This document shows positions 1 to 64,000 of a stretch of DNA of 64,000 bases, piece after piece (position 1 is the first letter of the stretch; each line of letters starts with the position of its first letter). The notes beneath the pieces were generated by a model that saw only the letters and a program-made list of their open reading frames with translations, had not been told where the DNA came from and ran no database searches. The position numbers and the translations under genes were made by a program. Origin of the DNA: Undibacterium sp. 5I1 (GTDB lineage: Bacteria > Pseudomonadota > Gammaproteobacteria > Burkholderiales > Burkholderiaceae_D). The stretch lies in the NCBI RefSeq assembly GCF_034314085.1, contig NZ_JAVIWI010000001.1, forward strand, positions 558,001-622,000, in the 5' to 3' direction.

Positions 1-401
1 AACTCAGATCAATTTCAGCAATATTGTTTGGTTGATTTTTTTAATCTTGATTTGAAATCGATAGTTATTTTTATCTTCTTCATCGCTAAACCTTGTTATA
101 TATTAGGTGCGTAACTGGTTCAAAGAAGGAGGTCGATATCGATAAACGACAACAGCGAACGACAAGAACTTTTTCATACCCAAGTTGGATCGAGTGAGTT
201 CCGGTTCTTTTTAGCGTTCCGGTTATTATGAGGTGGAATGAGTAGTAATGCTCTATCGGGTTTCATGTAGTTTTTTTGAAATTGCAATTACCTTAGTAAT
301 ACAAGTAACACCTACAATTTGTGTAATATCATTCCGTATTTAATAGCGGATTAGAGGTCTCTACGATTCCTCATAATGTCGCTGACACAAGGACAAAAAG
401 A
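1..401. other. Intergenic region upstream of the mnmH terminator
   Basis: No convincing gene is seen. A strong Shine-Dalgarno-like AAGGAGG lies at 126-132. Five bases later an open frame begins with ATC (138-140) and stops at TGA 195-197, giving 19 codons rich in Arg, Gln and Thr. With no ATG, GTG or TTG start this is only a curiosity. The rest is AT-rich and without recognisable structure until the terminator at 402-426. An upstream transcript probably enters from outside the window. Confidence 0.4.
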
Positions 402-426
402 CGGTGGTGCAATGCCACCGTTTTTT
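402..426. terminator. Bidirectional Rho-independent terminator
   Basis: CGGTGG (402-407) pairs with CCACCG (415-420) around a 7-base loop. Six Ts follow on the plus strand. On the minus strand the stem is followed by a T-rich run (complement of AAAAAGA), so it can also end the tesA-mnmH transcript, whose last stop codon is at 466. Confidence 0.8.
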
Positions 427-465
427 ACGTTTAGAAATTTTTGTCAGCTCGCCACCATTTTTAAA

Positions 466-1530
466 TCAAACTATTTTCTCTAAAATACGGCTCGCAGTCG
501 CCTCAAAATTTTGCGTTTCTATGCCCGTCTGCAAGATGGCATCTGATTGCGGATATTGTAAAAAATTTTTATCGATAGACCGTAAGTAAGCTGGGTCGTA
601 ATGCTGTTGCAGCAGTTCTTCGACCAAATTTTCCATCTGGCCATTGCTTGCATAATGTTTCCAATGCTGGATTTTTTCTTTGCCGTGTAAGCTGACCAGG
701 CAATCCAGCTGGCGATTTAAATTTTCTGCGTCCTTTACAAAATGAACATAGTCTTGCATCAATAACTGCACCCGGTCGGTAGTTGTCAAACTAAGTGCAA
801 TACAGGGCGCGGCTCGCATAGTTTGTATGATTTGATCTGGTACGCGAAGGTTGCCTACTTTTTTACTTTCTGATTCCACAAACACGGGCTGGTCTGGATC
901 AAAGTGTCGTAGTGTTTGCCAAATCTGGCTTTCAAACATTTTTTGTGAGGGTTGTGGCTGGCTCGGTAAATGTCCTAAAACTGAGCCACGATGCATGGCT
1001 AGCTGTTCCAGGTCTAGTACTTGCGCACCTTGGGTTTTTAGGGTCTGTAATAAACGACTTTTGCCGCTGCCAGTAGTGCCACAAATCACTTGCCATCGTA
1101 TCGTATCTGCTATCGTTGGTAGCGCTTGGTTAACGTGCTGACGATAGTTTTTATAGCCGCCGTCAAGCTGCACGACTGGCCAGCCTATCTTGGCAAATAT
1201 ATGTGCCATTGATCCGCTACGGTTACCGCCACGCCAGCAGTAGATCAAGGGCTTCCAATCTTTTGGCATGTTTAAAAAGTTGGCCTCTACATGGTTGGCG
1301 ATATTTTTTGCCACAAGGACTGCACCGATTTTTTTAGCCTCAAATGCGCTGACCTGTTTATAAATGGTACCAATGCGAATACGTTCTTCGTCAATTAAAA
1401 CAGGACAATTGATGGCAGTTGGGATGTGATCCTCGGCAAATTCAGACGGACTGCGAGCATCAATGATAGCGTCAAACTCACTAAGTCTAGGCATTACATC
1501 ATTGAAGCTGATGAGTTCTGGATATTTCAT
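466..1530 (-). CDS. mnmH: tRNA 2-selenouridine synthase MnmH (SelU/YbbB)
   Basis: This 354-residue protein matches the MnmH/YbbB architecture. The N-terminal rhodanese domain (about 1-130) carries the family motif YCWRGGNRSG, whose cysteine is the expected catalytic residue. A P-loop domain follows with GTTGSGKS near residue 150. The family replaces sulfur with selenium in 2-thiouridine at the wobble position of tRNAs for Lys, Glu and Gln, using selenophosphate and a geranylated intermediate. Length is typical. The start ATG lies four bases after the tesA stop, so the two are probably co-transcribed, and the terminator at 402-426 follows. No selenophosphate synthetase gene (selD) is present in the window. 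Confidence 0.93.
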   Translation of the reverse strand: MKYPELISFNDVMPRLSEFDAIIDARSPSEFAEDHIPTAINCPVLIDEERIRIGTIYKQVSAFEAKKIGAVLVAKNIANHVEANFLNMPKDWKPLIYCWRGGNRSGSMAHIFAKIGWPVVQLDGGYKNYRQHVNQALPTIADTIRWQVICGTTGSGKSRLLQTLKTQGAQVLDLEQLAMHRGSVLGHLPSQPQPSQKMFESQIWQTLRHFDPDQPVFVESESKKVGNLRVPDQIIQTMRAAPCIALSLTTTDRVQLLMQDYVHFVKDAENLNRQLDCLVSLHGKEKIQHWKHYASNGQMENLVEELLQQHYDPAYLRSIDKNFLQYPQSDAILQTGIETQNFEATASRILEKIV

Positions 1531-1534
1531 TGAA

Positions 1535-2377
1535 TTATTTTTTACCTGATGTAGTCACTGGCGTCGTTGATTGCTTGATAGATGAGCTTATTGGGGAGCC
1601 AATTAATGGACTCAATTGAGGCCAGACATTGTCGAGTATCGCTGGATGTGCTGCAGCGACCATGTGAATGCGATCAGCCTGGAATAGCTCGGGCTTGTCC
1701 GCAACGCCTTCTAATAGAAATGGGACTAAATTGGTTTGCTGTTCTTTGGCGACTTTGGCATAGATAGAGAAAAATCGTTCTGTGTAATCACGACCATAAT
1801 TGGGTGGAATTTGCATACCAATCAATACCACTTTGGCTTTTGCTTTTTTGCTGGCGATCACCATGTCACGAAAATTTGTTTCTGATGCACCCAATGCCAG
1901 ACCGCGCAACGCATCGTTACCGCCAAGTTCGATCACCACCACGTCGGGATGATATTGGGTCAGCAGTTTATCTAATCTAGCTTTGCCACCGCTAGTGGTT
2001 TCGCCGCTGATACTGGCGTTGATGACGGTGGCAGGAATTTTTTTCTCTTGCAACCGTTTTTCTAATAATGCGACCCAGCCGGTACCACGTGTTAAGCCGT
2101 ATTCTGCAGATAAGCTATCGCCAAGCACGAGCACAGTTTTTGATGCAGAATGATTTGCTGCATGTACTATGGGTGCTGAATTTGCCATCACTGTTGTCGC
2201 TAGTAAGCTGATCGATAAAGTGGTCAATAAGTTGGTCGATAAGTTGGTCGATAAGTTGATCGACGAGCGGGCAACTAAGTTGCGCCTTAACATGACGATC
2301 TCGCTAAATAATCTAGCTAATGAACGAGTCAATTTGCTGCATAATTTCAGCACATTTTTTTTATTTGAAAAAAGCAT
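1535..2377 (-). CDS. tesA: GDSL-family arylesterase / lysophospholipase (TesA-like), exported
   Basis: An SGNH hydrolase of 280 residues. Block I is GDSLSAEYG with the nucleophilic Ser, block III is GGNDALRG, and the C-terminal catalytic Asp/His pair is in DRIH. TesA proteins are periplasmic thioesterase/lysophospholipases. The N-terminus is long (about 75 residues before the domain) and holds a hydrophobic stretch ending in an Ala-rich cleavage-like site (VHAA). AGGAAG before 2377 supports the long start; an inner ATG at 2293 is an alternative. Part of the N-terminal region is encoded by a 12-bp tandem repeat (2205-2264), giving Asn-Leu-Ser-Thr-type repeats. The gene diverges from ybbA, the arrangement known in E. 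coli. Confidence 0.88.
   Translation of the reverse strand: MLFSNKKNVLKLCSKLTRSLARLFSEIVMLRRNLVARSSINLSTNLSTNLLTTLSISLLATTVMANSAPIVHAANHSASKTVLVLGDSLSAEYGLTRGTGWVALLEKRLQEKKIPATVINASISGETTSGGKARLDKLLTQYHPDVVVIELGGNDALRGLALGASETNFRDMVIASKKAKAKVVLIGMQIPPNYGRDYTERFFSIYAKVAKEQQTNLVPFLLEGVADKPELFQADRIHMVAAAHPAILDNVWPQLSPLIGSPISSSIKQSTTPVTTSGKK
2205..2264. repeat. 12-bp tandem repeat, five copies, inside tesA
   Basis: Five consecutive 12-bp units resembling AAGTTGGTCGAT occupy 2205-2216, 2217-2228, 2229-2240, 2241-2252 and 2253-2264. Units 3 and 4 are identical and the others differ by a few bases. The period is a multiple of three, so copy-number change would lengthen or shorten the TesA N-terminal region by four residues without shifting frame. 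Confidence 0.85.
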
Positions 2378-2411
2378 GAATCTTCCTAAAGAATTGCCTG
2401 TGGACCTAACA

Positions 2412-3116
2412 ATGAACGCATCAGCGAATCAGAATACTAATTTACGACTCTCTATTGAAGTCAAACAGTTATCCAAGCAGGTCAGCGATGCAACCGGTAC
2501 CCTTAATATTTTGCGAGAAATTGATTTTACCGCGCAAGAGGGGGAGACGCTTGCGATTGTTGGTGCTTCTGGCTCGGGTAAATCAACTTTGCTTGGTATC
2601 TTAGCTGGACTGGATACACCGAGCGAAGGTAAAGTGATCTTGGACGGGATTGATATTTTCTCCTTGGATGAAGATGGAAGGGCGCAGTTTAGAAAAGAAA
2701 AACTAGGTTTTGTTTTTCAATCCTTCCAGTTATTAGCGCATTTAAGCGCGCTGGAAAATGTCATGCTGCCGCTGGAGTTACGTAGTGATTCTCAAGCACG
2801 GAATAAGGCAACTGAGATGCTAGGGCGGGTGGGCTTATCTAGCCGCTTGCAGCATTATCCAAAATATTTATCTGGCGGTGAACAGCAGCGGGTGGCATTG
2901 GCACGTGCTTTTGTGACTGAGCCGCCTTTACTGTTTGCCGATGAACCGACCGGGAGTTTGGATGCTGTGACCGGCGAGGCAGTAATCCAGTTAATGTTTG
3001 CGCTCAATCGGGAACGTGGATCAACTTTAGTCTTGGTGACGCATGATTTGTCGATTGCGGCGCGCTGCGCCCGCACCATAAAAATCACCGCAGGCCGTTT
3101 AGATTTGGGAATTTGA
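2412..3116 (+). CDS. ybbA: ABC transporter ATP-binding protein, YbbA/LolD family
   Basis: A 234-residue ABC ATPase. Walker A is GASGSGKST, the Q-loop is in FVFQSFQL, the signature is LSGGEQQRVALARAF, and Walker B is LLFADEPTG with the following H-loop VTHD. The YbbA/LolD/MacB class works with FtsX-like permeases on lipoprotein or envelope substrates. I chose ATG 2412. An in-frame ATG at 2376 would add 12 residues but would overlap the divergent tesA start codon base for base. The expected permease partner YbbP is not next to it: the next gene is nnr on the opposite strand. Confidence 0.88.
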   Translation: MNASANQNTNLRLSIEVKQLSKQVSDATGTLNILREIDFTAQEGETLAIVGASGSGKSTLLGILAGLDTPSEGKVILDGIDIFSLDEDGRAQFRKEKLGFVFQSFQLLAHLSALENVMLPLELRSDSQARNKATEMLGRVGLSSRLQHYPKYLSGGEQQRVALARAFVTEPPLLFADEPTGSLDAVTGEAVIQLMFALNRERGSTLVLVTHDLSIAARCARTIKITAGRLDLGI

Positions 3117-3122
3117 TGCTTT

Positions 3123-3170
3123 GTGCTTTGATAATGTGACTTTGATGCGGTGACTTTGATACGGTGACTA
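3123..3170. repeat. Short tandem repeat (about 14 bp) after ybbA
   Basis: Units GTGACTTTGATGCG (3136-3149) and GTGACTTTGATACG (3150-3163) are adjacent. A degenerate unit precedes them (GTGCTTTGATAAT, 3123-3135) and a partial unit follows (GTGACTA). The array lies just after the ybbA stop codon and is non-coding. Confidence 0.7.
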
Positions 3171-3215
3171 TAATTCATAGTATTTTTGCAATAACACATG
3201 GAATTTAATTTTGAT

Positions 3216-3306
3216 GAAATAGGGGAGTATATTTAATTATCTAGAGATAATATGGGCAATACCTATGATTATTGGTTATACTCTAACTGAGTATATTAAT
3301 TTTTTC
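3216..3306 (+). repeat. GGGGAGTATA intergenic repeat, copy 1
   Basis: A member of the dispersed family described under findings, and one of the more divergent copies. It has a left-end box AGGGGAGTATAT (inverted relative to the main type), a central AT-rich hairpin region, and a right-end palindrome TATACTC-taact-GAGTATA followed by Ts. It lies between the convergent genes ybbA and nnr. Confidence 0.75.
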
Positions 3307-3341
3307 AGGTAATTTACCTCATTTCGCCTGATGTCATAAGT

Positions 3342-5000
3342 TTAGTCATGACGGTTAATGCAGTGCCGTACCATCATAATGAGTTCGCTGGCGGTTAAGC
3401 CTACCGGACCTATACCTTGTTCTACTAGCAGATCAGCCGCTTTGCCATGCAGCCAGACCGCTAACCCTGCCGCTGCTTGCGCCGTTAATCCTTGCGCTAG
3501 CAATGCTCCGCAGATGCCTGCTAATACGTCGCCGGTTCCGCCTGCGGCTAAAGCGGGATTGCCGCTAGTGTTGATGATGATCTGCTCATCTGGTGTAGCG
3601 ATGATTGTTCCCGAACCTTTTAAGATGACTGTCGCATTGAACTTATTCATCAGCTTGCGCGCACTTTGTAAGCGGTCTGCCTGTACTGCTTCTGCACTGA
3701 TGCCAAGCAGCCGTGCGGCTTCTAGCGGATGTGGTGTGAGGATGGTGCGTATGGTCTGATCTATTTTGTTTGAAGTGTTTAGTGCAGTTTTAGCAGGGAT
3801 GCCTGTTTTGCCCGACCTTGCATGGGCGAGTAATTGCAGCGATCCGTTATTGGCAATTAAATTCAATGCATCCGCATCAATCACGATGGCGCTGGCTTCT
3901 TGCAGGCATTGTTCCAGCAATAACCGGGCTTTATCCGATAGACCCAAGCCAGGCCCAATGACGATAGCGCAGTTTTTAAAATGCACATCGTCAGCGTTGC
4001 GGCACATTAACTCAGGATTGATCGGGTCATACGTTAGCGGAGGTATCGCCATACTGCCGATAAACACCCGACCCGCGCCACAATGCAACGCTGCACGGGA
4101 AGATAATAATGCCGCACCTGCCATTCCATCTGCACCACCAATCACAAACACATCGCCAAAATTCCCTTTATGGCTATCTTGCCTCCTTGGACTGAGTGCG
4201 GCCATCAGCGTCGCTGGATGACATAAGCGTGCTTGCGGTGTTGGATATAAAGATGGTTCAATACCCAGATCTGCAACTTTAACGATACCTGCATAATCTT
4301 TGCCTGCTGCGGTGTATAAACCTGGTTTGTTGGCGATAAAAGTAATTGTATGGGTTGCCCGCACCGCAATCCCATTTCTACCGATGACTTGACCGGTATC
4401 GGCATCTAGGCCACTAGGTACGTCGAGCGCTAGGACGGGAATTCTGGCAATTGCGGCATATTGATTGAGCTGTTGGATCAGCGCATAGGTTTTGCCCTCG
4501 ATCGGACGTGTTAGCCCAATTCCAAACAAACCATCGATCACCAGTGACCAACGCTTCCCCGATGTTTGAGCTAAATAATCCAAGCCAAAAAAATGTGCCT
4601 GGCTTGATTGCGCTTGTACTAGACTCTCTTTTGCTTCCGCAGAATAGTGCTCGATTCCATGGGTGATAATGACCGATACCCTCTCGCCTGATGCGGCTAA
4701 TAAATACGCTACTTGCAACGCGTCACCGCCGTTGTTGCCCGGACCTGCTAATACTAGTACGTCAATTGAATTCGAGGTCGAGCTTGCTGTTGGTTCAACG
4801 CTTGTAGGGATAGCTGGATGATTTGCAATTAAAGTTTTTGCCAGCGCTGCGGCGGCTACACCAGCGGCATGCATCAAGTTGCCTTTCGGTGAGGTCACAA
4901 GCGATGCTGATTCGATGGCACGGATTTCCTCCGTTGAATATAAGGCGCTGAAGGATATCGGCAGTGATGCTGAGGAGGAGAGAGTATCGGTCTGCATCAT
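3342..5000 (-). CDS. nnr: Bifunctional NAD(P)HX epimerase / ADP-dependent NAD(P)HX dehydratase
   Basis: A 552-residue fusion of a YjeF N-terminal epimerase domain (about 20-250) and a ribokinase-like carbohydrate kinase dehydratase domain (about 275-545). The epimerase shows AGPGNNGGDALQ and DVPSGLDADTG. The dehydratase shows KGNFGDVFVIGGADGMAGA and the C-terminal GNPALAAGGTGDVLAG. The enzyme repairs hydrated NADH and NADPH. Length fits the bifunctional form. It starts 40 bp downstream of the fliR stop on the same strand, so it may be transcribed by read-through from the flagellar operon; no terminator is visible between them. Confidence 0.93.
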   Translation of the reverse strand: MMQTDTLSSSASLPISFSALYSTEEIRAIESASLVTSPKGNLMHAAGVAAAALAKTLIANHPAIPTSVEPTASSTSNSIDVLVLAGPGNNGGDALQVAYLLAASGERVSVIITHGIEHYSAEAKESLVQAQSSQAHFFGLDYLAQTSGKRWSLVIDGLFGIGLTRPIEGKTYALIQQLNQYAAIARIPVLALDVPSGLDADTGQVIGRNGIAVRATHTITFIANKPGLYTAAGKDYAGIVKVADLGIEPSLYPTPQARLCHPATLMAALSPRRQDSHKGNFGDVFVIGGADGMAGAALLSSRAALHCGAGRVFIGSMAIPPLTYDPINPELMCRNADDVHFKNCAIVIGPGLGLSDKARLLLEQCLQEASAIVIDADALNLIANNGSLQLLAHARSGKTGIPAKTALNTSNKIDQTIRTILTPHPLEAARLLGISAEAVQADRLQSARKLMNKFNATVILKGSGTIIATPDEQIIINTSGNPALAAGGTGDVLAGICGALLAQGLTAQAAAGLAVWLHGKAADLLVEQGIGPVGLTASELIMMVRHCINRHD

Positions 5001-5040
5001 ATAGATTTATACTAAAGAGGCGCTCGGTTGGCTTACGGGG

Positions 5041-5826
5041 CTAGGGATTTATCGGGAGTCCCAAAGACAGTATAGCCTCAATCGTTTTTTGGAACGAATT
5101 CTCGAACGGAATCATCCAATACGGTAGCACCATACTCAGCATTAAAAATCCGACGCCGATCGTAATCGGGAAGCCGATACCAAACAAGTTGAGTTGCGGC
5201 GCAGCGCGAGTCAAAATCCCCAACGCAATATTAGTGATCAGTAAGGCCGCAACAATGGGCAAAGACAAACGCATACCGATGCTAAAAATTTCGCCGCCCC
5301 ACAACGCTAAACGTTGAAAACTAAATCCCATCGTCAACGAAGTAGAAATTGGAATCGTCTTAAAACTATCAACCAAGGTAGCAATTAGCGACAGATGTAC
5401 ATTTAAGGTTAAAAAAAGTAAGGTCGCCAGCAGCACCATAAACTGACTGATCGCCGATGAGCGGCCCTGGGTCTGAGGATTGAAGAACGTCGCAAAGCCT
5501 AAGCCCATAGTCAGGCCGATCACTTCACCGGCCATCTCAATACCGGCAAAGGTGACGCGCATCATAAAACCCATTGCGGAGCCGATCACAAATTGCTGCG
5601 TCAAAATCATGATCCCCGTTAGAGAGATCATGTCTACATTCTTAAGAGGGGGAATGATAGGCGTAACGATCAACGCAATCGTGATGCCAAGTACTAGCTT
5701 CACTTGCACAGGGACGCTGTTATTGCCGAAGGGAGGGGCGATCACAATTAGCCCCAAAATTCTAGTTAAAGGCCAGATAAAAGAAGCGATTAATGCGATC
5801 AGGTCATTTCCTGAAAAGGAAACCAT
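5041..5826 (-). CDS. fliR: Flagellar export apparatus protein FliR
   Basis: A 261-residue, highly hydrophobic protein with several predicted membrane helices, as in FliR. The segment GEVIGLTMGLGFATFFNPQ is family-typical. FliR, FliP and FliQ form the export gate inside the MS ring through which rod, hook and filament subunits pass. It is the last gene of the fliF-to-fliR operon, 63 bp after fliQ. Length is normal. Confidence 0.95.
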   Translation of the reverse strand: MVSFSGNDLIALIASFIWPLTRILGLIVIAPPFGNNSVPVQVKLVLGITIALIVTPIIPPLKNVDMISLTGIMILTQQFVIGSAMGFMMRVTFAGIEMAGEVIGLTMGLGFATFFNPQTQGRSSAISQFMVLLATLLFLTLNVHLSLIATLVDSFKTIPISTSLTMGFSFQRLALWGGEIFSIGMRLSLPIVAALLITNIALGILTRAAPQLNLFGIGFPITIGVGFLMLSMVLPYWMIPFENSFQKTIEAILSLGLPINP

Positions 5827-5889
5827 AGGACTATCTAATTCGTAGTTGTGCTGAACGATCTGCTGAGGGACTGGCTGATGTATTAAAAC

Positions 5890-6159
5890 TTAGCTCGCCA
5901 GAGTAGCGATGCTGGTAAACATCTCACGCATGTAATCAGTTAAAACCGACAGCATCCAAGGTCCAGCAATAATCAGGGTGACAAAAATACCGACTAACTT
6001 AGGGATGAACGACAAGGTCGTTTCATTGATCTGGGTTGCCGCCTGAAAAATACTGACGATCAAACCAATCCCAAGCGCGACTAATAACAGCGGCGCAGAC
6101 ACCATCAGAGTAACTTCCATTGCGTGGCGGCCGAGTGACATGACGCTATCTGGGCTCAT
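5890..6159 (-). CDS. fliQ: Flagellar export apparatus protein FliQ
   Basis: An 89-residue protein with two membrane helices (about 17-40 and 50-75). It carries the conserved stretches PLLLVALGIGLIVSIFQAATQINE and TLSFIPK in direct succession. FliQ is the small subunit of the FliPQR export gate. It sits between fliP and fliR in standard order; the 39-bp gap to fliP contains an AAGAGGAAAAG ribosome binding site. Confidence 0.95.
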   Translation of the reverse strand: MSPDSVMSLGRHAMEVTLMVSAPLLLVALGIGLIVSIFQAATQINETTLSFIPKLVGIFVTLIIAGPWMLSVLTDYMREMFTSIATLAS

Positions 6160-6198
6160 ACTTTTCCTCTTGTTTTAAAATATTTTTAATACGGTCTG

Positions 6199-7059
6199 CT
6201 AATAAAAACTCTGCGCCAGCGAACCAATCAATAACTGCCAGCCGTCAACCAATACAAATAGCATGAGCTTAAATGGTAATGACACGATGGCCGGCGACAC
6301 CATCATCATCCCCATAGACATCAACACGCTGGCAACCACCATATCGATAATCAAAAAAGGAATAAAAATTGCAAAGCTAATCTGGAATGCAGTTTTTAAT
6401 TCGCTAGTGATAAATGCGGGGATCAAAATCCGCAAAGAAACGTCTTCCGGACCTTGTAATTCTGGCGTATTTGACAGTTTTACATATAAGGCTAAATCAC
6501 TTTGCCGTGTTTGTTTCATCATGAATTTTTTCAATGGCGCGACACCTTTGTCCATCGCCTCCGACATTGATATTTTATTTTCTGAAAACGGTAGGTAAGC
6601 GTCTGCATAAATTTTATCGAACACCGGTCCCATCACAAATAAAGTCAAGAACAGTGCCAAGCCAACCATTACCTGATTTGGAGGCGCTGATTGTGTTCCC
6701 AGCGCCTGACGCAACAAGGACAACACGATAATGATTCGGGTAAAGCTGGTCATCATTAACAACACCGCCGGTATAAAAGACAGCGCTGTTAAGAACAGTA
6801 ATGTTTGAATACTTAAAGAGTAATTCTGTCCGCCACCTGCTGCTGGCGTAGCCGTAATTGCTTGCAGACCGTCGGTAGTTTCAGCCATGGCATGTATTGG
6901 GAGCAGGAGTGCAAGACCCAACATCAGCATCAGTGCGTAACCCATGAATACCGTTGTTGGCTTGGACATTGATGTGACAGTGCGATTGAATAAGTGAGTT
7001 ATTTTCATACCGTATTGATCTTGTAGCTTAGCTGGTAACTTAGCCGATAAAAAAATCAT
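6199..7059 (-). CDS. fliP: Flagellar export apparatus protein FliP
   Basis: A 286-residue protein, somewhat longer than usual because of an N-terminal extension before the signal-peptide-like helix (about 40-60, ending HAMAE). The family core begins at [17 protein letters not shown]. The segment [20 protein letters not shown] and the C-terminal membrane helices are typical. The start at 7059 overlaps the fliO stop by four bases, which argues for translational coupling. Internal ATGs (for example 7008) could also be used. FliP forms the core ring of the export gate. Confidence 0.94.
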
Positions 7060-7577
7060 TCTGGCGCCTTATGGTTACTGCTACTACCAATCACACCATT
7101 AATACCGTTGTTGCGCTTTTCTATCGTTTTCGCCAACCATGCCGAAAAAGGATTTGCTACCTGAGTACTCGTTTGTTTTGCCAATTGCTCTGCAACTATT
7201 TGTTCTTGTTTTGGCATGGTTGATAAGGTGGTGATCTGCTGGGCGGTTACGCCAACGACGATCCATTGGTCTGCCACTTCCACCACCATGATGCGCTCAC
7301 GATTGCCAACATTGACGCCACCGATAATATTCACCGGTATTTTATTTCCAGTTACTGCCGGGCCGATTCGTTTGAACAGCCATGCGGCAAATAACATTAA
7401 TGCCAGTACTGCGCCTAAGCCCAATAAAATTTGCAAAAAACCAGTTGTCGGCGAAATCGCTTTGGTTTCCGCCGATGCCCATGCCTGATCGCTGACAAAC
7501 AGCAGTCCAATAAAAGTGCCGCATAGGGAACCACAAAAATAGCGATGTCGTTGCAAGTGAAAAGTGGAGCGGATCAT
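7056..7577 (-). CDS. fliO: Flagellar biosynthetic protein FliO
   Basis: A 173-residue protein with a signal-like N-terminus, a membrane helix (about 50-70, [20 protein letters not shown]) and the short FliO domain that follows ([28 protein letters not shown], split here by no gap). FliO helps the FliP ring assemble. The variable C-terminal tail is rich in Gln, Ala and Asn. It overlaps fliP and fliN by four bases on each side. Confidence 0.92.
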
Positions 7578-8008
7578 TTATTGAGTTTGCGTATTCGTTC
7601 GGCCGGCGTCACGATATCTGTCAGGCGAATACCGAATTTATCATTCACCACCACCACCTCGCCTTGCGCTATCAGACAGCCATTGACCAGTACATCCATC
7701 GGTTCGCCGGCCATACCATCTAGCTCCACTACCGAGCCTTGTGCCAATTGCAAAAGATTTTTAATGGCGATTTTGGTTCGTCCTAATTCCACCGTGAGCT
7801 GTACCGGAATATCCAGGATGAAGTCGATATCATTATGGGTTTCGGTATGCGTGCCCTTGCCACTAAATTCTTTAAAAATAGCCGCACCACCGCCAGCAGC
7901 AGGCGGTGCACTAGCAGCCGCAGCGGCTGCCGCATCTGCCTTCTCTTGTTCTGCAATCGCCGCGCCCCAATCATCTTCACTGATTGGTGTGTCGTTAGTA
8001 TCATCCAT
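7574..8008 (-). CDS. fliN: Flagellar motor switch protein FliN
   Basis: A 144-residue protein. The C-terminal SpoA domain (about 65-140) contains LDIPVQLTVELGRTKIAIK and LLQLAQGSVVELDG. The N-terminal part is a low-complexity Ala-rich linker (about 20-45). FliN forms the lower C-ring with FliM and binds FliH during export. Start ATG 8008 has a GGACGG ribosome binding site. It lies 12 bp after fliM. Confidence 0.95.
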   Translation of the reverse strand: MDDTNDTPISEDDWGAAIAEQEKADAAAAAAASAPPAAGGGAAIFKEFSGKGTHTETHNDIDFILDIPVQLTVELGRTKIAIKNLLQLAQGSVVELDGMAGEPMDVLVNGCLIAQGEVVVVNDKFGIRLTDIVTPAERIRKLNK

Positions 8009-8020
8009 TTGTACCGTCCA

Positions 8021-9016
8021 TTATTTTTCTCCCTGCGCTACTTCGCTGACGCTGGAGCTAATCAGCTTTTCTACACGCAAAGCATATTGACCATTAAATA
8101 CACCGTATTTGCATTCCATCACTGGCGTACCATCTACCTTGGCTGACACAATATCCGGTATCGAAATCGGAATCACATCGCCCTCTTTCATATTTAAAAT
8201 ATCGCCCAATGTTACCTTGGCCGTGCCCAGATCGGCTACGATTTCTACTTCGGCAATTTGGATTTGTTGTGTCATCAAACGCACCCAACGCTTATCGACC
8301 TCCAGCGTTTCACCTTGCAAGCTACTGGTCAGAATATCTCTGATCGGTTCTATCATGGAGTAGGGCATGCACATATGCATTTCGCCACTGACGGGGCCAA
8401 GTTCTATCGTAAATGTAGTCGAGACAACGACCTCATTTGGGGTCGCAATATTGGCGAACTGGGTATTCATTTCGGAACGAATATATTCAAATTCAACTGG
8501 GTAAACCGGCTCCCAGGATTTGGCATAAGTTTCAAAAATAATTTCTAAAATACGCTGAATAATCCGTTGCTCAGTTTGAGTAAAATCACGCCCCTCAACC
8601 CGGGTATGAAAGCGTCCATCGCCGCCGAATAAATTATCAACTAATAAAAATACCAAGCCCGGATCCAGCACGATCAAAGAAGTACCGCGCAGGGGCTTCA
8701 TGTGCGTCAGGTTGAGATTGGTCGGTACCACCAGATTACGGATAAATTCACTATATTTGGATACACGCACGGTACCGACAGATACCTCGGCACTACGGCG
8801 TAAAAAATTGAACAAACCTATCCGCAACAATCGCGCAAAACGCTCGTTGATGATCTCCAGCGTTGGCATACGTCCGCGGACAATACGCTCTTGGGTCGCA
8901 AGGTTATACGGGCGGACACCTGAGGTGTCCTCCTGCGATTGAGAGTCATCCTGATCTCCCGTGACACCCTTAAGTAGGGCATCAACTTCTTCCTGTGAGA
9001 GAAAATTATCAGACAT
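8021..9016 (-). CDS. fliM: Flagellar motor switch protein FliM
   Basis: A 331-residue protein. The N-terminal LSQEEVDALLKG is the CheY-phosphate binding peptide. The middle CheC-like domain contains GTSLIVLDPGLVFLLVDNLFGG, and the SpoA domain is at the C-terminus. FliM links FliG to FliN in the switch complex. Length and order are standard. Confidence 0.96.
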   Translation of the reverse strand: MSDNFLSQEEVDALLKGVTGDQDDSQSQEDTSGVRPYNLATQERIVRGRMPTLEIINERFARLLRIGLFNFLRRSAEVSVGTVRVSKYSEFIRNLVVPTNLNLTHMKPLRGTSLIVLDPGLVFLLVDNLFGGDGRFHTRVEGRDFTQTEQRIIQRILEIIFETYAKSWEPVYPVEFEYIRSEMNTQFANIATPNEVVVSTTFTIELGPVSGEMHMCMPYSMIEPIRDILTSSLQGETLEVDKRWVRLMTQQIQIAEVEIVADLGTAKVTLGDILNMKEGDVIPISIPDIVSAKVDGTPVMECKYGVFNGQYALRVEKLISSSVSEVAQGEK

Positions 9017-9045
9017 AGTTTATTGGCGTACTTTTAAAATACTAT

Positions 9046-9555
9046 TTATTGAATGACAAACGAAGTGAAGTACACATCACTTGCTTTTTGCGGCTCACCT
9101 TTTGGGGCGAATGGTAAATTCACTTGTTCGATAATTTCTTCAACCAGTTTTTTCTTGCCATCACCAGTCAGTATCTCGTTGGAGTCTTTGCTGGACAGTA
9201 ACATTAATAACCTGCTGCGCACCTGTGGCATATTGGTTTTGATCAAATTAACTTGTTCTTCGTCCGGCACTTTGAGCGTCATACTCACTTGCAAATATTT
9301 ATCTCCAGCATCCGATTGGAGGTTGACCGTGAATGGCTCTAATGCCAAAAATACCGGTGCTTTGGCAGGCTCTGCTTTGTGTTCTTTTTCTTTAGAAGGG
9401 GCATTCTTTTTCGCTAAAAATATGGCAGCACCGCCACCGACGCCACCCAATACCAGAACACCTGCTACGATCATAATAATCAGTTTTTTCTTAGACTTTT
9501 TGACTGGTGGCGCATCTGCTGCTACTGCTGCAGGCTTCGCTGGTGCTTTCGACAT
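9046..9555 (-). CDS. fliL: Flagellar basal body-associated protein FliL
   Basis: A 169-residue protein from the ATG at 9555, preferred because GAGAGGAAAA lies just before it; an in-frame ATG at 9591 would add 12 residues. It has a Lys-rich cytoplasmic start, one membrane helix (about 24-44) and a periplasmic FliL domain (FLALEPFTVNL). FliL supports stator function around the motor. It is the first gene after the roughly 350-bp gap behind fliK, so it may have its own promoter. Confidence 0.94.
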   Translation of the reverse strand: MSKAPAKPAAVAADAPPVKKSKKKLIIMIVAGVLVLGGVGGGAAIFLAKKNAPSKEKEHKAEPAKAPVFLALEPFTVNLQSDAGDKYLQVSMTLKVPDEEQVNLIKTNMPQVRSRLLMLLSSKDSNEILTGDGKKKLVEEIIEQVNLPFAPKGEPQKASDVYFTSFVIQ

Positions 9556-9905
9556 TTTTTTCCTCTCGCTGGATGTGCCATAAAGGCACATTGCATGTAT
9601 TAGGCCATTATCTGTAATTATTTATCGATCTCATCTGCGAAAAAGAGGGGCTATTTCAGACCATCTCTCTCATTTCAGATGAATTACCACTAAATTAGTT
9701 TAAATTTATAGCGTAGCGCATGAGTTTGCACCAACTATCTTTTCAGGACTGACGCAAAATCGCCTCAAATGGCATGCAGCGCTGATGATTACTCAAGTAC
9801 TGTCTGAATCGCTCAGCTCTTGTGAGAGCAATTTTGTATAAATCCATCTATCGCATTCTACATGCTTAACTTACTTGAATTCTCAGATGAATTCTTCGAT
9901 GAGTT
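9556..9905. other. Intergenic region between fliK and fliL
   Basis: About 350 bp without a gene inside the flagellar operon. AGGACTGACGCAAAATCGCC (9745-9764) closely resembles, with a few mismatches, the reverse complement of the right end of the palindromic element at 13979-14310, so this may be a decayed fragment of that repeat. No convincing promoter was identified. Confidence 0.45.
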
Positions 9906-11996
9906 TTAAGCAAAAGTATCAACTATGCCAACTGGAGTTGATGCGTTAGTTTTGGTGGATGTCAGGCTGGAGATGCCTGATTCATTGGATGATGTCTGTG
10001 AGTTATTCGATCTTTGCGAGCCAGGTCGCCCGTCTTGAGGCGTGTTTCCTTGCTGGAATGACTGTGAGTTGACAGAAAAATTAGATAACTGCATTCCCGC
10101 ATCACTCATCATTTCGCGTAGTCTTGGCAAAGCAGCTTCTAAAGCTGCTCTGACATCTGGCTGAGCCGATGTAAAGGTCGCGCTAGCCTGATCGTTGTTG
10201 ACGCTTAATACGACGCGTAATGGCCCTAGATCAGGTGGATTCAACGTCAGCTCCGCAGTTTGCTGACCGCCCGCGACCATCCAGACTACTTTTTGTCCCA
10301 CGGCCTGATCCCATGCCGGGCTGCCGACTCGTGGCGCGAGATGTTCTGCTGCAGCGCCTGCAGCGGAATTAGTACTTACCGCTAATTGTTGAGCGAAGCT
10401 CTGAGGCGCTGGTGCTATTGCAACCGCTGTATCTTGCATTTTCTCAAGTCCGGCAGTTTTTATAGCTGAGTTATTTTCGATCGCATTAGTAATCGTATTG
10501 GTTATTTGTGACGCCACAGTTTTTTGGGATTTGTCTTCTGTAATGGCATTGCTATTATTGAGCGCGGACTTAGTATTTTTGATATTTTGCTGCGCAGTCC
10601 CCTGCGTTATCGAGGCAACACCTGATGCGCTATCTAGTGATTTTTCTGTTCCGGGTAATTTTACGCCGATACTGTTTTGTATCGCGTCAATATTTGTCGG
10701 TACATCAGATGTGAGCGTTTTATCGGCGGCGACCGAATTGCCCGTATCAATTTTAACTATATTAATCTTAACTATATCAATTTTGTCCTTGTCAATTTTC
10801 GTAAGGTTTGCATTCTGTACTTGATTGTAAATTGGTAAGACGCTTGTGGCGGCTTCGGCTACAAATGATATTTGTGTTTTATCGCCGATAACAGGATTGC
10901 CCTCATCACTGACTATTTCATTGGCATTGATACTTTGTTTTTGTACATTACCGTTTGTAATTGGAAATGATGTTTTTGTCGAATCGGATGCAGATAAATT
11001 TGTTGATACAGGTACTTTATCTGAGGTAACTAAGTTAATACTTGGCGTTGCCAATATCTTTTCCGATGTTGGCGCTGCGGTTTGGATTACATCAGATACA
11101 GATAAATTTATTGATACAGGTGTTTTATCAGCAGCAACACCCGGTGTCGCAAGGGTAGTGTCTGATACCAATAATTTTGTCGGTATCAATGTTTTATCAA
11201 TAGCAGTGTTGCCAGAGGTCTCTGTTGTTAGACCGCTGTTTGCTGGCGCGCTGCCTCGCATTGCGGCTTGGCCGGGAGTAATTTGCTCCGCTGTCGCATT
11301 CGCCGATGCAGGAGGCGTCGATTTTGCCGCATCACCTGCAATTAGCTTACCGTCTGCACCTGCTGTTAGCTCCGCTGTTGATGCAAGTTCGTTTTTACTT
11401 ATTTTTACTTTAGATAAATCACTGGTTTGAATTTGTTTTTTCGAATTAATATCTTTGTTCATTACATCTGAACTTTTATTCAATGAAACCGACCCCGTCC
11501 CAAGCTCGTTACCGTTAATTTTGTTGTCGGTAGTATCGATCTTGGAATTAGCGTCTATCACCAAGTTTTGCGTATTGTCTTTCGCTGTAGCGTCAACTTT
11601 TTTCAGATCTGTTGCAAGTTGTCCCACGCTACCGACAAAAGCAAGTAGCTGCACATTATTTGATTGATCTGCTTTGACTGCATTGGTTTGATCTTCTGTT
11701 GCGTCTTGATTTTTTTGAAGGGTTTTGCCCGTGTCTTTGAGTGTTTTTGAGTCTACTGGAGTTGCCGCTGTGGTCGTATTAACTAGATTTGCTGTCTGTT
11801 GTGGCTGTTGCGACTGATCCTGAGGATTTGCTTTGGGTGTGGTTTGAGTGGTTTGCGCACTCTTACTATTTTGTTGAGAAATTTCTTTATTTAATACTTG
11901 GTTAAACGGCGTAACCGCCGATGCACTACTGGCGCTGGCAGATTTGGCGGAGCTTTGCAAATTGTCAGTCGAGGTGGGGATAATTGCCGTTTGCAT
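9906..11996 (-). CDS. fliK: Flagellar hook-length control protein FliK
   Basis: A 696-residue protein from ATG 11996 (GGTGA ribosome binding site); an upstream ATG at 12020 is less likely. The C-terminal Flg_hook domain (about 570-650) is clear: ELTLNPPDLGPLRVVLSV and RAALEAALPRLREMM. The long N-terminal part is Thr/Ser/Asn/Lys-rich with imperfect internal repeats, for example TPVSINLSVSD and VPVSTNLSASD, and IDKDKIDIVKINIVKID. FliK measures the hook and switches export specificity, and its N-terminal length sets hook length. At about 700 residues it is longer than the 400-residue enterobacterial protein. The overall gene assignment is firm. Confidence 0.93.
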   Translation of the reverse strand: MQTAIIPTSTDNLQSSAKSASASSASAVTPFNQVLNKEISQQNSKSAQTTQTTPKANPQDQSQQPQQTANLVNTTTAATPVDSKTLKDTGKTLQKNQDATEDQTNAVKADQSNNVQLLAFVGSVGQLATDLKKVDATAKDNTQNLVIDANSKIDTTDNKINGNELGTGSVSLNKSSDVMNKDINSKKQIQTSDLSKVKISKNELASTAELTAGADGKLIAGDAAKSTPPASANATAEQITPGQAAMRGSAPANSGLTTETSGNTAIDKTLIPTKLLVSDTTLATPGVAADKTPVSINLSVSDVIQTAAPTSEKILATPSINLVTSDKVPVSTNLSASDSTKTSFPITNGNVQKQSINANEIVSDEGNPVIGDKTQISFVAEAATSVLPIYNQVQNANLTKIDKDKIDIVKINIVKIDTGNSVAADKTLTSDVPTNIDAIQNSIGVKLPGTEKSLDSASGVASITQGTAQQNIKNTKSALNNSNAITEDKSQKTVASQITNTITNAIENNSAIKTAGLEKMQDTAVAIAPAPQSFAQQLAVSTNSAAGAAAEHLAPRVGSPAWDQAVGQKVVWMVAGGQQTAELTLNPPDLGPLRVVLSVNNDQASATFTSAQPDVRAALEAALPRLREMMSDAGMQLSNFSVNSQSFQQGNTPQDGRPGSQRSNNSQTSSNESGISSLTSTKTNASTPVGIVDTFA

Positions 11997-12052
11997 GATG
12001 TCACCAAAAAAATAATACAAAAATAAAGTTGTTCTAACTTAGTCTCTCAGTG

Positions 12053-12490
12053 CTATGACTTATAAAAGAATGCTCTTGCTGCATGTTCATCTGTTTGCTT
12101 TTGATCTTGCTTGGCTTCTTTTTTCTGCACGCTCACTTTGGCGCGCTTGTCTAAAATTCCGTAAGAGAGCCGTTTTTTTTCATGTTCTTGCCATTGGTTG
12201 CGCGCTATTTTGATTCTGTTGGACGCGTCCGCAACAATTTTCTTTTGCCCATCGACTGCCGTGTCCAGTTTATTGATGAAGGATTGAAAATTGCTGTACT
12301 GGGCAATACTTAAACCTTGTGCTGCACTGTTTTGAAAACGGTTAATGTAATCCTCCCGATACTGCGACAGCAAGGCTAGCTGCTTCTCAGAGTCCTCATG
12401 AGCACGTATCGTTTTGCCTAAATATTTGGCAGCCTCTTCGGTATCTCTTTCCGCAATCTCTATGAGTGTGCTAATAGGGGATTTTTGCAT
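12053..12490 (-). CDS. fliJ: Flagellar export chaperone FliJ
   Basis: A 145-residue, highly charged, alpha-helical protein predicted to form a coiled coil along most of its length, as FliJ does. It lies between fliI and fliK in standard order. FliJ acts as the central stalk of the FliI ATPase ring and escorts export substrates. Sequence conservation is low in this family, so position and coiled-coil character carry much of the call. Confidence 0.9.
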   Translation of the reverse strand: MQKSPISTLIEIAERDTEEAAKYLGKTIRAHEDSEKQLALLSQYREDYINRFQNSAAQGLSIAQYSNFQSFINKLDTAVDGQKKIVADASNRIKIARNQWQEHEKKRLSYGILDKRAKVSVQKKEAKQDQKQTDEHAARAFFYKS

Positions 12491-12525
12491 TGTCTCTGTT
12501 TATTATAGTCAGCTAAAACAAGAGT

Positions 12526-13914
12526 CTATCCCCCGAACAGAGCAGAAAGTCCCTGCAAGCTCTCGGGTATGGTGGATTTTTCATTGATATCTTGTTGCAA
12601 AAAAGCATTAATTTGAGGATACAGGCGAATCGCGTCGTCTAGCAGTGGATCTGATCCGGCCGAATACGCACCGACGCTGATGAGGTCGCGGCTACGCTGG
12701 TATCTTGAATACAGCTGTTTAAGACGGCGCGCTAACTTTTGATGTTCTGGCGAGGTAATGCTATGCATGGCGCGGCTAATCGATTGTTCAATATCAATCG
12801 CCGGGTAATGTCCGCTCTCTGCCAAACCACGGTCCAGCACAATATGTCCGTCAAGAATCGCTCTGGCTGCGTCGGCAATCGGGTCTTGCTGATCATCGCC
12901 TTCGGTCAATACGGTGTAAAAAGCGGTGATAGAGCCGCCGCCATCCACACCATTACCAGCGCGCTCAACTAAAATCGGCAATTTTGCAAATACCGACGGC
13001 GGGTAGCCTTTGGTCGCTGGTGGCTCGCCAATCGCCAAGGCGATTTCCCGTTGTGCCATGGCATAGCGGGTAAGTGAATCCATAATCAGCAAAACACTTT
13101 TGCCTTGGTCACGGAAATACTCTGCAATGGTCGTCGCGTACGCCGCACCTTGTAAGCGCAGCAAGGGTGGTGCATCTGCCGGTGCGGCAACGACGACGGC
13201 GCGCGCGAGGCCTTCTTCCCCTAGAATTTGCTCGATAAATTCTTTAACCTCCCGGCCACGTTCACCAATCAGTCCCACCACGATAACGTCAGCAGTGGTG
13301 TAACGCGCCATCATGCCAAGTAATACGCTTTTACCGACGCCAGAGCCCGCGAACAAGCCAAGACGCTGACCGCGCCCGACGCTCAACATACTATTAATCG
13401 CGCGCACGCCGACATCCAGTTTTTCAGTAATTGGCGAGCGTAATAATGGGTTGTAAATCCGCGCGCCTAACGGAGCGGATTCGGTCGTCATCAGCGGGCC
13501 TAGCGTATCCAGAGGTTTGCCGTTACCGTCTAAAACACGACCTAATAATTGCCAGCCGACAGGCAAATGCCGGGTGCGGTCGCTGGGGCGGCGTCTTGGG
13601 TGCTTGGCGTCGCCGTGATACTGATCCTCCTCGGCATACACCAGTGTGCCTGGTGTAACGCCGCTTAGGTCGCTATGTGGCATTAAAAATAGACGATCAC
13701 CATCAAAGCCGACGACTTCGGCATCAATGATGGCGCCACCTTGTAAGTGAACAGTACAGGCGCTGCCGACCGGGAGCTTGAGGCCAACCGCCTCCATCAC
13801 CAGACCGGTCACTTTGGTCACGCGACCGGACACCAGCATCGGCTTCACATCGGCAATTTGTTGTTTGCCGTTACTAAGCAGTTTTTGCCATGAGTCTGAA
13901 AGTGCTGCTTGCAT
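12526..13914 (-). CDS. fliI: Flagellum-specific ATPase FliI
   Basis: A 462-residue protein from ATG 13914; an in-frame TTG at 13956 would add 14 residues. It is an F1/type III secretion ATPase with Walker [12 protein letters not shown], catalytic [10 protein letters not shown] and Walker [18 protein letters not shown]. FliI powers unfolding and delivery of export substrates together with FliH and FliJ. The gene is followed closely by fliJ. It is separated from fliH by about 570 bp of non-coding, repeat-containing DNA, although the two are usually adjacent or overlapping. Confidence 0.96.
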
Positions 13915-13978
13915 GATGTTTTTATTGGCTGATGTAAGAGAGTGATGACTAAGCAATGAAACTACGGTTTATTCAAAT

Positions 13979-14310
13979 ACAGGGCTTACTCAAAACTGCC
14001 CTAGCTGCGTCGTTGGTACTTAAACCCAGATTTTCCATTAGACCGCTATCACTTAGTAGAAACTCAGGCGGCATGCGCTGTTCAGAGAAATAGTACCACC
14101 GCGATTTGAGTGCGAGCGCTACAGCGACAAGTGTGCCTTTGGCGAACTGCCTGGCGTTGTTGCTCCTCCTAGTAAGATGCAGCTTGCGTCGTCGTCGCGT
14201 CTAGCCAGTCAGTCCGCCAAAGGCACACTTGTCGCTGTTCCAATTGAAAATCTGGGTTAAAGGCGCTCTTCGTCGCCACTCCTTGCCGGAACAATTTTGC
14301 GTTAGTCCTA
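13979..14310. repeat. Nested palindromic element, MITE-like
   Basis: Three inverted repeats are nested around one centre. The innermost arms are 14121-14155 and 14204-14238: the first 24 bp match perfectly and two mismatches occur in 35. Middle arms with AACCCAGATTTTC are at about 14023-14036 and 14245-14258. Outer, weaker arms are GGGCTTACTCAAAACTGCC (13982-14000) and 14288-14308 (about 14 of 21 matching). There is no open frame of note inside. The structure suggests a non-autonomous mobile element or a fossil of one. Confidence 0.7.
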
Positions 14311-14345
14311 AGACAAATATTGAAGCTTAAAAAAACAATGGTTTT

Positions 14346-14434
14346 AATATACTCCCCATTATTTTTACTAAAAATGCCGTATTGCCCAGACTTTGTATGG
14401 ACAACTAAAATATACGGAATGGGAGTATATATAT
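14346..14434 (+). repeat. GGGGAGTATA intergenic repeat, copy 2
   Basis: It begins AATATACTCCCCATTATTTT, has TTGCCCAGA / TATGGACAA as the central pair, and ends TATAC-ggaatggga-GTATA. It lies about 50 bp downstream of the fliH stop, inside the flagellar operon. Confidence 0.8.
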
Positions 14435-14482
14435 TTACTCCATTAAATCTAAGTCCGAATTGAAGCCTTAATTTAAGTCAAC

Positions 14483-15181
14483 CTATTCAGCCGTCGTTTT
14501 TTTCAATACGGCCGTCAAGCGATCCCAGCGTGTGGCTAAAGTCGCATCGACACTATTTTGTCCGGTTTCTAAACGGCAGCCGCCGCGTTCAATATGATAA
14601 TCGGCAGTGACCCGCCAGCCAGTTTTGCTTAACTCTTCACCGATGCGATTTTTTAAGATGTCGGCGTCTTCTGGGTTGACCATAATTTGCGCCGGTTGCT
14701 GCACCGAGGGCAGTTGATCGATGGCTTCTTGCACGATGGGCAAAATCACTTCTGGATCAATCGCTATGCGCACTTTTAACATCGCCTCTGCCAACTCTAT
14801 CGCCAGACTCAGCAAGTCCTTACCCATCACTGCGCTGGCAGCAGAAATTTGCTCGGCAGTGCTGCTGATTAGTTGCTTCATCTGTTCTACCTGGACATCA
14901 ATCTCAGCTTTACTGGCGGCGAAGCCAGCGTCTTTGCCTTCTTGTAATCCGACCAGATAAGCCTCCTGGTAACCGGCTGCATAGGCTTCGCGGCTCGTGA
15001 TTTCTTTGAGCTTGGCCAGCTCTTCACGATTGATTCTGGCGGCCAGGTTGGTAGCTACTTGTTGCTCTGCTACATGGGCCGGACGCTCATCGCCGAAGGA
15101 TGCCATTTCCCAGCGCTGGAAAGCGGACATCTGCCCCTTGGGGAGGTTTTTTGGCGGTATTTTTTCAGTCACATCAGACAT
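14483..15181 (-). CDS. fliH: Flagellar assembly protein FliH
   Basis: A 232-residue protein. The N-terminal region (about 35-110) is helical and the C-terminal domain resembles the V-ATPase E subunit/FliH fold (about 110-228, with LAIELAEAMLKVRIAIDPE in the core). FliH binds FliI and tethers it to FliN. The start overlaps the end of fliG by eight bases. Downstream the usual direct junction with fliI is interrupted by repeats. Confidence 0.93.
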   Translation of the reverse strand: MSDVTEKIPPKNLPKGQMSAFQRWEMASFGDERPAHVAEQQVATNLAARINREELAKLKEITSREAYAAGYQEAYLVGLQEGKDAGFAASKAEIDVQVEQMKQLISSTAEQISAASAVMGKDLLSLAIELAEAMLKVRIAIDPEVILPIVQEAIDQLPSVQQPAQIMVNPEDADILKNRIGEELSKTGWRVTADYHIERGGCRLETGQNSVDATLATRWDRLTAVLKKTTAE

Positions 15182-16169
15182 ACGAATCTTCGCCTTTTGC
15201 GCCTAACATGATCTGGCCTTCGTCCGCCAGACGCCGCACAATCAAGAGAATTTGTTTTTGCTGGGTTTCGACTTCTGACAGACGAACTGGCCCTTTGGAC
15301 TCTAAATCTTCGCGCATCATTTCTGCCGCACGTTGCGACATATTTTTGAAGATTTTTTCCCGCATGTCAGGGTTGGCACCTTTGAGTGCGATGATCAGAG
15401 AATCGGACTGTACTTCGCGCAGCAGCAACTGTATGCCTTTGTCGTCAATCTCCAGAATGTTATCGAAGACAAACATCTCATCCATGATTTTTTCGGCCAT
15501 ATCGCCATCATATTTGCGTAAATTCTCCATCACTGAGGCTTCATTATCGCCACTCATAAAGTTGAGAATTTCTGCTGCTGCACGCACGCCACCAATAGAT
15601 TTTTTCTTCAGACTCTCATTGCCGGTGAGGAGTTTAGTCAGTACATCATTTAATTCGCGCAGAGCTGCTGGCTGGATACCGTCCAGCGTTGCAATACGCA
15701 GTACGACGTCATTACGCAAACGCTCGGTAAAGTTATTTAAAATTTCGCATGCCTGATCACTTTCCAGATGCACCAGGATGGTTGCAATAATTTGTGGATG
15801 TTCGTTCTTGATCAGATCGGCGACTGACGGGGAGTCCATCCATTTCAGACTTTCTATCCCGCTGGCATCCTTGCCACCCAGAATACGGTTGAGCAGGGAG
15901 GATGCTTTGTCGTCACCCAAGGCCTTGGTCAGTACATTGCGGATGTATTCATCCGAGTCCAGACCGACTGATGAACTGATGTCAGCTGCCGCTTTAAACT
16001 GCTCTAGCACTTTGGCAATACTTTCATGTGGAATCGCACCGATGGTCGCCATGGCGGCACCGATTTTTTGTACCTCGCGCGGGCCAAGGTACTTCATGAC
16101 TTCTGCCGCACCATCTTCACCCAGTGCCAGCATCAGTGTTGCTGCTCTTTGTACGCCGTCGTCACTCAT
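15174..16169 (-). CDS. fliG: Flagellar motor switch protein FliG
   Basis: A 331-residue protein with the three FliG domains. The N-terminal part contacts FliF, the middle carries the EHPQ motif (NEHPQIIATILVHL), and the C-terminal torque domain contains MFVFDNILEIDDKGIQLLLREV with charged residues that meet the stator. It overlaps fliF and fliH by eight bases each, which suggests tight translational coupling. Length is standard. Confidence 0.96.
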   Translation of the reverse strand: MSDDGVQRAATLMLALGEDGAAEVMKYLGPREVQKIGAAMATIGAIPHESIAKVLEQFKAAADISSSVGLDSDEYIRNVLTKALGDDKASSLLNRILGGKDASGIESLKWMDSPSVADLIKNEHPQIIATILVHLESDQACEILNNFTERLRNDVVLRIATLDGIQPAALRELNDVLTKLLTGNESLKKKSIGGVRAAAEILNFMSGDNEASVMENLRKYDGDMAEKIMDEMFVFDNILEIDDKGIQLLLREVQSDSLIIALKGANPDMREKIFKNMSQRAAEMMREDLESKGPVRLSEVETQQKQILLIVRRLADEGQIMLGAKGEDSYV

Positions 16170-17901
16170 TGCTCACCCATGTTTTAATCACATTTGCTAC
16201 GATTTTAGGATCACTGCTAGCCAATTGCTTTGCCATGTCCAGATTGATATCGTAACCAGAACTTTGTTTTGCTGCGTTGGCCGTCTCTTCATTTGATTTC
16301 GACAGGTTAACGATCGCGGCTTCTTCCTCTTCCTGAGCGGCTAATTCTGCGGCTTCTTCCCGCTCTTTTGCCCGTGCTTCTGCGGCTTTTTGTGCCTTGG
16401 TTTTGGTTTCTTTGCCCATAATTTTGTAGAGCATCGGGCGCAGATAACCAAAGAACAGATATAGCAGCACAAGCCCAGTCAAAATATATTTACCGATGTC
16501 TTTTGCCATTTGCAACATATCTGGCTGATTCCATAGCGGTGCTTCTACTATAGTTTCTTTTTGTGGTCCGGCAAATGGGCTGTTGACAACATTCAGCGTA
16601 TCGCCACGATCTTTGTTGAATCCCATGGCTTCTCTGATCAGATCAGTTAGTTGAGTTTTTTCTATATCGCTTAATGGTTTGGTCGTGACTTTGCCATTTT
16701 TGTCTGTCTCGCTCTTGTAGTTAATTACGACCGCTACTGAGATGCGCTTAACGCCACCCATAGGCTGTTGAGTGTAGCGCAAGGTTTTATCGACCTCGTA
16801 ATTTACGGTCGAGTCTTTTTGCACCAGACCGCTAGCCGCCGCATTGCTAGCCGCTGCCGCTGCGCTGGCAGTAATCGGGGCGATGGCTGGCACTGGTGGC
16901 TGATTTGTCAATGCACCTGGAATGCCCGACGCATTCGCTGTCTTGTTATAGCTTTCATTCGACTGCACGCTGCGGATGGTAGAAGCCTCTGGCGGTGAAT
17001 TAGGGCGATAAGTTTCGGCTGCTTGTTCGGTGCGCGAGAAGTCGATATCGGCAGTTGCTTCTGCTCTGACATTGTTGGGGCCAACGATAGGCGTGACAAT
17101 AGACTCTATCCGCTTGATGATATTTTGCTGAAAATCTTGCACGTATTTGAGTTGTGCCGGATCAAGACCGTTATTGGCCATTTGCTTGTTAGGGTCAGAG
17201 AGCAAATTACCGTTTTGATCGACGATGGTGACATTGGCCGCGACCAGTTCAGGTACGCTGCTGGCAACCAGATGCAGTACCGCGCTGACTTGCTGCTGAT
17301 CGAGAGTGCGCCCAGGGTATAAATTTAGTAAGACAGAGGCGGTTGGTTTCTGTTGTTCTCTGATAAAAACCGAGGATTTTGGCATCGCCAGATGCACGCG
17401 CGCCGCTTGCACTGCGGAAATGGCTTGAATCGAGCGTGCTAATTCGCCTTCTAGTGCCCGTTGAAAATTAACTTGTTCTAAAAATTGAGAAATACCTAAT
17501 TTTTGGTTTTCCATTAATTCAAAGCCGACATTGCCGCCTTTTGGCAAACCTTGCGCCGCCAATTTTAGACGTGCATCATGGACTTGGTTGGCCGGGACCA
17601 GAATCGCGCCGCCGCCATCGGAATATTTATACGGCACGTTCATCTGTTGTAGTGAGGCGACAATTGCGCCGCCATCTCTGTCAGTGAAGTTAGAAAACAA
17701 GACTTTGTAATCGGGAGTTTGGCTCCATAGCCAGACGCCAACCATGATCGCTAAGGTAATCGCGACACCTACAGATAACAAAACGGTCCTCATCCCAGGT
17801 GTCTGTGGGATACCCAAAATAGTAGGGAATGCCGGTGATACAGTTGCGGGCGCAGGGGAGATGCCACCGCCGCCCAGCATAGTTTCATTCGCGGTTGCCA
17901 T
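16162..17901 (-). CDS. fliF: Flagellar MS-ring protein FliF
   Basis: A 579-residue protein with two membrane helices (about 38-58 and 450-470). A YscJ-like periplasmic domain follows the first (DYKVLFSNFTDRDGGAIVASL across its start). The cytoplasmic C-terminal tail (about 520-579), rich in Glu and Ala, binds FliG. It is the first gene of the operon. AAGG before ATG 17901 is a plausible ribosome binding site. fliE diverges upstream. Confidence 0.96.
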   Translation of the reverse strand: MATANETMLGGGGISPAPATVSPAFPTILGIPQTPGMRTVLLSVGVAITLAIMVGVWLWSQTPDYKVLFSNFTDRDGGAIVASLQQMNVPYKYSDGGGAILVPANQVHDARLKLAAQGLPKGGNVGFELMENQKLGISQFLEQVNFQRALEGELARSIQAISAVQAARVHLAMPKSSVFIREQQKPTASVLLNLYPGRTLDQQQVSAVLHLVASSVPELVAANVTIVDQNGNLLSDPNKQMANNGLDPAQLKYVQDFQQNIIKRIESIVTPIVGPNNVRAEATADIDFSRTEQAAETYRPNSPPEASTIRSVQSNESYNKTANASGIPGALTNQPPVPAIAPITASAAAAASNAAASGLVQKDSTVNYEVDKTLRYTQQPMGGVKRISVAVVINYKSETDKNGKVTTKPLSDIEKTQLTDLIREAMGFNKDRGDTLNVVNSPFAGPQKETIVEAPLWNQPDMLQMAKDIGKYILTGLVLLYLFFGYLRPMLYKIMGKETKTKAQKAAEARAKEREEAAELAAQEEEEAAIVNLSKSNEETANAAKQSSGYDINLDMAKQLASSDPKIVANVIKTWVSNE

Positions 17902-18225
17902 GGCGTGCCTTGTAGTGAGCTTGTTTCAAAAAAATCTGCTGCATATCAAATCCGTTTAAATTTGTTTTAACCATAGATGAATATTTTGATGCATATATGG
18001 TTTTTTCCTTGATAGCGATTGTGCTGTTCTTTTTGAAAATCAATCTTAAGAAGAAGCTGTCTTTACACCTTCTTATCAAAGTTATGTGATTTGTAAGCGG
18101 TGTTAAGGTAACGCGGTGGATGATGTGGCCAGCCTACGCTGTTTTTACATCTTCTCAGGTTAGTACAGAATGAAGGACAGGATCAAATACGGATCTATTG
18201 TGGATGGATTGTTTGGGAGTCAGTG
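17902..18225. promoter_or_regulatory. Divergent fliF / fliE control region
   Basis: A 324-bp AT-rich region between the start codons of fliF (minus) and fliE (plus) must hold the promoters of both transcripts. I could not identify a convincing sigma-28 or sigma-54 site in it, which fits class II flagellar promoters driven by sigma-70 with an activator, but that is inference. GGGAG at 18215-18219 is the fliE ribosome binding site. Confidence 0.5.
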
Positions 18226-18597
18226 ATGAAAATAGGTGGAATCGATAATAGCCAAATTACGGCAATGGTGGCGCAATTAAAAGCCGCCGCAGCACGGATG
18301 GAATCGTCTGCGCCGGTTGCTGGCACAGGTGCGAGCGTAGGTTTGAGCGCAGGTGCAAGCACTGCTCCGGCAAAACTGGATTTTGCAGATGCTCTTAAAG
18401 GTGCTCTTGATCAAGTCAATGCTACTGGCGCCAAGGCGGAAGAAGTCGGTAAGCAATTTACGATGGGTAGCGACAACGTCGGTTTATCTGACGTCATGAT
18501 TTCCATGCAAAAAGCCAATATCTCTTTTCAGGCGGCGGTGCAGGTCAGAAACAGGCTGGTTTCAGCCTATCATGACATTATGAATATGCAAATATAA
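18226..18597 (+). CDS. fliE: Flagellar hook-basal body complex protein FliE
   Basis: A 123-residue protein with the conserved C-terminal FliE segment (SDVMISMQKANISFQAAVQVRNRLVSAYHDIM spanning about 90-120). FliE joins the MS ring to the rod. ATG 18226 is placed six bases after GGGAG, better than the GTG three bases upstream. It is transcribed away from the fliF operon and followed by a repeat copy and a terminator. Confidence 0.95.
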   Translation: MKIGGIDNSQITAMVAQLKAAAARMESSAPVAGTGASVGLSAGASTAPAKLDFADALKGALDQVNATGAKAEEVGKQFTMGSDNVGLSDVMISMQKANISFQAAVQVRNRLVSAYHDIMNMQI

Positions 18598-18645
18598 GCT
18601 GGTGGATTTTGCTACATGCGAACTGTCGGTGATGTATGCTAAACA

Positions 18646-18729
18646 TAAAAATAAGGGGAGTATGTCGATAAATTGCCTCGTTGATGAGGTTTTAATTGGA
18701 CAATTAAATATACTGTATTGAGTATATTG
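18646..18729 (+). repeat. GGGGAGTATA intergenic repeat, copy 3
   Basis: The left box AAATAAGGGGAGTATG is inverted relative to the main type. The right end is TATACT-gtattg-AGTATA, and TTGGACAATT lies between them. A second GGACAATT follows at about 18749, just outside. It lies downstream of fliE. Confidence 0.75.
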
Positions 18730-18813
18730 CATTTAAATCGGACAATTTTAGCTTAAAAGTTGTCTGAGGAATCTTAGTTCTTAACATTCGCAATCCCAAA
18801 AATACATCCCTCA

Positions 18814-18840
18814 AATCCCCGTTTATGCGGGGATTTTTTT
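18814..18840 (+). terminator. Rho-independent terminator after fliE
   Basis: AATCCCCG (18814-18821) pairs with CGGGGATT (18828-18835) around a 6-base loop and runs into a tract of seven Ts. It probably ends the fliE transcript, 217 bp after the stop codon. Confidence 0.85.
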
Positions 18841-19091
18841 CGTTTGTCATCGTTGTTTGGCGGTAGAAGTAGCATCAATAAACGCCTGAGTTGAATTTGG
18901 CATACTATAAATCGCTGTCAACAGTATTAGCTTTCTTATTCCTAGCTCAATCAGCACAGCAGCTAATTAAGGTTGTAAGGGGTGTTGGTAAGATGGTTCT
19001 GGTTTCTTTGGATGACATAGTGCGATGAGTTTGAAGAGACGTGTCGAAAATTTGTCTTAATTGGTCTTAGTATGTCGTTAATCCAGTTTTC

Positions 19092-19157
19092 ATAGTTAAA
19101 ACTAATCGATTACATAATTTAAATTGAGTTGACCTATCAATATTCGATCTCTAGAAT
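19092..19157 (+). promoter_or_regulatory. katG promoter with OxyR-like operator
   Basis: A -35 box TTGACC (19129-19134) and -10 box TAGAAT (19152-19157) are 17 bp apart. Immediately upstream, 19092-19128 follows the OxyR spacing of four tetramers separated by seven bases: ATAG, TAAT, ATAA, TGAG. The first and third elements match well, the others poorly. OxyR commonly activates katG from a site abutting the -35 box, as here. The operator is inference; the core promoter is clear. Confidence 0.6.
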
Positions 19158-19179
19158 CAATTTGGTAGTAGATATTTAA

Positions 19180-21399
<2,220 letters not shown>

Positions 21400-21487
21400 A
21401 TCATAACGTGAGACACCTCGGTGTCTGCAAAGTGCGGCCTCGATCTGATATTGGCTTGTTTGATTTTAGTTCGAGTCTGCATACATG

Positions 21488-21552
21488 ACTTAACCGCATC
21501 CCAATAAAAATCCCCGCTTTTGACGGGGATTTTTATTGGGATGCGGTTAAGT
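21488..21552. terminator. Long bidirectional terminator between katG and ycgR
   Basis: A perfect 29-bp inverted repeat (21488-21516 and 21524-21552) surrounds a 7-base loop. The GC-rich CCCCG/CGGGG core next to the loop is flanked by A-runs on one side and T-runs on the other, so the core hairpin ends transcription in both directions, for katG (+) and ycgR (-). Arms this long exceed what termination needs. Confidence 0.85.
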
Positions 21553-21566
21553 TATTTACAAAAACA

Positions 21567-22328
21567 TTATCGCGTGCCGTTTATTTTAGAATTACGTTCT
21601 CTTTCCAACTTCATGATGTAGCGTTGAATACTTGCTAATACCGTATTAGACATATTTAAAAATTGGCAACCAAGTCGACGATTGGTCTTGCCATTGAGCA
21701 GGATTAAGTCCTGGGCGTTCCTGATTTGCAAAGTAGTGTCGATTAAGCCGATATCAGGGAAATCAACTTTGCAATGCTTATAGATCGTACCGATTTCGCT
21801 ATCTAATAATTTTCTGTCATCCAGTATTGCAATACCACCACAACTGATATCGACCAGAGAAAACTTCGCAGTTTCAGTGCCAAGATCTGTATCTATGGAG
21901 ATCGCACAGCGAATAGGGTTGGACAGTGGTGTGTTGATACGATAATACTCACGGCGTTGAAGGCGGATTACACTCACGGGTATCGCGAATTGCAGTGCAG
22001 GACGATTTTCAAACGTCTCTCGCTGGACACCAGTAGATGAAAACTGAATGCTGATTCTATCTAACAGGCCTTCAAACGACACTCGCGGCGCTTCTACAAT
22101 ACGTTGATTGGCTAGTTGGCTTGGTGCGCTATCAATAATTAATGTGTTGTTACTATCATCTACATCAAGGATGGAGGTGATAAAAACTTCTGTACCCCCG
22201 TTAATCATCATACTAATCAACTGATTGCCCTCTTTTAAACCACGCAACAATGCAATGATCTCGCGACGTGAGTCAACTTGGTAGGGGCTCTGATTTTCGG
22301 TGCCTAGTACTGGAGGTGAGGATTGCAT
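21567..22328 (-). CDS. ycgR: Flagellar brake protein YcgR (cyclic di-GMP receptor)
   Basis: A 253-residue protein with an N-terminal YcgR domain (about 20-120) and a C-terminal PilZ domain. The PilZ cyclic di-GMP motifs are visible: RLQRREYYRIN (RxxxR class) and DISCGGIAI (D/N-x-S-x-x-G). On binding cyclic di-GMP, YcgR contacts the motor and slows or biases rotation. It is the last gene of the fliD-fliS-fliT-fliK2-fhlB-ycgR run and ends at the long terminator. Confidence 0.92.
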   Translation of the reverse strand: MQSSPPVLGTENQSPYQVDSRREIIALLRGLKEGNQLISMMINGGTEVFITSILDVDDSNNTLIIDSAPSQLANQRIVEAPRVSFEGLLDRISIQFSSTGVQRETFENRPALQFAIPVSVIRLQRREYYRINTPLSNPIRCAISIDTDLGTETAKFSLVDISCGGIAILDDRKLLDSEIGTIYKHCKVDFPDIGLIDTTLQIRNAQDLILLNGKTNRRLGCQFLNMSNTVLASIQRYIMKLERERNSKINGTR

Positions 22329-22368
22329 GTTCTTAGTATAATTTTAGAGAGTAGGTGAATTGCTTACT

Positions 22369-22719
22369 TTACCCTTTTGGTGGGGGTAAAGCAGACGCCG
22401 AATTTCCAGATTCTATATGGTAAAGCCAAGCGAGCAGTTCTGCAACAGCGCGATACAGTGCTGGCGGTATATCTTGATCTAACTCTACTTTCATTAACAA
22501 AGAAACCAGCTCTTTGGATTGATGCACGTACACCCCATGCTCTTTTGCACGTGCAATAATTTGCTCCGCGATTACTCCCTTACCTTTAGCCACAATTTTT
22601 GGTGCAGAGCTGCCTGTCTCGTAAGCGATCGCAACCGCATTTTGTGTCGTTGGTTTGATCGTTGATGTCGATGCTGGCGATGACACTTCCGATTTTGGCG
22701 CTGACTTAGGCGTTGTCAT
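22369..22719 (-). CDS. FlhB C-terminal-domain-like protein (FhlB/YlqH type)
   Basis: A 116-residue protein from ATG 22719 that matches the cytoplasmic C-terminal domain of FlhB (AVAIAYETGSSAPKIVAKGKG ... LVSLLMKVELDQDIPPALYRAVAELLAWLY) without the membrane part. Full FlhB autocleaves at NPTH; here the region before the domain reads TQNAVAIAY, so the cleavage motif is absent. Such stand-alone domains sit next to fliK-like genes and may modulate substrate switching. It overlaps the end of the upstream fliK-like gene by 14 bp; a TTG at 22743 would give a longer form. Confidence 0.85.
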   Translation of the reverse strand: MTTPKSAPKSEVSSPASTSTIKPTTQNAVAIAYETGSSAPKIVAKGKGVIAEQIIARAKEHGVYVHQSKELVSLLMKVELDQDIPPALYRAVAELLAWLYHIESGNSASALPPPKG

Positions 22720-23869
22720 CGTGTTTAATAGAGAAAGAGTCAAGCTGAGAGCCAGCTAGTTCAATAGAATCGGCCAGCGCACTGACATGGCTTTGTAATA
22801 ACGTGGCGCTTTCTGGATTACTGGCACGTAAATAAAACTGTAAATGATTTCCTTGCAAGCTTATTTTTGCAGAGATTGCTCCCAGTGTGGGCAGTTCAAA
22901 ACGCACAGCACTTTGCCAGGACGGGACAGCCTCTGCTTGTGCTGATGTTTGCTGACTGTCATCCTTTACGATTTCCCACTCCATTGGCATGCCAGGTAAT
23001 AAATTACCTTGCCACGTTATTTTTTGTTGTTCTAAGGTGTCCAGTTGTAAATGAATAATTTGTGCCAAGCTGGAATTGTCAGCCATTTTGTTCATCAAGG
23101 TGTTGACATCAGTTGTCTGACTTGTTTGCTGCGTCGCTTGTTGTGCCTGAGGTTCCCGCATCAGGTCACTGAGAGACATTTTGCCTTGCGCCCAATCAGC
23201 AACATGAGATTCATAAAATAAGCCGCTGGATGATATTGCTTGCTGCAAGTTGGCGGCTAATTTTTCAGGTGATGCGAAGGTACTGGGGTCCTGTGCTAAT
23301 GCAGTTTTACCGACCAATGTGAGTGGCGCACCTTGTTGCAGGTTTTGTTGTTGCGCTGCTTGCAAAATACTATTAATCAGTTTTCCAGCGGTGCTTAAAT
23401 TAGTGGGTGTACTGGTATATTGCTCAAGCAGTCCTAACGCGGCCCTGGCGGTATCTTCTGCTGCGACAGGTAATTTAGATGAGGTGGAAATCGAGTTTTG
23501 TTGCCCTACATCTTGCAACATTTTCCCGATTAAATCTTGCCTTGAGAATGAGGCAGTAGTCGTAATCGCATTGTCTCCACTACCAAGCAGGAAGGTTGGC
23601 CTCGGGTTTAGTGCGAGCAGAGTCAGAGCCAATTTGTCACCGGGCTTGGTATCGTCCGGCAGCGCCATTCTCGCTGTCACACCGGCGATTTTGACAAAAA
23701 AAGTCCCGTCATTTAAACGGGACAGCGCTTCGCCTTGCACTTGCTTACCAATGACTAATTGATCTAGCTTAGAAACAACATCTTGCTTAATCCCTCCAAC
23801 AGAGGCCGCCGCAGATAACGCCTCTGTATTGGATGCGGGTCTTGGCAGGTTATCAATCCCCGGCAACAT
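22706..23869 (-). CDS. FliK-like flagellar hook-length control family protein (second copy)
   Basis: A 387-residue protein whose C-terminal part (about 285-380) resembles the Flg_hook domain, with RFELPTLGAISAKISLQGNHLQFYL. The rest is Gln/Ala/Ser-rich and probably disordered. It is distinct from the longer fliK at 9906-11996. It is followed by an FlhB-like domain gene with which it overlaps, so the pair mirrors the FliK-FlhB functional pair of the main export system. Its exact role is not known to me. Confidence 0.8.
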   Translation of the reverse strand: MLPGIDNLPRPASNTEALSAAASVGGIKQDVVSKLDQLVIGKQVQGEALSRLNDGTFFVKIAGVTARMALPDDTKPGDKLALTLLALNPRPTFLLGSGDNAITTTASFSRQDLIGKMLQDVGQQNSISTSSKLPVAAEDTARAALGLLEQYTSTPTNLSTAGKLINSILQAAQQQNLQQGAPLTLVGKTALAQDPSTFASPEKLAANLQQAISSSGLFYESHVADWAQGKMSLSDLMREPQAQQATQQTSQTTDVNTLMNKMADNSSLAQIIHLQLDTLEQQKITWQGNLLPGMPMEWEIVKDDSQQTSAQAEAVPSWQSAVRFELPTLGAISAKISLQGNHLQFYLRASNPESATLLQSHVSALADSIELAGSQLDSFSIKHDDNA

Positions 23870-23877
23870 GATAGCCG

Positions 23878-24222
23878 TTAGCCTGTTCGGCTAGCGCCGT
23901 AGGCTTTTGAGAGCTTACGACTGGATTCAGAACTTTTCATTAAATTAGCTAATTGCGCCATCCAAGGTTCAGTTAAATCTCTGATTTCTTTATCGTCAGC
24001 CAGGATTTTTTTAATGATCTGAATTTTTTTATTGCGTAAATCTGGTGGAAGTTCTGCACTTACTTCATTTGCTCTCAAAGTTTGTACTTGCGAGGAGCAA
24101 TCATTCTCCAATTTAGCCAATAAATCCCAATCACCTATTCGGGCAGCGTTAAGCATTTGGTCCGTTATATGGGCAACATTTTCGTAAATCGACATCATTT
24201 TCATGCTATCCATTTGCATCAA
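23878..24222 (-). CDS. fliT: Flagellar protein FliT
   Basis: A 114-residue helical protein following fliS with a 4-bp overlap, in the usual fliD-fliS-fliT order. FliT is the chaperone of the filament cap protein FliD and can regulate flagellar transcription. Several Met codons at the N-terminus (MMQMDSMKMM) leave the exact start open. The family is poorly conserved, so the call leans on position and size. Confidence 0.85.
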   Translation of the reverse strand: MMQMDSMKMMSIYENVAHITDQMLNAARIGDWDLLAKLENDCSSQVQTLRANEVSAELPPDLRNKKIQIIKKILADDKEIRDLTEPWMAQLANLMKSSESSRKLSKAYGASRTG

Positions 24223-24698
24223 GCCTCAAGAAATTTGGATGAGCGAGGAGCAAGTGCATCTACCTGCTGTGGCAGCCTGACTGTTTCTGATTCGGCAGTT
24301 GCCGCTAATGGAGCGATTGCTTCCCAGGTAGTTTTTAAATCGCGAAGTAAATCGCGTACTTCAATTAATATTTCTGCTTTATTTTTTAAATTAGCAACTA
24401 ATAACTGATTGCCCATATAGGCATAAAGTGAGTCGAGACTGAGAGCAATTTCACCACCGACTTTTTTATCCAGACTTGCGCGCAGACCATTTTCGATAAT
24501 CGAAATTGCTTTGGAAATGGATTGACCTTTAGCGGCAATATTACCCGCTTCAAGATTTTGCAATGCATTAGAAATGGCCGTGATCGCACCGTCAAACAGC
24601 ATGACAATCAGTGTATGTGGACTGGCTGCAATGACACCAGTTTCCATTCCAACTTTTGCGTAGGCATTAGCACCGCGAGTCTGTGATGAGCCAAACAT
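24219..24698 (-). CDS. fliS: Flagellin export chaperone FliS
   Basis: A 159-residue protein with typical FliS features: early Tyr/Ala motif GANAYAKVGMETGVIAASPH, then LIVMLFDGAITAISNAL. FliS binds the C-terminus of flagellin and prevents it from polymerising in the cytoplasm. The C-terminal tail is about 20-25 residues longer than in enterobacterial FliS. It lies 75 bp downstream of fliD. Confidence 0.94.
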   Translation of the reverse strand: MFGSSQTRGANAYAKVGMETGVIAASPHTLIVMLFDGAITAISNALQNLEAGNIAAKGQSISKAISIIENGLRASLDKKVGGEIALSLDSLYAYMGNQLLVANLKNKAEILIEVRDLLRDLKTTWEAIAPLAATAESETVRLPQQVDALAPRSSKFLEA

Positions 24699-24773
24699 AA
24701 TGGTAGATTCCTCTTTTGAGCTTCGATTTATACGTTGAATTGTTTTTGTTAATCAAAAAAATTCGCGTAGTAA

Positions 24774-26780
24774 TTATTTTGAGCTGCCTGTTAGTGCCGA
24801 TAACTGCTGGGTTAAAAATGTACTGGTGCTATTTAAACTGCTAATGATCGAATCCAAGGCTGTAAATTGGGCGCGGTAACGCGCTTCGATATCGATCAGG
24901 CGACTGTTCAGATCGTCTGTTTGTTTGCTGAGATCTTTCAGACTTCGATTGACGCCATCAGTGGAGCTTGCGATCGTTCCTGAGCTTCCCAAAAATCCAT
25001 TCAGCAGACTGGTCAATTTGCTGGCATATCCAATCGAATAATTGACGGTGCCTCTATCGCCAACCGAACCACCTGCTACCAGTATTTTTAGCCCCTCAGT
25101 ATTCGTCCCGACCACACCAGTCAAGGTTTGCCCTGATCCGCTGACTTGCGAGCCATTAAGAGTGCCAGCAACGTCTAACCCTGCCGTACCAGTTAATTGT
25201 GTTCCAGTGAGACTAGCGGCTCCGGTACCGGTACCGTCCGCTATTGCCACATTAGACGCTGAACCATAATTAGTCGATTGCAATATTAATTGCCCGCTAT
25301 TATTGATACTCGCTTTGACAGTTGATCCGATGGCCGAAAATGCTGATGTAGTATTGATGGCTGTTTGCACAGCGGTAGCTAATTGCGCAGGCGTATAACT
25401 ACCTGCAGGTATGGCAACACTGGCATTCAGATTATTTAACGTTACGCTCAGAGTTGTACTTGGATCAATCGTCGTTGTGGCTGGCAAAGCAAGATCGCCC
25501 GTCAAGCTGCCTTGAGTAGCAAGTTGAGTGACGTTCAGCGCATAAGTCCCTGCTTTTGTCGCAGAGGTAGAACCTGCAACACTAGTCAAACTATCGCTGG
25601 TCTTACCGATAGAAGCGAACAAACCTCCTACATCGCTAAAATTATTCGTCAATGCAGTGCTTAACTTTGTAGAGTCAAGTGATAAAGAACCATCTTTTTG
25701 GAACGACACGCCGATTTGGGATAATGTAGTTAAGCCACCACCCAAGCCGTTGACTGAGGCAGACAGGGAGTTACGGATTTGATTTTGAACACTTTGAGTT
25801 GTCGAGTCGCCCAATAGCAGGCCACCTTTTTGTGTGCTGCTATTGTAGGCGGTAAGACTGGTAATTGTTGCATTGAGAGCGTTATATGCTTGTACGAAAC
25901 TATTGACGCCATTTTGTACCGAACCTGAGTTAGTCGTTACCGAAACTGTTGTTGATCCTACTTTGGTTAAGTTGAGAGTAACACCCGGTAGTGAACTAGT
26001 GACTGTATTTGCCGCGCTGGTGATATTTATCCCATTGACTTTCAGGTTGGCATTTTGAGCATTACTGATTTCAGTAAAATTTTGCGTTCCCGACGGGTCA
26101 TAATTAAGTAGATTGGCTATCGTAGCATCACCGGTTGAACTAATTTTTAAGCTGGAAGCTACACCGGTTTTGCTTGAGTTGAGTACCAAGTGGTAAGGCG
26201 TCGCGCTACCATCACCAACAATCGATGCCGTGACACCTACGCCAGCCGTATTGATCGCATCGCGGATGCCTTGCAGCGAATTGTTCGTGCTATCAATAGT
26301 AATGGTACCCGTTGTTTGAGTTGTATCTTGTGCAAACGTCGCACCACTGTAGGTGCCGTTGGTAGCAGTGCCAGTGATCGTACCAAGCTGGAACGACACC
26401 GTGGTTGATGCGCCTGTTCCAATTGCGTCTGAAGAACTAGCCTGACCCACGCTGGAAATACTTTGACTTTGTGCCAGCTGACTTATCGCGATATTATATG
26501 TCCCAGCTGTAGCTGATGCAGCAGCGGTCGCAGATATAATCGTAGAGTCGCTTGATGTGGCAGTCAAAGACTGAAATACAGATGGCTTGCTTAAATTTGA
26601 CACTGCACTTTGGAATGAGCTTAGCGCACTGTTCAGAGTGCCATAGGCAGAAACTTTGGCTTGGTAACTCGCTTGTTTAGTTGCCAAGCTGGTTAACGGC
26701 TGACTTTCCACTTGCATCAGCTTACTTACAAGTGAATTAACATCAAGGCCTGAGCCTATACCCGTGGATTGAATGGACAC
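24774..26780 (-). CDS. fliD: Flagellar filament cap protein FliD
   Basis: A 668-residue protein. The N-terminal domain contains GIGSGLDVNSLVSKLMQVE and the C-terminal domain ends with a heptad-rich helix. The middle, exposed part carries flagellin_IN-like segments and is Thr/Ser/Ala-rich. FliD forms the cap under which flagellin polymerises and may act in adhesion. A strong sigma-28 promoter lies at 26815-26841, so it starts its own late transcript. Confidence 0.95.
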   Translation of the reverse strand: MSIQSTGIGSGLDVNSLVSKLMQVESQPLTSLATKQASYQAKVSAYGTLNSALSSFQSAVSNLSKPSVFQSLTATSSDSTIISATAAASATAGTYNIAISQLAQSQSISSVGQASSSDAIGTGASTTVSFQLGTITGTATNGTYSGATFAQDTTQTTGTITIDSTNNSLQGIRDAINTAGVGVTASIVGDGSATPYHLVLNSSKTGVASSLKISSTGDATIANLLNYDPSGTQNFTEISNAQNANLKVNGINITSAANTVTSSLPGVTLNLTKVGSTTVSVTTNSGSVQNGVNSFVQAYNALNATITSLTAYNSSTQKGGLLLGDSTTQSVQNQIRNSLSASVNGLGGGLTTLSQIGVSFQKDGSLSLDSTKLSTALTNNFSDVGGLFASIGKTSDSLTSVAGSTSATKAGTYALNVTQLATQGSLTGDLALPATTTIDPSTTLSVTLNNLNASVAIPAGSYTPAQLATAVQTAINTTSAFSAIGSTVKASINNSGQLILQSTNYGSASNVAIADGTGTGAASLTGTQLTGTAGLDVAGTLNGSQVSGSGQTLTGVVGTNTEGLKILVAGGSVGDRGTVNYSIGYASKLTSLLNGFLGSSGTIASSTDGVNRSLKDLSKQTDDLNSRLIDIEARYRAQFTALDSIISSLNSTSTFLTQQLSALTGSSK

Positions 26781-26814
26781 CTGATTCCCCTTTACAAGAA
26801 ACTACTATATCTAG

Positions 26815-26841
26815 TTATCGGCAAAAGCAAACCAGACTTTA
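26815..26841 (-). promoter_or_regulatory. Sigma-28 (FliA) promoter of fliD
   Basis: Read on the minus strand: TAAAGTCT, 11 bases, GCCGATAA. The -10 element is a perfect match to the consensus and the -35 differs by one or two bases. It ends about 35 bp before the fliD start codon at 26780. Confidence 0.88.
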
Positions 26842-26887
26842 GAAGGGGATTTACCTGCCTATTTCAAAACTGAACGTTTTTAGCATT

Positions 26888-27265
26888 TCAGGCGCTTTGT
26901 TTGATCAATAGTCCCTGAAGTTTATCCAGAGACTTAGAAATTTCCAGCACTTCCTCATTTGGTATCTGGCGCAGAACTTGTTTGGTCTGCTGATCAATGA
27001 GTTTGACCACAACATGCTTAGAGTCTGGATCAATACTAAATTCTAAGCCTTGTGAACTAGATTGAAGTGATTTATTAATATCTTTCACCGCAGCCTCAAC
27101 CTGTTCTCTGGTTGCTTGCGTTTTGCCCGCAGGAGTAACTGCTAGTGATGTATCTAGCGGCGTTGCTGCCTTGGCATTAGATGTCGGGGCGATGTTGCCA
27201 GATGGGGGACGATCTGAGACAGTTTGCCCTGATGGTAGTTGATTACCAGTCGAAAGAGCATCCAT
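26888..27265 (-). CDS. flaG: FlaG family flagellar protein
   Basis: A 125-residue protein whose C-terminal half is the FlaG domain (LEFSIDPDSKHVVVKLIDQ ... VLRQIPNEEVLEISKSLDKLQG). FlaG proteins influence filament length or form by an uncertain mechanism. It lies between fliC and fliD. AAAGGAAA precedes ATG 27265. Transcription probably comes from the fliC promoter by read-through past the hairpin at 27288-27314. Confidence 0.9.
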   Translation of the reverse strand: MDALSTGNQLPSGQTVSDRPPSGNIAPTSNAKAATPLDTSLAVTPAGKTQATREQVEAAVKDINKSLQSSSQGLEFSIDPDSKHVVVKLIDQQTKQVLRQIPNEEVLEISKSLDKLQGLLIKQSA

Positions 27266-27287
27266 GATTGTTTCCTTTAAGTAAAAT

Positions 27288-27314
27288 TCCCCTGGTCAAA
27301 AAATGACCAGGGGA
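27288..27314 (-). terminator. Hairpin after fliC (terminator or attenuator)
   Basis: A perfect 11-bp stem (27288-27298 with 27304-27314) surrounds a 5-base loop in the gap between fliC and flaG. On the minus strand it is followed by only four Ts, so termination may be partial. That would give abundant fliC message and a smaller amount of flaG read-through. Confidence 0.75.
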
Positions 27315-27352
27315 TTGCACTTTTCAATGAAGAGTTAAACCCCTGCCATTGA

Positions 27353-29143
27353 TTAACGCAACAGAGCCAACACACCCTGTGGCAAGGCATTTGCCTGTGC
27401 CAAGATCGCTGTACCTGCTTGTTGCAATACTTGACCACGTGTCAAGTTAGCAGTTTCAGCAGCGAAGTCAGTATCCTGAATACGGCTACGGGAAGTAGTC
27501 AAATTCTCTGCCGTTGTTTGCAAGCTGCTGACAGCAGAGGCAAAACGGTTTTGATACGCACCCAAGGACGCACGTGAGCTATTGACCGATGCCAGAGCAG
27601 CATCAATGGTTGCCAAAGCAGACGTTGCACCCGATGCTGTGGTCAAATCCAGTGAAGAGAGGCCTGCGCCTGCCGTTGCTGTTGCCGCTGTGTTACCAGC
27701 AGTTAAGCCAGACGCTGTGGCACCAGCTCCAGCTACTGTCGTCGTACCTACTGCAAGACCAGTATTTGCAAGGGTTGCATTACCTTTTGTCGTAACAGTA
27801 AATCCAGCGCTTTGGGCTCCGGCAAGAGTTAAAACACCTCCTGTATTAGTGGCGGTAACACCAGTTTGTGATGTCTTGGCATTAATTGCAGCAGCTATTA
27901 ATACACCTTGCGCTGTAGCAGTTGCAGCAGTGCCAACGGTGCCAATATCGACACCGTTGATATTGATGTCGCCTGCGCTAAGTGAGAAGTTAGTTCCGGT
28001 GATGGTTGTGCCACTTGTTGTACCTGTTCCACCATTTGCTAATGTAATACCAGCAGAGCTTGTCGATGACAACGATACTGTACCAACGGTTGTTTTAATA
28101 CCAGCTGTTGCAGCAGCAATGCCTGTTGTTAAACCGGTGTTAGTATCGTTGGCGCCAGCGTTGGCAGATTTTGTGATGGTAATATTTCTAGCATCTGATG
28201 CGGTTAGTGATACGGCGCCTGTCGTGCTGTCAAAGGTTGCTGTTACACCAGTCTGGCTAGTTTTTGAATTGACTGCAGCGGTTACTTGAGCACCGCGTTC
28301 TGCGACAGAGCCTGCCGCCGCGAGTGCGCCAATATCGACACCATTGATTTTGATATCACCAGCGGCGATTGCGGCAGTAGCACTAGTTGCAGTGCCTGTC
28401 ACAGTCGTTGCATTCGCACTGGCAGTAACACCAGTTTGACCGCTTACCGCATTAATTGCAGCGGCCTTTGCAATGGCGCTACCACTGGAGTTTGCACTGG
28501 ATACGCCATCAGAGCTAGTTGCGCCAACGTTAAAGCCGTTAATGGCCAGATCGCCGGAGTTAAGGCCCCCAATCGCGTTAGTGCTGCCAGCAAGTGTTGT
28601 AGAGTAACTAGAGTTAGAACCTACGCCTAAAGAGGAAGAATTAGCGCTGGCGATGGATGCGATGTTGATCTGATCGTTTGATGTACCGTTTGCACCAACT
28701 TGGAAGCCTTGTGATGTAAAGCTACCATCAAGTAAGTGCACGCCGTTGAAGTTAGAAGAGCCAGCAACACGGTTGATTTCAGAAATCAGCTGGTTGGATT
28801 CATTATTAATGGCAGCACGGTCAGATGCGCTGTTAGAACCGTTGGCTGCCTGAACAGCAAGGTCACGAATACGTTGTAAGTTATTGCCGATTTGCGTTAA
28901 GTCGCCCTCAGCCGTTTGCGCTAAAGAGATACCATCATTCGCATTACGAACCGCTTGGTTCAAACCACCGATTTGCGATGTCAGACGTTGAGAAATTGCC
29001 AAGCCCGCAGCATCGTCTTTTGCACTGTTAATACGTAAGCCTGATGACAAACGTTGCAAGGAAGTCGCGAGGGAGTTTTGGGACGTTGTCAAATTGCGTT
29101 GCGCATTGAGCGATGCAATATTGGTATTAATATATGAAGCCAT
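27353..29143 (-). CDS. fliC: Flagellin FliC
   Basis: A 596-residue flagellin with conserved N-terminal ([13 protein letters not shown] ... [20 protein letters not shown]) and C-terminal D0/D1 regions ([23 protein letters not shown], written here in part). The central D2/D3 part (about 170-490) is Ser/Thr/Ala-rich and contains at least three flagellin_IN-like repeats of the form GDIxINGVDIG ... KTSQTGVTA. This exposed, Ser/Thr-rich region is a plausible glycosylation target, given the sugar-modification island that diverges from this gene. TAAGGAGT precedes the ATG. A sigma-28 promoter is at 29236-29262. Confidence 0.96.
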
Positions 29144-29235
29144 GGTGATACTCCTTACCTAAGTTATTTGAACTGGCGAGTGGCCTTAAACTTTGGTCTG
29201 TCTTGTTAAGACTACAGGACCGCCGTTGTTATCAG

Positions 29236-29262
29236 GTATCGGACGGATGCTTAAAAAGTTTA
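29236..29262 (-). promoter_or_regulatory. Sigma-28 (FliA) promoter of fliC
   Basis: On the minus strand: TAAACTTT, 11 bases, TCCGATAC. Both elements are close to the FliA consensus (TAAAGTTT-N11-GCCGATAA) with the exact spacing. It lies about 90 bp before the fliC start, leaving a fairly long untranslated leader. Confidence 0.85.
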
Positions 29263-29835
29263 ATGAATTTCCCCAAGTAAATATTTTATTTAGGGTGTAA
29301 AGTTTTATTTGCTCGCCCGTTAGTCGGCATCAATTCGAATTACTTGAGGGTGAAAATGATCTTATTTTCAAGATGAATTTTCTATAAATTTTGCTAATCT
29401 TCATCTAAATAATTCTGCTGACGATGCATTTAGGCGTTTTGGAAAGTTAAACCAAAGTTCGCTGCCTTAGCTTTAATATCAATTTGCCATTGTTAATGTT
29501 AATACTGACCATTTATTAGAATTTGTATAAGACAGTCCGGCGATGACAATATTATTGTGTCATCGAGAACTTAGCTAATTCACTTAAATTTATTGCTGAT
29601 GTTTATCCCCGTAATTTAATACTCTATGGGTGTATTAAAAGTTGTCTAGGTATTAATTGGTCTATAAGGTGTATTTTAAGAAAATAGTGGGGGAGTATCT
29701 GTGGATTGAGCAGTCGCCATTAGTAATTGCGAACACATGCAGCGACGCAAATTCACTTATATCTTACGGTGGCTATTAATTATTCGGTAGCTTTACTGAG
29801 CATCATTTTTTCACTGGTATAAAAGGAAATCAAAC
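29263..29835. other. Intergenic region between fliC promoter and the glycosylation island
   Basis: No gene is seen. It holds one copy of the GGGGAGTATA repeat (29616-29699) and a palindrome at 29541-29564, CGATGACAAT / ATTGTGTCATCG with a two-base bulge, that could be an operator or hairpin. The promoter of the plus-strand island must lie here, but no box pair is convincing; no second sigma-28 site was found. Confidence 0.5.
29616..29699 (-). repeat. GGGGAGTATA intergenic repeat, copy 4
   Basis: It is in reverse orientation: on the plus strand it begins AATACTC-tatgggt-GTATT and ends TAGTGGGGGAGTATC. The central pair TTGTCTAGG / TTGGTCTA is degenerate. It lies in the fliC to OGT intergenic region. 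Confidence 0.75.
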
Positions 29836-29856
29836 GTGAGCCAAGTCTTGTCATGA
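29836..29856 (+). CDS. Possible 6-codon leader peptide coupled to the OGT gene
   Basis: AAAAGGAAAT at 29821-29830 is the only good ribosome binding site in front of the TPR glycosyltransferase gene. It is placed for GTG 29836, which opens a frame of only six codons (Met-Ser-Gln-Val-Leu-Ser) ending in TGA 29854-29856. That stop overlaps the ATG of the next gene (ATGA). This looks like translational coupling by a mini-ORF. No function of the peptide itself is implied. Confidence 0.35.
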   Translation: MSQVLS

Positions 29857-32474
29857 GTAGTGAAAATGAAGTGGAGCTTAGTGAACTCACTTCGCCTGAG
29901 CAAGCTTTAGCTCAAGCGCTAGATCAACTAATGGCAATGGCACAGCAGTGCAGGCAAAGCGGTAATCTTTTGAAGGCGGAGGAGTGCTATGAGCTGATCT
30001 TGACGCATGCGCCCGAGCATGCAGACGCCAATTTCCAGGCCGGGCAATTGAAGCTTTTGCAAGACGATCAACTTAATGCGCTGGCTTATTTTGAGCGCGC
30101 TATCCAGGCGTCTCCGGCGACTGGCTCATATTGGTCGTCCTATATCGCAATTTTAAAGTCATTAGGTGAAGAGAGTGTTGTCGCTGAGGCGCTGAACTTG
30201 CGGGCGCATTTTTTAAGAGATACCACTGATCACCTGACTGCCTCTGAGTCAGATCAAAAAACGGATAACGATCCGCCAATAGCAGATAATCTGCCGAATT
30301 TGTATATCCCAAAGACGCGACCTCTGACTTCAAAAAAATCCTTCATTCCGTCTGAAGGAGTGGGTCAGCTCGTTCATTTGTACGAGAAAGGTATTTATTC
30401 AGAAGTGGAGCGTCTGGCACGCAAGCTGACAAAAAAAAATCCAAGGCATGGGTTAGCCTGGCGCTTTTTAGGGATTGCTTTGCTGGAGCTTGAGCGCAAA
30501 GAGGCATCTTTAGTTGCCATGCAACAAGCAGTACGCATTTTGCCCAATGATCCGATTGCGCATTTTAATTTGGCTCTCGGGTATGCGAAAATGAATAATT
30601 TCTCTTCAGCCGAACAGCATTACCAACAAGCGATCAATTTGAATCCTGCGATGTTGGAGGCATACAATAATTTAGGTAATTTACTCGCTGCACTATCCAA
30701 GTTCGATGAGGCGGAGTCTTGTTTTCGGGCTTTAATTCAATACAAGCCAGAGTTTGCTTTAGCACATCTCAATTTGGCTAATGTGCTGAAACAAAGCGAA
30801 CGTTTGCAGGAAGCAAAAGCGGAAGCGATGCTGGCATTAAAGCTAGCACCAGACATGGCAGAGGCGCACAATTCTCTGGGAGGAGTTCTGCATCTCTTAG
30901 AAGAATTAGATCTAGCATCAGATCATCTGCAACGAGCTATTGCGCTGAAGCCAGATTTTGCCTCGGCTTACAATAACTTAGGTACGGTGTATCTAGAAAA
31001 ACGTCGGTATTTAGATGCCCAAGATTGTTTTAGAAAAGCCTTGATTCATAATCCTAAAATGAGCGCTGCTTGCCGATGCTTAGGCGTCGTAGGCACTTTA
31101 TTAGCAGAACCGATAGAGGAATCAGAACAATTTCTTCGAAGGGCGTTAGAGCTCGATCCCAAGGATCACTACGCAAATACTGCTTTGTTATTCTTGCTCA
31201 GTGAGGCGACTCATGTCACTCCAACCGCATTGTTTGCGGAGCATTTGCGTTTTGGTGAGCGTTTTGAATCGAGTCTGATATCAACCTGGTCAAAACATGC
31301 TAATGATAAAAACAGTGATCGTCCTCTAAGAGTCGGCTTTGTTTCGGGTGATTTTTACAATCATGCCGTTGCTACCTTTATTAGTCCGATCTTGGAGCAC
31401 CTGCACAAGTACCAGTCTCTTGAGTTACACGCTTACTATAATAATGATGAAGATGATAAAGATACCGCCAAGTTGAAATTCTACTTTCATCAATGGAAAA
31501 AAATACACCTGAAGAGTGACGATTGGACATTTAAACAAATTGTTGCCGACAAAATCGATATTTTAATAGATCTGTCAGGGCACACATCGTTAAACAGATT
31601 GACATTATTTGCCCGCAAGCCCGCACCAATTCAGATAAGCTGGATTGGTTATCCAGGCACGACCGGTTTGCGTGCGATGGATTATTTTGTGACGGATCGA
31701 TTCTGCTTGCCGTCTGAACAATTTGATCATCTTTTTTCGGAGAAATTAGTGCGACTACCTGCGATTGCTCCGTTTTCTCCGTCGCCTGAATCTCCAGAAG
31801 TAAATGATTTACCTGCGTTAACAAACGGTTATGTCACTTTTGGGAGCTTTAATCGAATCGGGAAAATAACGGATGATGTGATTCAAGTATGGTCAAACTT
31901 ATTAAACGTAGTGCCATCTAGTAAGTTGTTTTTGGGCGCTATGCCACAAGACGCCAGTTTTCAGCATTTGATTGATGCTTTCTCTAGCAGAGGGATTTCT
32001 CGCGATCGGTTAAGCTTTTTTGGCCGGTGCGGGATGACTTTGTATCTTAAACAATTGCAAAAGATTGATATTTGCCTGGATACTTTTCCCTACAATGGTG
32101 GGACAACCACCCTCCACGGACTCTGGATGGGCGTACCGACATTAACCAAGGCGGGTTCTACCGTGTCTGCGCGGACAGGTATTGGACTTTTATCTCATGT
32201 TGGTTTACAGCGATGCGCCGTATCTAATGATGAAGAATTCGTTAAAGAGGGTGTGTATTGGGTTGAACATTTGGACGAATTGGCGCAACTAAGAGCATCT
32301 TTAAGGGATAGGATGAGAAACTCACCGTTGATTAAGCCTGAGCTTATCGCCGCAGGTCTCGACCGGGCGATGCAAATAATGTGGCAGAGATGGTGCAAGG
32401 GCTTAGCTGCAGAATCTTTTGTCGTTGAGGAAGCAGAATTGAATGTCGCAAAAAAATGGAGTAGTTATGAGTGA
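29853..32474 (+). CDS. TPR-repeat O-GlcNAc-transferase-like glycosyltransferase (GT41/SPINDLY type)
   Basis: An 873-residue protein. About 10 tetratricopeptide repeats (roughly residues 10-470) contain typical units such as LEAYNNLGNLLAALSKFDEA. A C-terminal GT41 catalytic region (about 490-850) shows VGFVSGDFYNHAVATF, ISWIGYPGTTGLRAMDYF, FGSFNRIGKITDDV and CLDTFPYNGGTTTLHGLWMG. GT41 enzymes transfer a nucleotide-activated sugar to Ser/Thr of proteins in the cytoplasm; bacterial ones next to flagellin genes are known to modify flagellin. It diverges from fliC and heads the island, so flagellin is the likely acceptor. The next gene starts inside its last codons. Confidence 0.88.
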   Translation: MSSENEVELSELTSPEQALAQALDQLMAMAQQCRQSGNLLKAEECYELILTHAPEHADANFQAGQLKLLQDDQLNALAYFERAIQASPATGSYWSSYIAILKSLGEESVVAEALNLRAHFLRDTTDHLTASESDQKTDNDPPIADNLPNLYIPKTRPLTSKKSFIPSEGVGQLVHLYEKGIYSEVERLARKLTKKNPRHGLAWRFLGIALLELERKEASLVAMQQAVRILPNDPIAHFNLALGYAKMNNFSSAEQHYQQAINLNPAMLEAYNNLGNLLAALSKFDEAESCFRALIQYKPEFALAHLNLANVLKQSERLQEAKAEAMLALKLAPDMAEAHNSLGGVLHLLEELDLASDHLQRAIALKPDFASAYNNLGTVYLEKRRYLDAQDCFRKALIHNPKMSAACRCLGVVGTLLAEPIEESEQFLRRALELDPKDHYANTALLFLLSEATHVTPTALFAEHLRFGERFESSLISTWSKHANDKNSDRPLRVGFVSGDFYNHAVATFISPILEHLHKYQSLELHAYYNNDEDDKDTAKLKFYFHQWKKIHLKSDDWTFKQIVADKIDILIDLSGHTSLNRLTLFARKPAPIQISWIGYPGTTGLRAMDYFVTDRFCLPSEQFDHLFSEKLVRLPAIAPFSPSPESPEVNDLPALTNGYVTFGSFNRIGKITDDVIQVWSNLLNVVPSSKLFLGAMPQDASFQHLIDAFSSRGISRDRLSFFGRCGMTLYLKQLQKIDICLDTFPYNGGTTTLHGLWMGVPTLTKAGSTVSARTGIGLLSHVGLQRCAVSNDEEFVKEGVYWVEHLDELAQLRASLRDRMRNSPLIKPELIAAGLDRAMQIMWQRWCKGLAAESFVVEEAELNVAKKWSSYE

Positions 32475-33585
32475 CTTCACGCCACCACGCCCAATTTATG
32501 TTACGCAACCTCTGCTGCCACCACTAGCGGAATTTATGCCGTACCTAGAGCAAATTTGGGCGAATAAAATTTTGACTAATGGTGGACCTTTTCATCAGCA
32601 ATTAGAGCAAGAGCTATGTGATTATCTCGGTGTAAAACACTTGTGTCTGTTTGCAAATGGCACGTTGGCGTTATTAACTGCCTTGCAGGCATTGCGAATT
32701 TGCGGGGAGGTAATTACTACGCCTTACTCGTTTGTAGCGACGGCACACTCCTTGTTGTGGCATGGGATTAAACCTGTTTTTGTCGATATTGATCCGGTTA
32801 GTCTTAATATGAATCCAGACAAGATCGAAGCAGCAATTACAACCTCAACTACTGCGATTATGCCAGTGCATTGCTATGGACATCCTTGCGATGTAGACCG
32901 GATACAAAAGATCGCAGACGACTATAATTTAAAAGTAATTTACGACGCGGCTCACAGTTTTGGGGTCCAATGTAAAGGCGGTAGCGTATTGAATTATGGT
33001 GATTTGTCAGTCTTGAGTTTTCATGCGACTAAGGTTTTTAATACGTTTGAGGGTGGCGCTATTATTTGTCCCGATGCAAAAACCAAAAATCGGATTGATC
33101 ATCTGAAAAATTTTGGTTTCGTTGATGAATTAACCGTAGTGGCCTCAGGTATCAACGGCAAGATGAGTGAGATCAATGCTGCGTTTGGCTTGTTGCAACT
33201 AAAAAGTATCGATGATGCGCTGCAACAGCGCAAGGAAGTCGATAGAGCTTATCGGCGCGGGCTGGTAGGTATTGCTGGTATCCATTGCGTACCTGACGCT
33301 GGTGAGGACATTGCTAATTATTCGTATTTTCCAATTTTGGTTCAGCAAGACTATCCGCTGAAAAGAGATGAGCTATATCAAAAATTGCGTGATTCCGGAA
33401 TTTATGCGCGACGTTATTTTTATCCGCTGATCAGCGAATTTCCAATGTATCGTAGTATCCCTTCTGCCCTGCATACTAATCTACCAGTTGCCAGCAAGGC
33501 TGCCAGTGAGGTGATTTGTTTACCGATTTACCCTGATCTGAATTTGTCTCAAATTGAGCGGATTATTGATCTGATTAAAAGTTGA
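32467..33585 (+). CDS. DegT/DnrJ/EryC1-type sugar aminotransferase, VioA-like
   Basis: A 372-residue PLP enzyme of the sugar nucleotide aminotransferase family. The Schiff-base lysine is K189 in SFHATKVFNTFEGG, and the PLP-phosphate and substrate region is in PYSFVATAHSLLW. The opening PYLEQIWANKILTNGGPFHQ and the HATKVFNTFEGG segment are of the VioA/FdtB kind that aminate dTDP-4-keto-6-deoxy or 3-keto sugars. ATG 32467 (GGAG just before) is preferred over 32443; it overlaps the previous gene by eight bases. The likely product is a 4-amino-4,6-dideoxyhexose such as viosamine, but the exact position of amination is inference. Confidence 0.87.
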   Translation: MSDFTPPRPIYVTQPLLPPLAEFMPYLEQIWANKILTNGGPFHQQLEQELCDYLGVKHLCLFANGTLALLTALQALRICGEVITTPYSFVATAHSLLWHGIKPVFVDIDPVSLNMNPDKIEAAITTSTTAIMPVHCYGHPCDVDRIQKIADDYNLKVIYDAAHSFGVQCKGGSVLNYGDLSVLSFHATKVFNTFEGGAIICPDAKTKNRIDHLKNFGFVDELTVVASGINGKMSEINAAFGLLQLKSIDDALQQRKEVDRAYRRGLVGIAGIHCVPDAGEDIANYSYFPILVQQDYPLKRDELYQKLRDSGIYARRYFYPLISEFPMYRSIPSALHTNLPVASKAASEVICLPIYPDLNLSQIERIIDLIKS

Positions 33586-33595
33586 TGATCAGCTT

Positions 33596-34270
33596 ATGAA
33601 AACAATCATCTACGGAAATGGGGCGATCGCAAAATTAGTTTTTTCATACGCGCGTCATAGTATGAATATTGCAGGTTTTACAGTGGACGATATTTGTATT
33701 GCTGATAATACGGATAGTTTTTTAGGTTTACCCCTAGTTCCATTTACTCGCGTAGAAGAGCAATTTGCACCCGATCATTACAACATGATCATGGCAATGG
33801 GCTTCGTCGATATGAATGCTCTGCGCGAAAAAAAATATCTGGAAGCGATCCACAAAGGCTATGTATTTACCAGCTTTATCCATGCTTCAGTAACCAAGCA
33901 CGACGATGTGATTATTGAGGATAATTGCGTGATTCTCGATCATGTTTCTATTCACCCCGGATGTAGAATCAAGCAAGGTACTTTTATTTCAAGCAATGTC
34001 AATATCGGACACGACTGCAATGTGGATGAATTTAACTGGATCAATTCTGGTGTTGCGATTGCTGGCGGATGTCGTATCGGGCAAGCTTGTTTTTTTGGTG
34101 TTAATTCCTCTGTAGGTCATGGCGTGCACATCGGGGCTAGAAATTTTATCGCTGCAAACACGCTGATCAATAAAAGTACAGAAAACGATCAGGTGTATTT
34201 GTCAGAAGCGGGTCAGCTTTTAAAATTAAAAAGTCAATCATTTCTTAAATTTAGCCAATTACTTGGTTGA
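33596..34270 (+). CDS. NeuD/PglD-like sugar acyltransferase (left-handed beta-helix)
   Basis: A 224-residue protein with an N-terminal Rossmann-like domain (IIYGNGAIAKLVFSYAR) and a C-terminal hexapeptide-repeat helix (about 100-215). H139 in NIGHDC is at the position of the catalytic base of this family. Members N-acylate amino sugars on the nucleotide level, usually with acetyl-CoA. It lies 10 bp after the aminotransferase, so it probably acylates the amino group made there. The neighbouring ligase and carrier protein suggest that the donor may be an acyl-ACP instead of acetyl-CoA. Confidence 0.84.
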   Translation: MKTIIYGNGAIAKLVFSYARHSMNIAGFTVDDICIADNTDSFLGLPLVPFTRVEEQFAPDHYNMIMAMGFVDMNALREKKYLEAIHKGYVFTSFIHASVTKHDDVIIEDNCVILDHVSIHPGCRIKQGTFISSNVNIGHDCNVDEFNWINSGVAIAGGCRIGQACFFGVNSSVGHGVHIGARNFIAANTLINKSTENDQVYLSEAGQLLKLKSQSFLKFSQLLG

Positions 34271-34309
34271 TTGAATTGATTTGGACGATTACAGCGCTGG
34301 GAGGGTGCT

Positions 34310-35902
34310 TTGCTCCAAACGGATATTGAAGAGTCAGCGACAGCCAAAATTGCGCCCTTATTTTTTAGTTATGCCAAGAGCACACCCGAAAAACAAGCGA
34401 TTTGGTGTGAGGGCGAGACAATAAGCTACCGACAATTAAGTGAATTAGTTTGTCGCTGGTCGCATGGAATGTTGACCAATGATGTTAAGCGAGGTGATCA
34501 TATTGGAGTGATCTTGCCTAACTGCATTGAGTTTGTCGCATTGATGTTGGTCGCCGCGGATCTTGGTGCAGTATTAGTACCTTTAAACACGTCGTTGACG
34601 CCGAATGCAGCGCGACGAGCTTTTGATGCGGCGGAGGTAAAACATGTAGTGTCAAACGCTAGCTTATTGCGAGCATTATTTGATCCCACGAATGCACCAG
34701 AATCCACATTAAATTGGCTGGAAATAGATGGATTGTGGTTGAGTGTTGACACTGCCATTAACCATGCGAAACAACTAAGTCATGTGCTGGACAGTATTCC
34801 AGTGGAGGTACAGCCAAACAATTTAGCGCTAGCGGAAGATGCCTTTATTCTCACGATGACATCTGGTTCTACGGGTGATCCCAAGCCCATTGTGTTGACT
34901 CAGCGGACTAAATTTAATCGTGCCTCTGCTGCAATTGCGATCTATGGTGTGACAAAAGAGGACAAGACATTAGCCGCTACGCCGCTCTATCACTCTTTAG
35001 CTGAGAGACTAGTTCTGATCCCTTTATTGACCGGTGGAACTTGCGTGTTGATGTCTAAGTTTTCCGCCACGACATGGCTGAAGTGCGTGGCAACCGAGTT
35101 GGTGACTTTTACGATCGCTGTGTCTTCGCAACTGAAATTGATCGCGGAAGAGTTAAGCGTAATGAAAAAGAGTGACGCCAATACGAATCAAATTTCTAGT
35201 TTACGTTGCATTGTTTCTTCATCCGCACTACTTGAACATTCGGTAAAAGCGGATCTGTTAGAAAAGTTTGATTGCGAATTTCATGAGTGTTACGGCGCAT
35301 CTGAAATTGCCATCGCCTCAAATTTAGATGGCGTTGCTGCCAAGATCAAGCTCCAATCGGTAGGTACGGCTGCTCTTGGAGTCGATATTAAGATCATTGA
35401 TAAAAATGGCGAAGTATTGGGTGTAGGTCAAGAAGGTGAAATTGTTTGTAAGACGCCGATGTTGTTTGGAGGATATTTTAAACGACCAGATTTAACCAGC
35501 GCTGCGATGTGGGGAGACTATTTTAAAACAGGAGATACTGGTAAGTTGGATGAAGACGGTTTTCTTTATTTTCTTGGACGTACTAAGGACATCATCATTT
35601 CTGGCGGTATCAATATTTATCCCTCGGATATTGAAGAGGTCGTCGCACAGTTTGATACTGTGTTGGAGAGTGCCGCGTTTGCTTTTGCCGATCACCGGCT
35701 TGGAGAAGTTGTTGCGCTTGCTGTCGTACCTGTCAATAAAGATAGTTTTGATTTAAGGCAGCTTCGCTTTTATTGCAGTGAACGTTTAGCAGATTTTCAG
35801 CAGCCAAGAAAATTTTTTGTCGTAGATGAGTTACCTAGAAATAGCATGGGAAAGCTCATGAAATTCCAATTAGTACAGACACTGGGTAATAAGAGCGAAT
35901 AG
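34310..35902 (+). CDS. Acyl-AMP ligase (AMP-binding superfamily)
   Basis: A 530-residue adenylate-forming enzyme. Core motifs: TSGSTGDPKP (184-193), ECYGASE, YFKTGDTGKLDEDGFLYF, GRTKDIIISGGINIYPSDIEE following it, and the C-terminal catalytic Lys in NSMGKLMKFQ. The start is TTG 34310, four bases after GGGAGGG; the first ATG lies inside the domain and would truncate it. These enzymes adenylate a carboxylic acid and pass it to CoA or to a carrier-protein thiol. The carrier protein fused to the next gene product makes ACP loading likely. The acid is unknown. Confidence 0.85.
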   Translation: MLQTDIEESATAKIAPLFFSYAKSTPEKQAIWCEGETISYRQLSELVCRWSHGMLTNDVKRGDHIGVILPNCIEFVALMLVAADLGAVLVPLNTSLTPNAARRAFDAAEVKHVVSNASLLRALFDPTNAPESTLNWLEIDGLWLSVDTAINHAKQLSHVLDSIPVEVQPNNLALAEDAFILTMTSGSTGDPKPIVLTQRTKFNRASAAIAIYGVTKEDKTLAATPLYHSLAERLVLIPLLTGGTCVLMSKFSATTWLKCVATELVTFTIAVSSQLKLIAEELSVMKKSDANTNQISSLRCIVSSSALLEHSVKADLLEKFDCEFHECYGASEIAIASNLDGVAAKIKLQSVGTAALGVDIKIIDKNGEVLGVGQEGEIVCKTPMLFGGYFKRPDLTSAAMWGDYFKTGDTGKLDEDGFLYFLGRTKDIIISGGINIYPSDIEEVVAQFDTVLESAAFAFADHRLGEVVALAVVPVNKDSFDLRQLRFYCSERLADFQQPRKFFVVDELPRNSMGKLMKFQLVQTLGNKSE

Positions 35903-35914
35903 GATATAAAAATA

Positions 35915-37402
35915 ATGCAAACTACTATTTCAGCGTCATCTGCAACTCCGTTAAAACTAGGTTTTATCGGCGGCTCTATTCACTCTGCAGTTGGGTATTC
36001 CCACTTCATTTCTAGCGGAATGGATAGACGATGGCAATTAGTGGCAGGATGTTTTTCAAAAAATACGTCTACAAATAATGAGACAGCGATCGCTTATGGT
36101 GTCAGCAAAGAGCATCTTTACGATACTTGGCAAGCCATGCTGGCTAAGGAAAAAGGGCAGCTTGATGCCATCGTCATATTAACGCCGACGCCAGATCATT
36201 CTGAGAGTGTCATTGCTTGTATGCGTGCTGGTTTTGCTGTCATCTGTGAAAAATCTCTCGCCGTTGGCAGCGAGCAAGCGCGTCAGATTCTGGATGTACG
36301 CAATGAATTGAATGCGTTCTTAGCTGTCACCTATAACTACTCTGGTTATCCGATGTTGCGTGAACTGGCAAAAAGAATTTCTGATGGCAAGTTGGGGAAG
36401 GTGATTCATTTTCAAGCAGAAATGCCGCAAGAAGGTTTTATCCGGGTAGATGCTCATGGCAATAAGCCAGCGCCACAGTCCTGGCGCTTATCTGACGGCG
36501 ATATTCCGACTTTACATTTAGATTTAGCGGTGCACTTGCACCAGATTATTTATTATTTGACGAAACAAAAGCCGCTAGAGTTAGTATCAGATCAAAACCA
36601 TTACGGCTGGTTTTCTGGAGTTGTCGATAATGCGAGTTGTTTATGTCGTTACACCAGCGAGATTCAAGGCCAGCTATGGTTTAGTAAATCGGCATTAGGA
36701 CATAGAAACGGTTTAAAAATTCGTATTTATGGCGATCAGGGTTCTGCCGAATGGGTGCAATCTCATCCTGAAGAATTGATGCTTGCCTATGTAGATGGTC
36801 GACGTGAGGTTTTAGACCGTGCAGCAAGTGTCGAAGTTACCAATCAACGTCGCTACAATCGTTTTAAGGCGGGACATCCTGCTGGTTTTGTTGAAGCCTT
36901 TGCCAATTTATACGCTGATATCGCGGATGCTTTGCAGCTATTTAAGAATAAGGGTGAATGGCATTCAACGGAGGTGTTTAGTGCAGAGTTAGCGTTGGAG
37001 GGAATGTATTTTCTCGAGGCAATGGTCGCATCAGCAAAAACACGCGCATGGCAAACGGTAGGAAGTTCTCACGGGGCGCTTGCTCCAGTATTGGCGGCAT
37101 TGCAGGATGTCTCGGATCAACACCATAATCTAAATAGTGAAAATTCTATTGACGTTGAGATCAAATCTTTCATTCTGAGATTATTAGAAAAAAAATCGAA
37201 GCTGCCTGAAAAATTTAACGATGGCAGTGACTTTATTAAAGAAGGCATCGTTGACTCAATTGGTATTATTAAATTTATTCTTGAGTTGGAATCTAGATTT
37301 GATATTGAAATAAATGAGACTGATATAGAAACTGACGATTTTCGCTCTGTAAGAGGCTTGGTCGGGTTGATTCGCAACAAGCTGACGACTAAGGCTAAAT
37401 GA
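35915..37402 (+). CDS. Gfo/Idh/MocA-type oxidoreductase fused to an acyl carrier protein
   Basis: A 495-residue two-part protein. The N-terminal 380 residues form a Gfo/Idh/MocA NAD(P)-dependent oxidoreductase: nucleotide-binding GFIGGSIHSAVG, CEKSLAV in place of the usual EKP, and LHLDLAVHLHQII. The last about 80 residues are an acyl carrier protein with the phosphopantetheine site S448 in GIVDSIGIIKFI and an acidic helix around it. A sugar dehydrogenase fused to a carrier domain is unusual. The domain could hold the acid activated by the upstream ligase. It starts 12 bp after the ligase gene and ends one base before the next start. Confidence 0.85.
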   Translation: MQTTISASSATPLKLGFIGGSIHSAVGYSHFISSGMDRRWQLVAGCFSKNTSTNNETAIAYGVSKEHLYDTWQAMLAKEKGQLDAIVILTPTPDHSESVIACMRAGFAVICEKSLAVGSEQARQILDVRNELNAFLAVTYNYSGYPMLRELAKRISDGKLGKVIHFQAEMPQEGFIRVDAHGNKPAPQSWRLSDGDIPTLHLDLAVHLHQIIYYLTKQKPLELVSDQNHYGWFSGVVDNASCLCRYTSEIQGQLWFSKSALGHRNGLKIRIYGDQGSAEWVQSHPEELMLAYVDGRREVLDRAASVEVTNQRRYNRFKAGHPAGFVEAFANLYADIADALQLFKNKGEWHSTEVFSAELALEGMYFLEAMVASAKTRAWQTVGSSHGALAPVLAALQDVSDQHHNLNSENSIDVEIKSFILRLLEKKSKLPEKFNDGSDFIKEGIVDSIGIIKFILELESRFDIEINETDIETDDFRSVRGLVGLIRNKLTTKAK

Positions 37403-37403
37403 A

Positions 37404-39812
37404 ATGAACTCTGTCGCTACGATTATTCCGCATGTTAATCACCGTTCATTAGAATTTTCGGTAGTGATCCCTGCCTACAATGCAGCAAAGGATGTTCAAC
37501 GTTGCTTAAGCAGCGCGCTTAATCAGACGTTCGACAGAGACAGCTATGAAGTCATCTTAGTTGATGATTGTTCTACGGATGCTACTTTTTCGATTGCATT
37601 GGACATGGCAGGCAACTTCAGCCATTTGAGCGTAATTTCAGCGCCTGAAAACGCCGGTCCAGGGATCGCCAGAAATATTGGCATTCATCATGCAAATGGC
37701 TCATGGATCATTTTTCTTGATAGCGACGATACATTAGATCTGGATGCGTTGACGACATTAAAGCGTTTGATTGATTCACAAACCAATGACCTGGACATAG
37801 TTGCCTATAACTGGGCGTTTGATGACAGTCTCAGCATTCCGTCTACGATGCTGCCAACGTCAGGTCGACGCGATCAAGCGGCATTCAAATTAAATAAACG
37901 AGATTTGTTAAGTAAATATCTGTCCTTGCATATGGATGGATCGGTGATATTTACCGCCATCCGCCGGCAACTGATGATGGATCATCGGTTGATGTTTGCA
38001 GCTGGGTATCATGAAGACGTTGATTATATTTATCAGGCGTATTGGTATGCAAGGCAGATCGCGTATGTTGATCAAGTACTGTACTTAAAAAAATGGCGAG
38101 CAGAGTCGATTGTTAATACGATTTCGTTTAAGCATATTGATGGCTTTATTCGCGCCTGGAACAGCATTGCAGAATTTAGTAAGTTAGTGCATATCGATAA
38201 TTGGACAGAGCTTGTTTCCTATTATCGTCAAGGCACAACGGGTGTTGTTGCTACGCGCCTTAGAGAGATTTATTTAAGAGCAGGTTCTCCTACGCAAGAA
38301 GCTGCCTTATACGACTATTTTTTTGAGCGTATTGGCGCAAATAAGGAGTTTGCGGCGGTCCAGACCGATCTGCAAAATGATTTGGTTTTGTCGCAAACAA
38401 AATACGGTCAAATAGCCAGTCACTTTATGCGGATGATGCAAGCTACAAATCTCTCGCTAGTACAGAGAGCTACATCCATTCACGAGTTTATAGATCAAAT
38501 GATGAATAAAAGTTGGAGTTGCATTGATTTGCATCACTCGGTGTTTCTCGCGCCAGATCAAATACGTACCTGCTGTAAACGCTTTTTTGTCGATGGCGAA
38601 ATACGCGGCGATGTTGTATTGATGGATGTGCCATTAGGTGAATTAATTCCGGTGACACCTGAGCGTATCTTAAAAGCGAAGCGCGATTTACATACAAAAA
38701 TTAATCGTGCAGAGGCATCTGCTTGTGATAAATGCCCCTTCTTAGAGTTTAAGGAGTGGGGTGCACTAGATAAGTTAGATGTGAGATATCTGTCGTTTGA
38801 ATATCATTCTGTATGTAATCTTAAATGCAGCTATTGCAGTGATACATATTATGGCGGCCAACAAGCGAACTATGATGTCAACCGCTTGCTAGATAAGTTC
38901 TTAAACAGTCATGCGCTAGATCAATGCGGCACCATCGTTTGGGGCGGTGGAGAACCTGTAATAGGCAAAGATTTTGACGTGATGCTGGACAAAACCGTAG
39001 AGCGTATTCCTAATGCGAAACAGCGCGTGCTAACGAACGCAGTAAAACATAACAACACCGTGCAACGCTTGCTCGCAGAAAAAAAAGTGACCGTTACGAC
39101 CAGTATTGATGCTGGTACTGAGGCGACCTACACTCAGGTTCGCGGTATTGCGAGTCTGTTGTACAAAGCCATGACGAATTTACATCAATATGCAGATGCC
39201 GATCCTAGTCAGGTGACGGTTAAATATATTTTTACTGAAGGTAACTATTCATTAGACGAAGTGAAGGCATTTGTCGCTCTAGTGCATGAATACAAGCTGA
39301 CCGATTGTAACTTTCAAATTAGTTGCGACTTTAAACATGAGACGATTGCCTTAGATGCGGTTATTTCCATGATTGCTATGTATGGTTTATTATCAGACGC
39401 GCACTGTCCTCTGGTATTTTTTGATGACTTATTGAGGCAGCGTCTCAGCGATGCTCATGGCGAGTCGGAACAGATCATTAAACAAGCCTTACAAGATCTG
39501 GGTTTGTCGCACATCCTGGCTGACCGCTCTGACTACCAATCCGTAGCAATTTGGGGGGCTGGTTGGCAATCGAAGTACCTGATAGAAAAATCTGCTTTTT
39601 TTAAAGATGTTGATGTCGCTTATTTTATTGATTCCAGACCATCGCGGATTGGGGAATGGTATATGGGGCATGAAATCGTAGGTCCCGATACTTTATTAAA
39701 ATCAGATATTCCTGTCGTTATTGCTGCCGTTCAAAACTTGCCCTTAATTTATCAATCTTTTTTGGATCTTGGTATTGATGAATCACGCTTGATCAAGAAA
39801 CTCATTTTTTAA
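37404..39812 (+). CDS. GT2 glycosyltransferase - radical SAM - Rossmann-like fusion protein
   Basis: An 802-residue fusion. (1) A GT2 domain (about 15-330): FSVVIPAYNAAKDVQRCL, ILVDDCSTDAT and the DxD-type FLDSDDTLD (DSDD at 106-109). (2) A cysteine-rich linker with CC at 390-391 and CDKC at 441-444, resembling ligands of an auxiliary Fe-S cluster but placed before the radical SAM core. (3) A radical SAM domain (about 460-690) with C471, C475 and C478 in CNLKCSYC and GGGEP as the SAM-binding motif. (4) A C-terminal Rossmann-like domain (about 710-802, VAIWGAGWQSKYL). It may transfer a sugar and carry out a radical reaction on it. The function is unknown to me. Confidence 0.85.
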   Translation: MNSVATIIPHVNHRSLEFSVVIPAYNAAKDVQRCLSSALNQTFDRDSYEVILVDDCSTDATFSIALDMAGNFSHLSVISAPENAGPGIARNIGIHHANGSWIIFLDSDDTLDLDALTTLKRLIDSQTNDLDIVAYNWAFDDSLSIPSTMLPTSGRRDQAAFKLNKRDLLSKYLSLHMDGSVIFTAIRRQLMMDHRLMFAAGYHEDVDYIYQAYWYARQIAYVDQVLYLKKWRAESIVNTISFKHIDGFIRAWNSIAEFSKLVHIDNWTELVSYYRQGTTGVVATRLREIYLRAGSPTQEAALYDYFFERIGANKEFAAVQTDLQNDLVLSQTKYGQIASHFMRMMQATNLSLVQRATSIHEFIDQMMNKSWSCIDLHHSVFLAPDQIRTCCKRFFVDGEIRGDVVLMDVPLGELIPVTPERILKAKRDLHTKINRAEASACDKCPFLEFKEWGALDKLDVRYLSFEYHSVCNLKCSYCSDTYYGGQQANYDVNRLLDKFLNSHALDQCGTIVWGGGEPVIGKDFDVMLDKTVERIPNAKQRVLTNAVKHNNTVQRLLAEKKVTVTTSIDAGTEATYTQVRGIASLLYKAMTNLHQYADADPSQVTVKYIFTEGNYSLDEVKAFVALVHEYKLTDCNFQISCDFKHETIALDAVISMIAMYGLLSDAHCPLVFFDDLLRQRLSDAHGESEQIIKQALQDLGLSHILADRSDYQSVAIWGAGWQSKYLIEKSAFFKDVDVAYFIDSRPSRIGEWYMGHEIVGPDTLLKSDIPVVIAAVQNLPLIYQSFLDLGIDESRLIKKLIF

Positions 39813-39863
39813 AAAACAGCTTCTCTATAACTTATTTTACAAATGATTAACCAAGGAAACTCT

Positions 39864-40967
39864 ATGGATAACCCAGCTAAACAGTCTGGATTGAAACCTA
39901 TTTTGATTTTCCCCGCTGGTATGCCACGCTCATTGGATTTTCTTGAGAAATGCCAACGTGAAGGCCAGCCAGTAATCGGTTCTTCGTCGTTGGCTTACGA
40001 TGTGTCTAAGGATAAATATGCTGCATGGACGTTTTTGCCCTATATCACCGAGCCAGATTTTAATGATGCTTTAAAACTCGCCATAGTAAGCCTTGGCATC
40101 GGTGGCATTTTTAGTCCTAATCCGGTGGCCTGGAATTATTTAAAACGTGAGTTGAAGGGTATTAATCCTGATGTCCAGATGGTCAATGATTCACCGGTCA
40201 ATGATGAACTCAGTGGCTATCGCGTTGCATCTGCAAGGGCGAAGAAAGTAATCGACAGCCCTTTATTCGTTGCCTCTGACATTGCCTCCAAACCGCTGAT
40301 CTCCGCTCTTGAAATTGCGACAATTTTCAGACATGGAAATGTGATCTCAGGCATGTGTGATGACGAAAAAATCAGTGCCTTGTGCGAGATTGCCCGGTTT
40401 AGCGTCGCAGGCGATGTTGTAGAAATAGGCAGCTGGTGGGGAAAGTCAGCGTTTGTTTTGGCACGCCTTGCACATTGCTACCAGATAGGGAAAACACTAT
40501 GTGTCGATCCATGGTCTAGTGCACATCTGGTACAAAACGACGAAGGCGGTTTAGTCGACAGTGGTATTGCGCAATATGATTGTGATGAGGCACTGAGGGT
40601 ATTTGAAATGAACTTATTGCCTTACAACGCTAATAATATTAATTATTTGCGCATGCCTTCAACTGAGGGAGCAACGCACTACGTTAAAACGAAAAATGCT
40701 ACAACAGAGTCGTTCGGGTCAACTGATTATGCGGGCCAAATAGCAATTCTTCACATCGACGGCAATCATAGTTACGAAGCCGCAAAGGCAGACGTTGATG
40801 CGTGGACAGGGTTTGTTGTATCAGGTGGTTGGATAGTGATCGATGATTATGTGTGGCCTTACGGTGATGGGCCAAAAAAAGCGGGGGACGAATATCTGCT
40901 TCAGAATTATCATAGGATTAGTTCTGCTTTTGTGATGGGAACAGCGCTGTTTATGCAAGTTGTTTAG
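39864..40967 (+). CDS. Class I SAM-dependent methyltransferase with N-terminal Rossmann-like domain
   Basis: A 367-residue protein from ATG 39864 (AAGGAA ribosome binding site); ATG 39843 lacks one. The C-terminal half is a methyltransferase of the Methyltransf_24/cephalosporin hydroxylase-like type: motif I VVEIGSWWGKSAF, acidic CVDPWS, ILHIDGNHSYEAAKADVD and WIVIDDY. The N-terminal about 130 residues (PILIFPAGMPRSLDFLEKC, TFLPYITEPDF, GGIFSPNPVAW) look like the Rossmann-like domain that precedes ATP-grasp enzymes, here without the ATP-grasp. As last gene of the island it may O-methylate the sugar. The substrate is inferred from context. Confidence 0.8.
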   Translation: MDNPAKQSGLKPILIFPAGMPRSLDFLEKCQREGQPVIGSSSLAYDVSKDKYAAWTFLPYITEPDFNDALKLAIVSLGIGGIFSPNPVAWNYLKRELKGINPDVQMVNDSPVNDELSGYRVASARAKKVIDSPLFVASDIASKPLISALEIATIFRHGNVISGMCDDEKISALCEIARFSVAGDVVEIGSWWGKSAFVLARLAHCYQIGKTLCVDPWSSAHLVQNDEGGLVDSGIAQYDCDEALRVFEMNLLPYNANNINYLRMPSTEGATHYVKTKNATTESFGSTDYAGQIAILHIDGNHSYEAAKADVDAWTGFVVSGGWIVIDDYVWPYGDGPKKAGDEYLLQNYHRISSAFVMGTALFMQVV

Positions 40968-41334
40968 GCGAGTGGGATAAATAGCGAAGCAAAAATTGGC
41001 ACTAAAGAATGTCGTTTGATTAATGCAGACTAAAACAGTTTGATTCACATACTCCCCCATTATTTTTTAAAAAATATCTTATTGTCCAGATATTATATCG
41101 GTGATTAAAATATACTCCTGGTGAGTATTTTTAATACTGAATTGCAGGGTCGCTGATATGACGCTATTTGTTGATCCGGGTAGTGACCGTTACTAGCGTG
41201 TTTCGTTTGTTCTAAATGATGGTATTTACAATCAGAATCAGCTTTCTTGGGAAAGAATTCTGAAGCGTGCTTAACGCAATAGTCGAAAAATTACTCTAGA
41301 ACTTAGTCGCACATCCATTGCAGAATCAAGTTAT
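40968..41334. other. Intergenic region after the glycosylation island
   Basis: 367 bp between the convergent methyltransferase and diguanylate cyclase genes. It holds one repeat copy (41047-41133). No classical terminator was seen, so the repeat hairpins may serve that purpose. Confidence 0.5.
41047..41133 (+). repeat. GGGGAGTATA intergenic repeat, copy 5
   Basis: ACATACTCCCCCATTATTTT at the left, ATTGTCCAG in the centre, and ATACTC-ctggt-GAGTAT at the right. It closely resembles copies 2 and 7. It lies between convergent genes. Confidence 0.85.
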
Positions 41335-42990
41335 TTACGCCGCCTTCACGACCCTATTTTTCCCTGTTTTTTTTGCTTCATACATCGCTTTATCTGCTCG
41401 CTTTACAACCGCATCTTGTGGCTCTTTGGGCGCACGTAATGCAACACCTGCACTAAATGTGATGAACAATCGTTGTTCGTTGGCAGTAAAAAAATGAGTG
41501 GTCAATTCTCGCTGCACTCTGGTCATCGCCAAGGCAGCCTCATCGAGACTTGTTTCTGGCATGACGATTAAAAATTCTTCTCCACCATAACGGGCAATCA
41601 CATCGATTGAGCGTAATGTTTGTTTGACGATGCGTACCAGATGCACCAAGGCGTCATCGCCGGCCGAGTGACCGTAGGTGTCATTTAATTTTTTGAAGTT
41701 GTCCAGATCAAGCATGGCGGCGCAGAGCGGGGCGCCGCGACGATCTGCACGATCTGCTTCCCGTTCAAATACATCGTCTAGACCTCGGCGATTTAAGCTG
41801 CCGGTTAATTGATCCTCTCGCACCAGCTCGCTCATGTGGGCAAGCTTGTCCTCTAATTCTTTGATACGGGTCTCTGCTTCTTTGACTTCTTTTTGCGCAC
41901 CCAGCATCATTTCATGCGACCGCATTGTTTCTGACTGGACGGTACGCGTTTCGTTGAGAATGGCACCGATCAATTGATTGACTTCATTGGGGTTGCTAGT
42001 GCTACTCAACTGGTGGGAGTAGCCATCCATCTTGCTATGATAGGTCTCAGTACTCACAGCCATTACACTTAAGCGATCGATGAAAGTCGCCATCATATTT
42101 TTGACGGATGTTTTTGACTCGTCAATACTATGTTTGAGTACGCCTTGCTTATAAATCACATCTTTTAAGCTGCGCGTCGCTTCTTCCAGCGTACGATGGT
42201 CTATTGGCCCAGCGATCAAAGTTCTTACCACTTCGATTTGTCCACGCAACCAATTGTCTTCGTCTAGTAGTTCGTGCACGTTATCTAGTAACAGTCCAAA
42301 GAGACGAAGCAATAGTTCTTGCTGCTCTCCTGTATCACCGCCTTTTAATTCAATTTGAAAGCATAGTTGTTTCAGGCGAGTAGCTATTACATTGAGTGCA
42401 GGCTCATTATCGGCGTCGCGTACTGCAACACCAATTGACTCTGACTCTGCAGCCAGTTGTGGTGTTGATTTGAGTACGGAGGCTAGTGCCAGCGTGAGCG
42501 TGCGGTACAGCATGTCTTGTAAGATGCGTTGACGTCCATCTTCTAAGGGTAAGTCATCCACCAGAGAGATTTTGTTAGCTACTGGGGGTGCAATTGGGTC
42601 AACTAAGCTGATGGAACTAGCTGGTTTTACCATTGTTTTTTCTGCCAATTGGGACAGGCCTTTGCTGTAATCCTCCCAATCCCCAATTTTTATTGCGCGG
42701 CTAAAGCGATGTCCAAAGTTGGCCAGATCACCCTGAGATTGTTGCAGGCTTTGCGCAAAGCTGAGTAGCAGGGTTTCTGCTGCAGACGGTTCCTGCGTTT
42801 TCTCTTCTTGAGTTTGAGGGGCAGGGGGTGTTTCAAGTTCTACCGGATCTGTAACACCTGAAATTTCTTGGTATAGTTTTTTATAAGCGTCAGGTGTCGG
42901 TGCAATTCTTTGAATCGCCAAACGTTTAAAGGTCTCTTTAGCGATATCTGCTGGGTTTTTAAATTGCGAATTATTTTGATTATTTGACAT
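41335..42990 (-). CDS. Diguanylate cyclase (GGDEF domain)
   Basis: A 551-residue soluble protein. The C-terminal GGDEF domain (about 385-548) has an intact active site RYGGEEFLIV. An inhibitory I-site RxxD (RSID) lies five residues before it, so product inhibition is expected. The N-terminal about 380 residues are helical, with a coiled-coil linker, and match no sensor domain I recognise; a similar N-terminal half is seen in other Burkholderiales cyclases. It makes cyclic di-GMP, which YcgR encoded nearby would sense. No membrane segment is seen. Confidence 0.9.
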   Translation of the reverse strand: MSNNQNNSQFKNPADIAKETFKRLAIQRIAPTPDAYKKLYQEISGVTDPVELETPPAPQTQEEKTQEPSAAETLLLSFAQSLQQSQGDLANFGHRFSRAIKIGDWEDYSKGLSQLAEKTMVKPASSISLVDPIAPPVANKISLVDDLPLEDGRQRILQDMLYRTLTLALASVLKSTPQLAAESESIGVAVRDADNEPALNVIATRLKQLCFQIELKGGDTGEQQELLLRLFGLLLDNVHELLDEDNWLRGQIEVVRTLIAGPIDHRTLEEATRSLKDVIYKQGVLKHSIDESKTSVKNMMATFIDRLSVMAVSTETYHSKMDGYSHQLSSTSNPNEVNQLIGAILNETRTVQSETMRSHEMMLGAQKEVKEAETRIKELEDKLAHMSELVREDQLTGSLNRRGLDDVFEREADRADRRGAPLCAAMLDLDNFKKLNDTYGHSAGDDALVHLVRIVKQTLRSIDVIARYGGEEFLIVMPETSLDEAALAMTRVQRELTTHFFTANEQRLFITFSAGVALRAPKEPQDAVVKRADKAMYEAKKTGKNRVVKAA

Positions 42991-43124
42991 GATGCTTCCG
43001 CGCTTAATGCTTCAGGTAAGAGAGAATGTCCTTGCGTAAAGATTTTATTCTAATTTTGAATCAAGTTTATTTTTAAGATGGAGTTTTGTACAATTCCTGT
43101 GTGAAAAGACTTTAATTCTTTAGC

Positions 43125-43772
43125 TTATTCGACCAGCTGATTCTTAATCGCGTAGTGAGTCAATTCAGCGTTATGGCGTAGTTTCATTTTAAGTAATATT
43201 CTTGCGCGATACTCGCTAATGGTTTTTACGGATAGTGATAGTTCCCGTGCGATATCGCTGACGTTTTTACCGGAGGCGATCATGGTCATGGTCTGGAATT
43301 CACGGTCGGATAAAGTCTTATGCAGCTCACCTTCGTACTCTTGATTTAAATTATTTGCCATTTCTTGCGCTAGTTCTGGACTAATATATTTAAGCCCCGA
43401 CGCTAGTTGTCGTATCGCACGCAGAATTTCATCTGCGCTGGCTTGCTTATTTAAATAGCCGGAAGCACCGGATTTGTGGGAGCGCACCGCATATTGATCC
43501 TCTCGGTGGATGGAAAACATCAAAATGGATATTTGTGGAGATTCTTTTTTGATTTGTTTCAGGACTTCAATGCCATTTTTATCTGGTAGAGAAATATCTA
43601 ACAACATAATGTCGTACTCAAGCTGTCGTGACAGTTTAATGGCATCAAATCCGTTTTCTGCCTCGCCAACGACGACGATATCTTCGGTGCTACCAATAAT
43701 TTGCTTTAGACCTTCTCGTATAACTGCATGATCGTCGACGATGATAAGTTTAATTGCGGTGGTATCTGTCAT
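43125..43772 (-). CDS. LuxR/NarL-type response regulator
   Basis: A 215-residue protein with a receiver domain (phosphoacceptor D59 in MLLDISLP; acidic DD at 13-14; Lys in the conserved C-terminal receiver position) and a LuxR helix-turn-helix (about 150-212, SDREFQTMTMIASG ... VKTISEYRARILLKM). No sensor kinase gene is adjacent, so the partner is elsewhere. It lies 135 bp upstream of the diguanylate cyclase gene on the same strand. Confidence 0.92.
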   Translation of the reverse strand: MTDTTAIKLIIVDDHAVIREGLKQIIGSTEDIVVVGEAENGFDAIKLSRQLEYDIMLLDISLPDKNGIEVLKQIKKESPQISILMFSIHREDQYAVRSHKSGASGYLNKQASADEILRAIRQLASGLKYISPELAQEMANNLNQEYEGELHKTLSDREFQTMTMIASGKNVSDIARELSLSVKTISEYRARILLKMKLRHNAELTHYAIKNQLVE

Positions 43773-43893
43773 GCATGGACCTTGTAGGGCTAGTTCTAAA
43801 CGAAGAGAGTGTATCCACCCTATTCTATAAGGCTTAATGTTGCTGTGGTAGTTAGAGCAGAAGAATTTTACCTAAGTCCGTTACAATAGAAAG

Positions 43894-44442
43894 ATGAATA
43901 AAGCATTTGTAAAAGAAACTGAGCAGGACGACGATCAGGAATTTGGCATGCCTGAAATACCTGCTGGCGTAAAAAATTATATGACGCCAGACGGACATCA
44001 AAAAATGAAGGCAGAGTTTTTGCATCTCATGGATGTAGAACGACCTGAGGTAGTGAATATTGTCCATTGGGCTGCATCGAATGGCGACCGGTCTGAAAAC
44101 GGGGACTATATTTATGGTAAGCGTCGGTTACGTGAAATTGATAGACGCATACGGTTTTTAACCAAGCGTTTGGATTTGGCAGAGGTCGTTGATCCCAGAG
44201 TGCATCATGGCTTGGATCAAGTATTTTTTGGTGCCACCGTCACCTACGAAAATCAACATGGCGAGGAGCTTACAATTACTATCGTTGGCGTTGATGAGTT
44301 TGATCCGCTGGCGGGGAGAATTAGTTGGGTATCGCCAGTTGCACGGGCATTAACCAAGTTCAAAACAGGTGATACCGTTACATTGCGGACACCTGCTGGT
44401 GTGGACGAGTTAACGATTACCGACGTGCAGTATCCGGAGTAA
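43894..44442 (+). CDS. greB: Transcription elongation factor GreB
   Basis: A 182-residue Gre factor. The N-terminal coiled coil carries the acidic tip (SNGDRSENGDYIYGKRRLREID, with the Asp/Glu pair that helps RNA polymerase cleave backtracked transcripts), followed by the FKBP-like C-terminal domain. The basic, tyrosine-containing YGKRRLR stretch is of GreB type. A roughly 20-residue acidic N-terminal extension makes it slightly longer than usual. It diverges from the response regulator and is convergent with spoT. Confidence 0.93.
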   Translation: MNKAFVKETEQDDDQEFGMPEIPAGVKNYMTPDGHQKMKAEFLHLMDVERPEVVNIVHWAASNGDRSENGDYIYGKRRLREIDRRIRFLTKRLDLAEVVDPRVHHGLDQVFFGATVTYENQHGEELTITIVGVDEFDPLAGRISWVSPVARALTKFKTGDTVTLRTPAGVDELTITDVQYPE

Positions 44443-44605
44443 TTGAATCCGGAGAATTTCTGTAAGTTCTGCTAAATTTTTATAAGATCGTTGCTTGGTA
44501 GTTGGTATCAAGCTCAGAACGAGCGGTAGGAAGTGTCGAGAGCTTGCGCAATATGGTCGCTTTAACTTAGTCACACAATTGTTAGTCGCGCAATTGGCTA
44601 TGTAC

Positions 44606-46930
44606 TTAACCGCGCTCTCGCCATATTTTGGTAACGCCCGCCAGATGCTTGATATTGCGCATCATGCGAGCCAGGTGGATGCGATCTTCTATTTGTATCG
44701 TGAAATGGATATTGGTCATATCGTTGGCTTGACCATCTTCTATGCTGACATGGCTAATGTTGGCATCGCATTCACCAATTTCAGCTGCAATTTTTGCCAG
44801 CGCACCGCGTTCGTTATTCACCATGACGACAATGCGGCTGTCAAAGCGACGGTTTAATTCATCTCCCCAACTGACATCAATCCAACGATCTGGTTCTTTG
44901 ACTTGCATGCGTTTGGCATTTTCACAGTCGTCTGTGTGAACAACCAATCCTTGGTCGCGCTTGAGCTGTCCGATAATGCCGTCACCCGGAATCGGCATAC
45001 AACATGGCGCCAGTTGTACTGAAATACCTTCACTGCCATAAATGATGACAGGATCGCGTTTGCCGGATTTTTCTCCAGCCAGTTCTTGAAATGGAATCGA
45101 TGACGAATCGTCTTCAACCAAATCTAATATATGACGCGCTACCAGCGCTGCCATACGTTTGCCTATGCCAATATCGGTATATATTTCATCCAGAGTTTTG
45201 GCCGTGGATTCATTGAGTAATTTTTCAATTAAGCTGGAAGGTAACACTGGATTGAGGTGAACATCCAGTAGTGCTTGCGACAGCAATTGTTTACCTAGTT
45301 CAGTGGACTCATTGAGGTTGATGGTACGCAGATAATGACGTATTGCGGATCGTGCTTTACCTGTCCGCACATATGTTAGCCAGTTCGGTGTGGGGCGCGA
45401 ATTTGGCGAAGTAATAATTTCAACGATATCGCCGTTTTTTAACTCAGATCGTAACGGCACTGGTTCATGATTTATGCGTGTGGCGATTGCCTGATCACCA
45501 ATATCTGTATGGATGTTATACGCAAAATCCAGTGCTGTCGCACCTCGCGGCAGCGCAATAATTTTTGATTTTGGTGTGAAGACGTAGACCGAATCAGGAA
45601 ACAAGTCGATCTTCACATGTTCTAAAAATTCTGCTGAATCACCGGTTTGTTTTTGAATATCCAGCAACGATTGCAGCCATGCATGTGTACGCTGTTGCAG
45701 ATCTGTCAGACTGCCTTCTTCATTTTTATACAGCCAATGCGCAGCCACTCCAGATTCTGCAACGTGGTGCATATCTTGAGTACGGATTTGGAATTCCACC
45801 GGCGTACCGTATGGGCCGATCAAGGTTGTATGCAGGGACTGATAGCCATTCGTTTTGGGAATGGCGATGTAGTCTTTAAACTTACCCGGCATCGGCTTGT
45901 ACAGCGCGTGCAAAGTCCCCAGCGCAAAATAGCTATTAGGGAAATTATCGACAACGATACGAAAACCATATACATCAAGCACTTGAGAAAAACTCAGGTG
46001 CTTGTCGTGCATTTTGCGATAAATGCCATACAGCGTTTTTTCGCGGCCATATACCTGCGCATTTAATCCAGCGTCTTTAAGCGCTGTTTTGACTGCTTCC
46101 ATAATCTTGTTGACGACTTCGCGTCGGTTACCGCGTGCTGCTTTTACTGCTTTTGATAAAGTGCGGTAGCGCATCGGGTAGAGATGCGCAAACGCTAAAT
46201 CTTGTAGTTCACGATAAATATTATTCAAACCCAAACGATGTGCGATTGGCACATATACTTCCATCGTTTCGCCTGAAATTCTGCGCTGCTTTTCTGGCCG
46301 CATCGCACCTAGCGTGCGCATATTGTGCAAGCGATCGGCAAGCTTAACCAAGATCACGCGTACGTCGCGCGCCATCGCCAACAACATTTTGCGGAAGTTT
46401 TCTGCCTGCGCTTCTATCTGACTCTGGAATTCAATTTTTTCCAGTTTGGATAAGCCATCGACCAAGGAGGCCACCGGGGCACCGAAGCGCTCTATCAGTT
46501 CTTCTTTTTTTACATCCTGATCTTCCATCACATCATGTAGCAGCGCAGCCATGATGGCCTGTACATCCAACTTCCATTCGGCGCAAATCTCCGCTACCGC
46601 AATGGGATGCGAGATATAGGGTTCACCAGATTTTCTGATTTGCCCAAGATGCATCTCATCGGAAAAGCGATACGCTTCTTTGACCAATTTAAGATCAGCA
46701 GGCGATAGATATTCTGCAAGACGATTGGTTAAGTCAGTGATCGATGCGACGCCAGCAACAGGTGCGCGTGGTGCAGGTGTTTCTGCTATGGAGGATGAGG
46801 CAGGAGCGATATTTTTTTTGGAAGAACTTGCAGAGGGTGTTGCAGATGAACTTGTGGATACAACCCGTCGTGAGATTACTTTCTCAGCAGCGGAGGCGGG
46901 GAGCGAAGAATTAGTTTCAGTAAGATTCAT
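44606..46930 (-). CDS. spoT: Bifunctional (p)ppGpp synthetase/hydrolase SpoT
   Basis: A 774-residue RelA/SpoT homologue. The HD hydrolase domain has the intact HDVMED motif, and the synthetase domain contains YGFRIVVD and GYQSLHTT. TGS (VYVFTPKSKIIALPRGATALDFAY, in part), helical/zinc-finger-like and ACT domains follow at the C-terminus. An N-terminal extension of about 60 residues is Ser/Ala/Pro-rich and likely disordered. It controls the stringent response. It forms the conserved cluster yicC-gmk-rpoZ-spoT. Confidence 0.95.
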   Translation of the reverse strand: MNLTETNSSLPASAAEKVISRRVVSTSSSATPSASSSKKNIAPASSSIAETPAPRAPVAGVASITDLTNRLAEYLSPADLKLVKEAYRFSDEMHLGQIRKSGEPYISHPIAVAEICAEWKLDVQAIMAALLHDVMEDQDVKKEELIERFGAPVASLVDGLSKLEKIEFQSQIEAQAENFRKMLLAMARDVRVILVKLADRLHNMRTLGAMRPEKQRRISGETMEVYVPIAHRLGLNNIYRELQDLAFAHLYPMRYRTLSKAVKAARGNRREVVNKIMEAVKTALKDAGLNAQVYGREKTLYGIYRKMHDKHLSFSQVLDVYGFRIVVDNFPNSYFALGTLHALYKPMPGKFKDYIAIPKTNGYQSLHTTLIGPYGTPVEFQIRTQDMHHVAESGVAAHWLYKNEEGSLTDLQQRTHAWLQSLLDIQKQTGDSAEFLEHVKIDLFPDSVYVFTPKSKIIALPRGATALDFAYNIHTDIGDQAIATRINHEPVPLRSELKNGDIVEIITSPNSRPTPNWLTYVRTGKARSAIRHYLRTINLNESTELGKQLLSQALLDVHLNPVLPSSLIEKLLNESTAKTLDEIYTDIGIGKRMAALVARHILDLVEDDSSSIPFQELAGEKSGKRDPVIIYGSEGISVQLAPCCMPIPGDGIIGQLKRDQGLVVHTDDCENAKRMQVKEPDRWIDVSWGDELNRRFDSRIVVMVNNERGALAKIAAEIGECDANISHVSIEDGQANDMTNIHFTIQIEDRIHLARMMRNIKHLAGVTKIWRERG

Positions 46931-46981
46931 TCTGTCAGGTTCCCGGCTCCAAGCCGCTTCATGGTGTCGTTCTGAACAGAA

Positions 46982-47185
46982 TTAACCAGGTACTTTTTTC
47001 AACATTTCGATACCGATTTTGCCTTCAGCGATTTCACGCAAAGCGATTACGGTTGGTTTGTCTTTTGAGTCTACTTTTGGAGTATGACCTTGCAACAGTT
47101 GGCGCGCGCGATAAGTCGCACAGAGCGTCAGTTGAAAACGGTTAGGGATATTTTTCAGTGAGTCTTCAATTGTAATACGTGCCAT
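46982..47185 (-). CDS. rpoZ: RNA polymerase omega subunit RpoZ
   Basis: A 67-residue protein with the canonical start [19 protein letters not shown] and the conserved YRARQLLQG. Omega aids RNA polymerase assembly and forms part of a ppGpp binding site, which fits its place between gmk and spoT. Confidence 0.97.
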
Positions 47186-47199
47186 CTTTTTTCCTTCTA

Positions 47200-47841
47200 T
47201 TATGAATTGGCATGAATGCCCAATTGGGCAAACAGCGCTGCATTGCGGGTTGCTTGCTGTGCAAAGCGACAGCGAGTCGCTTTAACAACGGCATTTAATT
47301 CTGCTAATGCCGTTGCAAACTCTTGATTAATAATAACATATTCGAACTCAGGCGCGTGCGCCATTTCGCCGCCGGCAGCTAGAATACGTCTGGTAATGAT
47401 ATGCGGTTCGTCCTGTCCCCGTTTTTTTAGCCGCTCTTCCAGTGCAGGAATCGATGGCGGGAGGATAAAAATCCGTACCGCGTCAGGGAATTGCCGTTTA
47501 ACTTGTTGTGTTCCTTGCCAGTCAATTTCTAGCAAAATATCGGTGCCAGCTTGCATTTGACGCTCGATCATAATCCGGGAGGTGCCATAGTAATTTCCAT
47601 GCACTTCGGCTGACTCTAGAAATTCTCCTTGTGCTTTTCGCTTTAGAAAGTCTTCTGCTGAGGTGAAATGGTATTCCCGTCCGTCTTGTTCACCCGGGCG
47701 TGGTGGGCGAGTCGTGTAGGAAATCGAGAGCTTAATTGCTGGCTCTTGTGCCAGCAAGGCATTTACCAAGGTTGATTTACCAGCACCCGATGGTGCTGCA
47801 ACCATAAACAGGCTACCTGATGTTGTGGTGGATGTTTGCAT
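47200..47841 (-). CDS. gmk: Guanylate kinase
   Basis: A 213-residue kinase with P-loop APSGAGKST, the GMP-binding [19 protein letters not shown] segment (in part) and [10 protein letters not shown]. It converts GMP to GDP. It lies 14 bp upstream of rpoZ in the conserved cluster. Confidence 0.97.
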
Positions 47842-47875
47842 AATGGCTCACTGAATTTACTTAATAAAATGATTA

Positions 47876-47958
47876 AAATAGTGGGGGTATATGGTAAAAG
47901 CGACCTTAATCCCCAGTAATCATATGGACATAAAAATATACAGGTGGCAGTATATGTA
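47876..47958 (+). repeat. GGGGAGTATA intergenic repeat, copy 6
   Basis: The left box AAATAGTGGGGGTATATGG is inverted relative to the main type. The centre is CCCCAGTAATCATATGGACA and the right end TATAC-aggtggca-GTATA. It lies between yicC and gmk, both on the minus strand. Confidence 0.72.
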
Positions 47959-47979
47959 AATAGTAAAATTCATTAAAAG

Positions 47980-48894
47980 TCACTCAAGGTTCTGAACTTG
48001 CTCACGCATTTGCTCTATCAGTAATTTTAATTCCATTGAGGCATCGGCCAGTTCTTTGAGGGCGGCTTTTGATCCCAGCGTATTTGCCTCTCGGTTTAAC
48101 TCTTGCATCATAAAGTCCAGACGTTTGCCGACTTGTCCGCCTTTTTTTAAAATATGTCTGGTTTCTGTCAGGTGAGCAGATAAGCGAGCCAGTTCTTCTG
48201 CGACATCAATGCGGATGCCATAAAGCGTTACTTCTTGGCGAACACGATCCAGTGCTTCTTCCCGGGTGATGCTTTGGTTGCTGGCGTTACCCACGTGCTG
48301 GCCCAAACCTAGCGCTTCTTCCATGCGACTTGTGGCTTTTTGTTGGAATTGCTGAACAACTTGCGGTACCAGCGGGGTGATTCGCAGCACAATTGCCTCC
48401 ATCGCCTCAATCCTGTCGGTAAGCACCAGTGCTAGTGCCGTACCTTCACGCTCACGGCTAGTAATAAAGGCATCCAGCGTGGAGCTGATCCCGCTAGTAA
48501 TCACGGATTGCAAAGCCTCCGCATTAATTTCTGCTTCTTCAATCACGCCGGGCCAGCGCAGTAACTCATTGCTGGTCAGCGGTGCCGCATTGGGAAATTG
48601 TTGAAGGATGCTGGCCTGGAACTGAGCTATTTGCGATAAAACCTCTGCATTCAAGGCTTTGGCATTACCGCTACTGGTTTTTTTGCCAAAACTGAAGCGG
48701 CATTCCACTTTTCCTCTGCTTAATTTGCGGGAAATCGCTTCGCGGAAGAGTGGTTCTACCGAGCGGAAATCATCGTTAATCCGAAATTGTAAATCTAAAA
48801 AACGCGAGTTGACGCTCTTGATTTCGATAGTAATCGTGCCGGCATCGGTTTCTTGGGTGCTGGCGGCGTAGCCTGTCATGCTATAAATACTCAC
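47980..48894 (-). CDS. yicC: YicC family endoribonuclease
   Basis: A 304-residue protein of the YicC/YloC family (N-terminal YicC_N and C-terminal DUF1732 domains). The C-terminal HLTETRHILKKGGQVGKRLDF and MMQELNREANTLGSKA are strongly conserved. YicC-type proteins are RNases implicated in small-RNA turnover. I chose GTG 48894, preceded by AAGGAAA, so that the protein begins VSIYSMTGYAAS, the usual family start; ATG 48933 would add 13 residues. Confidence 0.92.
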   Translation of the reverse strand: MSIYSMTGYAASTQETDAGTITIEIKSVNSRFLDLQFRINDDFRSVEPLFREAISRKLSRGKVECRFSFGKKTSSGNAKALNAEVLSQIAQFQASILQQFPNAAPLTSNELLRWPGVIEEAEINAEALQSVITSGISSTLDAFITSREREGTALALVLTDRIEAMEAIVLRITPLVPQVVQQFQQKATSRMEEALGLGQHVGNASNQSITREEALDRVRQEVTLYGIRIDVAEELARLSAHLTETRHILKKGGQVGKRLDFMMQELNREANTLGSKAALKELADASMELKLLIEQMREQVQNLE

Positions 48895-49300
48895 GTTATT
48901 TCCTTGGTATGCTGTATGTTTCTGGACGGACATCTAATTTTATTATAAAGCTTACGCAGAACCTGGATGGCGCCGTTTGCTTGCCTTGTTCGAGATTCGG
49001 GCTATTTTTGCTACTGTATGTTGCGGACACAATTTTGTGTAGATGTTAATGATTTGGATTTTGCGGTTTTTTTGATATTGATGAACAGAGTTAGAGCGCA
49101 GCCAGCAAAGTAGAGGGATGGCTAGTCAGAGGTGATCTGTCCGATGTTGACTTGAGCGTTATTTACACACACTAACTAGAATAGTTACGAGGCTAACCAA
49201 GCATCGCTAATGTGGCAACCACTGTATTTGCTTTATCTATATCCTTTACAAAATCACCAAACATCAACACAATCCTTTATATAAATGGATATAGGACGAT
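48895..49300. other. Divergent yicC / kinase intergenic region
   Basis: About 400 bp between divergent start codons. A TATAAT-like element on the minus strand (48942-48947) may be the yicC -10 box, but no good -35 is seen. Nothing else is recognisable. Confidence 0.4.
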
Positions 49301-50314
49301 ATGGCCGCACAAAATAACGCACCCTTGCCGGACGGTCTTGAGATTGCTGGATACCGCATTGTAAAGAAAATTGCCTCTGGCGGGTTTAGTATTGTTTATC
49401 TGGCGTCTGATGAAGACGGTAATGCCGTCGCTATCAAGGAATATTTACCCAGCTCTTTAGCTTTGCGACAGCAAGGTGAATTGGTGCCCTCCATTTCGTC
49501 AGAAAATCTGCCGATTTATCGTATTGGTCTTAAATGTTTTTTTGAGGAAGGTCGGGCACTGGCGCGCATCGCACATCCTAATGTCGTTAGCGTGATCAAT
49601 TTTTTCCGTGCGAATGAGACAGTCTATATGGTGATGGCCTACGAATCGGGCCGGTCGCTACAAGAACATATCTTGCGTCGCCGCGACAAAGGCGAGAAAC
49701 CGTTGGTATCTGAGCGCTTTATTCGTCGCATGTTTAACCATGTGATGAATGGACTGCGTGAGGTGCATACCAATAAATTACTACATTTGGATTTGAAGCC
49801 AGCCAATATCTATTTACGTCTTGATGGAACGCCAATTTTGTTGGATTTTGGTGCGGCGCGCCAAACCTTAAAAACAGATTTACCAAAGCTATATCCAATG
49901 TACACCCCAGGTTTTGCTGCTCCAGAGTTATATTCTAAAAATGGTAATCTTGGTCCGTGGACGGATATTTATAGCATAGGCGCATCCATTTTTGCATGTA
50001 TGGTTGGTGCGCCACCACAACCTTCAGATCAGCGTAAAAGTGGCGATAAGATGGAAAACCACTACCGCAAGCTGGACGGTTTGTATTCTCCAGAATTGAT
50101 CGAAGTAGTGCGCTGGTGTTTGAAAATGGATCCGCTGGAACGTCCACAAAGCGTGTTCGCTTTGCAAAAAGCTTTGCAACTGCAAAAGCAGCCGCAAAAA
50201 GAACTAAGCGTATTTGAAAAAACGAAGGTCAAACTTACAGCCTTGTTTGCTGCGGGGAAAAAAAGAAAGACTCTCAATGACGACACCACAATACAGGACA
50301 ATACCCTGGGGTAG
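49301..50314 (+). CDS. Hanks-type serine/threonine protein kinase
   Basis: A 337-residue soluble eukaryotic-like kinase. The glycine loop is SGGFSIVYLA, the ATP-binding Lys is in AIKEYLP, the catalytic loop is HLDLKPANIYL, the Mg-binding DFG is in LLDFGAARQT, and AAPELY is the APE-type motif. No membrane or sensor domain is present. A PP2C phosphatase gene follows, so the two probably form a reversible phosphorylation pair; this pair next to rph is common in Burkholderiales. Targets are unknown. Confidence 0.93.
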   Translation: MAAQNNAPLPDGLEIAGYRIVKKIASGGFSIVYLASDEDGNAVAIKEYLPSSLALRQQGELVPSISSENLPIYRIGLKCFFEEGRALARIAHPNVVSVINFFRANETVYMVMAYESGRSLQEHILRRRDKGEKPLVSERFIRRMFNHVMNGLREVHTNKLLHLDLKPANIYLRLDGTPILLDFGAARQTLKTDLPKLYPMYTPGFAAPELYSKNGNLGPWTDIYSIGASIFACMVGAPPQPSDQRKSGDKMENHYRKLDGLYSPELIEVVRWCLKMDPLERPQSVFALQKALQLQKQPQKELSVFEKTKVKLTALFAAGKKRKTLNDDTTIQDNTLG

Positions 50315-50427
50315 GTATAGTCGTTTTTCGCAATAATATTGATATGTTTTTAATCGGTTTGAGCAGCAGATATTTTTTGTTTGCTGTAATTTTCAACCTA
50401 AACAATAGTAATTACACTAGATACCTC

Positions 50428-51363
50428 ATGCGTTTCTCTGTCTATCAAGAAAGTCATATCGGTGGCCGTAAGGTCAATCAGGATCGTATGGGTTATAGCT
50501 TTACCCGTGATGTCATCCTGTTGCTGCTGGCCGACGGTATGGGCGGTCACATTATGGGAGAAATGGCAGCGACGATTGCGATGCAAACAATCGGTAATTT
50601 ATTCCAGCAAAATGCCCACCCAATGATAGGACGGCCGGAGCGGTTTTTGGAAGACAGTTTTTTCGCTGCGCACCAAGAAATACATCGCTATCGAGAGATG
50701 CACAATCTGCCCGAAACACCACGCACAACAATCGTTGCCTGCCTGATTCAAAATGGCTATGCTTACTGGGCGCATTGCGGCGATTCGCGCTTGTACTGGA
50801 TGCGCCAAGGGCAAATCCTATTGCGTACCAAGGATCATTCACGGCTCGAGACATTGATCGCACAAGGCAAGGTTGATCCGTCAGAGCGCCATACTCATCC
50901 TGATCGTAATAAGCTATTTAACTGCTTAGGTGCGCCAAATGCGCCGATTGTGGAGCTATCGCGCAGAGCGACATTGCAAGCTGGTGACCTGCTGTTTTTG
51001 TGTTCAGATGGTTTATGGTCGGTACTGCCAGATCATATGCTCGCGCAACGTTTGAACGACCACACGATCGTGCGGGCTGTACCGGAATTGATTCGGTCTG
51101 CCGTCGATATCGCTGGCAAACAAAGCGATAATGTGACCGCATTGGTGATGATGTGGGAAGGCGATGATAAGCTTGAAGATTCCTCGATTATCTCCACTAA
51201 TACTTTGCCTATAGGCTCAGTCACAACGACGATACAAGCACCACCACCTGGCGAGGCAGACAATGCCGAGGCCGACGCGTTTAATGAGGTGGAAATAGAA
51301 AAGGCGATTGCAGAAATCCGCAACGCAATTCATAAATCGTCTCGCGTGACAACCAAGCCCTGA
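50428..51363 (+). CDS. PP2C-family protein serine/threonine phosphatase
   Basis: A 311-residue PPM phosphatase: metal-binding NQDRMG and ADGMGGH, AHCGDSRLY and SDGLW. The start is ATG 50428, so that the protein begins MRFSVYQES; an ATG at 50344 would add 28 implausible residues. A roughly 60-residue acidic C-terminal tail follows the domain. It is likely to reverse the action of the upstream kinase. Confidence 0.93.
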   Translation: MRFSVYQESHIGGRKVNQDRMGYSFTRDVILLLLADGMGGHIMGEMAATIAMQTIGNLFQQNAHPMIGRPERFLEDSFFAAHQEIHRYREMHNLPETPRTTIVACLIQNGYAYWAHCGDSRLYWMRQGQILLRTKDHSRLETLIAQGKVDPSERHTHPDRNKLFNCLGAPNAPIVELSRRATLQAGDLLFLCSDGLWSVLPDHMLAQRLNDHTIVRAVPELIRSAVDIAGKQSDNVTALVMMWEGDDKLEDSSIISTNTLPIGSVTTTIQAPPPGEADNAEADAFNEVEIEKAIAEIRNAIHKSSRVTTKP

Positions 51364-51438
51364 TGGAATTTGTCGCTAACTTGGCCTTAATCCTAGTTAT
51401 ATATTTTCTTAAATTTCACTCAATTTTTATTTACTACT

Positions 51439-52170
51439 ATGCCTCAATCAAATCGTCCTAGCGGACGCTCGGCCAATGCCCTGCGTCCTGTCGTCATTAA
51501 TCGTCACTTCACCAAACATGCCGAAGGTTCGGTATTGATTGAGTTTGGAGATACGCGTGTTATTTGTACCGCTAGTATTGAAGATAAAGTGCCTGGTTTT
51601 TTAAAAGGTAAAGGGCAGGGCTGGATGACTGCTGAATATGGCATGCTGCCGCGTTCAACACATACTCGCATGGATCGTGAAGCCGCCAAAGGCAAGCAAT
51701 CCGGACGCACGCAAGAGATACAGCGCCTGATTGGTCGTTCCTTACGCGCAGCGTTCGATCTGGAGGCCTTTGGTGAGCGCACCTTGCATATCGATTGCGA
51801 TGTAATTCAAGCCGATGGCGGTACACGTACGGCCGCGATCACCGGCGCCATGGTGGCGGCTTATGATGCTTTTTCAAAACTGGTGGAGCGCGGTGCGATT
51901 GCCGCCGTGCCGGTCAAACATTTTGTGGCAGCGATTTCTGTCGGTGTGTATCAAGGGATGCCCGTGTTAGACCTGGACTACCCCGAGGACTCTTCTTGCG
52001 ACACCGATATGAATGTCGTCATGACAGACCAAGGTCAGTTTGTTGAAGTGCAAGGCACGGCTGAAGGTGTGGCATTTGATCGCGCTACCATGGATTGTTT
52101 GCTCGATTTAGCGCATGAAGGTATTACGGATTTAATCGCATTGCAGAAACAGGTATTAGGCTTGTTATAG
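51439..52170 (+). CDS. rph: Ribonuclease PH
   Basis: A 243-residue phosphorolytic 3'-5' exoribonuclease that trims tRNA 3' ends. Family segments: [39 protein letters not shown] and [14 protein letters not shown] (all partial). Full length with no defect in the C-terminus. It precedes rdgB, an arrangement conserved in many proteobacteria. Confidence 0.96.
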
Positions 52171-52215
52171 TCAGCGGAGTCTCGATTTTATTGATGTAAA
52201 TATAGAGGGAGATTT

Positions 52216-52305
52216 AATATACTCCCCCTTATTTTTATAGAATATGCCTTATTGTCCAGTAATTATCTGGACGATTAAGATATACTCATGATGAGTATAT
52301 TTTTT
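52216..52305 (+). repeat. GGGGAGTATA intergenic repeat, copy 7 (best-formed)
   Basis: The clearest copy: AATATACTCCCCCTTATTTT at the left, TTGTCCAG-taattat-CTGGAC in the centre, and a perfect TATACTCAT-g-ATGAGTATA palindrome followed by six Ts at the right. It lies between rph and rdgB. Confidence 0.9.
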
Positions 52306-52383
52306 AGAATTGCTCGCACCTCCGATTTAAATGTTATCAGACCCTCCTCTGAAGATGTTTTATCTTAGTAAAAAAATCGTAAA

Positions 52384-52971
52384 ATGAATGCCAAAAAAAT
52401 TGTCTTAGCCTCGAATAATCAAGGCAAACTCAAAGAGTTTTTCCACATATTGTCGCCACTAGGCATCACACTGCGCGCGCAATCTGAATTTGATGTGCCC
52501 GAGGCTGAAGAACCGTATTTCACCTTTATTGAAAACGCCCTCACCAAAGCTAGGCACGCTGCCAAATTGACGGGTTTGCCCGCTTTAGCCGACGACTCAG
52601 GGATTTGTGTAAATGCGCTACAAGGTGCGCCCGGTGTGTTTTCTGCCCGGTTTGCAGGTGAACCTAAATCCGATCAGCGCAATAACGCGCACTTGATCAG
52701 CCAGCTTGCCACCTCAAACGACAAGTCGGCTTATTACTATTGCGTGCTGGTTTACGTGCGTTCAGAACATGATCCGCAGCCGGTCATTGCAGATGGGCTT
52801 TGGCATGGCGAGATCGTGGCAGAGCCAAAAGGTAATAATGGTTTCGGCTATGATCCGCATTTTTGGATAGCGGATTTAGGTAAAACAGTGGCAGAACTCA
52901 GTCCCGAACAAAAGAGCCAATGGTCGCATCGCGGGCAAGCTTTGCGTGTGCTGCTAGAGAAGTTACGATGA
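52384..52971 (+). CDS. rdgB: Non-canonical purine NTP pyrophosphatase (RdgB/HAM1)
   Basis: A 195-residue protein with SNNQGKLKEF near the start, DDSGICVNAL and GYDPHFW. It removes dITP, ITP and XTP from the nucleotide pool. The stop overlaps the hemW start (ATGA), so the two are coupled. Confidence 0.96.
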   Translation: MNAKKIVLASNNQGKLKEFFHILSPLGITLRAQSEFDVPEAEEPYFTFIENALTKARHAAKLTGLPALADDSGICVNALQGAPGVFSARFAGEPKSDQRNNAHLISQLATSNDKSAYYYCVLVYVRSEHDPQPVIADGLWHGEIVAEPKGNNGFGYDPHFWIADLGKTVAELSPEQKSQWSHRGQALRVLLEKLR

Positions 52972-54227
52972 TCCCGATTAAGCCTATTCAACTACTGACG
53001 CCTAAGAAAAAAACCATCGATCTTTCTTCCGTGCCGCAAGATGTCGTTAGTCATTTTTTGGGAGCAGGACAGTTTAATTTTACTAGTCTGCCCCCACTAT
53101 CGCTATATATCCATTTTCCTTGGTGTGTCAAGAAGTGTCCTTACTGCGACTTCAATTCGCACGAGGTAAAAAGTAGTTTTGATGAAGCCCTTTATCTGGA
53201 CGCCGTACGTGCTGATTTAGAGGCGGCCTTGCCTCTGATTTGGGGGCGTAAGATTTACACCATTTTTATTGGTGGCGGCACGCCTAGTCTGATGTCGGCA
53301 GCAGGTTTGGATCGCCTGATGTCGGATGTCAGAACGCTGTTGCCAATTGACGGCGCGGCTGAAATTACAATGGAAGCCAATCCGGGGACGTTTGAGGCTG
53401 AAAAGTTTCGCTCTTATCGCCAAAGCGGTATCAACCGTTTATCGATTGGTATTCAGAGTTTTAATTCACGGCATCTGCAATCGCTGGGGCGCATTCATGA
53501 TGGCGATGAGGCTAGGCGCGCTATCGATATCGCACAACGATATTTTGATAATTTTAATCTTGATCTGATGTTTGCACTGCCAGGGCAAACCTTGGAGCAG
53601 GCAAAGTCCGATGTCGAAACCGCGATTGCCTGCGCACCGCCACATTTATCGCTCTACCATCTGACGCTGGAGCCGAATACCTACTTCGCTAAATTCCCGC
53701 CAGTGATACCCGACGATGATCTGAGCGCAGAAATGCAGGATTTGATCCAGGCCAAAATGACGCAAGCTGGTTATGGTAATTACGAAGTCTCTGCCTATGC
53801 TAAGCCAGGTAAAGAATCACGTCATAATTTGAATTACTGGAACTTTGGCGACTATCTGGGTATCGGTGCTGGCGCCCATTCCAAACTTTCTTTCCCTCAT
53901 AAAGTGGTGCGACAAGTCCGTTATAAGCAACCAAAAACCTATATGGAAGAGAGTCTGCGCGGAGCAGCTGTGCAAGAAAGCGTTGAGATACAGCGCCATG
54001 AAATGGGCTTTGAATTTATGCTCAACGCTTTACGACTAAATCAAGGTTTTGCCGTCAATCTATTCAATGAACGTACAGGTCTTTTACTTAATGATCTTGA
54101 AAAGGAGTTATCGATAGCAGAGCAAAAAGGATTGATTACCCGGGATCATCAGTACGTCCGTCCAACCGAGTTGGGGCGACGGTTTTTAAATGATTTACAG
54201 ACCTTGTTTTTAAAAGACCAAGAGTGA
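52968..54227 (+). CDS. hemW: Radical SAM haem chaperone HemW
   Basis: A 419-residue protein. The radical SAM cluster motif is in FPWCVKKCPYCDFN (CxxxCxxC), with GGGTPS as SAM-binding motif, and a C-terminal HemW domain follows. HemW was formerly called HemN-like but lacks coproporphyrinogen oxidase activity and acts in haem delivery. ATG 52968 overlaps the rdgB stop. The roughly 45-residue N-terminal extension before the core is longer than usual. Confidence 0.94.
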   Translation: MIPIKPIQLLTPKKKTIDLSSVPQDVVSHFLGAGQFNFTSLPPLSLYIHFPWCVKKCPYCDFNSHEVKSSFDEALYLDAVRADLEAALPLIWGRKIYTIFIGGGTPSLMSAAGLDRLMSDVRTLLPIDGAAEITMEANPGTFEAEKFRSYRQSGINRLSIGIQSFNSRHLQSLGRIHDGDEARRAIDIAQRYFDNFNLDLMFALPGQTLEQAKSDVETAIACAPPHLSLYHLTLEPNTYFAKFPPVIPDDDLSAEMQDLIQAKMTQAGYGNYEVSAYAKPGKESRHNLNYWNFGDYLGIGAGAHSKLSFPHKVVRQVRYKQPKTYMEESLRGAAVQESVEIQRHEMGFEFMLNALRLNQGFAVNLFNERTGLLLNDLEKELSIAEQKGLITRDHQYVRPTELGRRFLNDLQTLFLKDQE

Positions 54228-54515
54228 TCGCGACAGCTGATTGTTCTTTATTCGCATGCTTTAGGGTTATTACAAGCTCACTGTTGTGAAAACAGTCTTA
54301 TTCATGGCTTACTTAGAACAACACTAGAGTAATACTTAAAGTAAAACGTTAAATAATATTGCAATTGATTAATTTTCAACTTAGTATTTAAAGCTGCTTA
54401 CGACTTATGTAAAAATGTTTTTTTGCAAAGAGCTAAAACCTCATTGCATCAGTTTTCGTAAGATCAGGCAGCAGAAAGCAAATAGAAAATCCAACTAAGA
54501 TCAAAAATTGTTTAT

Positions 54516-55718
54516 ATGACCAATGCGACTGGCCTGACGTTACCAATTTCTCCACTGACTCCGATCGTTAACAACAAGCAGCAACTGGTTGCTTTGAGCG
54601 TTCATTTTGATACCGCTGTCCTTGCAAATTCTTTGCAGTTATTACATTACTTTAAAAGTAGTGATTTTTTTGATCAGTTATCCTCGCTGTCGCTCCTTCT
54701 GCCTATCGATGACGTCATTGCATTACCAGCAGATATTGATACTCGTATTGCCGCCTCAAAAATTATTTTGTGCATTCCAGAGGCAAGTTGTAATAGTCCT
54801 GATGCGCAAACCAAACTGAACTATTTAGTGTCTAAAGGTGTGCAAATTGTCGTTGACGATTTTGCTTCTCAGACTACGTTAGTCTGGGATGGATCTAGTA
54901 CTGTTTGTGTCGATTGCACCGCTGGCATGCCCATATCAATAAAGCCTTGGCTAGCGAGTTTAAGCAAGGGTCTGCATATCGCTAAAAATGTGAATACAGC
55001 AGCACAATTGCAAGCAGCATCCGATATGGGATTTAGCTCGTTTTGCGGCGACTATGCCTTTCATCCTGCGCCGAATAATAAATCAGGCGACGCAACTGCC
55101 AGAACCCGTTTATTGAAATTGCTCGGATTAGTATCTCGCGATGCAGAGTCACGCGAACTGGAGGAGCTATTTAAGCAAGACACCACCTTGTCGTTTATGT
55201 TGTTTAAGATGGTTAGTTCTGCCGCATTTGCGCAGACAGTCAAAGTATCGAGCTTTGGGCAGGCCATTAATTTGCTCGGGCGGCGGCAATTACAACGATG
55301 GTTGCAGTTACTGTTGTATGCCCGTCCTCATGATAATGGGGGCGCACTTAATCCTCTGATGTTGCGCGCTGCATTTCGCGCCAGTTTGATGGAAGTGATT
55401 TGCCAAAAAAATGGCGGCAACAGAGATCAGCAAGATAGTGCTTTCATGGTCGGTATGTTCTCTTTACTGGATACCTTATTTGGAAGCCCCCTAGCTGAAA
55501 TTTTATTGCCATTGAATTTGATCGATGATGTGTTGGCCGCCCTGTTAAATCACGAGGGTGTTATGGGCGCGCAACTGCAACTCGTTACTCAGGCAGACCG
55601 CATCACCGCCAATCTTGATGTTGCAACATTACAAAAAATTGGTCTTGATGCAGAGATGTATTACGACAGCCTGACCAAGGCTTATGTTTGGGTTAATCAG
55701 GTTTGTCAGGACATGTAG
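54516..55718 (+). CDS. HDOD-domain signalling protein with degenerate EAL-like N-terminus
   Basis: A 400-residue protein. The C-terminal HDOD domain (about 190-390) includes LGLVSRDAESRELEELFKQD and INLLGRRQLQRWLQLLL. The N-terminal half resembles a YuxH-like degenerate EAL domain but the catalytic residues are absent. HDOD proteins are regulatory and lack the metal-binding HD pair. Its stop codon directly abuts the ATG of the GGDEF-EAL gene, so the two act together or are at least co-translated. Confidence 0.82.
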   Translation: MTNATGLTLPISPLTPIVNNKQQLVALSVHFDTAVLANSLQLLHYFKSSDFFDQLSSLSLLLPIDDVIALPADIDTRIAASKIILCIPEASCNSPDAQTKLNYLVSKGVQIVVDDFASQTTLVWDGSSTVCVDCTAGMPISIKPWLASLSKGLHIAKNVNTAAQLQAASDMGFSSFCGDYAFHPAPNNKSGDATARTRLLKLLGLVSRDAESRELEELFKQDTTLSFMLFKMVSSAAFAQTVKVSSFGQAINLLGRRQLQRWLQLLLYARPHDNGGALNPLMLRAAFRASLMEVICQKNGGNRDQQDSAFMVGMFSLLDTLFGSPLAEILLPLNLIDDVLAALLNHEGVMGAQLQLVTQADRITANLDVATLQKIGLDAEMYYDSLTKAYVWVNQVCQDM

Positions 55719-57767
55719 ATGAAGTCACGCGCGAACACGGGTAATCTAAACATTGATCTGGATAATGATCTGAGTCTGGGCGCGGCCTTGGGTGAGGCCG
55801 TGTTGTGCCTGGACGGCCATTCTTTAGAGACCGAGTTGACGCGGATTGTTCAGGCCATTTTCAATACGTCAGATGCTGCTTACGTTCAGCAAGTGAGGTC
55901 CGCGGCGGATGTGAGCAATGTTCAACAGTTGCAGTGCGCTGTATCAGCAGAAGCGTTTTATGTTCTGAGCGGCAAAAACGGAATTTATAATGAAAGTGAT
56001 GTCGCAAAGCTCAATAAACTAGCCGAATTGACGGCGCATTTATTTGCCTCTAAAGCACAACTGGACCAACGTTATAAAGCCTCAGCAGAAACCCAATTAC
56101 AGCAATCGCAAATTCTCGATCAAATTCATGAGTCCGTCATCACCATGGATTTGGCAGGATTTATTATCAGTTGGAACCGTGGCGCAGAAGTGCTGTTTGG
56201 TTACAGTGCAAACGAAGTCATCGGCAGGAATATTTTATTTTTATATGAAGATGAAGAGTTAGACGGCCTGCGCTTGTTTGATTCTTTTTTGGAGCAAGGC
56301 GGCCGTCAGATGGAAGTTCGCCGTCGCAAAAAATCAGGCGAAGTCTTTTGGGCCAGTCTAAGCTTATCTCCATTGTGTGATGCCAACACTCAACCTGTGG
56401 GAATTATCGGTTATTTAAGCGATATCACTGAACGTAAGCACGCAGAAGAGAAAATTAATCATCTGGCTTATTACGATCTCCTGACCGATTTACCTAATCG
56501 CACTTTGTTTAAAAAATTAGTTGATAAGGCATTGCTACAGTCTCAGCGTAATAACTCTATCGGTGCTTTATTGTTTATTGATCTGAATCGCTTTAAGCCA
56601 ATTAATGACACTCTAGGACATGCGATCGGTGATTTATTACTTAAACAAGTAGCAGAACGATTTCGCGTAGCCTTGCGCGAAAATGACGTGATCGCTCGTT
56701 TGGGCAGCGATGAATTTGCAATTGCGTTGTTAGAAATCCCACAGCATTTTCATGCAGGTTTGGTCGCGCAAAAATTATTATCAACTTTAGATCATGCCTT
56801 CCTTATTGATGGTCAGGAGTTGCGTATCGGAGCAAGCATCGGGATCAGTACGTATCCGCAAGATGGTATGGAGGCAGACAAGCTTTTACAGAGATCAGAC
56901 ATTGCCATGTTTAAGGCTAAGCGCAACGCCGAACGCGCTAGCGGTAGTTACGCGTTCTACGATAATGAAATGAATCGTACTATTGCTGGTCGTTTATATC
57001 TGGAATCAGGTATGCGCCGGGCATTGCAGCATGATGAATTTTCTTTACTCTATCAACCAAAAATCGATATTGCGACTGGGCGAGTGATTGGTGTCGAAGC
57101 ATTAATTCGTTGGAATCATCCTAAAAGGGGATTGATTTCTCCAGCAGAGTTTATTCCAATTGCGGAAGAAACAGGACTGATCTTACAGATTGATGCGTGG
57201 GTGCTAGAAACAGCCTGTGAGCAAGCCAGAAAATGGCAGGATTTACATATTTCTCCTTTGCGTATCGCTGTCAATGTCTCCGCAAAAGAATTTACATCTA
57301 CCCTGCCAAGTCGAGTGCGCCAAGCCCTATCGTTTTATCAAATTGCACCATCTTGGCTAGAGTTAGAAATCACTGAAAGTATGCTGATGCAGAGCGCCGA
57401 AAGCGTTATCACCATCATGGACGAGATCACCGCTTTAGGTGTGACTTTATCTCTAGATGATTTCGGTACAGGTTACTCTAGCTTGTCTTACCTAAAGCGG
57501 TTTCCTATCGATACGTTGAAGATTGACCGATCATTTATCCAAGGAATACCAACAGACAATGATGATTGCGCAATTGCCGATGCCATTATCAGCATGGCAA
57601 AAAAGCTTAGACATAAAGTGATCGCAGAAGGGGTCGAGAACTGGGAGCAGTTCTCTTTTCTAAAAAATGCGGGCTGTGACGAAATTCAAGGATATCTGTT
57701 TTCTCGCCCAGTCAGCCCCGATCAATTAACCCAAATGCTTTCAAGTGATTTTCGGTTTGTTGTGTAA
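55719..57767 (+). CDS. PAS-GGDEF-EAL cyclic di-GMP signalling protein
   Basis: A 682-residue protein with an N-terminal helical region, a PAS domain (about 130-240, SWNRGAEVLFGYSANEVIG), a GGDEF domain (about 250-410) and an EAL domain (about 425-675). The EAL site looks intact: EALIRW, NVSAKEF, DDFGTGYSS and AEGVE. The GGDEF signature reads RLGSDEF instead of GGDEF, with an upstream RxxD (REND), so cyclase activity is doubtful and phosphodiesterase activity is likely. No membrane segment is seen. It starts immediately after the HDOD gene. Confidence 0.92.
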   Translation: MKSRANTGNLNIDLDNDLSLGAALGEAVLCLDGHSLETELTRIVQAIFNTSDAAYVQQVRSAADVSNVQQLQCAVSAEAFYVLSGKNGIYNESDVAKLNKLAELTAHLFASKAQLDQRYKASAETQLQQSQILDQIHESVITMDLAGFIISWNRGAEVLFGYSANEVIGRNILFLYEDEELDGLRLFDSFLEQGGRQMEVRRRKKSGEVFWASLSLSPLCDANTQPVGIIGYLSDITERKHAEEKINHLAYYDLLTDLPNRTLFKKLVDKALLQSQRNNSIGALLFIDLNRFKPINDTLGHAIGDLLLKQVAERFRVALRENDVIARLGSDEFAIALLEIPQHFHAGLVAQKLLSTLDHAFLIDGQELRIGASIGISTYPQDGMEADKLLQRSDIAMFKAKRNAERASGSYAFYDNEMNRTIAGRLYLESGMRRALQHDEFSLLYQPKIDIATGRVIGVEALIRWNHPKRGLISPAEFIPIAEETGLILQIDAWVLETACEQARKWQDLHISPLRIAVNVSAKEFTSTLPSRVRQALSFYQIAPSWLELEITESMLMQSAESVITIMDEITALGVTLSLDDFGTGYSSLSYLKRFPIDTLKIDRSFIQGIPTDNDDCAIADAIISMAKKLRHKVIAEGVENWEQFSFLKNAGCDEIQGYLFSRPVSPDQLTQMLSSDFRFVV

Positions 57768-57850
57768 TTTACATAGTGGCCAAGATTAACAATAACCCTT
57801 ACGAAGAAAAATGTCTCAAAGCCATAAAATGCAGCTATAATATTGGGCTT

Positions 57851-57940
57851 GGAAGGTTGGCAGAGCGGTTGAATGCACCAGTCTTGAAAACTGGCGAGGA
57901 TGAGAGTCCTCCGTGAGTTCGAATCTCACACCTTCCGCCA
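57851..57940 (+). tRNA. tRNA-Ser (anticodon UGA)
   Basis: A 90-nt cloverleaf with a long variable arm, typical of serine tRNA. Acceptor stem GGAAGGT (57851-57857) pairs with ACCTTCC (57930-57936). The anticodon stem CCAGT/ACTGG encloses the loop CTTGAAA with TGA at 57885-57887. The T-loop contains GTTCGAATC. The discriminator G is followed by an encoded CCA (57938-57940). Confidence 0.97.
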
Positions 57941-57950
57941 GTTTTATGAA

Positions 57951-57978
57951 AAAGCCCTTGATATTTAAGGGCTTTTTT
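57951..57978 (+). terminator. Rho-independent terminator of tRNA-Ser
   Basis: AAAGCCCTT (57951-57959) pairs with AAGGGCTTT (57967-57975) around a 7-base loop. The T-run continues to 57978. It starts 11 bp after the tRNA. Confidence 0.9.
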
Positions 57979-58300
57979 GCTTTTTGACTTTGTTAGTATC
58001 CGAACTTTTTCCTGGCATATCTTGGACTGCATTCAACTGAATACAATTCAAAAATAAGCAACTGAGTTTTATAATTTCAAATTAATAATAAAAATGCGTT
58101 ATCAGGTGCTTTTTTTATGACTGGAGCACAAGAATCATTGAAACACTGATAAAATCTGCAGTCGTTTAACAGTAATAACAGAATCTAAAATACTTTTTCT
58201 GTTACTTTTTATTAATGCTGTTACTAAGTCCTTGATTATGATGGCGGTCGTTGAGACGGATTCAGTTTTTAGCTAGTTCCGTGCAATCCACCAAAATTTA
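57979..58300. other. Intergenic region between tRNA-Ser and ppiD
   Basis: About 320 bp, AT-rich, no open frame of interest. It ends in a strong plus-strand terminator although no gene precedes that, so a small RNA or a ppiD leader transcript may arise here. No clear promoter was identified. Confidence 0.4.
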
Positions 58301-58327
58301 AAAGGTGAACATCAGTTCACCTTTTTT
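58301..58327 (+). terminator. Terminator upstream of ppiD
   Basis: AAAGGTGAAC (58301-58310) and GTTCACCTTT (58315-58324) form a perfect 10-bp stem with a 4-base loop, followed by a T-run. It lies 38 bp before the ppiD start, so it could also be an attenuator for ppiD. Confidence 0.85.
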
Positions 58328-58365
58328 CATATTCGGTAACAGTTTGTCAGAGTGATCGGTTGACC

Positions 58366-60288
58366 ATGTTTGAGTATATTCGTACACACCAACGCTTGAT
58401 GCAGTTTCTCTTGCTGCTCATTATTTTTCCGTCGTTCGCATTTGTTGGATTGCAAAGTTATACAAGTTCACGCGGCGCGAGTGATGCGGTTGCTACCGTA
58501 GCTGGGCAGCCGATTAGTCAGCAAGAGTTTGATGCAGCACAGCGTGATCAGCTCGAACGTCTGCGCCAAACCTACGGTGCTCAATTTGACTCCAAATTAC
58601 TTAACACGCCAGAAGCACGTCAATCGATCTTGGATGAATTGATTTCCCGTAAAGCCTTAACGGCTGAGCTGACTAGCCAGCATTTGAGTGTGGCAGATCA
58701 AACTTTGCAGCAGACAATTATTGCTACGCCTGGTTTAACCAAAGCCGACGGTAGTTTTGACAATGAGAGATACAAAACACTATTGGCGGCGCAAGGTATG
58801 ACGCCGATGATGTATCAGGAGCGTTTGCGTCAAGATATGTCTTTGCAGCAGTTGTTGACGGCAGTGCAGGGAACTGCGTTTGTACCTAAGACAGTTGCCG
58901 AGCGTTTTTCTGCGATCAATGAGCAAGAGCGTGAAGTCCAGGCTTTGAATTTCCAATCAGGTGATTTTGCTGCTCAAGTAAAAATTACTGATGAAGCCTT
59001 AAAAGCGTACTACGAAAAAAATGCTGCACAATTTGAAATTCCTGAGTCGATCAAAGCAGAATATGTTGTGTTGAATACCGATGCACTGAGTTCGCAAATC
59101 ACCGTGACAGACGCGGAAGTGCAAGCACTATATGAACAAAATAAAAAAGCGTACTCAACTGAAGAGCAACGTCGTGCCAGCCACATCTTGATTTCGACTA
59201 AGAAAGACGCCAGCGCTGCTGATAAAGCAGCGGCCAAAGCAAAGGCCGAAGGTTTGCTAGCAAGCTTGCGCAAGAATCCTGAATTGTTTGCGAAGTTAGC
59301 GAAAGAAAATTCTCAAGATCCGGGTTCTGCAGAACGTGGTGGCGATTTAGATTTTTTTGGCAAAGGCGCTATGGTGAAGGCTTTTGAGGATACGGCTTTT
59401 AAATTGAAGCAGGGTGATATCAGTGATGTGGTACAGACAGATTTCGGTTATCACGTTATCCAGCTGACTGCGATAAAGCCTGCCAGCGTAAAGTCTTTGG
59501 ATGAAGTTAAACCTCAGATTACTGCTGAGATCAAAAAACAAAAAGCAGCAAAAATTTATGCAGATGCAGCCGAGACTTTTACAAACTCCGTGTATGAGCA
59601 ATCCGATAGTTTGAAAGATGTTGCTGACAAACTTAAATTAAAAATCGAAATAGTATCATCGTTGACGCGTCAGCCAAATCCAGCTTTGCCAGCGACAGCT
59701 TTATTTAATAATGCTAAGTTTTTAAAAGCAATTTTTTCTGATGATGTCATCAAGAAAAAACATAATACTGAAGCAGTAGAAGTAGCCCCGAGTACCTTGA
59801 TTTCAGGACGTATTGTTGAATATAAAGCAGCAAGCAAACGTCCTTTTGATGAAGTTAAAGCGTTGATCGTTGCCCGTGTCACTCAAACTGAATCTGTGGC
59901 GCTGGCGAAAAAAGCAGGCGAAGATAAATTGAAGTCCTTGAAAGCCGCTGATAGCACAGCTGGTTTTTCAGATGTAAAAGTGTTTTCTCGTTTGAAGAAT
60001 CCAGAGATATCTCCAGCGGCGTTTGCTGAGGTGATGAAAGCGGATGTCCAAAAATTACCCGCGTTTGTCGGTATTGATGTTCCCGGTGCTGGTTATACGA
60101 TCTACCGTATTGGCAAGGTCACTGCTGGCACGGTTGATGTAGCAAGACGTAAATCTGAGCAACAGCAATTGTCTGATGCTTTGGCGCAGCAAGATGTTTA
60201 TTCTTATATAGAAGCTTTGAAGCAAAAGGGTAAAGTAACGATCAATAAGTCTTTGATTTCTGCGCCTGTTTCTAACGCTACTGAATAA
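58366..60288 (+). CDS. ppiD: Periplasmic folding chaperone PpiD (SurA_N and parvulin domains)
   Basis: A 640-residue inner-membrane-anchored protein. MFEYIRTHQR, then a membrane helix (about 13-32), a SurA_N-like chaperone domain, and a parvulin PPIC domain (about 265-370, RRASHILIST ... GGDLDFFGKGAMVKAFEDTAF in part), then a C-terminal domain. PpiD helps proteins emerging from the Sec translocon. ATG 58366 gives the conserved start; a TTG at 58360 is in frame. Confidence 0.95.
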   Translation: MFEYIRTHQRLMQFLLLLIIFPSFAFVGLQSYTSSRGASDAVATVAGQPISQQEFDAAQRDQLERLRQTYGAQFDSKLLNTPEARQSILDELISRKALTAELTSQHLSVADQTLQQTIIATPGLTKADGSFDNERYKTLLAAQGMTPMMYQERLRQDMSLQQLLTAVQGTAFVPKTVAERFSAINEQEREVQALNFQSGDFAAQVKITDEALKAYYEKNAAQFEIPESIKAEYVVLNTDALSSQITVTDAEVQALYEQNKKAYSTEEQRRASHILISTKKDASAADKAAAKAKAEGLLASLRKNPELFAKLAKENSQDPGSAERGGDLDFFGKGAMVKAFEDTAFKLKQGDISDVVQTDFGYHVIQLTAIKPASVKSLDEVKPQITAEIKKQKAAKIYADAAETFTNSVYEQSDSLKDVADKLKLKIEIVSSLTRQPNPALPATALFNNAKFLKAIFSDDVIKKKHNTEAVEVAPSTLISGRIVEYKAASKRPFDEVKALIVARVTQTESVALAKKAGEDKLKSLKAADSTAGFSDVKVFSRLKNPEISPAAFAEVMKADVQKLPAFVGIDVPGAGYTIYRIGKVTAGTVDVARRKSEQQQLSDALAQQDVYSYIEALKQKGKVTINKSLISAPVSNATE

Positions 60289-60299
60289 AATATTTTGCT

Positions 60300-60335
60300 C
60301 AATAAAAAAGCACCGTTCGCGGTGCTTTTTTATTG
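60300..60335. terminator. Bidirectional terminator after ppiD
   Basis: A perfect 16-bp inverted repeat (60300-60315 with 60320-60335) around a TTCG loop. The GC core GCACCG/CGGTGC has As on one side and Ts on the other. It can end ppiD (+) and the minus-strand rod-like gene. Confidence 0.9.
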
Positions 60336-60453
60336 CCTGGTTTTATACTTACTTATTACATTCATTTATTTCGCATACTTATTATGCTTAGTCGGGCTAT
60401 GTTAGTTTCTTGGTTCTGGTTGTAAATTAAAAATCGGTAATATTATTTCAAAG

Positions 60454-60786
60454 TTAAGCAGTAATGTTGATCAATGTTCCTAAAACTTGATCAGCAGTTT
60501 TAACGATCTTGGCTGAAAAATCGAAGCCCGCTTTGTATTCTAAAGACTGTACAAGTTCAGTGGCGAGGTCGGTACCACTAGGGGCGCTTGGCGCGGTAGC
60601 TCCCGAGCTATTGCTAAAGCTGGTAATACTACTATTTACCCCGCCGTTTGTGGCTTCCTGAAATTGTACTTGCTGGGGTTGGAAGCCATTCGTATTGGCG
60701 TTTGCAATATTGTGAGCCGAGCTATCCAGTGCCCGTTGATAAGATTGAAGTCCTGACAGACCAGTTTGTAGTGCCGAAATAGACAT
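60454..60786 (-). CDS. Orphan small flagellar rod-like protein (FlgC/FlgG N- and C-terminal motifs)
   Basis: A 110-residue protein that keeps only the two conserved ends of the axial rod/hook family. The N-terminus has SALQTGLSGLQSYQRALD and NIANANTNGFQ. The C-terminus is a helix of the type that packs in the axial core (LATELVQSLEYKAGFDFSAKI, in part). A normal FlgC is about 140 residues and lies in the flgB-to-flgL cluster; this gene stands alone between ppiD and a stress protein gene. It may be a minor axial protein or a paralogue with a new role. Confidence 0.75.
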   Translation of the reverse strand: MSISALQTGLSGLQSYQRALDSSAHNIANANTNGFQPQQVQFQEATNGGVNSSITSFSNSSGATAPSAPSGTDLATELVQSLEYKAGFDFSAKIVKTADQVLGTLINITA

Positions 60787-60874
60787 AAATCACTTTTCTT
60801 ACAAGGTCTAAATTAAACGTGAACAACGCATGAATGACGCATTATAAAAAAATGTTCGTACGCCTCAGTGTAGC

Positions 60875-61714
60875 TTAGTGCGACATTAGCACAGGAATAG
60901 TCATGCTTTTAAGAATGGTTCTGGTTACGCCACCCATAATCATCTCGCGGAAGCGCGAGTGCCCATAACCACCCATCACCAGTAAATCACTGTCCAGATC
61001 ATGTGCCAGCGACAGCACCGCATTGCCGATATCAGTAGATGTTTTATGTACTGACACTTCAACTTTGATGCCATGTCTAGCCAGATACAGAGCGATATCT
61101 GCACCAGGTTGCTCTCCATGTGCGTCGGGTGTGGACTTGGGATTGAAGATCGCCACTTGTACTAATTCTGCCCGCTTGAGCAGTGGGATTGCATCAGTCA
61201 CAGCGCGCGTCGATTCGCGACTGGCGTCCCATGAAATAAGCGGACGCTTTGCTACTGACGTGAAATCACCCGTGTAGGGAATGATCAGCACAGGACGTCC
61301 AGAGTTCATGATGATGTATTCTGGAAAATCAGGTAAAACCGATGGCGATGGCTCATCATTATTAGTTTGTCCGATCACGACCAGATCGCTGTAACGTGCT
61401 TGCAAGCCAATGCCACCACCAGCCTCGTCATTGGCAATCATGCTGGCAAAAGATTGCACACCAGATTCCTGCATACTTTTATTGAAACCAGAAATAGCTT
61501 TTTCTGCACGCTCACGTAGCAAGTTTAAATGAATCACTAAGTTAGGGTCACCCATACTGATGTTGCCATCCTGGTAGATAAAACGCGATACGCCAGTCAC
61601 GGCAGTACCAATCAGGTGAGCATTTTCTGCAATCGCAAGTTCGGCCGCGACCTGGATTCTCAGGTGGGAGCGGTTGGATTCATCCACATGGACGAGTATG
61701 GTCTTGTATGACAT
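60875..61714 (-). CDS. Tandem-domain universal stress protein (UspA family)
   Basis: A 279-residue protein with two Usp domains. The C-terminal one has the ATP-binding loop GGYGHSRFREMIMGG; the N-terminal one ends with a weaker DLVVIGQTNND. Such proteins respond to starvation or oxidative and membrane stress. It is the first gene of a possible two-gene unit with the rod-like gene 88 bp downstream. SD-like AGGAGTA precedes the ATG. Confidence 0.92.
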   Translation of the reverse strand: MSYKTILVHVDESNRSHLRIQVAAELAIAENAHLIGTAVTGVSRFIYQDGNISMGDPNLVIHLNLLRERAEKAISGFNKSMQESGVQSFASMIANDEAGGGIGLQARYSDLVVIGQTNNDEPSPSVLPDFPEYIIMNSGRPVLIIPYTGDFTSVAKRPLISWDASRESTRAVTDAIPLLKRAELVQVAIFNPKSTPDAHGEQPGADIALYLARHGIKVEVSVHKTSTDIGNAVLSLAHDLDSDLLVMGGYGHSRFREMIMGGVTRTILKSMTIPVLMSH

Positions 61715-61893
61715 GGCGTACTCCTGATCGAAGATTACAAAGCTAAGCGATAAAAACTAAGTGATGTGGCTAAGTTATATAACTAAGCGTATACCCATTT
61801 CATTTAACTGCAACTTTGATTATTTTTTGGATAACGTATTTATATTTCATCGTTAAAAAAGAGAACAGAGCAAATCCATTCAGACCAGAGTTA

Positions 61894-61980
61894 AAAATAT
61901 ACTCTCTACCTGTATATATTAATTGTCCAGGTAAAGATTGGACAATAGAGGGTTTTGGAGAAATTTTATGGGGAGTATAT
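61894..61980 (-). repeat. GGGGAGTATA intergenic repeat, copy 8
   Basis: It is in reverse orientation: on the plus strand AATATACTC-tctacct-GTATATA, then ATTGTCCAG-gtaaagat-TGGACAAT, then TATGGGGAGTATATA. The central hairpin is well kept. Confidence 0.85.
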
Positions 61981-62035
61981 AGTCAAGGATATTTACTAAG
62001 ACCTACTCGACTTGCATAAGACTTGCATAAGCTCG

Positions 62036-62068
62036 ATGAAGAAGCAGGATCTGATTCTGCTTCTTCAT
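62036..62068. other. Perfect 12-bp hairpin near sdaA 3' end
   Basis: ATGAAGAAGCAG (62036-62047) pairs with CTGCTTCTTCAT (62057-62068) around a 9-base loop. No T-run follows on either strand, so it is not a classical terminator, although it lies downstream of sdaA. Confidence 0.6.
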
Positions 62069-62221
62069 TGACTAAAGTAAGTTTATTTGTGTAGGTTTAG
62101 TTGTATAGTTTTTCTATGCTGGTATAGCTGTTAAGCACAGTGTGATGTTGCAAATGCGGGTCGCAGAGGTCACATCTTAATGAGTGCAATAAAACAATAG
62201 TCGCAGAGCAGAGTACCGCAA

Positions 62222-63607
62222 TTAGCAGGCAGCATGATTGACTGTGATGACATGCACAGCCAAACCACCGAGTGAGGTTTCTTTATATTTAGTTTGCATG
62301 TCCGCGCCGGTCTGTCGCATGGTTTCTATTACTTGATCGAGGCTGACATGATGCGTGCCATCGCCTCTGAGCGCCAGTGATGCTGCTGTAATCGCTTTAA
62401 CTGCACCCATGCCGTTGCGTTCTATGCAGGGGATTTGTACCAGGCCGCCGATCGGGTCGCAGGTCATGCCTAGGTGATGTTCGATACCAATTTCGGCTGC
62501 CGACTCGATTTGTTCATTAGTGCCGCCCAGCGCTGCGGTGAGCCCGGCAGCAGCCATGGCGCAGGCTACGCCGACTTCGCCCTGGCAACCGATTTCTGCT
62601 CCAGAAATAGAAGCGTTTTTCTTACAAAGCATGCCGATTGCCGAAGCAACTAACATAAAATTGCGGATACCTAATTCTGGATTACTTGGTTTGCAGTCTT
62701 CTGCGTAATAGCGCAATACAGCTGGGATAATACCCGCGGCACCATTGGTAGGGGCGGTAACGACGCGACCGCCTGCAGCATTTTCTTCGTTTACCGCCAT
62801 CGCATATAAGCTGACTTTATGCATGCCGTCATGTGGTAAAACGTCCGCACTTTCATTGGCGCTGCGCCACAATTTTGCTGCACGTCGTTTCACGTGCAAA
62901 CCGCCAGGTAATTCACCTGAGATTTGCAAGCCGCGTGAGATGCATCCCTTCATTACAGCCCAGATTTTATCGATACCTGTATCGAGTTCTGCATCGCTGC
63001 AATGGGTGATCTCATTCGCCCGCAGCATCGCGGCAATGGACAGCCCAGTGCGCTGACCGTGTGCCAATAACTCTGCCATTGTGCCGAATGGAAAAGGTCG
63101 GGAGGACGTGGCGTGATCATTATCCGCGTTGGCCGATTGCAGCAACTCTGCCTCAGTCGAAATAAAACCACCACCAGTAGAGTAAAAGACCTGATCGCAG
63201 CTAGTGCCATCGTTACGCGTCAAGGTAAAGCGCATGCCATTTGGGTGTCCTGGCAAAACTTCTTGTTTGCGCCATAAGAGGTCGTCCATCATGTCAAACT
63301 TGACGGGATACTCCCCCAGCAAATTCATACTGCCGCTGCTTGCGAGCGCAGTCAATTTATCTTCAATCGTATCGGGAATCACATCTTGCGGTGTCTCGCC
63401 CATCAGGCCGAGTAATACTGCTTTGTCAGTGGCATGACCATGCCCCGTTAACGCTAGCGAACCGTATAAGGCAACTTGTACTTTACTGACTTTAAATAAT
63501 TCAGGACATTCGAGTAAAAACCGCCGCGCCGCAAGCATCGGGCCGACGGTATGTGAGCTGGATGGACCTACACCTATTTTAAATAAATCAAATACACGCA
63601 TGTCCAT
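62222..63607 (-). CDS. sdaA: L-serine dehydratase (single-chain, 4Fe-4S)
   Basis: A 461-residue iron-sulfur serine deaminase with alpha and beta parts fused, as in E. coli. GPSSSHTVGPM is in the N-terminal beta part. The alpha part has SGAEIGCQGEVGVACAM and MTCDPIGGLVQIPC, with the three cluster cysteines. It converts serine to pyruvate and ammonia. ATG 63607 (GAGG just before) fits the family start MDMRVFDLF; a GTG at 63619 would add four residues. It lies 28 bp downstream of the threonine dehydrogenase gene, so the two may form an amino-acid degradation unit. Confidence 0.96.
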   Translation of the reverse strand: MDMRVFDLFKIGVGPSSSHTVGPMLAARRFLLECPELFKVSKVQVALYGSLALTGHGHATDKAVLLGLMGETPQDVIPDTIEDKLTALASSGSMNLLGEYPVKFDMMDDLLWRKQEVLPGHPNGMRFTLTRNDGTSCDQVFYSTGGGFISTEAELLQSANADNDHATSSRPFPFGTMAELLAHGQRTGLSIAAMLRANEITHCSDAELDTGIDKIWAVMKGCISRGLQISGELPGGLHVKRRAAKLWRSANESADVLPHDGMHKVSLYAMAVNEENAAGGRVVTAPTNGAAGIIPAVLRYYAEDCKPSNPELGIRNFMLVASAIGMLCKKNASISGAEIGCQGEVGVACAMAAAGLTAALGGTNEQIESAAEIGIEHHLGMTCDPIGGLVQIPCIERNGMGAVKAITAASLALRGDGTHHVSLDQVIETMRQTGADMQTKYKETSLGGLAVHVITVNHAAC

Positions 63608-63635
63608 ACCAAACCTCACTTTGTCTCAAAAATTT

Positions 63636-64000
63636 TTATGCAGCCTGGGCTTGTGCTCCAGTGCTGATCTTTACGTTCTTCAACATGTCATTGACTAATT
63701 GTGTCATGCCGATCTCTGCCTGCCATCCCCAATCCTTGCGGGCGGCACTGTCGTCAAGGCTCTGTGGCCAAGTAGCGGCAATCGCCTGGCGGCTATCTGG
63801 CGCGTAGTGTATGTCAAAGTCGGGCAAATTTTGTTTGATTGCAAGGGCCAATTCCCGTGGATTGAAGCTTAAACCAGCGACATTGTAAGAAGAACGTATA
63901 CAAAGTTTGCTGGCAGGTGCATCCATCAAAGAAATCGTCGCCCGGATCGCATCAGGCATATAGATCATCGGCAATGTTGTCTCAGCTTCCAGGAAGCATT
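63636..64000 (-). CDS. L-threonine 3-dehydrogenase, NAD-dependent epimerase type (3' part)
   Basis: The C-terminal about 121 residues of an extended short-chain dehydrogenase. The frame stays open to the window edge, so the gene begins outside. YMPDAIRATISLMDAP, RSSYNVAGLSF and ARKDWGWQAE are characteristic of the epimerase-like L-threonine dehydrogenase described in Flavobacterium relatives. Such enzymes oxidise threonine to 2-amino-3-ketobutyrate. The N-terminal nucleotide-binding half cannot be checked here. Confidence 0.8.
   Translation of the reverse strand, partial: CFLEAETTLPMIYMPDAIRATISLMDAPASKLCIRSSYNVAGLSFNPRELALAIKQNLPDFDIHYAPDSRQAIAATWPQSLDDSAARKDWGWQAEIGMTQLVNDMLKNVKISTGAQAQAA

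Follow-up and report, generated by a model that had tools for sequence, protein, structure and literature searches.

What do seven tightly packed genes that diverge from a flagellin gene make, and on what do they place it? The question arises in Undibacterium sp. 5I1, in a stretch of 64,000 nucleotides that we call the window. The features concerned are:

27353..29143, minus strand: fliC, flagellin, 596 aa (Pfam Flagellin_N and Flagellin_C)
29237..29262, minus strand: sigma-28-like promoter of fliC, TAAA-N16-CCGATA (pattern match)
29853..32474, plus strand: g1, TPR and GT41 (SPINDLY/OGT-type) glycosyltransferase, 873 aa (Pfam, SPINDLY profile)
32443..33585, plus strand: g2, DegT-family PLP aminotransferase, 380 aa (Pfam, NCBIfam, structure match 2po3)
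33596..34270, plus strand: g3, NeuD/PglD/VioB-type hexapeptide N-acyltransferase, 224 aa (Pfam, NCBIfam, structure matches)
34310..35902, plus strand: g4, acyl-AMP (acyl-ACP/CoA) ligase, 530 aa, TTG start (Pfam AMP-binding and AMP-binding_C)
35915..37402, plus strand: g5, MocA-type NAD(P) oxidoreductase fused to an acyl carrier protein (ACP), 495 aa (Pfam)
37404..39812, plus strand: g6, GT2, radical SAM and C-terminal Rossmann-like domain, 802 aa (Pfam, alignment, models)
39843..40967, plus strand: g7, methyltransferase, 374 aa (Pfam Methyltransf_24 and weak TylF)
41335..42990, minus strand: GGDEF protein (Pfam), the right border of the island slot across the genus

A first-pass annotation had described seven packed genes diverging from fliC, and its coordinates, ORFs and Pfam domain calls were borne out. 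The ORFs of the island (29853-40967, plus strand) are all intact, with zero internal stops, and the gaps from g1-g2 to g6-g7 are -32, 10, 39, 12, 1 and 30 bases. The divergent fliC gene runs from 29143 to 27353; its product is the presumed acceptor of the island's glycan, and its central residues 151-505 are 30% Ser plus Thr. The fliC promoter fits what we take to be the sigma-28 consensus. This pattern has three exact matches within the window, all on the minus strand (shuffled mean 0.49), and a search of the window found no such site upstream of the island on the plus strand. The genome has another gene with a flagellin domain (C1:1547536, 78 bits), which probably encodes FlgL, since most relatives have a second match that is equally strong, mostly of 400-440 aa.

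The position next to fliC is a slot that recurs within the genus. We compared 19 of 22 same-genus relatives; of the other three, one has no flagellin match (G007) and two have their fliC near a contig start (G017 and G019). A further 13 genomes of the genus fall outside this comparison. A GT41-headed island adjoins fliC in 13 of the 19 and is absent in 6, which upholds the earlier suggestion of a flagellin-linked glycosylation island. Twelve of the filled slots extend to the same GGDEF border, while the stretch available for the thirteenth stops short of it. In every filled slot the GT41 gene comes first, directly divergent from fliC and 27-46% identical to g1, and the sugar genes behind it differ. 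In L058, which ORF clustering made the representative of 12 similar islands (L057-L065, L067, L068 and L071), the GT41 gene is followed by a nucleotidyltransferase, an NDP-sugar dehydratase type, a 3,5-epimerase, a C-methyltransferase, a hexapeptide protein, an epimerase/reductase and an O-methyltransferase. These genus-typical islands, whose content was read by Pfam from L058 and from the tail genes of L061 and L062, share the slot and the GT41 head with the window island. They carry C-methyltransferase, 3,5-epimerase and NDP-deoxysugar genes, whereas the window island carries acyl, ACP and radical genes. A further island, L072, holds a GT41, a 73% identical relative of g2, NeuD, ACP, an SDR protein, an AMP ligase and a g7-like methyltransferase. 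Judged by gene content, the window island is one of several alternative cassettes that fill the same fliC slot. Sugar genes and a glycosyltransferase next to flagellin, in a slot of variable content, mark the locus at the sequence level as a flagellin-glycosylation island.

The first gene would make the link to protein. g1 matches Glyco_transf_41 at 153.9 bits (cut-off 25), together with TPRs, and the SPINDLY profile at 364.5 bits. It is the sole GT41 found in the genome, where both matches are halves of g1, and it is presumed to be a Ser/Thr glycosyltransferase of flagellin. The O-GlcNAc/O-fucose transferases OGT, SPINDLY and XcOGT have the same TPR and GT41 catalytic regions; g1 is set apart from them as a bacterial protein encoded beside fliC, with donor and acceptor only predicted.

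The sugar precursor would come from outside the island. The genes rmlA (C1:4449094-4449948, 528.9 bits against a cut-off of 360.65) and rmlB (C1:4450035-4451039, 499.7 against 365.1) lie elsewhere in the genome, in line with the first-pass remark that they are not in the window. g2 matches DegT_DnrJ_EryC1 at 341 bits, and its best structure match is 2po3 (DesI; 229.4 bits). It falls under every NCBIfam aminotransferase cut-off listed, the best again being DesI (299.3 against 650). g3 scores highest with the NeuD/PglB/VioB family (132.6 bits, under the cut-off of 160.8), and its nearest structures are UDP-N-acetylbacillosamine and perosamine N-acetyltransferases. The labels first given to these proteins, VioA-like for g2 and NeuD/PglD-like for g3, thus hold at the family level but miss the specific NCBIfam cut-offs, and 'VioA-like' is a family-level call only. 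The closeness of g2 to DesI and the presence of rmlA and rmlB support the proposed route to a 4-amino-4,6-dideoxyhexose, with g2 as the presumed dTDP-4-keto-6-deoxyglucose 4-aminotransferase.

The next genes point to acylation through an ACP, again as first suggested. In g5, GFO_IDH_MocA covers residues 27-139, with C-terminal parts up to 379, and PP-binding covers 420-486 (26.2 bits against a cut-off of 20.8). MocA and ACP are unfused, on neighbouring stretches, in L023-L026 and L028, and a separate ACP ORF was picked in L023 and L025. Motifs with presumed catalytic roles are present in g2 (SFHATK), g3 (GHDC), g4 (TSGSTGDPK), g5 (EKS, DLAVH and the ACP motif VDSI) and g6 (LDSDD, CNLKCSYC and GGGEP). 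The N-terminal domain of g7 has no Pfam match. Its residues 1-185 were considered as the front of an ATP-grasp protein, which was rejected: Pfam matched nothing there, and BLASTP against two ATP-grasp companions gave no significant similarity.

g6 is the most unusual protein of the set. GT2 spans about residues 16-365 (Pfam Glycos_transf_2 19-158), radical SAM about 366-700 (Radical_SAM 469-579) and the Rossmann-like domain 711-802. Across 34 aligned proteins, chosen as full-length matches so that the joining of GT2 to radical SAM is preselected, the CxxxCxxC core (C471, C475, C478) is invariant, and so are five cysteines N-terminal to it (C373, C390, C391, C441, C444), which may be auxiliary [4Fe-4S] ligands. 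N_Twi_rSAM of NCBIfam matches at 42.9 bits (cut-off 170) and BtrN by a weak profile match (E 0.019). A model of the whole protein (VIA-align) gave only glycosyltransferase-type structures among the matches listed, and a separate model was therefore made of the radical part; the fold matches of this predicted model include DesII, AprD4 and BlsE. BtrN is not among the 50 rows listed, an absence that carries no weight. SkfB, CteB-type 5wgg, BtrN, DesII, AprD4 and BlsE share the CxxxCxxC core and are weak sequence or fold matches. The five extra invariant cysteines of g6 may correspond to those of Twitch/SPASM enzymes but lie N-terminal to the core, and the radical part is preceded by a GT2 and followed by a Rossmann-like domain. 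None of the libraries searched assigns the family a function, and we know of no matched structure with this architecture.

Genes of the g6 type were located at 20 public loci that span several phyla. These came from two peptide patterns that matched 96 stretches, of which 20 were confirmed, and further loci may be missed. At E<=1e-80, g6 has a match in 1 of 369 class genomes, its own, and a search of 59 other genomes found no full-length g6, as each listed match spans just the GT2 or the radical SAM portion; the gene is therefore rare and patchy. MocA accompanies it in 17 of the 20 loci, one weakly. GT41 is matched in only 4 loci and g7 in 5, mostly at 25-36%; g1 and g7 therefore do not accompany g6 consistently. 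The remaining companions form two kits. Kit A (NeuD acyltransferase, ligase and ACP) is found in 6 loci as well as in the window, and kit B (one ATP-grasp protein) in 11, where ACP has no match. No locus has both, and 3 have neither complete. The ATP-grasp protein of L042 resembles an L-amino acid ligase (49.8 bits, second-best match), so both kits would form an amide. This exclusivity concerns 18 loci and few independent switches: kit A changes once on the g6 tree and twice on the MocA tree, and kit B three times and twice. The g6 tree has 20 rows (the window and 19 loci, without L039, which lacks an intact g6 ORF) and the MocA tree 17 (the window and 16 loci).

Two other readings have been weighed. 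First, the sugar could be aminated at C3: MocA would begin by oxidising C3 of a sugar nucleotide, g2 would aminate the 3-keto sugar, g3 would acylate it, and the ACP would only tether the acyl donor. A MocA protein, a DegT aminotransferase and a hexapeptide acyltransferase make up the WbpB/WbpE/WbpD-type pathway, and the island has this gene set. MocA retains the Lys, Asp and His motifs and weakly matches the sugar 3-ketoreductase 3rbv (28.9 bits), and g2 matches WbpE at 144 bits. However, g2 matches DesI, a 4-aminotransferase, better in both comparisons; the MocA-g6 pairing is kept without a g2 match in L027 and L029 (the L029 stretch starts 3.2 kb before g6); and L072, with relatives of g2 and NeuD, has no MocA match. 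We consider C3 amination quite unlikely. Second, the radical half of g6 could act on the ACP-borne acid before transfer, with MocA and the radical domain building an unusual acid. The fold does not discriminate here, as the sugar-active DesII, AprD4 and BlsE are also fold matches. In the 34 aligned proteins, albeit selected as full-length matches, one chain carries both the radical domain and a GT2, and the 11 kit B loci pair MocA and g6 with no ACP match. We consider acid modification unlikely.

In the 4-amino route that we infer, the substrates, the order of steps, the roles of MocA and the radical domain, the atom attacked by the radical and flagellin as acceptor are all proposals. RmlA and RmlB would supply dTDP-4-keto-6-deoxyglucose, which g2 would aminate at C4. 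g4 would activate a free carboxylic acid and attach it to the ACP part of g5, the MocA part would perform a redox change on the acyl group or on the sugar, g3 would transfer the acyl group to the amine, and g7 would O-methylate the product. g1, presumably bound to flagellin through its TPR domain, would add the first sugar on Ser/Thr. The GT2 half of g6 would add a further sugar, on which its radical SAM half, jointly with MocA, would carry out a redox change.

Is flagellin the target? A surface polysaccharide or another protein could be decorated instead, with fliC adjacency a habit of the integration slot. L025 has the order NeuD-ligase-MocA-ACP-GT2rSAM in a polysaccharide-type cluster with an ABC_tran protein, GT2, GT4 and methyltransferases, and flagellin was not found in its 2.1-Mb assembly. 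The possibility, raised at the outset, that this gene order lies beside polysaccharide genes and not flagellin is true of L025 but not of the window. The g3-g6 module is therefore not flagellin-specific, and since it also occurs without nearby flagellin, nothing in g3-g6 themselves indicates flagellin. Within 20 kb of g6, flagellin is present in 8 of 19 genomes (L030 was left out); in the other 11 it is farther away or unseen, some on short contigs. L025, however, has no GT41 match, whereas all 13 filled genus slots are headed by this protein O-glycosyltransferase type. Another target for the window island is improbable.

Flagellin islands provide a precedent. The viosamine island of Pseudomonas syringae pv. 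tabaci, as described in PMC3927599, comprises vioA, vioM, vioT, vioS, vioB, vioR and acp, and places N-(3-hydroxy-1-oxobutyl)-2-O-methylviosamine on flagellin. By that description it has, like the window, an ACP and a methyltransferase, along with counterparts of the presumed amino-sugar aminotransferase and acyltransferase. The P. aeruginosa PAK island is likewise a flagellin island with VioA-, VioB- and ACP-type proteins (OrfA, OrfE and OrfB; PMC3927599), and the comparison there mentions no radical SAM gene for it. In contrast to both islands as that source presents them, the window island has an AMP ligase, the MocA-ACP and GT2-radical SAM fusions and a GT41, and lacks vioS, vioR and the 1,173-aa VioT. 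Pfam found no ketoacyl-ACP synthase III (VioS) or ketoacyl-ACP reductase (VioR) domain in the seven island proteins, and no island ORF is of VioT size. One family of 1174-1373-aa ORFs occurs in L024, L026, L031 and L034, with a double GT2 in the member checked (L034). The first-pass statement that no described system has this combination must be narrowed: the P. syringae island is a described close analogue, so that the combination is at most partly new.

On balance, with moderate confidence, we read the island as a fliC-linked flagellin-glycosylation cassette with the proposed acyl-amino-sugar route, whose product, an unusual acylated amino sugar, probably coats the flagellum. The slot comparison, the sole GT41, rmlA and rmlB, the closeness of g2 to DesI, the kits, the MocA-g6 pairing and the P. 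syringae precedent support this reading. The sub-cut-off scores of g2 and g3, the lack of a sigma-28 site before the island, the module without flagellin elsewhere, the inconstancy of g1 and g7 as partners of g6 and the few kit switches count against it.

Amino sugars, acyl carriers and methyltransferases are familiar from other flagellin islands; here a glycosyltransferase is also fused to a radical SAM enzyme, in a conserved family that spans several phyla. It is tempting to go further and propose, at slightly less than even confidence, that g6 and MocA are the core of an undescribed mobile decoration system, in which one polypeptide would add a sugar and rewrite it by radical chemistry, with two interchangeable amide kits, plugged into flagellin or polysaccharide loci. 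On that reading, the two exclusive acylation kits would offer a direct genetic handle on the purpose of the radical step and of MocA. The natural absences and replacements at one genus slot make the flagellin claim easily testable by mass spectrometry. If the proposal is true, sugars on flagella and other surfaces would be shaped by radical chemistry.

The island and its neighbor fliC are laid out as follows:

29853-40967, + strand: seven uninterrupted open reading frames, g1-g7 (TPR-GT41, DegT aminotransferase, NeuD-type acyltransferase, AMP ligase, MocA-ACP fusion, GT2-radical SAM fusion, methyltransferase)
29143..27353, - strand: fliC, divergent from g1-g7

As the first-pass annotation described, the seven frames are uninterrupted, on one strand and divergent from fliC, and Pfam bears out the domain call of each protein. 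Intergenic gaps of -32 to 39 bases would fit one transcription unit. Catalytic motifs are intact, their roles being those we take such motifs to have. The nearest curated NCBIfam models scored below cut-off for g2 (DesI, 299.3 vs 650) and g3 (NeuD/PglB/VioB, 132.6 vs 160.8). g1 is the sole GT41 found in the source genome. The same annotation noted that rmlA and rmlB are not in the window and called for a genome search, which located both far away, adjacent at C1:4449094-4451039 in the source genome and each above its curated cut-off. Left of fliC lie fliS (by Pfam), two genes that from their position we presume to be fliD and flaG, and other fli genes beyond. Relatives of the fliD- and flaG-position genes adjoin flagellins in other loci. 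Right of the island is a GGDEF gene, with genes that we take from their sequence to be LuxR-, GreB- and RelA-like. The flagellar region also contains a peroxidase-family gene (PF00141, 733 aa; 19198-21399, + strand), and a second sigma-28-like site (26816-26841, - strand) lies immediately upstream of the fliD-position gene.

The fliC slot was compared in upstream stretches no longer than about 17 kb from 19 of 22 same-genus relatives and one same-order genome; G007 had no flagellin match, and G017 and G019 were omitted because fliC lies near a contig start. GT41-headed islands adjoin fliC in 13 of the 19 same-genus genomes (27-46% identity to g1), but the genes behind GT41 vary, and in six genomes (L066, L069, L070, L073, L074, L075) the GGDEF gene directly follows fliC. 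The same-order stretch, L076, gave no GT41 match. Twelve of the 13 islands reach the GGDEF gene (L063 and L071 are cut by a stretch or contig end); the thirteenth, L072, does not reach it within 17 kb. By ORF clustering, 12 of the 13 share a plan of GT41, nucleotidyltransferase, NDP-sugar 4,6-dehydratase type, 3,5-epimerase (picked in 11; in L068 an overlapping ORF was picked instead) and C-methyltransferase, followed by variable tail genes that include O-methyltransferases. Pfam was run on L058 and on the tail genes of L061 and L062. L072 instead holds GT41 (46%), a g2 relative (73%), NeuD (33%) and a g7-like methyltransferase (32%), with WbqC, FkbM methyltransferase, ACP, SDR and AMP ligase genes. 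Along L072:767-15930, a viosamine-type set (GT41, aminotransferase, NeuD, ACP, SDR and AMP ligase) comes first together with WbqC, and behind it lie relatives of the nucleotidyltransferase and dehydratase genes typical of the genus, which makes this island a hybrid of two cassettes. Since GT41-headed islands of varied content occur along with empty slots, the fliC slot holds exchangeable cassettes, each with GT41 at its head. Such a pattern would be expected of a GT41 that glycosylates flagellin with a sugar made by the other genes.

Two peptide patterns drawn from the g6 alignment, scanned against the GTDB species genomes, yielded 20 loci, in Pseudomonadota, Verrucomicrobiota, Acidobacteriota, Planctomycetota, Poribacteria, Saganbacteria and a distant Prochlorococcus. 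By tblastn, MocA accompanies g6 in 17 of the 20 (the L027 match is at just 34%) and was not found in L032, L038 and L039. Other companions were g2 relatives of at least 60% identity (seven loci), g7 matches (five; 64% in L023, 28-32% in the rest) and GT41 matches (four). A radical SAM plus B12-binding protein lies near g6 in three of the 20 by ORF clustering (L023:13582-15825, - strand; L030; L035), the domains being called by Pfam on the L023 member only.

Flagellin was searched in 19 of the 20 g6 genomes (all but that of L030). Flagellin-domain genes lie within 20 kb of g6 on the same contig in eight (L023, L024, L026, L031, L032, L034, L038, L040); in L034 and L040 the nearest match could be an FlgL gene, other flagellins lying 8.4 and 12.7 kb away. 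The genomes of L025, L035 and L039 gave no flagellin match, and those of L025 and L035 are drafts that may be incomplete; several of the remaining genomes have g6 on short contigs. L025 has the g3-g4-MocA-ACP-g6 order among ABC_tran protein, GT2, GT4 and methyltransferase genes. With flagellin near g6 in eight of 19 and this order in such surroundings in L025, g3-g6 form a portable decoration module. The proposed tie to flagellin does not extend to every locus with this order; the window's copy is linked to flagellin through GT41 and the fliC slot. In three flagellin regions of Colwellia and Pseudoalteromonas (L032, L038, L040), g6 lies near NeuB, a cytidylyltransferase and a Maf-type glycosyltransferase, and also near a 524-558-aa protein that matches no Pfam family and sits next to an AMP ligase (Pfam on L032 members, ORF clustering for the others). 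This company suggests that g6 is used there with nonulosonic acids.

Two gene sets for acylation accompany g6. Kit A (NeuD, AMP ligase and ACP) is complete in the window and in six of the 20 loci (L023, L024, L025, L026, L028, L033); kit B, a 383-408-aa ATP-grasp protein, is in 11, L032 having a ligase 8 kb from g6 as well. No locus of the 20 has both. Neither is complete in L038 (NeuD and ligase matches), L039 or L040 (ligase adjoining g6). The exclusion would have p = 3.1e-5 if the 18 kit loci, window included, were independent, but they share ancestry. The g6 tree requires one change for kit A (weak support, 41/60) and three for kit B; the MocA tree requires two for each and places the kit-B locus L030 among kit-A loci. 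In five of the six kit-A loci ACP forms a stretch of its own, placed between MocA and g6; in L033 it follows MocA, with g6 4 kb off on the opposite strand, and the window has ACP fused to MocA. For the ATP-grasp of L042 the top match is a phosphoribosylglycinamide synthetase entry (85.7 bits) and the second is L-amino acid ligase BL00235 (49.8 bits). Either kit can join an amine to a carboxylic acid as an amide, and we therefore read them as alternative ways to N-acylate the amino sugar.

In Pseudomonas syringae, VioA, VioB, VioS, VioR, ACP and VioM make N-(3-hydroxy-1-oxobutyl)-2-O-methylviosamine, and VioT transfers it (PMC3927599). The window has counterparts in kind of VioA, VioB, ACP and VioM. 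The AMP ligase would take the VioS role, supplying a ready-made acid, whereas in P. syringae the acid is built on the carrier. MocA perhaps takes the VioR role, and the GT2 half of g6 perhaps that of VioT. In L072 an SDR gene lies between the ACP and ligase genes. All the structures nearest to MocA belong to oxidoreductases, and among them scyllo-inositol dehydrogenase (5ya8) ranks best of the named enzymes of sugar type; MocA may therefore act on a sugar instead.

Flagellin-glycosylation islands are already known as a kind, and the window's island is a variant. In a term search with limited print coverage, "radical SAM" was absent from PMC13317340 and PMC5109656, and "radical" from PMC3958885. 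What would be new is the GT2-radical SAM family, together with its link to MocA and the pair of acylation kits.
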